In this document: positions 1 to 34,932 of the stretch, one piece after another
How positions within the stretch are numbered: position 1 is the first letter of the stretch
Layout of the letters: the number at the start of each line of letters is the position of its first letter
Source of the DNA: Candidatus Fermentithermobacillaceae bacterium
GTDB lineage: Bacteria; Bacillota; Sulfobacillia; Fermentithermobacillales; Fermentithermobacillaceae
Assembly (NCBI GenBank): GCA_012842105.1
Contig: DUTL01000159.1
Span: forward strand, 1-34,932
Length of the DNA: 34,932 bases
Direction of reading: 5' to 3'
Position numbers and translations under genes: made by a program
The notes under the pieces: generated by a model
Databases searched by the model: none
What the model was told of the DNA's origin: nothing
Seen by the model: only the letters and a program-made list of their open reading frames with translations

Positions 1-182
1 ATAACAGCAGGAAGGCACCGTTGTATGCTCTCCACGCCAGCCCTGTGCCCTTCAGAACGTTTAAGCCCTTGTTTCTGAGCCCAACGCCCGTTACCGTCCA
101 TTATGATCCCCAAATGAACCGGAATGTCTCCTGCACGCGCCTCTGCGAACCAGTGCTCCTCGCTTTGAGTTGTTGCACTCAC
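1..182 (-). CDS. uppS: Undecaprenyl diphosphate synthase (isoprenyl transferase), N-terminal part, truncated by window edge
   Basis: Minus-strand translation from a GTG at 182 (GTGA overlap with the frr stop): [52 protein letters not shown]; the [13 protein letters not shown] motif is diagnostic. Not in the ORF track. Confidence 0.93.
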
Positions 183-757
183 ACTTCCATTACCTCTGCC
201 TCTTTTGTAGACGTAATCTCGTCTACAAGTTTTATGTATTCATCGGTAAGTTTTTGCACCCTGTCCTGGATTCGCCTGGACAAATCTTCAGAAATCTCCC
301 TGTCTTTCTCTGCTTGTTTGATTTCGTCCATGGCTGAACGCCTTATGTTACGGATAAGCACTTTTTGAGCCTCGGAATCTTTTCTCAGAGTCTTTATGAG
401 TTCCCGGCGCCTGTCACCTGACAAAGGCGGAATTGTGACCCTTACTACACTGCCGTCGTTAACAGGCATTGCACCCAGGTCTGATTTCTGAATGGCCTTC
501 TCTATGTTCACGACAAGGTTCTTATCCCAGGGCTGAACAACAAGAGTCCTTGGAGGGGAGACTCCTATAGATGCCACCTGGTTTATTGGTGTGGGAATCC
601 CATAGTAATCAACTACTACCCTCTCCAAGAGCAAAGGCGTAGCGCGCCCTGCCCTCAATGAGGCCAGATCTCTTTTGTATGTCTCAATCACATTCTTCAT
701 TTTGCCTTCCACTTGGGTCATCAGGGTTTTCTGGTCCATGTCATTCCCTCCCCACAA
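179..757 (-). CDS. frr: Ribosome recycling factor
   Basis: [30 protein letters not shown]...[18 protein letters not shown]; located between pyrH and uppS. Confidence 0.98.
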
Positions 758-1481
758 TCGTTCCGACTTTCTCTCCCATTACGGCCCTCTCTATGTTACC
801 ATATACATCCAGGTCAAATACAATGAGGGGTATGCCGTTATCCATACATAGGGTGGTAGCGGTAGCATCCATAACCCGGAGCCTCCTGTTGATTACTTCA
901 AGGTAATCCAACTGTTCAAACTTCCTGGCATCCGGATTTACGTTCGGATCAGAATCGTAGACACCGTCTGTACCCTGCTTCCCCATAAGGATCGCTTCGG
1001 CGCCGATTTCGGCGGCCCTGAGCGCAGCGGTTGTATCAGTTGAAAAATAGGGGTTGCCTGAGCCTGCGCCAAATATTACGATCCTTCCGTTTTTAAGGTG
1101 ATGAATAGCTTTGCGCCTGATGTAAGGTTCGGCTACTTCCCTCATATCAATTGCCGTCATAAGCCTGGTATCCAGCCCCAGTTTCTCCAATCTCTCCTGG
1201 AGAGCCATACAGTTGATTACAGTGGCAAGCATCCCCATATAATCCGAAGTGGCCCTATCCATTCCTTCCTCTTCACCTCTGGCTCCTCGCCAAAAGTTGC
1301 CGCCTCCAACCACTATTGACATTTCCACGCCCATTGCGGATACGTCCCGTATCTGGCTGGCAATCGAATCCACAACGTCGAGGTCCAGCCCAAAACCTGT
1401 AGGGCCCGCAAATGCTTCTCCTGAAAGCTTAAGTATGACTCTCCGGTACTTTTTCTGCGAGCAGTTTTTAGCCTGTTTCAC
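741..1481 (-). CDS. pyrH: UMP kinase
   Basis: [14 protein letters not shown]...[11 protein letters not shown]...[21 protein letters not shown]. The GTG start at 1481 is preferred because it clears tsf; the track start at 1517 overlaps tsf by 29 nt. Confidence 0.96.
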
Positions 1482-1488
1482 GAAATCC

Positions 1489-2088
1489 TCACTGTCCTCC
1501 CAGTTCGAAGCGGGCAAAACGCCCTACAACGATGTTTTCCCCCAACAGAGCAATTGTCTCGTTCACAAGATCAGCAACTGTCTTGGATTCGTCTTTGACA
1601 AAAGGCTGGTTCATTAAACAGATTCTCTCGTAAAACTTGGACATCCTGCCTTCGACAATCCTGTCCAGCACAGCCTCGGGCCTGCCCTCAGTTTTGGCTT
1701 TTTCCTTCTCAATACTGATTTCATGGTCAATAAGCTCTTGCGGAACTTGATCTTTGGAAATGTACTGGGGATTGGCCATAGCAATATGCATGGCAATACT
1801 CTTTGCCAAATCCTGGAACTGATCGGTCCGGGCGACGAAATCAGTTTCACACTTGAGCTCAAAAAGAACCCCAACCCGGTGGTTATGATGAATATATGAA
1901 ACCACCCTGCCTTCTTCAGCTGCACGGCTTGCTTTCTTCGCGGCCTGGGCCAGCCCCTTCTTTCTCAGCAGATCAATTGACTTCTCCATGTTCCCGCCGG
2001 TTTCTTCAAGCGCCCGCTTGCAGTCCATCATGCCCGCACCTGTTCTCGCACGCAGCTCTTTGATCATGTCAACAGTTATCTCAGCCAT
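1489..2088 (-). CDS. tsf: Elongation factor Ts (short form)
   Basis: [42 protein letters not shown]. Confidence 0.98.
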
Positions 2089-2094
2089 ATGAAA

Positions 2095-2796
2095 TCACTC
2101 TCCTTGCACCTGGACTCCTTGCTTTCCTTCAAGTATTGCATCAGCCATCTTGGAACATATGAGCCTTACAGAACGAATGGCGTCATCATTCCCTGGAATT
2201 ACGTAGTCTACTTCGTCAGGATCACAGTTCGTGTCGACGATAGCTACCACAGGAATGCCGAGGCGCCTTGCCTCAAGAGTCGCAATCCTTTCTTTCCTGG
2301 GATCCACAACAAAGAGGGCATCCGGCAGCTCCCGCATTCCCTTAATTCCGCTGAAATGCTTCTCCAGCCTTTCTTTCTCTTTGAGCAAGACAGCAACCTC
2401 TTTCTTGGGAAGCCTTTCAAAATAGCCGGTATTCTCCCATTCTTCAAGTTCCAAGAGCTTTTCAATTCGTTTTCGAATGGTGCTGAAGTTGGTCAGGGTA
2501 CCTCCTAACCACCTCTGGTTTACATAGAACTCTCCGCATCTGGTTGCTTCGTTTTCCACAGCTTCCTGAGCTTGCTTTTTGGTGCCGACAAACAAAATAC
2601 GGCCTCTATCCATAGATGTGCCCCTTAGAAAATCATAAGCTTCTTCTATCATACGGACGGTTTTCTGCAGATCAATAATGTAGATGCCATTACGTTCGAT
2701 GAAAATATAAGGCTTCATCTTGGGGTTCCAGCGGCGCGTCTGGTGGCCGAAATGCACGCCTGCTTCAAGTAGTTGTTTCATAGAAACGACTGACAA
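2095..2796 (-). CDS. rpsB: 30S ribosomal protein S2
   Basis: [49 protein letters not shown] start at 2796 (LSVVSMKQ) fits the family; the track start is at 2808. Confidence 0.97.
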
Positions 2797-2810
2797 TATG
2801 ATATACACCT

Positions 2811-2878
2811 CCGTGGTTTATCCGCCGCCATCACCAGGGGGCTCCCTTCAGAGTAAGCACCACGGTACTATGATGGCG
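2811..2878 (-). promoter_or_regulatory. Candidate structured rpsB leader (interleaved helices, pseudoknot)
   Basis: In the minus-strand RNA, CGCCATCA (2871-2878) pairs with TGATGGCG (2826-2833), and CCGTGGT (2859-2865) pairs with ACCACGG (2811-2817). The helices interleave, and the last arm abuts the GGAGG Shine-Dalgarno. Confidence 0.6.
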
Positions 2879-2902
2879 TGTGTGTTGGTTTTAACCTCAC
2901 GT

Positions 2903-2911
2903 AGTATATCA
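2903..2911 (-). promoter_or_regulatory. Candidate extended -10 promoter for rpsB
   Basis: Minus strand TGATATACT (TGn-TATACT) at 2903-2911, about 25 nt upstream of the structured leader; the -35 is weak. Confidence 0.4.
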
Positions 2912-2923
2912 CATTCTAATAAA

Positions 2924-3244
2924 CTATGCTCCGCGTATATCTATGATCTGCCCCTTTGAAGGATGAGGAGATTCCTTCCTGTTCCCTTCCTCGTCTCCAC
3001 GTTGGCCTTTGCCAGGTAAACTACCGCCGGCAGAGCCATGGCTGTCCTGGGAACCATTGCCTATTTTCGCCTTTTCAGTTTTGTGGCTCTGGGGTACGCT
3101 CCGGGCCTTCTCAGCTACTTCTTTAGAAAATGACACAGACTGCAATTGTGATTGGGTTTCCCCTTGCCTCGCAGCGGTGTCTGCCAATTTGGCTACATCA
3201 GGCGATCTTGGCAAGCCTGTCACAGCGTCAATTGGTTTCATCAA
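2924..3244 (-). CDS. Uncharacterised small hydrophilic protein downstream of fapA
   Basis: 106-aa ORF overlapping the fapA 3' end by 17 nt; Gln/Ser/Lys/Gly-rich, ending GQIIDIRGA; no recognised domain. Confidence 0.6.
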   Translation of the reverse strand: MMKPIDAVTGLPRSPDVAKLADTAARQGETQSQLQSVSFSKEVAEKARSVPQSHKTEKAKIGNGSQDSHGSAGGSLPGKGQRGDEEGNRKESPHPSKGQIIDIRGA

Positions 3245-4577
3245 GTTTCACTCCAATATTTACGTTTCGTTCAGGAGACTCAAAACGTATCTCATTCAAA
3301 CCAACTAGCACCTTGGCTCCCGGCAGCACATATTGCGCGGAAAAGTACCCTTGCTGTGACCTGTCGATTGCATCTTTCACAGTTGACAACATGTGGTTGA
3401 GCTCCTCTTCCCTATCTTCGTAATGCCTGCTCATTCTTTGAAGCCGCAGATTGTCAAACTGAAGCCGGTTCTCGCTTGTACGGCGGAGGCCAGCGTGCTT
3501 AATCCTCTGTATCTCTCCCCTGACTGCTATTACTTCCTTCTGTATTTTTTCGTATTTCCTGCGCAATTTAGGGCTGGCTCCGATTTCAAATACAGTGGGG
3601 ATACCCATGGCCGAGCCTATAGAATGTGCGGATACTCCCGATTTGGCAATTGCCAGCCCCCCAACAATTCGCCCGCTGTCCTGGCTGACTATGAGAGATT
3701 GCTCTGTTTCCACAATGCTGTGCATTACAGAGTCTGAAATAAGGATATTTCCGAAAGCCCGTACCACTGAATTCTCGCAATACCTGGCAGATATGCTCCC
3801 TCCAGATTCTACGGTTTCGCCGGGAGCAATTATCCCGCCTTTGACAGTAATATTGCCCGCACAGGTGGCAGAACCGTATAAATTGCCTGAAATCGACAGC
3901 GAACCCCAGGAGGATACCCTGAACCCCTGAAGGACATCGCCTTTTATCATAAAGTCTCCCGGAAATGCTATATCGCCTGTCTCAGGGCCGATATCCCCGC
4001 TTATTGCAATGGAGCACAGCACTCCGGGCTTCCGCTTTTCTACGTATGGAATGCCTGGCCTTGTTGCCAGCGCATATTTTCCATCTTTCGATACAATAGC
4101 GTTGTCACCACATTTGATTACCGGCCCATTGGCAAAATAAGGAACCTTCTCACCGGTGACAGTAATACCGAAACTGCATTTTTCAAGGTTTCGTACAAAG
4201 GCCAGGGTGCCCCCTTCCCGTACGCTCCCCCTGGACGATATTTTTCTCCACTCCTCCCTGAACCCTGGCCCGGCAGCAAATGTATCAGGAGGTTTCCCCT
4301 TTGAGTGGCCAAAGTTAAACACCAGCCTGGGCCTTACCGAATCTTTGGCCATGGACCCGTGGTGAGGCGGAAGCCCCCAGGCTATCTGGCAAGGTTGATT
4401 CCTGCTACCTGAAATACACGTGCGAATTGCGGCATCAGAAATTCCAAATACAATGCCTCTGGCATGCAAAGCTTGCCTGATTTTGCTTAACTGCCAGTTA
4501 CCTCCCTCTGGAAGAATCAAGAAAGCAGACATCCTATCACCGGATATTGATATTTCCATACGTTTTGCATCTTCCAT
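3228..4577 (-). CDS. DUF342 / FapA family flagellar assembly protein A
   Basis: Polymer-forming beta-repeat region (ISGDIGPETGDIAFPGDFMIKGDVLQGFRVSSWGSLSISGNLYGSATCAGNITVKGGI...) and a C-terminal coiled coil; adjacent to the sigma factor gene. Confidence 0.85.
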   Translation of the reverse strand: MEDAKRMEISISGDRMSAFLILPEGGNWQLSKIRQALHARGIVFGISDAAIRTCISGSRNQPCQIAWGLPPHHGSMAKDSVRPRLVFNFGHSKGKPPDTFAAGPGFREEWRKISSRGSVREGGTLAFVRNLEKCSFGITVTGEKVPYFANGPVIKCGDNAIVSKDGKYALATRPGIPYVEKRKPGVLCSIAISGDIGPETGDIAFPGDFMIKGDVLQGFRVSSWGSLSISGNLYGSATCAGNITVKGGIIAPGETVESGGSISARYCENSVVRAFGNILISDSVMHSIVETEQSLIVSQDSGRIVGGLAIAKSGVSAHSIGSAMGIPTVFEIGASPKLRRKYEKIQKEVIAVRGEIQRIKHAGLRRTSENRLQFDNLRLQRMSRHYEDREEELNHMLSTVKDAIDRSQQGYFSAQYVLPGAKVLVGLNEIRFESPERNVNIGVKLDETN

Positions 4578-4599
4578 TTTGAAGCCTCCGCTTTAAAAC

Positions 4600-5385
4600 C
4601 TAATCCATATTGCCGGTGGAAAACACACCTCTGAGCCTGGCTACTGCCTTTGTATGTAGCTGGGATATCCTGGAAGGAGATACCTTCATTATTTTTGCAA
4701 TTTCTTTCACCGTAAGCCCCTCGTAATAGTACAGAGTGACCACCAACCTCTCACGCTCAGGCAATCTCGCAATGGCCCTTGCAAGAGACTCTTTTCTCAA
4801 TGTCCACTCTGTTTCATCAAGGGGGTCACGAGCTTTGTCATCTCTTATCTCAGGAGAACGAAAAGCACCTTCAGCATCTTCTGGCCTGCACCAGATGTCT
4901 TCCAGAGACAAAATTGCCGATGACGCCATATCCTGGATGCGCTTGTTGTAATCCTGGGCTGATATGCCTAGTTCAGCAGCTACTTCGGCGTCTGTGACGG
5001 ACCGCCCCAGGCGGTTTTCAAGGTATCTTATTATCTCTTCGATGCGCCTATTTCTGTGGCGCACTGAAACAGGTACCCAATCCATTGAACGGAGCCCATC
5101 TATCATAGAACCCCTGATCCTGGCAATGGCATATGTCTCAAACTTAACTCCTCGTTGCGGGTCAAACCTTTCCATTGCGTCTAGCAGCCCGAGGCTGCCG
5201 TAACCTATAAGGTCTCCCTCTTCCACGTTCCTGGGCAGGTTTATTGATACCCTGCCTGCAACATACTTCACCAGGGGCGCATAATGGGTTATAAGCGCAT
5301 CCCTGGCATGCTTGTCCTGTAAAGCTTTATAATCGCGCCAAAGGGCATCAAGGTTTTCCAATTCGATCTTATTTGTCTTTCCCAT
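4600..5385 (-). CDS. sigD: Flagellar/motility sigma factor, FliA/WhiG/SigD family
   Basis: LVKYVAGRVSINLPRNVEEGDLIGYGSLGLLDAMERFDPQRGVKFETYAIARIRGSMIDGLRSMDWVPVSVR... and C-terminal LTVKEIAKIMKVSPSRISQLHTKAVARLR. Confidence 0.95.
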   Translation of the reverse strand: MGKTNKIELENLDALWRDYKALQDKHARDALITHYAPLVKYVAGRVSINLPRNVEEGDLIGYGSLGLLDAMERFDPQRGVKFETYAIARIRGSMIDGLRSMDWVPVSVRHRNRRIEEIIRYLENRLGRSVTDAEVAAELGISAQDYNKRIQDMASSAILSLEDIWCRPEDAEGAFRSPEIRDDKARDPLDETEWTLRKESLARAIARLPERERLVVTLYYYEGLTVKEIAKIMKVSPSRISQLHTKAVARLRGVFSTGNMD

Positions 5386-5764
5386 GGCGATTCTCCAATC
5401 CGTCGTTTAGGACAGTCTTTGCTATCTTGTCCCTATCTTGAGGGGCCACTGAAACGAAACTAATGCCCGCTACATTAGATGAGCCCCGGTAATCAAGAAT
5501 CCTCACAACCCTGGCAATACCGAAAACAGGGCCTCCCGGCATCACCAGCTCAAACTCTAGAAGATCCCCCGGCGTAAGTTTCTCATACCCTTTCCCATGC
5601 CCTACAGAGATAGCAGCCCCTCCTGCTGAGAGGTTAAGCGTCACCGAACGCTGCCACTCGTCGCTCTTGGCGGCTTGAACTCTGCGAATTTTCCTGTACC
5701 AAAGAGCGTAATTGGAATCGCTCCGGAAATCGTACCTCTTTTGTCTAGACTCATGCTCAGTCAA
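5369..5764 (-). CDS. PilZ domain protein (predicted c-di-GMP binding)
   Basis: RxxxR-type motif KRYDFR followed by a NxSxxG-type motif NLSAGGAAI and a PilZ-like beta-barrel pattern; sits between flhA and sigD. Confidence 0.75.
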   Translation of the reverse strand: MTEHESRQKRYDFRSDSNYALWYRKIRRVQAAKSDEWQRSVTLNLSAGGAAISVGHGKGYEKLTPGDLLEFELVMPGGPVFGIARVVRILDYRGSSNVAGISFVSVAPQDRDKIAKTVLNDGLENRHGKDK

Positions 5765-7805
5765 CGCTAATCACCTTAACCGCTTCAATATTGGCCCGGT
5801 AATCCAACTCCTCATAAGCCACTACATGAACTTCAGGCACAACCCTCGATGCAATTTCATACATTTGTCCGCGACAGGCGGCCGATGTGAGAAGAACGGG
5901 CCTGGGAGCCTTTGAAGCAACCTCGTTCATACCACGGGATATTGCTTGCATGATTTGCGTGAGCCTTTCTGCCGGAAGGGCAACATAAGAACCCCTGTCA
6001 CTTGGCCTGGTAGCTTCAAGCAATTCTTGTTCCAATGCCGGATCCAATGTAGCCACAGGGAAAGGCCCTTTATCAAGCCCTATGGTTGACGTAATAAGCC
6101 TGGAAAGGCTTTCCCTGGCCCGCATGGTAAGGTAGCCAGAATCCTTTGATATCTTTGCTGAATCAGCCACGCTTTCCATTATCGTGACAAGGTCTCTGAT
6201 GGGCACTCCTTCTCTTAGAAGGTTCTGAAGCACCTTTTGAACATCGCCGACAGTTACGAGGTCGGGAATAGCTTCTTCAACACATGATGCATCTTCCGCT
6301 TTGACCAGTTCTATAAGCCGGTGTGTTTCCTGCCGCGTTAGCAGCAAGTGAGCATTCTTTCTGAGCACCTCAGTAAGGTGGGTAGCCAACACAGCGGAAG
6401 ATTCAATAACTGTGTATCCTCGTGTTTCCGCTTCTTCCCTTTGGCCTGTTGTTATCCAGACAACGTCCAGGCCGAAGGCGGGCTCTTTCCCTGGAATACC
6501 CTGCAACTCCGCATCCGAAGGCGTTCCCTCAATAGCCATGAACCTGTCAGGGTATATCTCTCCGGAGCCAATTTCCACGCCCCTTAAGTTGATGCGATAT
6601 TCATTAGGGCCTAACCCGGCGAAATTGTCCCTGACTCTAACAACAGGAATAACCACCCCCAGTTCAGACGCAAGCTGCCTTCTGACCATAACAATCCTGT
6701 CCATCAGGTCACCACCCTGGGAGGGATCTGCAATAGGCAGCAAAGCAAGCCCGAATTCAATCTCAAGAGGATCCACCTTGATGAGGCTTGACGCCGCTTC
6801 CGGCCGTTTTTGCTCTTCAAGCTCCCTTCTATAAGCTTCCTCTCTTGCCTCGCCTTCACGGGAAACCTGCGCTTCACCCGCAGATTTGCTGAGAAACAGC
6901 CAAACTGCTCCGAGCCCCATGAATGAAACCTTGGGCAGCCCGGGTACAAGCCCCAGGATAACAAGGGCCCAGCCCGTCATCGCAAGCACCCTGGGTGACG
7001 CGGCAATCTGGCTGAAAACATCAGCGCTCAGATTCTCCCTGGAAGCGCTGCGGGTAACAATAATCCCCGTGGCCGTAGAAATGATGAGTGCAGGCAACTG
7101 GCTTACCAGGCCGTCTCCTACAGTGAGCAGCGCATATTTGTGCCAGGCCTCAGCCGCCGGTAGCCCGTGTTGCAACATACCAACTCCAAACCCGCCCAAA
7201 AGGTTAACTGCAGTAATTATGAGCCCTGCTATGGCGTCGCCCTTGACAAACTTGGAAGCGCCGTCCATGGCCCCGTAGAAGTCAGCTTCTTGTTCTACGG
7301 CTCTCCTCCGTTCCCGGGCCTCTTCTTCGGTTACAAGGCCTGCATTGAGATCTGCATCAATTGACATCTGCTTCCCAGGCATGGCATCAAGGGTAAACCT
7401 TGCAGCCACCTCTGCAACCCTTTCAGCTCCACGTGTAATAACTACAAACTGGATGATTACAAGAATCACAAAAACCACAAGCCCTACGACCTCATTGCCG
7501 CCAACCACAAATTGCCCGAAAGCTTGAATTATGCGGCCTGCCTCGTATTTCAGCAAAATCAGCCTGGTTGATGATACGTTAATGGCCAGGCGGAACAAAG
7601 TCATTATGAGCAACAAAGACGGGAAAACCGAAAAGTCAAGGGGCTCCTTTGTATACATGGTAAGCAGAAGTATGACTATTGCCAGGCTGAAATTGACTGC
7701 AATTAGAATATCCAGCGCTACTGCCGGGAGTGGCACTACCATCATTGCCACTATCAGCACCACAAATATAGATACAAGACTGCTACCTGCCTTACCAAAC
7801 ATCAA
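5757..7805 (-). CDS. flhA: Flagellar export gate protein FlhA
   Basis: PLPAVALDILIAVNFSLAIVILLLTMYTKEPLDFSVFPSLLLIMTLFRLAINVSSTRLIL...; ATGA overlap with flhB. Confidence 0.98.
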   Translation of the reverse strand: MMFGKAGSSLVSIFVVLIVAMMVVPLPAVALDILIAVNFSLAIVILLLTMYTKEPLDFSVFPSLLLIMTLFRLAINVSSTRLILLKYEAGRIIQAFGQFVVGGNEVVGLVVFVILVIIQFVVITRGAERVAEVAARFTLDAMPGKQMSIDADLNAGLVTEEEARERRRAVEQEADFYGAMDGASKFVKGDAIAGLIITAVNLLGGFGVGMLQHGLPAAEAWHKYALLTVGDGLVSQLPALIISTATGIIVTRSASRENLSADVFSQIAASPRVLAMTGWALVILGLVPGLPKVSFMGLGAVWLFLSKSAGEAQVSREGEAREEAYRRELEEQKRPEAASSLIKVDPLEIEFGLALLPIADPSQGGDLMDRIVMVRRQLASELGVVIPVVRVRDNFAGLGPNEYRINLRGVEIGSGEIYPDRFMAIEGTPSDAELQGIPGKEPAFGLDVVWITTGQREEAETRGYTVIESSAVLATHLTEVLRKNAHLLLTRQETHRLIELVKAEDASCVEEAIPDLVTVGDVQKVLQNLLREGVPIRDLVTIMESVADSAKISKDSGYLTMRARESLSRLITSTIGLDKGPFPVATLDPALEQELLEATRPSDRGSYVALPAERLTQIMQAISRGMNEVASKAPRPVLLTSAACRGQMYEIASRVVPEVHVVAYEELDYRANIEAVKVISVD

Positions 7806-8902
7806 GTTCCCTCCATAGGCATCATGCCGGATAATCGATATACATAAGCCAAAACCTGCGCTACAGCCTGGTACAATTCTTCAGGGATCATCTCCCCTAT
7901 ATCAACTGCATGGTAAAGCGCCTGGGCAAGAGGAGGGTCCTCAAAAACATACACCCTGTTTTCTTCTGCAATGGCCCGTATTCTTAAAGCCAGTTCATTA
8001 AGCCCCTTTGCAACGACCTTTGGCGCCGCGTCCTCTTCCATGCTATACTTCAGCGCCACAGCATAGTGGGTGGGGTTGATCAAAACCACATCCGCAGAAG
8101 GGACATCCTGCATCATCCGCCTCATGGATATCTGCCTTTGCCTTTGGCGGATTGCCTGGCGCACCTCAGGTTTGCCTTCAGTATCCTTGATCTCTTCTTT
8201 GACTTCCTGGTAGGTCATCCTCAAGCTTTTCTCGTACTCCCACCACTGGTATACGTAATCCAGCACGCCAATGAAAATCAACAGGATACTCGAATTGACC
8301 AGTATGTTCGAGACGGACTGAGCCACTATTGAGACCGATTGTGCCAAGTCGGTAATCACGAGCGCAGACAGTTGGGGCCACACAGACTTGGCCGTGTTCC
8401 AGGCAACCAAACCAATCAGTAAGGTTTTTGCCAGTGATTTGAACAGAGCCTGCAATGATCTTCTTGAGAAGATCCGCTTAAAGCCTTCCAAGGGGTTAAG
8501 CCTGTTCACATCCGGAAGCAGCAGGCCAGGCTTTGCCATGAAACCTACTTGCAGCAATGACGTACCTACACCGAATACAACCGCTGCTGCCATAACAGGA
8601 AACCCGGCCAAAAAGAACGTTGCCATTACGTCTTTCATTGCGTTGGCTGCCCACCCAATGCCCGGAGCTCCAGAGGGCATTGACGCCCAAATCTGGGATG
8701 ATTTCTGTGCCACAACCCCCGCACTGAACTTCAGTGTGAACTTGAGGGTTAGCACGGCAAACAAGATGCTCACAGCCGATGTAAGATCCTGGCTTGAAAA
8801 TACCTGGCCCCTCTCCCTGGCAAGTTGACGCCGTCTGGGAGTTGCCGGCTGACTCTTTTCTTCAGCAAACAGCTGAAGGTCTACTTCACGGTACAAAGTC
8901 AT
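7802..8902 (-). CDS. flhB: Flagellar export switch protein FlhB
   Basis: Start re-set to ATG 8902 (MTLYREVDLQLFAEEKSQPATPRRRQLARERGQVFSS), giving an ATGA overlap with fliR; autocleavage motif NPTH present (VLINPTHYAVALKY). The track extension to 9181 overlaps fliR. Confidence 0.97.
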   Translation of the reverse strand: MTLYREVDLQLFAEEKSQPATPRRRQLARERGQVFSSQDLTSAVSILFAVLTLKFTLKFSAGVVAQKSSQIWASMPSGAPGIGWAANAMKDVMATFFLAGFPVMAAAVVFGVGTSLLQVGFMAKPGLLLPDVNRLNPLEGFKRIFSRRSLQALFKSLAKTLLIGLVAWNTAKSVWPQLSALVITDLAQSVSIVAQSVSNILVNSSILLIFIGVLDYVYQWWEYEKSLRMTYQEVKEEIKDTEGKPEVRQAIRQRQRQISMRRMMQDVPSADVVLINPTHYAVALKYSMEEDAAPKVVAKGLNELALRIRAIAEENRVYVFEDPPLAQALYHAVDIGEMIPEELYQAVAQVLAYVYRLSGMMPMEGT

Positions 8903-9666
8903 TTGCTCATAACTCCTAAAAGGCTTTGCATAAGATTCTGTATGGACAGTGCGATCTCTTTGGTAAACACTCCGTAGAAAGCAACTGAACCTGATAAAAT
9001 TCCCAGGCCCACAAGGGTCTTTATAGGAATCCCTACGACAAACACGTTTAACTGTGGCACGGTCCTGGCAATCACTCCCAAAGCGAAATCTACAATCAGC
9101 GTAGACGCCCATACAGGGCACGATAGCGCTAAAGCGATTTTCAACATCCTGCCGGCTGCCCCAAGCCCTATTTGAGCCCATTCCCTCGGAACGGCGGCAG
9201 CCCCGGCAGGCACCAATTGAAAGGATTGAAACAACGCTTTTATCAACATGTGATGGCCATTGATTCCAAGAAAGATCAGAATTATCAGCAGGTACTTAAA
9301 TATACCAAGGATTGGGGAAGATTGCCCGTAGTGGGGATCGACTACATTTGCCATTCCAAAGCCGATTTTCATGTCAACAATATGCCCGGCAGTCTCAATG
9401 GCAGCTATCATAATGGTTCCGCAAAACCCCAGAAGCAAGCCAAACCCTACCTCGCTTGAGGCAGAAGCTATAAACCCGCCCAAAGTACCGGGGGAAGGGG
9501 ACACGGGCACAACCGGCCAGAGAATGTATCCCAAAAGAAGCGATACTGTCGCCTTTATGAGCCCCGGAACGTATCTGGTACCAATAACCGGAGCCGTTAC
9601 TATAAACCCTACAGTGCGAAGGGTGATCCACAGCAACGGAAAAAGTGCCTCTAACCAAACTTCCAA
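8899..9666 (-). CDS. fliR: Flagellar biosynthesis protein FliR
   Basis: Hydrophobic protein with ...FGFGMANVVDPHYGQSSPILG..., between fliQ and flhB. Confidence 0.95.
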   Translation of the reverse strand: MEVWLEALFPLLWITLRTVGFIVTAPVIGTRYVPGLIKATVSLLLGYILWPVVPVSPSPGTLGGFIASASSEVGFGLLLGFCGTIMIAAIETAGHIVDMKIGFGMANVVDPHYGQSSPILGIFKYLLIILIFLGINGHHMLIKALFQSFQLVPAGAAAVPREWAQIGLGAAGRMLKIALALSCPVWASTLIVDFALGVIARTVPQLNVFVVGIPIKTLVGLGILSGSVAFYGVFTKEIALSIQNLMQSLLGVMSK

Positions 9667-9700
9667 TTGTCTCCCCTCCTTGGATACGAGCGTGTATCCC

Positions 9701-9967
9701 TCAAATAAGGCCTGGCAGCTGCTCTATGAGCCTCTGGGCAAAATCTACCAGAGTCTTCAACATCCACCCGCCGAAAAGCATGAGTGTCAACATAACCGCC
9801 ACTATTTTGGGCACAAAACTCAGAGTCTGGTCGTGTATCTGAGTGGTTGCCTGAAATATGGATATAAGCAGGCCCACTGCAACGGAAATCACGAGGCAGG
9901 GCATGGCTACCAGCAGTGTCACTCCCAGTGTTTCCTTTCCGATTGAAACCACTTGATCCAGTGTCAA
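9701..9967 (-). CDS. fliQ: Flagellar biosynthesis protein FliQ
   Basis: 88 aa; ...LVISVAVGLLISIFQATTQIHDQTLSFVPKIVAVMLTLMLFGGWMLKTLVDF. Confidence 0.97.
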   Translation of the reverse strand: MTLDQVVSIGKETLGVTLLVAMPCLVISVAVGLLISIFQATTQIHDQTLSFVPKIVAVMLTLMLFGGWMLKTLVDFAQRLIEQLPGLI

Positions 9968-10013
9968 CGTTACTCCTCCTAACCAAACCTGATTGTTCCC
10001 GGCAACCTAGGCC

Positions 10014-11138
10014 CTACTTGAAACTCCCTATCAAGGATCTTGTAATGAGCCCCCAACCGTCTACCAACACAAAAAGCAGAAGCTTAAAAGGCAATGAGAT
10101 GAGCACAGGTGGAAGCATTAACATGCCCATCGACATCAAAGTTGAAGCTACTACCATGTCGACAACCAGGAACGGCAAGAACAATATGAAACCCATTTCG
10201 AAAGCGGTCTTAAGCTCAGAAATGGCAAACGCAGGAACAACCTGAACCAGTGGCATCTCCTCGGGAGAAAAGGCCTCTCCTTCTTGCCCCATCTCAATAA
10301 AAAGGGCAAGGTCCTTTTCCCTTGTCTGCCTCAGCATAAATTGCTTTATAGGCCCCTGGCCCAGGGAAATAGCCTCCTGGGCGGAAAGGCCGCCTGCCAT
10401 ATAAGGCTCAATAGCCACTTGATTAACCTGGTTCCAGGTAGGAGCCATCACAAAAAACGTAAGTAGCAGGGCAAGCCCCACAAGCACCTGGTTGGGTGGT
10501 GTTTGCTGGGTTCCCAGGCTTGTGCGCAAGAACGAAAACACTATGACTATGCGCGTAAATGATGTGGTCAAAATAAGTATGGCAGGTGCAAGGGTCAGTA
10601 CTGTCAAGACCGCCAAAATCCCAATTGCGTTTAATAAGCCGCCCTGTCCGGTTTCGCCGTCAATCCTGATATCAATGTTGGGGATCATGTTCTCAGGAGC
10701 TGCCGACGCGTACCCGCACAGGCAGTTAGCCAGCAACACTCCCAAGAGCAAACCGGTAATCATCTTGGTAGAACCAAACCGCGTAGAGCGCTCTGAGATT
10801 CGGGCAATGACGTCAGAAAAGAAACTCTTTGTGCTATCTGTTTCTTTACAATCCTGGGGGGCGGGTAGATCATCAAGTTCAGAAGCGGGCATTTCTTTGA
10901 GAAGTGAGATGTTGTGGTCCGTAAGGCCCAGAACCAGAATGGACCGGCCTGCTTTGATAACGCAGACCATGCGTTCCCTGCCTAACGCCAAAGAGTCCAT
11001 TACCTGAAGGTACGCCATAGGCCTACCGGGCCTAAAGCGGCGGCTCCATAAACGAACAGCCAGCACAGCCAATGTGATCATTAAGCCTAAGAACCCGGCA
11101 ACCTTAAGGAATTCTGAAGCTAAAGAATGTGAGTTCAT
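10014..11138 (-). CDS. fliP: FliO-FliP fusion protein
   Basis: 374-aa uninterrupted ORF. The N-terminal ~125 aa resemble FliO (single TM, then YLQVMDSLALGRERMVCVIKAGRSILVLGLTDHNISLL); the rest is FliP (LTLAPAILILTTSFTRIVIVFSFLRTSLGTQQTPPNQVLVGLALLLTFFVM...). Confidence 0.93.
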   Translation of the reverse strand: MNSHSLASEFLKVAGFLGLMITLAVLAVRLWSRRFRPGRPMAYLQVMDSLALGRERMVCVIKAGRSILVLGLTDHNISLLKEMPASELDDLPAPQDCKETDSTKSFFSDVIARISERSTRFGSTKMITGLLLGVLLANCLCGYASAAPENMIPNIDIRIDGETGQGGLLNAIGILAVLTVLTLAPAILILTTSFTRIVIVFSFLRTSLGTQQTPPNQVLVGLALLLTFFVMAPTWNQVNQVAIEPYMAGGLSAQEAISLGQGPIKQFMLRQTREKDLALFIEMGQEGEAFSPEEMPLVQVVPAFAISELKTAFEMGFILFLPFLVVDMVVASTLMSMGMLMLPPVLISLPFKLLLFVLVDGWGLITRSLIGSFK

Positions 11139-11216
11139 ACTAATGCCGGAAAACCCGGCGGGCCCCCCCTCTTTTTCTGTCTATCTGCCCAACCGCCTGG
11201 TTACCTGCTTATATGC

Positions 11217-11753
11217 TTAGAAATTCGTGTGCTTGCGGCCCTTTCCTTTGCCCAAAACCTCCTGAATTCTTACCCCGAAGTTCTCATCGATTACGACAAC
11301 TTCGCCCTTTGCAAATATCTTTCCGTTAACCAAGATGTCAACAGGATCCCCGGCGAGCCTATCCAGTTCAACTATTGAACCAACAGTGAGGTTTAGCAGA
11401 TCCTTGACGTAACACTTGGATTTTCCCAGTTCGACGCTGATTGACAGGGGAATATCCAGGAGCACACCCATATCGGAAATAGGTTTTTCGGATACGGGCT
11501 CCATTTGGAATTCCTCAAAATCAGCTACCTGAATCGAAGGTTGAACATGCACCCCTTCTGATTCCTGAGGCGCAGTTTCCCGGTGATCTACACGGGCACT
11601 GTGATTTTGCACCGGCAGTTCCCGTTCTGAAGCGGCCTCCTCTGAATCCTGTCCGGCTAATGGGCCTTGTACATGGTTGGCCTCTTCAGATGCTCCCTCT
11701 GCTTCCTTCAGCAAAGCCTCAATATCCTCCTGGCTAAGATTGTCATTTCTCAT
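11217..11753 (-). CDS. fliN: Flagellar motor switch protein, FliN/FliY-like (SpoA C-terminal domain)
   Basis: C-terminal SpoA domain (LLDIPLSISVELGKSKCYVKDLLNLTVGSIVELDRLAGDPVDILVNGKIFAKGEVVVIDENFGVRI) with N-terminal LSQEDIEALLKEA motif. Confidence 0.92.
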   Translation of the reverse strand: MRNDNLSQEDIEALLKEAEGASEEANHVQGPLAGQDSEEAASERELPVQNHSARVDHRETAPQESEGVHVQPSIQVADFEEFQMEPVSEKPISDMGVLLDIPLSISVELGKSKCYVKDLLNLTVGSIVELDRLAGDPVDILVNGKIFAKGEVVVIDENFGVRIQEVLGKGKGRKHTNF

Positions 11754-11755
11754 GG

Positions 11756-12748
11756 CTAGATCAACTCCTCACTATTGTCTTCCCGCCGCGAAACTATTCT
11801 CGCAGCCATCCTCGAGCCAACCCGTCCGATTTCAACGTTGAACTTAGGCTTGCCCAGAAGATGCAATACTGCGTAATCACTTGTACGTGCATCAAGTTCA
11901 ATAACATCCCCTGGTTTAAGAGACATCACATCTTTCATGGCCAGGGCCCTTTCTCCAAGACGGCAGGATATGGGAATTTCAACGTGCTGAATAGCCGATG
12001 AAACGCTTTCATTGTTTTTCTCGTTGCTCTCGTCGTCTCTCTTGGAAAACCAACGGTGGGCTGACAGGGCCGGCAATACCGGTTCAAGCAATGTATACGG
12101 AAGGCACAATTCTATGTTGCCTGACTGCCCCCCAAATTTCATCCCTATCGTTACTGACATCACAATATCGTTAGGAGCCATTGCCTGCTGCACGAACAAA
12201 GGGTTCACCTCTATTGATGCCACTGAGAGTTCATGTTGCTCAATGTTGAATTCCCTCAACGTAGTCGACAGGATTTGGGCCATGGTTTCAGCTATGCGCC
12301 TTAATACGGCGGTTTCGATTTCAGTTAAAGCCCTTGACACTGCCATTGCAGTCCCCGGCCCTCCGCATAACCTGTCTACCATGAAAAGTGCGATTTGAGG
12401 GCTGAAGTTGACCAGCATGTTTGAGGATAGGGATTCCCAATCGACCACTGCCACTGAACACGGGTTGGAGAGGCCGGTTGAAAATTCCTCATAAGTAACC
12501 TGGTCGACTGACAAGACGTTAGAGTGAATTGCAAGCCTGAACAGACCTGAGAAATACGAAGTAACCAGCCTGCAGAAGTTATCGAACAGGAGCTGAACGC
12601 CTCGCAAATGGTCTTTGGAAAACTTGTCGGGGCGTTTGAAATCATATACGCGCAGCCTTGGCTTTACCACTTGCAACTCGTTATCGTCTGTACCTTCTTT
12701 CATCATTGAACTGATCAGTTCTTCGATTTCCTTTTGCGTAAGCGCCAA
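11756..12748 (-). CDS. fliM: Flagellar motor switch protein FliM
   Basis: ALTQKEIEELISSMM...YDFKRPDKFSKDHLRGVQLLFDNFCRLVTSYFSGL. Confidence 0.97.
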   Translation of the reverse strand: MALTQKEIEELISSMMKEGTDDNELQVVKPRLRVYDFKRPDKFSKDHLRGVQLLFDNFCRLVTSYFSGLFRLAIHSNVLSVDQVTYEEFSTGLSNPCSVAVVDWESLSSNMLVNFSPQIALFMVDRLCGGPGTAMAVSRALTEIETAVLRRIAETMAQILSTTLREFNIEQHELSVASIEVNPLFVQQAMAPNDIVMSVTIGMKFGGQSGNIELCLPYTLLEPVLPALSAHRWFSKRDDESNEKNNESVSSAIQHVEIPISCRLGERALAMKDVMSLKPGDVIELDARTSDYAVLHLLGKPKFNVEIGRVGSRMAARIVSRREDNSEELI

Positions 12749-12763
12749 ATTCGATCACCTCCG

Positions 12764-13216
12764 CTACTGAATGATGAACTCTGTAAAGAACACCTCTTTG
12801 ACCATGCCCTGGCATTTGGCTTCGATTCTGTCGAGAATGGCTTTTTGCAGATTACGCAACCCTTCCTCGCCGGCCAGTTCTTCATAGGTCTTAGAACGCA
12901 GCAGGGCATATATGTCTGTCTTAAGCTCTGAACTTCTCGTTACCAACTGCTTCTGGCTATGGCTGTCAACAGCTTCTAGATCAAGGCTAATTCTTATGAA
13001 CCTGCCCGAATCTTTGAGATTGGTTATGAACTGTCCCAAGCAGCAGGTTAGTGCTGTCTCAGCGCTGTTCTTACCCCCACCGTTGCTATTTGCCAGCGGC
13101 AACCCGGGCAGTCCCCAGGACCTGGCAGCTACTGCATACCCTACGGCAAGGGCTACTATCACAATTGCCGCTATCCAAACCCACTTTTTCATCTTCAACA
13201 TACCCCCAACTGCCAT
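12764..13216 (-). CDS. fliL: Flagellar basal body-associated protein FliL
   Basis: Single N-terminal TM plus FliL-like C-terminus (DSGRFIRISLDLEAVDSHSQKQLVTRSSELKTDIYALLRSKTYEEL); precedes fliM. Confidence 0.9.
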   Translation of the reverse strand: MAVGGMLKMKKWVWIAAIVIVALAVGYAVAARSWGLPGLPLANSNGGGKNSAETALTCCLGQFITNLKDSGRFIRISLDLEAVDSHSQKQLVTRSSELKTDIYALLRSKTYEELAGEEGLRNLQKAILDRIEAKCQGMVKEVFFTEFIIQ

Positions 13217-13217
13217 C

Positions 13218-13958
13218 CTACTGCGGCTCTGCCATGGAAAGGGACGGCCTCAGGATAATCACGTCCACCCTTCGATTCCTCTGCCTGCCTTCAGCGGTAT
13301 CATTCGTATCGATAGGATGATACTCGCCATAACCGGCTGCTTGAAGCTGATCAGGATGCAGGTTGGTCTCCTCAATCAAAAACCTTACAACCCTCGTGGC
13401 CCGACCGGTTGACAATTCCCAGTTTGAAGGAAACCTTGGCGTATTAATCGCCCAGTTGTCAGTATGGCCTTCCACCCTGACAGGGTTGTCCACTTTGCCC
13501 AGAAGTTCTCCTACTTTGAGAAGCACTTCCCTGCATTCAGGGCGTAACTCATCTTGTCCGATGTCAAACAGCACTGTATCGGCAAACCTGAACACCACCC
13601 CTCGCTCTTCAAGTTCGACAGTTACTTTTTCAGTCAACCCCGCTTTGGCCAACTCTTCTTCAAACTCTGCAGCCAGGGCTCTCATACCGGCCATTTCTTG
13701 TGCCAAAAGGTGTGCCTGAAGATCCTGCGGATCAAAGATGTCATCAGACGGAGGGATTGCTGGCGTAACAGAGCCTTCCATAATTCCAAGGGCTCCCTGC
13801 AGGGAGGACATGACCGCCCTGAACTTGTCAATTTCCACTACTGACATTGAAAACAACAGGATGAAGAAACACAAGAGCAAAGTTACCATGTCGGCATAAG
13901 TGTTCATCCAGGGAGCGTCACGCGTCGTATCGTCATCTGATATCCATCGGTATTTCAC
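13218..13958 (-). CDS. motB: Flagellar motor stator protein MotB (OmpA-like C-terminus)
   Basis: APWMNTYADMVTLLLCFFILLFSMS...VRVEGHTDNWAINTPRFPSNWELSTGRATRVVRFL. Confidence 0.95.
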   Translation of the reverse strand: MKYRWISDDDTTRDAPWMNTYADMVTLLLCFFILLFSMSVVEIDKFRAVMSSLQGALGIMEGSVTPAIPPSDDIFDPQDLQAHLLAQEMAGMRALAAEFEEELAKAGLTEKVTVELEERGVVFRFADTVLFDIGQDELRPECREVLLKVGELLGKVDNPVRVEGHTDNWAINTPRFPSNWELSTGRATRVVRFLIEETNLHPDQLQAAGYGEYHPIDTNDTAEGRQRNRRVDVIILRPSLSMAEPQ

Positions 13959-14748
13959 TGCCTGGCACCTCCCTTACCCGTGACGGCCTGGTGATCTCTT
14001 CTCGCTGCTTCGGTGCCAGGAATGATTTGAGTTTCTCCTGAACGATTCTTGGGTTGTCCCCGGCCTGGATAGATAACACGCCTTCAATTATTGCCTCTTT
14101 GTTGTAGATCTCCTCTGCGCTCTTGGTCTTTAGTTTGTTAGCTATGGGAAGGCAGACCATGTTAGCCAGAACCGATCCGTAGAAAGTCGTTACCAGGGCT
14201 GTAGCCATGCCGGGGCCAATTGCCTCCGGGCTGTCCAGGTTCACAAGCATCTGAATTAGGCCTATCAGAGTCCCAAGCATTCCAAAGGCCGGGGCAAAGG
14301 CGCCCATGGTTTCAAAAACGCTCTGCCCCGTCTTATGGCGCTGGGCAACGAAAGCCAATTCGGTTTCCAGGATGTTTCTAACCAGTTCAGGTGTGGTGCC
14401 ATCCACTACAAGCCTAATTCCCTTCTGCAAAAACATGTCGTCAAGGGCGTCTGCATCTTCATCAAGCGCCAGGAGCCCCTCTCGCCTTGCTTTGTCAGCA
14501 AACCGGACTATCGTGTTAATCGTCTCAGAAAGATCCTGTTGTACAGATGTAAACGCGTTCTTTGCAATTGACATAACGTCCAGGAAAGTGCCTAGAGGAT
14601 AGCTGCTAAGTGTGGCGGTAAGGGTGCCTCCGATGGTGATCAACACGGAAGATATGTCCCAAAACATCGTAAGGCTCCCACCGTTGGACATGCCCCATAC
14701 AAGGAGAATGAAACCTGACACTATACCGGTTACAGACGCCCTATCCAT
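13933..14748 (-). CDS. motA: Flagellar motor stator protein MotA
   Basis: MDRASVTGIVSGFILLVWGMSNGGSLTMFWDISSVLITIGGTLTATL...GMLGTLIGLIQMLVNLDSPEAIGPGMATALVTTFYGSVLAN. Confidence 0.96.
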   Translation of the reverse strand: MDRASVTGIVSGFILLVWGMSNGGSLTMFWDISSVLITIGGTLTATLSSYPLGTFLDVMSIAKNAFTSVQQDLSETINTIVRFADKARREGLLALDEDADALDDMFLQKGIRLVVDGTTPELVRNILETELAFVAQRHKTGQSVFETMGAFAPAFGMLGTLIGLIQMLVNLDSPEAIGPGMATALVTTFYGSVLANMVCLPIANKLKTKSAEEIYNKEAIIEGVLSIQAGDNPRIVQEKLKSFLAPKQREEITRPSRVREVPGSEIPMDIR

Positions 14749-14767
14749 TTACGCTCACCTCGTAACA

Positions 14768-16000
14768 CTATCTCTTGAGATTGACCAATTCCTGCAATAA
14801 CTCGTCAGATACGGTAATAACCCTTGAGTTTGCTTGAAATCCCCTTTGTGTAATAATCATCTGGGTAAATTCCTCTGCAAGGTCTACGTTAGACATCTCA
14901 AGGGCAGTAGGCGCTATAGTGCCCCTTCCGGAAGTCCCTGCCGCACCTACGTCTGCAACCCCTGAGTTGTTTGATTCAACGAAAAGGTTCTTGCCTACCT
15001 TGATAAGGCCCGACGGGTTTGCAAAGCTGGCAAGGGCGATTTGGCCCAGGACCCGGTTTTTGCCATTGGAATAAAACCCTGATATCACTCCGTTAGAGTC
15101 AAAACTGAATGACTCAAGGGTGCCCGTAGGCCACCCGTCAACTGCGCCCGACTCTATGGTTGTGGGCCCGGCAACCTGAGTTAGCCTGCCAAAGTTCATG
15201 GTTACTGCTACATGATCAGCTCCGTTAGGAGTAAATTCGAATTGGTTCTTATCAACGTCGTTGAAAGTACCATCGTGGCCAAAAGTGATAATCCCCGGGT
15301 CCGCCGTACCTCCTCCTGGAAGATGGGCTATCCATGTCCATTCATTTGTATTCGTCTTCTCAAAGTCCACTTGGATGCTGTGTGTTCTCCCCAGGGAATC
15401 GTATACCGTAATGGCAGTGGTCTTCATAAAGCCCACTTCTGCTTCTGCATCGAGGTTCTTAATCCAGTCCATATTGCTTGTTGCCCTTGCAGGCATGTTC
15501 GACCCCACTTGTATAGACAATGCCTCCAGGTTTTGGCCTGTACGGTTAGGCGGCAGGGTGCCGTCTGAACCTGAAGCCCAACCCAGCACCTTCCTTCCTT
15601 CGTAGTCCACAAGTATGCCGTCGCCGTCAGTTGAAAAGTTGCCGACCCTGGTATATGAACGGCTCTCGCCATCCAGTACAACGAAAAACCCGTTGCCCTC
15701 TATGGCAACATCAGTCAGCCGCGACGTAGGCTGCAAGTTCCCAGGCGTCTGAATGGTATCGATGCTTGCCACATTTACGCCTAGCCCAACCTGCATAGGG
15801 TTAGTGCCTCCCCGTTCGGCCTGTGATGCGCCTGAAGGCGAACTGGCCCCCCTGAGGGTCTGGCTGAACACTTCCTGAAACGTCACCCGGCTGGATTTGT
15901 ACCCGGGAGTATTCACGTTTGCTATGTTGTTCCCAATAACGTCCATGCGGGTCTGGTGAGTCCTTAATCCAGACACTGCGCTGAACAATGAACGCATCAT
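14768..16000 (-). CDS. flgE: Flagellar hook protein FlgE
   Basis: MMRSLFSAVSGLRTHQTRMDVIGNNIANVNTPGYKSSRVTFQEVFSQTL...; C-terminus NVDLAEEFTQMIITQRGFQANSRVITVSDELLQELVNLKR. Start placed at the ATG downstream of AGGGGTG. Confidence 0.96.
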   Translation of the reverse strand: MMRSLFSAVSGLRTHQTRMDVIGNNIANVNTPGYKSSRVTFQEVFSQTLRGASSPSGASQAERGGTNPMQVGLGVNVASIDTIQTPGNLQPTSRLTDVAIEGNGFFVVLDGESRSYTRVGNFSTDGDGILVDYEGRKVLGWASGSDGTLPPNRTGQNLEALSIQVGSNMPARATSNMDWIKNLDAEAEVGFMKTTAITVYDSLGRTHSIQVDFEKTNTNEWTWIAHLPGGGTADPGIITFGHDGTFNDVDKNQFEFTPNGADHVAVTMNFGRLTQVAGPTTIESGAVDGWPTGTLESFSFDSNGVISGFYSNGKNRVLGQIALASFANPSGLIKVGKNLFVESNNSGVADVGAAGTSGRGTIAPTALEMSNVDLAEEFTQMIITQRGFQANSRVITVSDELLQELVNLKR

Positions 16001-16026
16001 CTCTGAATGCACCCCTTTCTCTTTTG

Positions 16027-16091
16027 AGTTCCGGCGCTTTCTCCATCATTCGAAAGCGCTTGGCCTCCCTGAAAGGGTCCGGCCCGGAACT
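16027..16091 (-). promoter_or_regulatory. Predicted three-way-junction RNA element in the flgE 5' intercistronic region
   Basis: Minus-strand RNA: AGTTCCG | GGCC-GGA-CCCT-TTC-AGGG-A-GGCC | AA | GCGCTTTC-GAATGATGGA-GAAAGCGC | CGGAACT. Three Watson-Crick helices with 2 nt unpaired at the junction. Confidence 0.7.
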
Positions 16092-16509
16092 ACTTGTCCA
16101 TTATTACTGCACTGTCAATCGAGGTGAACAGGTTTTGTCTCATCCTGTCCTCTGGAATCACGGTAACAACTGTCCGGCTTTGCGGTGCGACTACAAAAGC
16201 TACTCCTTTCATCAGCACCAGAGTCGACCTGGCTCCCTTGGCCTGGGCAATGTCCATTGCGCTATCCAGTTCTCCAACATAGTCAGTTTTTGCGTCACCG
16301 TTCCATGCGTGAATCCTTTGCTCTGCATGCTTGGAGAAAGTGACGTTTGCGCCTTTCCCGGCTTGCCTGAGCGCTTCCAAAAAAGCACCGTTCCCCGCTT
16401 TGGGTAATGCCTGGGCCCGTTGGGTTTGCCTCTGCAAGGCGGTTTGAGTATTAAGAGAGTCTATCCTGTTATTACTCTTAATCTTCAGTCCCATGAACCG
16501 CCCCTCCAA
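16090..16509 (-). CDS. Flagellar operon protein (TIGR02530-like)
   Basis: AEQRIHAWNGDAKTDYVGELDSAMDIAQAKGARSTLVLMKGVAFVVAPQSRTVVTVIPEDRMRQNLFTSIDSAVIMDK; between flgD and flgE. Confidence 0.85.
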   Translation of the reverse strand: MEGRFMGLKIKSNNRIDSLNTQTALQRQTQRAQALPKAGNGAFLEALRQAGKGANVTFSKHAEQRIHAWNGDAKTDYVGELDSAMDIAQAKGARSTLVLMKGVAFVVAPQSRTVVTVIPEDRMRQNLFTSIDSAVIMDK

Positions 16510-16957
16510 TCCAGATAAGGTTTTCGACGGGAATCTCCTGCTCTTTGCTGCGAACTACCAACCTGCCCGAACAGAAACCTACACCTTCAATAACTCCTGT
16601 AGCCAGGCCATTTGAAACCACCGCTTCAAATTGCTTTCCAATGAGGTGGGCGGCTTCAACCAGGCTTCTTCCCAATTGGTTCTCCACCAGGTAACTGCAC
16701 AGCCACGAAATGTTGCCGTTAAGGTTCTGCATTTGCGTAGCAGTGGTGAACTGAGCCATCTGAGCAAAGAAGTCCTGCTCATTTACAGGCTCCATGGGAT
16801 CTTGATACCTTAACTGGGTTAGAAGGATCTCCATGAACTGATCCTGAAGCGCTCCTACCTGGTTTGCAACTTGATTAGCCTGAATTTGATTCCATCCGCC
16901 TTGAGTTGCCTGAACTGCCGACGACATACTTGTCACCTCCATGTGAACAACGCTCAT
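16478..16957 (-). CDS. flgD: Flagellar hook capping protein FlgD
   Basis: LQDQFMEILLTQLRYQDPMEPVNEQDFFAQMAQFTTATQMQNLN. Confidence 0.95.
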   Translation of the reverse strand: MSVVHMEVTSMSSAVQATQGGWNQIQANQVANQVGALQDQFMEILLTQLRYQDPMEPVNEQDFFAQMAQFTTATQMQNLNGNISWLCSYLVENQLGRSLVEAAHLIGKQFEAVVSNGLATGVIEGVGFCSGRLVVRSKEQEIPVENLIWIGGAVHGTED

Positions 16958-18258
16958 ACCCGGTAATCTAATATGCGAGAGCCAAGAATCATTCCTCCGC
17001 TTATAGGTTGGTCCTGAATGCCGTCATAACCGTCTGGTCTTGAATGCTTGAACAGAGTCTGGCTCGCTGAAGCAAACTCATGGCGCGGCTGGTTGCTTTG
17101 GCCCGCCATGCCATGATCAACGAAAAACCCTGCCAAAGACAACCCTCTTTCTGACAGCGCCTGTGCAAGGGCATCTTCCGAGCCGGCCAGCATCTGATGA
17201 GAACCGTAGGAAGAAGCAACAAACTTCACACATACTTCTTCGCCTCTGGAGGCAATCACGACCGTGATTTTGCCCAAACCGGGAGGATCTAACCTGAACT
17301 CTACGCTCTTAGGAAGGACAGAACCGGCCTCATCTGCCAGAACCTCAGCTATCTTCTCAGGATGCTGTATAGAAGCTTGAAATTCCTGGTCCTTAACTCC
17401 TGGGCCTGTCCGAACCTTCAGTGAATATGCGGGCAATGCAGCCCCTGCAACGCGATCTTCTTCATGGCCCCCCTGTGTTTTGCCGGGCTCAGAATCCATG
17501 TCAAAACCATTGGAATCAGCCTCACTGATTGCTGTCTCAGAACACCCCACTCTACGGGCTTCGGGCTGGAGCAATCTCATTGCTTGAAAATCCACAGGCT
17601 GCTCCATGGCCCCCTGTACTGCGGGCAGGGGTTCCTCTTGCCCCAAGTGGGCATGCGTGGCAAATCCGGGCACACGGGAGGCACCATTTTCAAAACCATG
17701 TTGAGGTTCAAGCACAACACCGAATTCTACGCCTTTTTCCGAACCATGTTGAGGTTCAAGCACACCGGACTCCACGCCTTCCATCACGCCACCAACGTCC
17801 AGGATGCTGAGAGACTGTCCCTCATACTTGCCCCCGGCTACGACAATATGTTTGCGGAACAACGTGGCAACCTGTTCGAAACAGAGCTTTAAGGGAACTC
17901 CTGCCGCATTCTTGCCAGGCATTGCATCAACGTGCAAGGCTGCCTCTGATTCCGGCTGGGCTTGTGAAGGTTCTCCGGAGAGCCGGCCCATAAGCGGCAA
18001 GTGCCCGTTGAGAAGAACCGGGCGGCCAAACCCCGCGTTGGAGATTGCTTCTATTCCAGCGGCCTCAGGGGCGCCTTGAATCAGCGGTTGGCCTCCCCAT
18101 CCCTTTGCGGAACAAAACGCACTTGCCAAACCGGCCATTATGGCGCTGAACGCATTTCCGGCCAAGCCCGCATCTTCGTGTCCTGCGGGCTTTAAGGCAG
18201 GTATGTGCGAACCTGGCCCGTTGGTTTTCAGATTGCCGGTATCCATGTACATTTCCAT
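16954..18258 (-). CDS. fliK: Flagellar hook-length control protein FliK
   Basis: C-terminal FliK-like VEFRLDPPGLGKITVVIASRGEEVCVKFVASSYGSHQMLAGSEDALAQALSERGLSLAGFFVDH; long variable N-terminus. Confidence 0.88.
   Translation of the reverse strand: MEMYMDTGNLKTNGPGSHIPALKPAGHEDAGLAGNAFSAIMAGLASAFCSAKGWGGQPLIQGAPEAAGIEAISNAGFGRPVLLNGHLPLMGRLSGEPSQAQPESEAALHVDAMPGKNAAGVPLKLCFEQVATLFRKHIVVAGGKYEGQSLSILDVGGVMEGVESGVLEPQHGSEKGVEFGVVLEPQHGFENGASRVPGFATHAHLGQEEPLPAVQGAMEQPVDFQAMRLLQPEARRVGCSETAISEADSNGFDMDSEPGKTQGGHEEDRVAGAALPAYSLKVRTGPGVKDQEFQASIQHPEKIAEVLADEAGSVLPKSVEFRLDPPGLGKITVVIASRGEEVCVKFVASSYGSHQMLAGSEDALAQALSERGLSLAGFFVDHGMAGQSNQPRHEFASASQTLFKHSRPDGYDGIQDQPISGGMILGSRILDYRV
17694..17764. repeat. 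Tandem duplication inside fliK (48-bp period)
   Basis: AACCATGTTGAGGTTCAAGCACA occurs at 17694-17716 and 17742-17764; encodes duplicated VLEPQHG(S/F)E(K/N)G. Confidence 0.9.
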
Positions 18259-18270
18259 TGGCTTACAAGA

Positions 18271-18723
18271 TCACCTCCTTCCTTCTTCCCTGTTGAAGTA
18301 CAAAGCCCCCATCCGATCCATTTGCTTGCTGTGTTCCCACCAATACAGAACTTTGTAATGAGACACCTGCTTTTGCTTGAGGCGCTGAAGAGCTTTCATC
18401 TCCTGGTTCCTGGCCACCACCTCCTCTTGAGCTTGTTTGACCTGAGAGTCTTTTCGTGAAAGTTCCGCTTCAGTCTTGGTTACCTCCATGCCTGCAGCCG
18501 TTCTGAAGTTGAGCAAATCCTGAACCGTATCAAGGTCCAAATACCCGGACAGTTGCTCCCTTAGATGCGTCTGGTTATCCACAACCACTGCCCGGGCGTT
18601 CTCAAGCGCCTTCTCAACCCGGTACATATCTTTGAGCAACACTCCGAGTTTTTCTTCAGCAATTAGCTTTCGCAATTCTCTTACCGTAAGCACTTTTTCC
18701 AGTGGAAACCTAAACTTCCTCAA
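18271..18723 (-). CDS. fliJ: Flagellar export chaperone FliJ
   Basis: 150-aa coiled coil starting MRKFRFPLEKVLTVRELRKLIAEEKLG; immediately after fliI. Confidence 0.9.
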   Translation of the reverse strand: MRKFRFPLEKVLTVRELRKLIAEEKLGVLLKDMYRVEKALENARAVVVDNQTHLREQLSGYLDLDTVQDLLNFRTAAGMEVTKTEAELSRKDSQVKQAQEEVVARNQEMKALQRLKQKQVSHYKVLYWWEHSKQMDRMGALYFNREEGRR

Positions 18724-18781
18724 TTGCTCTCCCTCAGTCCTTATCGGTACGTTGGGCCTTTCTGAACAGGTGTAAACAGGC

Positions 18782-20101
18782 CTAACCGCTTTCCTGGAAA
18801 ATCTGTTCCAGTTGCGCTACTGCCGAATCAAAAGTTATGGCCTGGCCTACACCCTGCCTCAAGAACAAGTTCACTTTCTCAATGTGATTCAATGCATAGT
18901 CAATAGTTGGATTGGAGCCTTCAACATAAGCGCCTATGTTAACCAGGTCTTCAGCCCTACGGTAAGTAGCAAGTATGCTGCGCACTTTATTTGCGTGCTC
19001 CAGGTGTTTGGGCGGAACCACGTCTTTCATCAGCCGCGACACTGAGCCAAGCACATCTATTGCAGGGTAGTGCCCCAGCTGGGCAAGATCCCGGGACAAC
19101 ACTATGTGGCCATCGAGTATTCCCCGGGCAGCGTCAGCAATAGGTTCGTCCATATCGTCTCCTTCAACCAGCACAGTATAGATGCCGGTAATACTGCCTT
19201 TGTTTCCCCTGCCTGCCCGCTCAAGAAGTTTGGGCAGGTTCGCAAATACTGAAGGGGTGTACCCCCTGGCAGTAGGGGGTTCCCCAATTGCCAGGCCGAC
19301 CTCCCTCAGGGCCATGCACCACCTGGTTATTGAATCCATCATGAGCAACACGCTCAACCCTTGATCGCGGAAATACTCGGCAATGGCAGTGGCAACCCAT
19401 GCAGCTTTTATGCGCAAAAGTGCAGGCTCATCGGAAGTAGCAACAACTACAACTGAGCGTTTGAGGCCGTCTTCGCCTAGGTCCTTCTCAATGAACTCCC
19501 TTACTTCCCTTCCCCTCTCGCCTACAAGCGCTATGACGTTTACATCGCCTGAAGTATTTCGCGCCATCATGCCCATGAGAGTGGATTTCCCCACGCCGGA
19601 TCCGGAAAATATGCCAATCCTCTGGCCTTCTCCCAGCGTCAGGAGCGTGTCTATTGACCTTACCCCTGTCGCAAGAGGTTTCTCAATAAGTTCCCGTTCT
19701 AGGGGGCCCGGAGGCCTTTCCATTACCGGATAGTATGAATCCACAGGCCAGGCAGGTTTTTGATCAATCGGAAACCCCAATGCATCAGTAGTTCTGCCGA
19801 GCATTTCTTTGCCTGCAGGAACTTCCAATTCACGGCCGGTGGCTTCAACCAATGAGCCAGGCGATATTCCGTTAGGATCCCCGAAAGGCATTAGCAGTAC
19901 CCTGCCTCCCCTAAACCCTACAACTTCACCGAGAATAGGCACTCCGTTTTCAGGTACAAGTTTGCAGATTTCTCCCATTCTTGCCCTGGGGCCTGAAGCT
20001 TCAATTAAAAGCCCTATGATGTTCAGGACCGTTCCACGATATGTAAAAGTCCTGGCCATCCTTACTGCTTCCATATAAGCTGAATGCTCCAGTTGCATCA
20101 T
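18782..20101 (-). CDS. fliI: Flagellar export ATPase FliI
   Basis: Walker A GIFSGSGVGKSTLMGMMARN; LLMMDSITRWCMALREVGLAIGEPPTARGYTPSVFANLPKLLERAG. Confidence 0.98.
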   Translation of the reverse strand: MMQLEHSAYMEAVRMARTFTYRGTVLNIIGLLIEASGPRARMGEICKLVPENGVPILGEVVGFRGGRVLLMPFGDPNGISPGSLVEATGRELEVPAGKEMLGRTTDALGFPIDQKPAWPVDSYYPVMERPPGPLERELIEKPLATGVRSIDTLLTLGEGQRIGIFSGSGVGKSTLMGMMARNTSGDVNVIALVGERGREVREFIEKDLGEDGLKRSVVVVATSDEPALLRIKAAWVATAIAEYFRDQGLSVLLMMDSITRWCMALREVGLAIGEPPTARGYTPSVFANLPKLLERAGRGNKGSITGIYTVLVEGDDMDEPIADAARGILDGHIVLSRDLAQLGHYPAIDVLGSVSRLMKDVVPPKHLEHANKVRSILATYRRAEDLVNIGAYVEGSNPTIDYALNHIEKVNLFLRQGVGQAITFDSAVAQLEQIFQESG

Positions 20102-20802
20102 AAATCATGCTCCCCTGCACAATTCCTTGCCTCTCCAATTGCTTTGGCAAGGTTCTCAATTTGAGTGTCTATGGTGGCGTCAATCTGTCCGTGAGATGTC
20201 TCAACTATTGCTCCTGCGGAAATCGAATGGTCCCCGATTACTTCCACTATTTCAGCGCCGAACTGCCGTTGAAGGCCTTCTTTCCCGCCCTCAATGAATG
20301 CCACCAGTTTTGGGTTAACCCGCAGCGAAAACCTGCGTTCATCGCCTATTGCCTCTATACCCTGCCTTAACATCGAAATGATCAGTTCCGGATCGTACGA
20401 GAGTGATTCACCGACTACTTTCCTGGCAACCTCCAGAACAAGTGCAAGCAGTTTTGGCTCTGCCTGCTCTACATACCTGGCCCTGGCATTCTTAGAAGCT
20501 TCAAGAATCTGTCCTGCCTGATCCACAAGGCTTTGAGCCTCATTGAGCCCTGTATGAAGCCCGGATTTGAAGCCTTCATCGAAACCTGCTTTCTCCGACT
20601 GCTTGCGATATTCAACGGCCTTCAATTCTGCGTTTTCAACGACAAGAGCTGCTTCTTTCTCAGCTTGCCGCCGTATGGCCAACGCTTCGTATCTGGCTTG
20701 CTCCAAAACTTCCTCACGGCCGGTTTCGAAAGGCTCGTCGTCCGCCTGGAAAGCAGGGATCCAAACAGACCCGCCAGTCTCTACCCTGAATACTCTAGAC
20801 AA
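20098..20802 (-). CDS. fliH: Flagellar assembly protein FliH
   Basis: Coiled-coil and FliH C-terminus (LVLEVARKVVGESLSYDPELIISMLRQGIEAIGDERRFSLRVNPK). A TTG start at 20802 (LSRVFRVE) avoids the 59-nt overlap with fliG implied by the track start 20853. Confidence 0.9.
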   Translation of the reverse strand: MSRVFRVETGGSVWIPAFQADDEPFETGREEVLEQARYEALAIRRQAEKEAALVVENAELKAVEYRKQSEKAGFDEGFKSGLHTGLNEAQSLVDQAGQILEASKNARARYVEQAEPKLLALVLEVARKVVGESLSYDPELIISMLRQGIEAIGDERRFSLRVNPKLVAFIEGGKEGLQRQFGAEIVEVIGDHSISAGAIVETSHGQIDATIDTQIENLAKAIGEARNCAGEHDL

Positions 20803-21811
20803 TGATCTCGTCGCCTCCTCCCCTGCCCAGAATAATTTCACCCTGATCTTCAAGCCGCCGTATCAAACCGACAATACGTTGCTGAGATTCCTCCACATCG
20901 CGCAGCCTCACAGGCCCAAGGTAGTCTATGCTCTCTTTCAAGGCCTCCACGGCTCGCGACGACATATTCCTGAAAAACTTGCCTGTAACCTCTTCTGAAG
21001 CGTTTTTCAACGCAAGGGGCAGGTCTCTCGTCAAATCCACGTCGCGTAACAATCGCTGCATTGACCTATCATCAAGGTAAATAATGTCTTCAAACAGGAA
21101 CATCCTCCGTTTTATCTCTTCAGCCAGATCAGGAGATTCCATATCCAAAGCGCCCAGGATTGTTCTTTCAGTTTGCCTGTCAACATTGTTGAGAATTTCT
21201 ACAATGGCGCCGACCCCTCCGGCCTGAGTGTAATCCTGGCCAACCATGGAAAGTACTTTGCGCTCCAAAATGCGCTCTATTTCCTTAACCACATCAGGGC
21301 TTGTCCTATCCATCAAGGATATGCGCCTGGCTACTTCAACTTGAAGATCAGGCTCCAGAGATGCCAGAATCGCAGCTGACTGAGATGGTGACAAGTAGCT
21401 CAATACCAGCGCTATTGTTTGGGGAGATTCGCTTTCCAGGAAGTTTAGTATCTGCGCCCCATCAGATTTTCTGACAGTATCAAATGGCTTGACCTGTAAG
21501 GATGAAGTGAGCCTTGTCAACACAGTCTGAGCCTGGTCTGCTCCCAGCGCTTTTTCCAGAAGCTTCTTGGCATATTCGATGCCGCCTTCTTCCAGATACT
21601 CCTGGGCAAGGCACATATCGTTAAACTCCTCAAGTACCCTGTCCTTGACATCCTGTTCAACCCTGCGTCTGGAAGCGATTTCCAAGGTGAGCACATCGAT
21701 GTCTTCTTCCCTTAAGTGCCTCATAACTTGCGCTGAGAGATCCGGCCCTAAAGTAATCAGAAGTATTGCCGCCTTTTCCCGGCCCGATAAGCCCGCAGTG
21801 TAAGTGCTCAT
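20795..21811 (-). CDS. fliG: Flagellar motor switch protein FliG
   Basis: LSGREKAAILLITLGPDLSAQVMRHLREEDIDVLTLEIA...MFLFEDIIYLDDRSMQRLLRDVD. Confidence 0.98.
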   Translation of the reverse strand: MSTYTAGLSGREKAAILLITLGPDLSAQVMRHLREEDIDVLTLEIASRRRVEQDVKDRVLEEFNDMCLAQEYLEEGGIEYAKKLLEKALGADQAQTVLTRLTSSLQVKPFDTVRKSDGAQILNFLESESPQTIALVLSYLSPSQSAAILASLEPDLQVEVARRISLMDRTSPDVVKEIERILERKVLSMVGQDYTQAGGVGAIVEILNNVDRQTERTILGALDMESPDLAEEIKRRMFLFEDIIYLDDRSMQRLLRDVDLTRDLPLALKNASEEVTGKFFRNMSSRAVEALKESIDYLGPVRLRDVEESQQRIVGLIRRLEDQGEIILGRGGGDEIIV

Positions 21812-23340
21812 TATCTCTCATCCTCCAAAAGCCACGACTTGACCAAGGTAGCAACAAGTTGCGGGTCTGTGCGGGCCAGCCTCTCAACGTTCTCCCGGCT
21901 CCTATGCCTTGCCATCAATTCGGGAGAAATTGAGGGAGCACTTTCCATGACAGGCAACGGCTCGATGGGTGCATCAAGTGCTGCTTCCCGCCGGCGCCTG
22001 GCTATCATTAGAATTACGGTTCCGGCAACCAGGGCTGCCGCAGCCGCAATAGCGTACACATAGATACGTGGAAAACTTTCAACCGGAGCAGGTGAATCAT
22101 CAAACACTTGAGCCAGGCTGGTATCGAAAATCAGCCCTGTAACAGAGATTTGGTCTTGCCTGCCTGAATCCAGGCCCAATGCTGCGGTAACAGTCTCAGT
22201 AATCATGTCTCTTTCTGCTTCAACCAAGTCTTTGTTCACAACAACCGCCACTGAAAGTTTCTGAATTGCCCCAGGGATTATCATGGTCTCTGTGATTTTC
22301 TCGTTCACTTCGTAATTTCTAAGCACTTCAGTACGCTGGTACTGAGATTCGCCTTGCCCTGAAGCGGCGTAAGAAGGAACATCAAGAGCTCCTGCTTGTC
22401 CACCTGGGGGATTGCCCGTACCCTGGTAAGTCTCGCTTGTTTCCTGTGTGCTCCTGAGCACGCCGGGCGGTTCAGATTCATACGTGGTATCGATTATCTT
22501 GACTTGGTCCATGTTTAACTCAGCCCGAACCTGGCACACTGCGTTGCCCGGGCCAAGAACGGAAGTAAGCAGAGCCAGCAACCTGTTTTCCAATTCCCGC
22601 TCTGTAGCGAAGGTAAGTTCAATCACTGAGTTTATGGGTAGGTCAGCTTGTTCTCCGTGGCTGTAGGACATATCTTGGGACAGAAGCCTACCTGAAGCAT
22701 CCACTACGGTAACATTGTCCGGAGTCAGCCCTTCCACCGCCCTTGACACAAGGTTCACAACCCCGCGGACAGAAGCAGGTGAAAGGCTTTGGCCGGGCCT
22801 GGTTTTTACCAAAACCGATGCAGTAGCCGCTTTTCTCTGGGACACGAAAACAGTATCCTCGGGCAATGCAATGTGGACCCGGGCATCCTCTACCCCTGAC
22901 AATGCCTTGATGGTTCTGGTAAGTTCCCCTGAAAGGGCTCGTACGTATTGAACCCTCCGTTCAAAATCAGTCGACCAGATCCCGCTTGAGCCCACGGCCT
23001 CAAACCCCACAATCCCGGAAGACGGAAGCCCGAGGGTTGCCAGTGACAGCCTGGTTCTGTAAACCCTGTCTGCAGGAACCTTTATGGTGTGCCCGCTATC
23101 GGTTAGCTTGTAGGGCACGTTTTGCTTTTCAAGCTCGCTTACTATGGCGCCGGCGTCAACCGGGTCAAGATCGGACCAGAGAGTCTCATAGGTAGGGCCT
23201 TTTGCCGAATACATCACAAGGAAAAGCAATACTGCAAAGGCAACTGCGCCACCTGAAATGACTACTGCTTTTTGCGTTTTGTTCAATCCGGACCAGGTTC
23301 TCTTGACGCCATTGGCAACTGATGCCATGAAGTCTGGCAT
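21811..23340 (-). CDS. fliF: Flagellar MS-ring protein FliF
   Basis: YETLWSDLDPVDAGAIVSELEKQNVPYKLTDSGHTIKVPADRVYRTRLSLATLGLP; two TM segments. Confidence 0.98.
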   Translation of the reverse strand: MPDFMASVANGVKRTWSGLNKTQKAVVISGGAVAFAVLLFLVMYSAKGPTYETLWSDLDPVDAGAIVSELEKQNVPYKLTDSGHTIKVPADRVYRTRLSLATLGLPSSGIVGFEAVGSSGIWSTDFERRVQYVRALSGELTRTIKALSGVEDARVHIALPEDTVFVSQRKAATASVLVKTRPGQSLSPASVRGVVNLVSRAVEGLTPDNVTVVDASGRLLSQDMSYSHGEQADLPINSVIELTFATERELENRLLALLTSVLGPGNAVCQVRAELNMDQVKIIDTTYESEPPGVLRSTQETSETYQGTGNPPGGQAGALDVPSYAASGQGESQYQRTEVLRNYEVNEKITETMIIPGAIQKLSVAVVVNKDLVEAERDMITETVTAALGLDSGRQDQISVTGLIFDTSLAQVFDDSPAPVESFPRIYVYAIAAAAALVAGTVILMIARRRREAALDAPIEPLPVMESAPSISPELMARHRSRENVERLARTDPQLVATLVKSWLLEDER

Positions 23341-23370
23341 TGGTAATCACACCTACCTTTGAGGCCCATG

Positions 23371-23676
23371 TTACAGGGGCATTCTCATTATTTCCTGGTA
23401 CGCTTCGATAGCCTTGTTCCTTACGGATATCACAAGATCCAAAGTAAGGCTGGCTTTCTCTGCCGCAAGAACTGCAGTGTGCATGTCGCGGGCGTTGCCC
23501 GTTGCCAGGTCAATTTGAGACGCCATCAGTTCTTGGTCCAGATTCTCCATGACACTGGATGCTTGTGCGAACAAGTGGTTGAAAGAAGTGTTTGGGCTTG
23601 AGCTAATATTGCGGTTATGTACGGTACTTGGCCTTGATGGCCCGGTAACCGGAAAAGGAACAAACCTGATTGACAT
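23371..23676 (-). CDS. fliE: Flagellar hook-basal body protein FliE
   Basis: IDLATGNARDMHTAVLAAEKASLTLDLVISVRNKAIEAYQEIMRMPL. Confidence 0.96.
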   Translation of the reverse strand: MSIRFVPFPVTGPSRPSTVHNRNISSSPNTSFNHLFAQASSVMENLDQELMASQIDLATGNARDMHTAVLAAEKASLTLDLVISVRNKAIEAYQEIMRMPL

Positions 23677-23774
23677 TTGATTACCCCCCGAATTGCGACA
23701 ACTCTCTTTTTCTGTAGAAGTGTCGCGCTTGCTTTCCTAACGCCCTCGCGTTTCACACAGGTTTTGGCTTCAAA

Positions 23775-24218
23775 CTATACTCTGAACATGTCCAGGGCCT
23801 TCTGTATCATAGCTTTGGCTGCCTCAATGGCAGTTACGTTGGCTTCGTACGACCTTGCTGCCGCCATCATGCTAACCATTTCCGTGACAACGTCTACATT
23901 CGGGTAAGCCACATACCCGTCCCCATCTGCATCTGGATGCCCCGGAGAATAGACCTTGCGCAAGGGAGATGTATCTTCAACCACACCCGCCACGTGAACA
24001 CCGGCGGGATAAGACGGCATCTGAGACGACAATACGCTTCTGAAAGAAAACCCGCTATTAGCCCTGGGCGAAAACACCGCTACCTTTCGCCGGTATGCAT
24101 GCCCATTTTCCGTCCGGGTGCTTTCAGCATTGGCAAGGTTGGAAGCTATCACATCCAGCCGGAGCCTTTGAGCTGTAAGCCCTGACGCACTGGTTTCCAT
24201 GGAAGAAAACACTCTCAC
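23775..24218 (-). CDS. flgC: Flagellar basal-body rod protein FlgC
   Basis: MRVFSSMETSASGLTAQRLRLDVIASNLANAESTRT...YVAYPNVDVVTEMVSMMAAARSYEANVTAIEAAKAMIQKALDM. Confidence 0.97.
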   Translation of the reverse strand: MRVFSSMETSASGLTAQRLRLDVIASNLANAESTRTENGHAYRRKVAVFSPRANSGFSFRSVLSSQMPSYPAGVHVAGVVEDTSPLRKVYSPGHPDADGDGYVAYPNVDVVTEMVSMMAAARSYEANVTAIEAAKAMIQKALDMFRV

Positions 24219-24221
24219 CGG

Positions 24222-24599
24222 TTACCTCCTCCCTTCGGTAATAGCTTTTCTCAAGAGCGAAAACTGTGCGATTAGTTGCCGGGATACTGCCGTGTAGTAC
24301 AAAGCATTTGCAGAAACTTCAGCCATTTCTCTGTCAATATCCACACTGTTGCCATCCGGAGTAACGCTGGACCTGTCCAAGGTGACGGCAGCTGTGCCCG
24401 GATATCCCTTTTGCACATGCAAAGGATTGGTAGCTGCAAGCCTCAAACGTGGTTGAATTGCTTCCCGCAAGTAGTCTTCAAAATCGAGCCTCTCTGCTTT
24501 GTAGCCAGGTGTCTCGCTGTTGGCAACGTTATTGGCCAGAAGCTCATGACGTAGCCATGCACCGCTAAGCGCCCGCTGCATAATGCCGGTTATGCCCAT
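24222..24599 (-). CDS. flgB: Flagellar basal-body rod protein FlgB
   Basis: MGITGIMQRALSGAWLRHELLANNVANSETPGYKAERLDFEDYL. Start re-set to ATG 24599 (preceded by GGGGGGG); the track start 24635 lies inside the upstream hairpin. Confidence 0.96.
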   Translation of the reverse strand: MGITGIMQRALSGAWLRHELLANNVANSETPGYKAERLDFEDYLREAIQPRLRLAATNPLHVQKGYPGTAAVTLDRSSVTPDGNSVDIDREMAEVSANALYYTAVSRQLIAQFSLLRKAITEGRR

Positions 24600-24622
24600 T
24601 TCAACCCCCCCTAAGAAACCAA

Positions 24623-24650
24623 AAACCTTCCGCAAGAAACCGGAAGGTTT
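24623..24650 (-). terminator. Rho-independent terminator-like hairpin in the flgB leader
   Basis: Minus strand AAACCTTCCG-GTTTCTTG-CGGAAGGTTT followed by TTGGTTTCTT (the T-run joins the stem end, TTTTT); ~24 nt upstream of the flgB ATG. Confidence 0.75.
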
Positions 24651-24668
24651 GCTGAACAGTAGTAAAAA

Positions 24669-24781
24669 CTACCGCGCTTTCGGTAGCCCGGCTATCATAA
24701 TGAGGAAGATTATCTTCACCTTAGACCCGTGGCTTTGCGTCTCTGCCTTTTGGCAGATTTGCCCTTGTCGGTTTGCGGTAA
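24669..24781 (-). promoter_or_regulatory. Cyclic-di-GMP class I (GEMM-I) riboswitch aptamer upstream of the flgB operon
   Basis: Minus strand TTACCGCAAACCGACAAGGGCAAATCTGCCAAAAGGCAGAGACGCAAAGCCACGGGTCTAAGG...ATGATAGCCGGGCTACCGAAAGCGCGGTAG. Contains the conserved GGGCAAA, GACGCAAAGCCACGGG and GCCGGGCTACCG blocks, P2 (CTGCC/GGCAG) and closing P1 (TTACCGC/GCGGTAG). Confidence 0.95.
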
Positions 24782-24809
24782 CATTTCCCTTATTTGGTCA
24801 TCGAGTGAC

Positions 24810-24838
24810 TCATTCGACACAAAAACACAAATTCCTTC
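24810..24838 (-). promoter_or_regulatory. Candidate SigH-type promoter for the riboswitch leader/flagellar operon
   Basis: Minus strand GAAGGAATT-N11-GTCGAATGA, close to the SigH-type pattern RnAGGAwWW-N11/12-RnnGAATww, ending ~30 nt before the aptamer. Confidence 0.35.
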
Positions 24839-24862
24839 TTGATATATCGAAAAAATGCGATT

Positions 24863-25639
24863 TTATCTTAATTTCTTGAGTTCATCCAGGAGTTTTGCGT
24901 TCAAAACCTTGATGTACGTTCCTTTCATACCCAGTGAACGGGATTCAATAACCCCTGCAGACTCAAACTTACGCAAAGCATTGACTATGACTGAACGGGT
25001 AATGCCGACTCTGTCTGCTACCTTGGAGGCAACAAGGCAACCCTCAGTGCCGCCAAGTTCTTCAAATATGTGTTTCATGGCGTTTAGCTCAGAGAACGAC
25101 AAAGTTCCCAGTGCCACCTGCACTGCCGCACGCTGCCTGGTTTCTTCTTCAACACTCTCCTGGTTGTACCTTATCATCTCCATGGCAGCCACTGTAGCCG
25201 CATGCTCTGCGAGTATAAGATCCCCTGTCTTCAAACGTCCCGACGTTCGTCCTAGCACAAGGGTTCCAAGTCTGTCTCCACCGCCGACCACCGGCACTAT
25301 TGTGGTAACCTTGTCCTTATACGGGCAATCTTGGTCATCTACGAACACACACTTGCCATTGTCATGCTGAACATTCGCTGCAGTGTCCCTGTACATATAC
25401 AACCTTTCTGCGTACGGGCCCGGAAACTCGCTTTGTTTTAACACTTTGGTTTTCATCACAAGGCATTCAAAATCATCTACAAGCGAATAACCCAATATAC
25501 AGCCTAGTTTGTCCAAAATGTAAACATTGCAGTCCAGTGAATCCCGGAGCACCCTTGCGCTTGCCTGAAAGTCCACTTCTGTTGCTGCAATCCTTAGTAA
25601 TTGGTTCATTTTGCGTGTTTTCTCAAGCAATGTCTGCAT
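24863..25639 (-). CDS. codY: GTP-sensing transcriptional pleiotropic repressor CodY
   Basis: MQTLLEKTRKMNQLLRIAATEVDFQASARVLRDSLDCNVYILDKLGCILGYSL; C-terminal wHTH SKVADRVGITRSVIVNALRKFESAGVIESRSLGMKGTYIKVLN. Confidence 0.97.
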   Translation of the reverse strand: MQTLLEKTRKMNQLLRIAATEVDFQASARVLRDSLDCNVYILDKLGCILGYSLVDDFECLVMKTKVLKQSEFPGPYAERLYMYRDTAANVQHDNGKCVFVDDQDCPYKDKVTTIVPVVGGGDRLGTLVLGRTSGRLKTGDLILAEHAATVAAMEMIRYNQESVEEETRQRAAVQVALGTLSFSELNAMKHIFEELGGTEGCLVASKVADRVGITRSVIVNALRKFESAGVIESRSLGMKGTYIKVLNAKLLDELKKLR

Positions 25640-25664
25640 TTCTACTCTCCCTTTCATGTATCGC

Positions 25665-27068
25665 CTACAGGATATACCTGGTCAGATCTCTGTTTGTCAC
25701 CAGGCCCTCCAACCTATCCTGTACGTATTTTCTGTCAACTACCACTTTGCCCTGCAGCGTGTCGGGCGCTTCAAACAAGACCTCCTCGAGCAACTTCTCC
25801 ATGACCGTGTGAAGCCGCCTGGCACCGATGTTCTCACCTTCCTGATTCACTGCAAACGCCATTTTTGCAATTTCGGTTATGCCATCCGACGTGTATTCAA
25901 GGCAAACCCCGTCTGTCTTCAGCAATTCTCTGTACTGGCGGGTGAGCGAGTTCTCAGGTTCAGTCAAAATTCTGACGAAATCCTCTTCTTCCAGTGCATC
26001 CAGCTCAACTCTGATAGGAAAACGGCCCTGAAGTTCAGGAATTAGGTCTGAAGGCTTGCTTACGTGAAAAGCCCCCGCTCCTATAAACAATATGTGGTCT
26101 GTTCTTACCGGGCCATACTTGCTGACCACGGTGGTTCCCTCGACTATAGGAAGCAGATCCCTTTGAACCCCTTCACGTGAAACATCCGGCCCTGCACCCT
26201 TTTCCCTTCCGGCAATCTTATCAAGTTCATCAAGAAACACTATTCCTAACTTCTCGCACCGCCTTATTGCTTCTGAAACGATAGTATCCTGGTCAACAAG
26301 CTTGCTTGCTTCCTCTTGTGCCAGGAGTTTCCGTGCTTCCCTTACCGGAACTCTCCTTTTCTTGGTTCGCCTGGGCAGCAACCCTCCGAAAAGGTCCTGC
26401 ATATTCAGCTCCATTTCTTGCATACCGAGGCCGTCGAAGAACTCTACCCTGGGAGCGCTTGTGTCTTCCACTTCAATTTCAAGCTCTTCATCTTCAAGTT
26501 CTCCGTCTTTGAGCTGTTGGCGAACCAGTGTTCTTTTTGCACGGGCCTGGCGAAACTTTTCACCGAAATCATCGTCATCGTCATCATCATGGTCTGGTGG
26601 CACAGGGTTAAATAGCATTTCAAGGGGGTTCGGAGCCACCCTCCGCCTCTTGGGCATAGGGCACAGTAATTCAACAAGCCTTTCTTCTGCCAATATCTCA
26701 GCCCTGCCCTGTACGTTTTCAAGACTTTCTTTTCTGACCATGCTCACAGCGCTCTCCACAAGGTCTCGGACGATTGAATCCACATCACGGCCTACATAAC
26801 CTACCTCAGTGAATTTAGAAGCTTCCACTTTCACAAAGGGTGCATTTACAAGTTTGGCCAGCCTCCTGCAGATTTCAGTTTTTCCGACCCCTGTAGGGCC
26901 GATCATAAGAATGTTTTTGGGAATAATATCTTCCTGGAGATCGCCTACTACTTTTTGCCTTCTCAACCTGTTCCGGAGCGCCACGGCGACGGCACGCTTG
27001 GCCTGGCTCTGTCCAACTATATATTTATCCAGTTCCGCCACTGTCTCGCGAGGAGTCATGTCTTCCAT
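25665..27068 (-). CDS. hslU: ATP-dependent protease ATPase subunit HslU (ClpY)
   Basis: [36 protein letters not shown]...[21 protein letters not shown]...[14 protein letters not shown]. Confidence 0.98.
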
Positions 27069-27101
27069 ACCACACCATCCCTCATGAATCAGGCAATATG
27101 A

Positions 27102-27659
27102 TTATCCTAATTCTTCGATAACAATGTTGTCATTAGTATATATGCATATGGATGCCGCTATCTTCAAAGATTCCCTGGCAATGGAAGCTGCATCCATATC
27201 AGTAAACTTCATGAGAGCCCTGGCAGCTGCCGTTGCGTATGCACCTCCGGAACCTATAGCCAACACCGGTTCATCAGGCTCTATAACCTCACCGGTACCC
27301 GAAACAAGGAGCAGGTGGTTCTTATCCATACAAAGCAGCATTGCCTTTAGTTGCCTGAGGATCCTGTCAGTACGCCACTCCTTAGCCAGGTTAACGGTGG
27401 ATTTCAAGAGGTCGCCCCTTGTTTCTTCCAGGTATCCCTCCAGTTTGTCAAACAGCGTCAGAGCATCTCCCACTGACCCGGCAAAACCGGCAACCACTGA
27501 ATTCTTGTATATCTTTCGTACCTTCCTGGCAGTGGATTTCAGGATAGTCTGATTTGCTTCAAGAGTAACCTGGCCATCCCCGGCCATTGCTGCCTTTCCC
27601 CTTGCCCTAACGGCCAAAACAGTGGTACTCCGGATGCGCGGCTCACAATCGCCAGTCAT
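27102..27659 (-). CDS. hslV: ATP-dependent protease peptidase subunit HslV (ClpQ)
   Basis: STTVLAVRARGKAAMAGDGQVTLEANQTILKSTARKVRKIYKNSVVAGFAGSVGDALTLFDKLE. Confidence 0.97.
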   Translation of the reverse strand: MTGDCEPRIRSTTVLAVRARGKAAMAGDGQVTLEANQTILKSTARKVRKIYKNSVVAGFAGSVGDALTLFDKLEGYLEETRGDLLKSTVNLAKEWRTDRILRQLKAMLLCMDKNHLLLVSGTGEVIEPDEPVLAIGSGGAYATAAARALMKFTDMDAASIARESLKIAASICIYTNDNIVIEELG

Positions 27660-28675
27660 GTTTTCTCGCCCCTTTCAGAATCACTCCGGCCCATGCCAGA
27701 GCCGCCTTCCATCTGGCCCATATGAGCCCTTGGGTGGGCATTTCTGTATACTTGCCTTAATCGCTCAGGCATGACATGAGTGTATATCTGGGTGGTCTTG
27801 ATACTTGAATGTCCAAGCATGTCTTGAACCGAACGAAGGTCGGCGCCGCCTGACAGCAGATGCGTTGCGAAAGAGTGCCTGAGCGTGTGGGGTGAACGCC
27901 CATCAGGATCAAGCCCGGCAAGCAAGAGATACTTGTGAAGTACCCGCCGGATGGATCTGACAGACAACCTGCCTCCCCGCTTATTAAGAAAAAGGGGCTT
28001 TCTCATCACAACAAAGCCATGGTTCTCTTGAGTTTGCGCTTTACCCTCCAGGTAAGGGCGGCCCTTGTCAAGATAACTTCCAAGCGCATCCAAAGCCATT
28101 GAGCCCAGCGGCACAAACCTTTCCTTATCGCCTTTGCCCATTACCTGCACAAACCCTAAAGAGTAGTCAATGTCCCCGATATTGAGTTTCGCCAGTTCGC
28201 TGATACGCAGGCCTGCCCCATACAGCAATTCAAGGATGGCGCAATCTCGTTTACCAAGGGGAGTGCCGGTATCAATCACTCCTATGATACGAGCTACTTC
28301 ATCTCGAGAAAACACTTTGGGCAGGTAGCTATGGGTCTTTCTCGAGGATACTCCCCTGGCCGGATTTTCCTTAACCGCACCTCTGCGTGTTAAGAAACGG
28401 CAAAAACTTCTTACGGTAGAAAGTTTCCTGGAAATTGTGGCCCCTTGGTAATTCTGTCTTCCCAAATACACAGCAAATTTGTGAATATGTCCGGGCTCAA
28501 TGTCAGCAGCCGCCATATTTTCAGGTTGCTTGCCAGTGGTTTCCCCTGATAGGAAATGGAAAAACTGGCCAAGATCCTGTGAATAAGATTGAACAGTGTT
28601 AAGGCTCTGGGTCTTTGATACACTGATTTCCACAAGGAAATCTTCCTTCAATTGAAGAAGCGAGTACGTCATCAA
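27656..28675 (-). CDS. xerC: Tyrosine recombinase XerC (CodV position)
   Basis: LLYGAGLRISELAKLNIGDID...SPHTLRHSFATHLLSGGADLRSVQDMLGHSSIKTTQIYTHV; syntenic with codV-codW-codX-codY. Confidence 0.95.
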   Translation of the reverse strand: MMTYSLLQLKEDFLVEISVSKTQSLNTVQSYSQDLGQFFHFLSGETTGKQPENMAAADIEPGHIHKFAVYLGRQNYQGATISRKLSTVRSFCRFLTRRGAVKENPARGVSSRKTHSYLPKVFSRDEVARIIGVIDTGTPLGKRDCAILELLYGAGLRISELAKLNIGDIDYSLGFVQVMGKGDKERFVPLGSMALDALGSYLDKGRPYLEGKAQTQENHGFVVMRKPLFLNKRGGRLSVRSIRRVLHKYLLLAGLDPDGRSPHTLRHSFATHLLSGGADLRSVQDMLGHSSIKTTQIYTHVMPERLRQVYRNAHPRAHMGQMEGGSGMGRSDSERGEKT

Positions 28676-28719
28676 ACCGCCTTCCTACTGAATAATCCAA
28701 TGAGCAGCCAAAACTCTGC

Positions 28720-28756
28720 ACGTGCCTATATTAACACTAGCTTTGGCACGTATCAA
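28720..28756 (-). promoter_or_regulatory. SigA-type promoter for xerC-hslVU-codY with inverted repeat around the -10
   Basis: Minus strand TTGATA (28751-28756), N17, TAATAT (28728-28733). Inverted repeat ACGTGCC (28745-28751) / GGCACGT (28720-28726). Confidence 0.65.
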
Positions 28757-28774
28757 CTAGTTTTCAAAATATTC

Positions 28775-30853
28775 TTAGATTTTCTCAGAGTACTTGCAAT
28801 CGGGATTTCCGCACCGGTATTCTTTAGACTTGTTCCTGGCCTCAACAAGGAAAGCCCCGCACACCGGACAGCTCTTGCCGGGAACAGGCCTGTACCATGA
28901 GACAAAGTCGCACTTGGGATAGTTTGAACAACCAAAGAATACCCTGCCCTTTCTGGATCTTCGAACCACAATGTCACCCCTGCACCGGGGGCATAAGGCG
29001 CCTGTTTTTTCCAAAAATGGCTTTGTGTTTTTGCAGTCCGGATACCCTGAACAAGCAATGAATTTGCCGTACCTGCTCCGCTTTACCACCATTGGGCGCC
29101 CGCACTTGTCGCAGTCGACCCCGGCAGGCTCATCCTGAATCTTCACCCGTTCTATACTTTCTTCAGCCTTTTCTATCTGTTTGCTGAAAGGCTTCCAAAA
29201 CTCGTCTATGACCTGGTTCCACCTGGATAAGCCTTCTTCTATGGCGTCCAATTTCTTCTCCATTTCAGCTGTAAAACCCACATCCACGATGGACGAAAAA
29301 TGCTTCCTGAGAATCGAATCAACAAGGCGTCCAAGTTCAGTTGGTATCAGGCGCCGCCTTTCTCGATTGACATAATCCCTTTCAGTTAGGGTGGCAATAA
29401 TCGGAGCATAAGTGGAAGGCCTTCCGATTCCGTTTTGCTCAAGCGCTTTGACCAGGCTGGCTTCTGTATATCTCTGAGGCGGCTCAGTGAAATGCTGTAG
29501 AGGATCAATGCTCTTAAGCGCCAGGTGTTCATTTTCGGAAAGAGGTATAATCTCCTCCTGGCCCTCTGAAACGGTATCTTCGCCTTCTTCATATAACCTG
29601 GTAAAGCCTGGGAATCTCAGCCGTGACCCGGTTGCCCTGAAAATGTGCTTATTAGCTGCAACGTCACATGTCACAGTATCATAGACAGCGGGAGACATTT
29701 GGCTCGAGACGAACCTATCCCATATGAGCGTATAAAGTTTGTGTTGATCAGGCGTCAAAAAGGGCTTGATTTCTGCAGGCATCCGTAGAACGGCTGTAGG
29801 CCTTATTGCCTCGTGGGCTTCCTGCGCTCCGGGCTTTGCCTTCCCCCGCCTGCCTTTGCCTATGTATTCTTTGCCATACTTGGTTTCAATGTACCGCCTT
29901 GCCTCCTTAACGGCTACAGGAGAAACCCTTGTGGAATCAGTTCTCATATAAGTTATAAGGCCTGCGTAACCGCGTTTCCCCAGTTCCACTCCTTCGTACA
30001 GCGTTTGTGCAACCCTCATTGTTTTTCTCACGGGAAACCCCAGTTTTCTGGAGGCTTCCTGCTGAAGCGTGGAAGTAGTAAAAGGGAACGGAGGGTTTTT
30101 GCGCCTTTCTTTCGGCTTTACCGAAATCACAATAAATGCTGCGCCATTGATCCCTTCAAGAACCACGTCAACATCTGAACGGTTCTTGAGTTCACGCTTC
30201 TTCCCATCAAACCCGAAATATTTGGCTTTCACCGTGCCTTTTTCGCCTTCCAGCAGAGCTTCAATGGTCCAATACTCCTCAGGTTTGAAGGCCTCGATTT
30301 CTATTTCCCTGTCTACAATGATCCTGAGCGCCGCCGACTGCACCCTGCCTGCCGACAGGCCTGGCCTTATTTTTTGCCACAGCAAAGGGCTCAGCGTATA
30401 ACCTACCAGCCTGTCAAGTATGCGCCTTGCCTGCTGAGCATCAACCAGGCTCTGTTTCACCGGCACAGGATTCTTGAAAGCATCACTTACGGCATTCTCA
30501 GTTATTTCGTGAAACGTGACCCTTTGAGCTTCTTGAGGATCAATGTCGAGAATGCGGCACAAGTGCCAGGATATTGCTTCTCCTTCCCTGTCAGGGTCAG
30601 TAGCCAGATAGATACCTGACGCTTTCTTGGCAGCGCTTTTCAGTTCTTTGATTATTTTTCCCTTACCCCTAATGGTTATATATCTCGGTTCGAATCCGTT
30701 TTCGGTGTCCACTCCCAGTTGACTCTTGGGAAGATCACGTACATGGCCCATAGATGCTTTCACATCATATTTGGACTTCATAAATCGTGATATAGTTTTT
30801 GCTTTTGTTGGAGACTCAACAATAATTAACGGGCGATTTGACTGTTTCTTCAT
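28775..30853 (-). CDS. topA: DNA topoisomerase I
   Basis: RPLIIVESPTKAKTISRFM...YITYMRTDSTRVS-type motif (GLITYMRTDSTRVSPVAV), C-terminal zinc ribbons (CDKCGRPMVVKRSRYGKFIACSGYPDCKNTK...). Confidence 0.98.
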   Translation of the reverse strand: MKKQSNRPLIIVESPTKAKTISRFMKSKYDVKASMGHVRDLPKSQLGVDTENGFEPRYITIRGKGKIIKELKSAAKKASGIYLATDPDREGEAISWHLCRILDIDPQEAQRVTFHEITENAVSDAFKNPVPVKQSLVDAQQARRILDRLVGYTLSPLLWQKIRPGLSAGRVQSAALRIIVDREIEIEAFKPEEYWTIEALLEGEKGTVKAKYFGFDGKKRELKNRSDVDVVLEGINGAAFIVISVKPKERRKNPPFPFTTSTLQQEASRKLGFPVRKTMRVAQTLYEGVELGKRGYAGLITYMRTDSTRVSPVAVKEARRYIETKYGKEYIGKGRRGKAKPGAQEAHEAIRPTAVLRMPAEIKPFLTPDQHKLYTLIWDRFVSSQMSPAVYDTVTCDVAANKHIFRATGSRLRFPGFTRLYEEGEDTVSEGQEEIIPLSENEHLALKSIDPLQHFTEPPQRYTEASLVKALEQNGIGRPSTYAPIIATLTERDYVNRERRRLIPTELGRLVDSILRKHFSSIVDVGFTAEMEKKLDAIEEGLSRWNQVIDEFWKPFSKQIEKAEESIERVKIQDEPAGVDCDKCGRPMVVKRSRYGKFIACSGYPDCKNTKPFLEKTGALCPRCRGDIVVRRSRKGRVFFGCSNYPKCDFVSWYRPVPGKSCPVCGAFLVEARNKSKEYRCGNPDCKYSEKI

Positions 30854-30873
30854 AATCTTGATTTCCCACCTTC

Positions 30874-31896
30874 TTATGTGCTCAACTTCTGCCCGACAGA
30901 TGTTGTGACATATTTACCACCTGAAAGTGATTTCACAAACCCCTTCACCTCAAGGGATGAAAGCAACGACATTATCCTGTATACCGGCACCTGGTTGAGG
31001 TTGTCGCAAATATCTTCGATTGATTCCCACTGCGTTAAACAGTTTAGCACAAGCGACTCCTCCAGGGTTAAGTTCTGCGTCGATTCATCCACTTCCGGTT
31101 GTGGAACATATTCATTGTCTTTTCTGAGAAAGGATAGCACATCTTCAGCACAGGTTACCAGATATGCGCCTTCCTGAATGAGGCGGTTTGCCCCCTGGCT
31201 TGCATTGGATCTGACACTGCCGGGTACCGCCATTACAGGACGCCCTTGCTTAAGAGCCCAATCCGCTGTAATAAGAGCTCCGGATCTCTGCCCTGCTTCT
31301 ATCACAACAACTCCCAACGACAAACCTGAGATCAACCTGTTCCTTTCCGGGAAGTGCCATGGTTTCGGGCCTGTGCCTGGCAAATACTCAGACACCAAAG
31401 CACCTGCTGAGGGAATATCATCATAAAGGGCCCAATTGGATTTGGGATATACCTGGTCGACCCCCTGGCCAAGACATGCGACAGTCCTCCCGCGGGCCGT
31501 TAAGGCCGCTTTGTGAACACACGTGTCAATTCCGTAAGCCAGGCCTGAGACAATTGTCACTCCTGCTGCAGCAAGTTCAGTGGCTATCTCAACTGCAATG
31601 GATTTTCCAACGCCGGTAGGTTTTCTTGTTCCAACTATGGCCACTGCTATCCTGTCGCTTGGAAACAAGCAACCTCTCACAAAAAGTACACGCGGGCAAC
31701 CGGGCACCCTTCTCAGATTCTCCGGATATTCAGGGTCATCAAAAGCGATTATCTTTATACCTTGCTCCCGGCATGATTCAATCAGAGATTCAGCCTTCCT
31801 AACAAGGTTATCACAAGGTACTTCCCCTTGGCCCTTCCGGTTTCGGTAGTGATACGTTTCAAGGTAACCGGCTAGTTTACGTAATGAACTGGTCAA
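30874..31896 (-). CDS. dprA: DNA processing protein DprA (Smf)
   Basis: VAIVGTRKPTGVGKSIAVEIATELAAAGVTIVSGLAYGIDTCVHKAAL...SEYLPGTGPKPWHFPERNRLISGLSLGVVVIEAGQRSGALITADWAL. Confidence 0.97.
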   Translation of the reverse strand: MTSSLRKLAGYLETYHYRNRKGQGEVPCDNLVRKAESLIESCREQGIKIIAFDDPEYPENLRRVPGCPRVLFVRGCLFPSDRIAVAIVGTRKPTGVGKSIAVEIATELAAAGVTIVSGLAYGIDTCVHKAALTARGRTVACLGQGVDQVYPKSNWALYDDIPSAGALVSEYLPGTGPKPWHFPERNRLISGLSLGVVVIEAGQRSGALITADWALKQGRPVMAVPGSVRSNASQGANRLIQEGAYLVTCAEDVLSFLRKDNEYVPQPEVDESTQNLTLEESLVLNCLTQWESIEDICDNLNQVPVYRIMSLLSSLEVKGFVKSLSGGKYVTTSVGQKLST

Positions 31897-31919
31897 GAAT
31901 CAACACACCTCTGGCAGTT

Positions 31920-31947
31920 ATTTTACAACCGCTGAAATTAAAGTCAA
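31920..31947 (-). promoter_or_regulatory. Candidate SigA-type promoter for dprA
   Basis: Minus strand TTGACT (31942-31947), N16, TAAAAT (31920-31925), just upstream of the dprA RBS (AGAGGTG) and TTG start. Confidence 0.55.
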
Positions 31948-31998
31948 ATTCTGCCATATCACAGCAAGAGCGTAGCACATTTTGATGAAAAAGAAAAC

Positions 31999-32019
31999 CC
32001 GCCACACAATTTTTGGCGG
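31999..32019 (-). terminator. Minus-oriented terminator-like hairpin in the dprA/gerKA divergent region
   Basis: Minus strand CCGCCA-AAAATTGTG-TGGCGG followed by GTTTTCTTTTT. Confidence 0.6.
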
Positions 32020-32141
32020 CCTGTATTTATCATGTTCCTGCATATGGTCTGATTTGGCATATGTCGAACACTCATAACCCTATCAGTTAACGGGAATCAT
32101 TAGGAACTGGAGCATACTTACCGGGCTCACAAGGATGGAGA

Positions 32142-33821
32142 GTGATTAGGCTTTTGAAGGTTCCAAAACCCTGGAGGAAAATACGCAACTTGATATTTCC
32201 TCGAAGGGGGCGTTCAGAGAGGGTTAGTTTCTCCCTGGGAGAACGCCCAGCCAAAAAGCCCGAAGAGCCTCGGCCAAAACAGCACGGCAAATCATGGTCA
32301 AAGAATCTTGATTCCAACGTGGAACAGCTGAAAAGGGTATTCCACTTACCGGATTCATCGGATGTTGTCATCAGAGAAGTATCCTGTGCATATCCAAAGG
32401 CCCGGGTGGTAATTGCCTTCATAGAAGGCCTGGCGCATTCAGACAAAGTCCTAATGTCTGTACTTCAGCCTCTTATGCTTCTTTCTTCTATAAGAGAGCA
32501 TCATGAAAGCAAAACCGGAGATCCTGTTGCCCAGATCAAAGACGCTCTGCTTGCAAGTGGCCAGGTCGAAGTAAAACGTACTATAGACGAATCAGTTGAG
32601 GCCATGGTCGCCGGCGACACAATTGTGCTCATACAAGGCCAGGACAGAGCGCTTACAGTCGAAACCAAAGGTTGGGAGCATCGGACCGTTCAACAAGCGG
32701 TAAGTGAACGAATAGTGCGCGGGCCGCAGCAAGGTTTTGTTGAAGTTCTCAGAGTAAACACGGCCCTTTTGCGTTCAATGATTAGATCGCCGGATTTAGT
32801 AGTCGAGAACATTGAAGTTGGGCGCAGAACCAAGACCCAATGCGCCATTGTCTACATGGAAAGCATAGTCAATGAGAAACTGACGACCGAAATCAGGCGG
32901 AGAATTGGGTCATTGGATGTTGATGCCGTCTTGAGCAGCGGCAAGTTAGAGCAACTCATCGAGACCAGCCATAGCCTGCTTCCGACGATAATCAGCACTG
33001 AAAGGCCAGACAGAGCCGCTCACTTCATCCTGGAAGGGGCCATTGCAATTTTGGTGTCAGGCGATCCCTTTGCGTTACTGGCCCCTGTCACCATTTTTGC
33101 CTTTCTTCATAGCCCGGAAGATCATTATGTCCGCTGGCCATATGGCAACATGCTGAGGTTGATTCGGGTTCTGGCGCTGCTCATAGCCGTTCTTTTGCCC
33201 GGGACTTATATCGCAATTACAAACTATCATCCCGAAATGATCCCTCCGGTTCTCCTCTTTTCCCTTGCTGCAGCCAGGGAAATGGTCCCGTTGCCGCTGC
33301 CTTTGGAAGTTATGCTCATGTATTTCGGATTTGAACTCATACGGGAAGCGGGAATCAGAATACCTTCCCCGTTTGGGCCGACCATAGGCATCGTAGGCGC
33401 CCTTCTCGTTGGAGAGGCGGCCGTATCCGCTTCACTGGTAAGCCCCATCATGGTGATAGTCATAGCCATAACCGGAGTAGCTTCTTTCACTATCCCCAAT
33501 CAGGAAGTAGGAATGCTCATTCGCGTAGCAACGCTTATATTCATCATTGTCGGGTCGTTACTTGGGCTCTTCGGAATAGTCGCCACCATGTACGCAGTAT
33601 TTTGCAGGCTGTTTTCTTTAACCAGCCTGGGAGTTCCCTTCTTTGCACCTGTAGCTCCAAAGCAACCTGCCGCTGCTGACATTCTTACCGTTGGCCCATC
33701 CTGGACAATGGAGACCAGGCCTGTGTTTTTGAGGCCCAAAGATACACGTTCCCAACCCGGCATAGCCAGGCAATGGGATATAGATTCGCTACAAGAAGAA
33801 CAGGAGCGTAATTCCAAATGA
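32142..33821 (+). CDS. gerKA: Spore germination protein, GerA/GerKA family
   Basis: LLPTIISTERPDRAAHFILEGAIAILVSGDPFALLAPVTIFAFLHSPEDHYVRWPYGNMLRLIR...HPEMIPPVLLFSLAAAREMVPLPLPLEVMLMYFGFELIREAGIRIPSPFGPTIGIVGALLVGEAAVSA. GTG start. Confidence 0.96.
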   Translation: MIRLLKVPKPWRKIRNLIFPRRGRSERVSFSLGERPAKKPEEPRPKQHGKSWSKNLDSNVEQLKRVFHLPDSSDVVIREVSCAYPKARVVIAFIEGLAHSDKVLMSVLQPLMLLSSIREHHESKTGDPVAQIKDALLASGQVEVKRTIDESVEAMVAGDTIVLIQGQDRALTVETKGWEHRTVQQAVSERIVRGPQQGFVEVLRVNTALLRSMIRSPDLVVENIEVGRRTKTQCAIVYMESIVNEKLTTEIRRRIGSLDVDAVLSSGKLEQLIETSHSLLPTIISTERPDRAAHFILEGAIAILVSGDPFALLAPVTIFAFLHSPEDHYVRWPYGNMLRLIRVLALLIAVLLPGTYIAITNYHPEMIPPVLLFSLAAAREMVPLPLPLEVMLMYFGFELIREAGIRIPSPFGPTIGIVGALLVGEAAVSASLVSPIMVIVIAITGVASFTIPNQEVGMLIRVATLIFIIVGSLLGLFGIVATMYAVFCRLFSLTSLGVPFFAPVAPKQPAAADILTVGPSWTMETRPVFLRPKDTRSQPGIARQWDIDSLQEEQERNSK

Positions 33822-34932
33822 GCGCTCCCAAAGGCCCGAAAATCAGGGCAGCTCAATTTGACGTGCTAAAACTGGGCCATCTTGAATCAAATCAGGTGTC
33901 AGTAATGCTCGGGTTTCTGCTCGCCACAAAAGTGTTTCTAACTCTTCCTTCTTACGTTACCGTTAAGGCAGGAACCGGCGCATGGATTACTATAGCCATC
34001 TCGGCGGCCCTTGCATCAGCTGGCCTGTGGGGGTGGGTTAAATGGTCACAGGCCACCGGGGGCCTGGGGTTTGCACCTTCCTTAAGGATTACGCTGGGCA
34101 GAACGCTTGGAGATTTGACAACTCTGGCGATAACCATATATTTCCTGCTTGTAACATCGTTTAGCGTTAGGGTATTCGCCGGAGGCGCGGTAATTGGCCT
34201 TTTGCCGGAATTTCCCATTGAAATACTCATAGCGATTGTAATCTCCTCTGCAATATACGCAGCATGGCTGGGCCTGGAACCTGTAGCAAGAGCTGCGCTC
34301 TTCTTTTTTCCTATTATCGCCATATCAATTGTCCTTGTCGGCCTGGGATCTTACAGGCTTTTCGATATTCGCCATCTGCATCCTGTATTCGGCATGGGCA
34401 TCCCTGTGATACTGAAAGAGTCTGTAGTTCAGATAGGCATATTCGGAGGGATTTCTGTCACTGCAATCTTCAAGTCATACCTCAGAAACCCAGGTTGTCT
34501 TCCAAGCACAGCCTACAAGAGCCTCACTACATCAACAATATTCATGATCGCGTCTGTTGTGATAGTATCGGCAACCCTTCCTTACCCCGAGAACACCAGG
34601 CCGGTTATTTCTCTTGGAGTAATTGCACGTGCAGTATACTTGGGGCGCTTTCTTCAAAGAATCGAAGCCCTGTTCACATTTACCTGGTTCTTCGCCTCGG
34701 CGGTTCACGCCAGCGTGTGTTACATGGTAAGCCTGATCTTGCTGGGGCAGCTTATGAATACTCGAACTTACAGGCCTCTGGTACCAGGTGTTGGGTTGCT
34801 TACCTTTGGCATTGCGGCCTTGCCAAGTTCAATCCTGTCTGCAGGAAGGTTCCTGTCTGCAGTGTACACTTCCATGGGGTCAATAAGCGTAGTCTTGGGC
34901 CTGATATTGTATTTTGTTGCACAAATAAGAGG
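33818..34932 (+). CDS. gerKB: Spore germination permease, GerB/GerKB family (truncated by window edge)
   Basis: ATGA overlap with gerKA; open to the window end: MSAPKGPKIRAAQFDVLKLGHLESNQVSVMLGFLLATKVFLTLPSYVTVKAGTGAWITIAISAALAS...VIARAVYLGRFLQRIEALFTFTWFFASAVHASVCYMVSL. Not in the ORF track. Confidence 0.93.
   Translation, partial: MSAPKGPKIRAAQFDVLKLGHLESNQVSVMLGFLLATKVFLTLPSYVTVKAGTGAWITIAISAALASAGLWGWVKWSQATGGLGFAPSLRITLGRTLGDLTTLAITIYFLLVTSFSVRVFAGGAVIGLLPEFPIEILIAIVISSAIYAAWLGLEPVARAALFFFPIIAISIVLVGLGSYRLFDIRHLHPVFGMGIPVILKESVVQIGIFGGISVTAIFKSYLRNPGCLPSTAYKSLTTSTIFMIASVVIVSATLPYPENTRPVISLGVIARAVYLGRFLQRIEALFTFTWFFASAVHASVCYMVSLILLGQLMNTRTYRPLVPGVGLLTFGIAALPSSILSAGRFLSAVYTSMGSISVVLGLILYFVAQIR

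Follow-up and report, generated by a model that had tools for sequence, protein, structure and literature searches.

The window analyzed here, the whole stretch of 34,932 nucleotides from contig DUTL01000159.1 of a Candidatus Fermentithermobacillaceae bacterium, carries a flagellar operon in which the gene order, as read from the translations, is fliI, fliJ, fliK, flgD, TIGR02530, the RNA element studied here, flgE, motA, motB and onward. The genes abut or overlap, in agreement with the preliminary description of this DNA. The protein encoded upstream of the element matches TIGR02530 with an E-value of 1.2e-20 and 74 bits (cut-off 83.2), and PF12611 with a score of 32.8, above the cut-off of 21.1. 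The open reading frame of flgE had been called from GTG 16012 (minus strand), which affects the placement of the Shine-Dalgarno sequence; relatives share the sequence MMRSLFSAVSG, and we therefore assign the start to the conserved ATG at 16000. Elsewhere in the window, the fliK-like gene (16954-18258, minus strand) contains two 33-nt direct repeats at 17684-17764 (plus-strand coordinates), whose starts are 48 nt apart and which share 91% identity. A c-di-GMP-I riboswitch (RF01051; 24679-24773, minus strand; 84.6 bits) with a terminator-like hairpin lies directly upstream of flgB, so that c-di-GMP probably controls the whole operon as well, flgE included. The features at the locus are as follows.

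16090..16509, minus strand: gene for a small flagellar protein of the TIGR02530 family (PF12611), assigned by profile searches; candidate partner of the RNA.
16085..16091, minus strand: P1 5' arm, AGTTCCG; from the fold, with compensatory changes within Fermentithermobacillaceae, unconserved outside.
16062..16084, minus strand: P2 hairpin, GGCC-GGA-CCCT-TTC-AGGG-A-GGCC, in which a conserved GGA faces a single purine; from the fold and the alignments.
16078..16080, minus strand: GGA of the asymmetric internal loop of P2; frequencies G 1.00, G 0.96 and A 0.95 across 168 elements.
16060..16061, minus strand: AA linker joining P2 to P3, the two bases left unpaired at the junction; from the fold.
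16034..16059, minus strand: P3 hairpin with an 8-bp stem, GCGCTTTC/GAAAGCGC; the stem letters vary and pairing is kept.
16042..16051, minus strand: P3 loop, GAATGATGGA, 10 nt; the consensus GANYGAYNGA is found in 162 of 168 elements.
16027..16033, minus strand: P1 3' arm, CGGAACT; from the fold, with compensatory changes within Fermentithermobacillaceae.
16011..16019, minus strand: flgE Shine-Dalgarno region, GAAAGGGGT, able to pair with CCCTTTC of P2 over 7 bp.
14768..16000, minus strand: flgE, hook protein, downstream of the element; start from conservation.

The 65-nt segment 16091-16027 (minus strand) folds with a minimum free energy of -31.9 kcal/mol and a z-score of -3.97, a value equaled by none of 200 dinucleotide shuffles. 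RNA folding returns the very structure drawn in the preliminary description, with every P1, P2 and P3 pair and the two-base junction in place. All the pairs lie at the coordinates given there. The first base of the P1 5' arm is the second base of the upstream TAG stop codon, and about 8 nt separate the P1 3' arm from the flgE Shine-Dalgarno sequence, GAAAGGGG. When the same segment is refolded with its flanks the z-score drops to about -2.2, and the single sequence by itself is therefore moderate evidence at most. Two other readings were rejected: (i) a mobile or repeated element, since the element is present as a single copy in the source genome and occupies a fixed locus in relatives, and (ii) an intrinsic terminator, since P1 and P3 are followed by CAAAAGAGAAAGG, which lacks a U run.

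The case for a conserved RNA structure rests on comparison with relatives. A DNA search of 101 related genomes recovered the element in all 13 relatives belonging to the family, always close to TIGR02530 and flgE and with 82–97% identity, as compared with 50–73% for the TIGR02530 protein across the same relatives. Two-sided changes occur at 10 of 16 pairs in an alignment of 15 sequences, which gives a covariation score of 0.474 versus at most 0.16 for slid controls. An alignment of 83 sequences, with 93% of cells paired, scores 0.533 versus at most 0.12 for slid structures, and 99 further sequences found with a second model score 0.540 versus at most 0.16; these two alignments were fitted to the model and thus lean towards the structure, which does not apply to the 15-sequence alignment, registered by hand. 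For the 3' arms of P2, one padding N corrects the MAFFT register, and the later realignment was model-based. The preliminary description had proposed conservation and covariation across the flgE upstream regions of relatives as checks, and both were found. We conclude that the conserved structured RNA preceding flgE is real.

The conserved unit is smaller than the fold in the window. In the wider class P1 is lost, while P2 and P3 are retained; the P2 bulge and the P3 loop vary very little, and the conserved core is formed by P2 (GGCC-GGA-CC..GG-R-GGCC) and P3, a 6–8 bp stem of any sequence capped by GANYGAYNGA. Among 168 elements the GGA of P2 faces one A or G. The P3 stem shows several pair types at most positions, and its loop is constant. 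P1 does covary within the family to which the window belongs (U-A to C-G and C-G to G-C), but across the 168 elements its pairing, at 12.5%, is hardly above the 7.4% obtained with shuffled flanks. The compact three-way junction described initially thus exists as a fold in the window, but as a conserved unit it is ruled out, because P1 is confined to the family of the window, and we regard it as a local elaboration of a two-hairpin element.

We analyzed the genes that follow the element. An flgE- or flgG-type gene lies downstream in 96 of the 98 model matches with a readable downstream gene, at a distance to the start codon of 15 to about 300 nt (median 31 nt), and many genomes hold two copies, one ahead of flgE and one ahead of flgG elsewhere. 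The structured spacer before flgE, as it had been described, is strongly supported, but the site is not limited to flgE. A single flgK case was identified, in a termite-gut Oscillospiraceae genome where the element sits between flgN and flgK (L100:5069-5124, minus strand; also L256). Eubacterium plexicaudatum has four additional model matches (L267:1501-1557, L270:1501-1557, L271 and L272); the L267 and L270 copies precede similar genes of about 200–250 amino acids with no assigned function, possibly encoding other exported proteins. In family f7, inferred from its FlgE sequence to be Sulfobacillus-like, the element lies within the TIGR02530 reading frame, at its 3' end; at loci L084-L090, L092 and L094 it encodes a conserved PxSRxTDG..HWSL tail; since it is inside a coding frame, one sequence may act here as both RNA and protein.

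To describe the distribution we used two covariance models, R1 and R2, the second built from 86 sequences, together with a context-free pattern scan over genome contigs. The window element scores 69.5 bits with R1, of which it is a member by construction, and 63.1 bits with R2. The R1 search covered 154 genomes of the class and found the element in 61; R2 found it in 259 of 399 genomes sampled across Bacillota. Of these 399 genomes, 335 encode the rod/hook domain PF00460; all 259 element genomes fall among them, and none of the 64 genomes without rod/hook genes has the element (p = 5e-35). Roughly three in four of the flagellated Bacillota sampled carry it. The pattern scan gave matches ahead of flagellar axial genes in Bacillota including Paenibacillus, Cohnella, Moorella, Sporomusa, Acetivibrio and Lachnospiraceae, and also in groups including Hydrogenedentes, Abyssobacteria, Neomarinimicrobiota, Gemmatimonadetes and Oligoflexia; Chloroflexi have the element too. 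Roughly one pattern-scan locus in three (in Streptomyces, Frankia, Pseudonocardia and others) lacked a recognized flagellar gene downstream, and most of these were set aside as chance matches. In Bdellovibrionota, taken to be the phylum of the Oligoflexia record, the element is present in 47 of 192 genomes; at L378-L381 in this phylum GGU takes the place of GGA in the P2 bulge and the P3 loop has diverged, and a separate model would catch many more.

These variations in spacing and sequence bear on whether the RNA could act without a protein, as a switch in which the flgE Shine-Dalgarno sequence pairs with the 5' arm and loop of P2 and is freed when P2 forms (P2 acting as an anti-sequestor). 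In the class of the window, P2 GACCUCUUU matches AAGGAGGUC at the Shine-Dalgarno sequence, including bases past the normal 16S complementarity, and in the family of the window CCCUUUC of P2 pairs with GAAAGGG. True P2/Shine-Dalgarno partners pair better than shuffled ones (13.7 versus 12.6 +/- 0.16), but the gain is small and the shuffling ignores phylogeny. Moreover, some elements lie more than 100 nt from the start codon, the GGU that replaces GGA in Bdellovibrionota would, as judged by sequence, lose the extended match, and such a switch leaves both the conserved P3 loop and the link to TIGR02530 unexplained. We consider it unlikely. Because the spacing varies, simple occlusion of the ribosome-binding site cannot apply in every case, and sequestration of the Shine-Dalgarno sequence as a general mechanism is excluded by this variable distance together with the complementarity lost in Bdellovibrionota.

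The link to TIGR02530 was evaluated by co-occurrence. Among the 335 flagellated Bacillota genomes, 256 have both, three the element only, 24 TIGR02530 only and 52 neither (p = 2e-38); collapsed to families the corresponding counts are 96, 0, 6 and 14 (p = 1e-13), where genomes are phylogenetically non-independent and the collapse to families is the sole correction for kinship. Completeness is 84%, 79% and 95% for the three element-only genomes, and TIGR02530 is possibly in the missing sequence. Ten genomes with TIGR02530 only were examined, five of the 24 Bacillota and five Bdellovibrionota, and with search filters off all ten revealed a diverged element directly after TIGR02530; the 24 Bacillota are thereby weakened as counter-examples, given that 5 of 5 carry such elements. 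In Bdellovibrionota all 47 element genomes encode TIGR02530, the element starting 6–142 nt past the TIGR02530 domain, and a TIGR02530-like frame is present at 9 of 9 non-Bacillota pattern-scan loci checked. As TIGR02530 and the element adjoin at flgE, the co-occurrence could come partly from joint inheritance or loss. Linkage alone is nevertheless insufficient to account for it, because in genomes such as G201, and likewise G325 and G521, the listed element is the flgG copy and lies on a contig other than that of TIGR02530. A search of 14 control genomes, including four with rod/hook genes (E. coli, B. subtilis, Caulobacter and Thermotoga), did not find TIGR02530, and this absence may be why the system was missed.

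A strict tie to one protein family is hard to reconcile with a small-molecule riboswitch for rod and hook genes. The aptamer-like size and the conserved loops on a covarying scaffold would suit one, and motility operons are known riboswitch targets, the present operon itself beginning with the c-di-GMP-I riboswitch. The element is, however, located mid-operon, is gene-specific and almost never precedes other genes, and Rfam gives no aptamer match to it; we regard a riboswitch as very improbable.

Structure prediction offers a hint of what TIGR02530 may do. Its core was modeled by AlphaFold2 with a mean pLDDT of 91, in the order b-a-a-b-b-b followed by a short helix and strand. A Foldseek search with the core returned nothing significant; RelE, YafQ and ParE appeared with E-values of 0.6–0.8 and a TM-score of about 0.45, and SmpB was also among the top weak matches. 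A longer model gave weak, non-significant matches to colicin- and CDI-type nucleases. Among TIGR02530 members, 34 of 57 and 37 of 53 showed weak similarity to Pfam DUF4258. RelE, YafQ, ParE and DUF4258-type proteins belong to the RelE/BECR group of RNA-acting proteins. We treat the resemblance of the predicted fold to RelE-type RNA-binding proteins as a lead and not as a membership, and consider TIGR02530 the likely protein partner of the RNA.

A RelE-like predicted fold would also fit a site of processing or stabilization without regulation, at which an endonuclease, TIGR02530 or RNase III for example, parts the flgE mRNA from the upstream message, and the position of the element, mid-operon and just past a stop codon, suits such a role. 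Conserved unpaired nucleotides and the occurrence ahead of flgG are, however, more than a simple processing hairpin needs, which makes this explanation improbable.

Against the background of the observed structure, covariation, position, phyletic spread and co-occurrence of the element, we propose, with somewhat more confidence than doubt, that P2-P3 is a cis-acting mRNA element that is read by TIGR02530 and sets the synthesis of rod and hook subunits. The element, situated in the mRNA directly upstream of flgE and often also of the distal-rod gene flgG, would be recognized by TIGR02530, a protein with a predicted RelE-like alpha/beta fold that is itself encoded upstream of the flgE copy, through two features, the GGA in the P2 bulge and the P3 loop GANYGAYNGA. 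Binding would then tune how well the rod and hook messages are translated, or how stable they are, while the flagellum is being assembled, by activation or repression. Of the roles suggested in the preliminary description, a protein-binding or translational element is still the preferred one, and TIGR02530 now supplies a candidate protein for it. The pairing of the P2 5' arm with the Shine-Dalgarno sequence in the class of the window hints at a possible coupling there of protein binding to ribosome access.

The nature of the targets, all exported axial proteins (flgE, flgG and once flgK), raises a further alternative, in which the RNA is an export or localization tag that, through TIGR02530 as adaptor, directs axial-protein mRNAs to the type III export gate of the flagellum. 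A precedent has been speculated upon, namely localization of the Salmonella fliE mRNA by signals in untranslated regions (PMC8546590). The axial genes flgB, flgC and fliC are, however, absent among matches whose downstream gene was read, and the flagella of model organisms function without such a tag, TIGR02530 not being found in E. coli or B. subtilis; we deem it quite unlikely. More broadly, and only tentatively, the RNA and TIGR02530 may form an undescribed system, regulatory or export-coupling in role, in which a RelE-like protein repurposed to read RNA tags or gates the rod, hook and occasionally HAP1 mRNAs, so that synthesis follows the state of the structure. Such an RNA-TIGR02530 system might, though we put this forward with reserve, be old and widespread despite not being found in E. 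coli and B. subtilis.

Work on how rod and hook subunit synthesis is matched to flagellum growth has centered on Salmonella, E. coli, B. subtilis and Caulobacter. Here, one RNA element marks hook and distal-rod messages beside one uncharacterized protein in several phyla, and the two form a concrete candidate RNA-protein pair through which flagellar genes could be controlled in step with assembly, which also provides a candidate function for TIGR02530.

Finally, we compared the element with known systems. The preliminary description had recognized no known family, and this is borne out: Rfam 15 yields no match to the element at the gathering threshold in the window, nor in the window region up to E 10, at 18 related loci or at L100 up to E 5. 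In the literature covered, with most subscription papers and preprints outside the search, nothing was found on TIGR02530, PF12611 or an RNA motif before flgE or flgG, and we rate the P2-P3 RNA family as new. The c-di-GMP-I riboswitch (RF01051) is likewise a structured RNA that controls flagellar genes, but its sequence and fold differ and cmscan gives no match to it at the element. Termite-flg (RF01729) and flg-Rhizobiales (RF01736) are, like the element, candidate structured RNAs tied to flagellar genes, for which they were named, and are listed as restricted to the termite gut or Rhizobiales (PMC2864571). Neither gave a cmscan match to the element here or in the termite-gut genome with the flgK copy. 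CsrA/FliW also exerts post-transcriptional control on flagella, with CsrA recognizing GGA. CsrA sites present GGA in hairpin loops, whereas in the element, a fixed two-hairpin fold, the GGA occupies an internal loop and is replaced by GGU in Bdellovibrionota; a CsrA site (ANGGA in a hairpin loop) is ruled out, as the GGA is internal and not universal and the P3 loop mostly has NGA. With RelE/ParE-type (BECR) proteins and DUF4258, TIGR02530 shares the predicted b-a-a-b-b-b topology, an SxHAxxR motif and weak similarity to the DUF4258 HMM, but has no significant structural match to the RelE/ParE type. If TIGR02530 binds the RNA, the arrangement would resemble ribosomal-protein-type leaders in being a compact leader read by a protein of the same pathway, although RNA, protein and pathway are all different. 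A protein-read mRNA leader is thus a known kind of mechanism, while the RNA family, the set of targets and the putative reader would be new.
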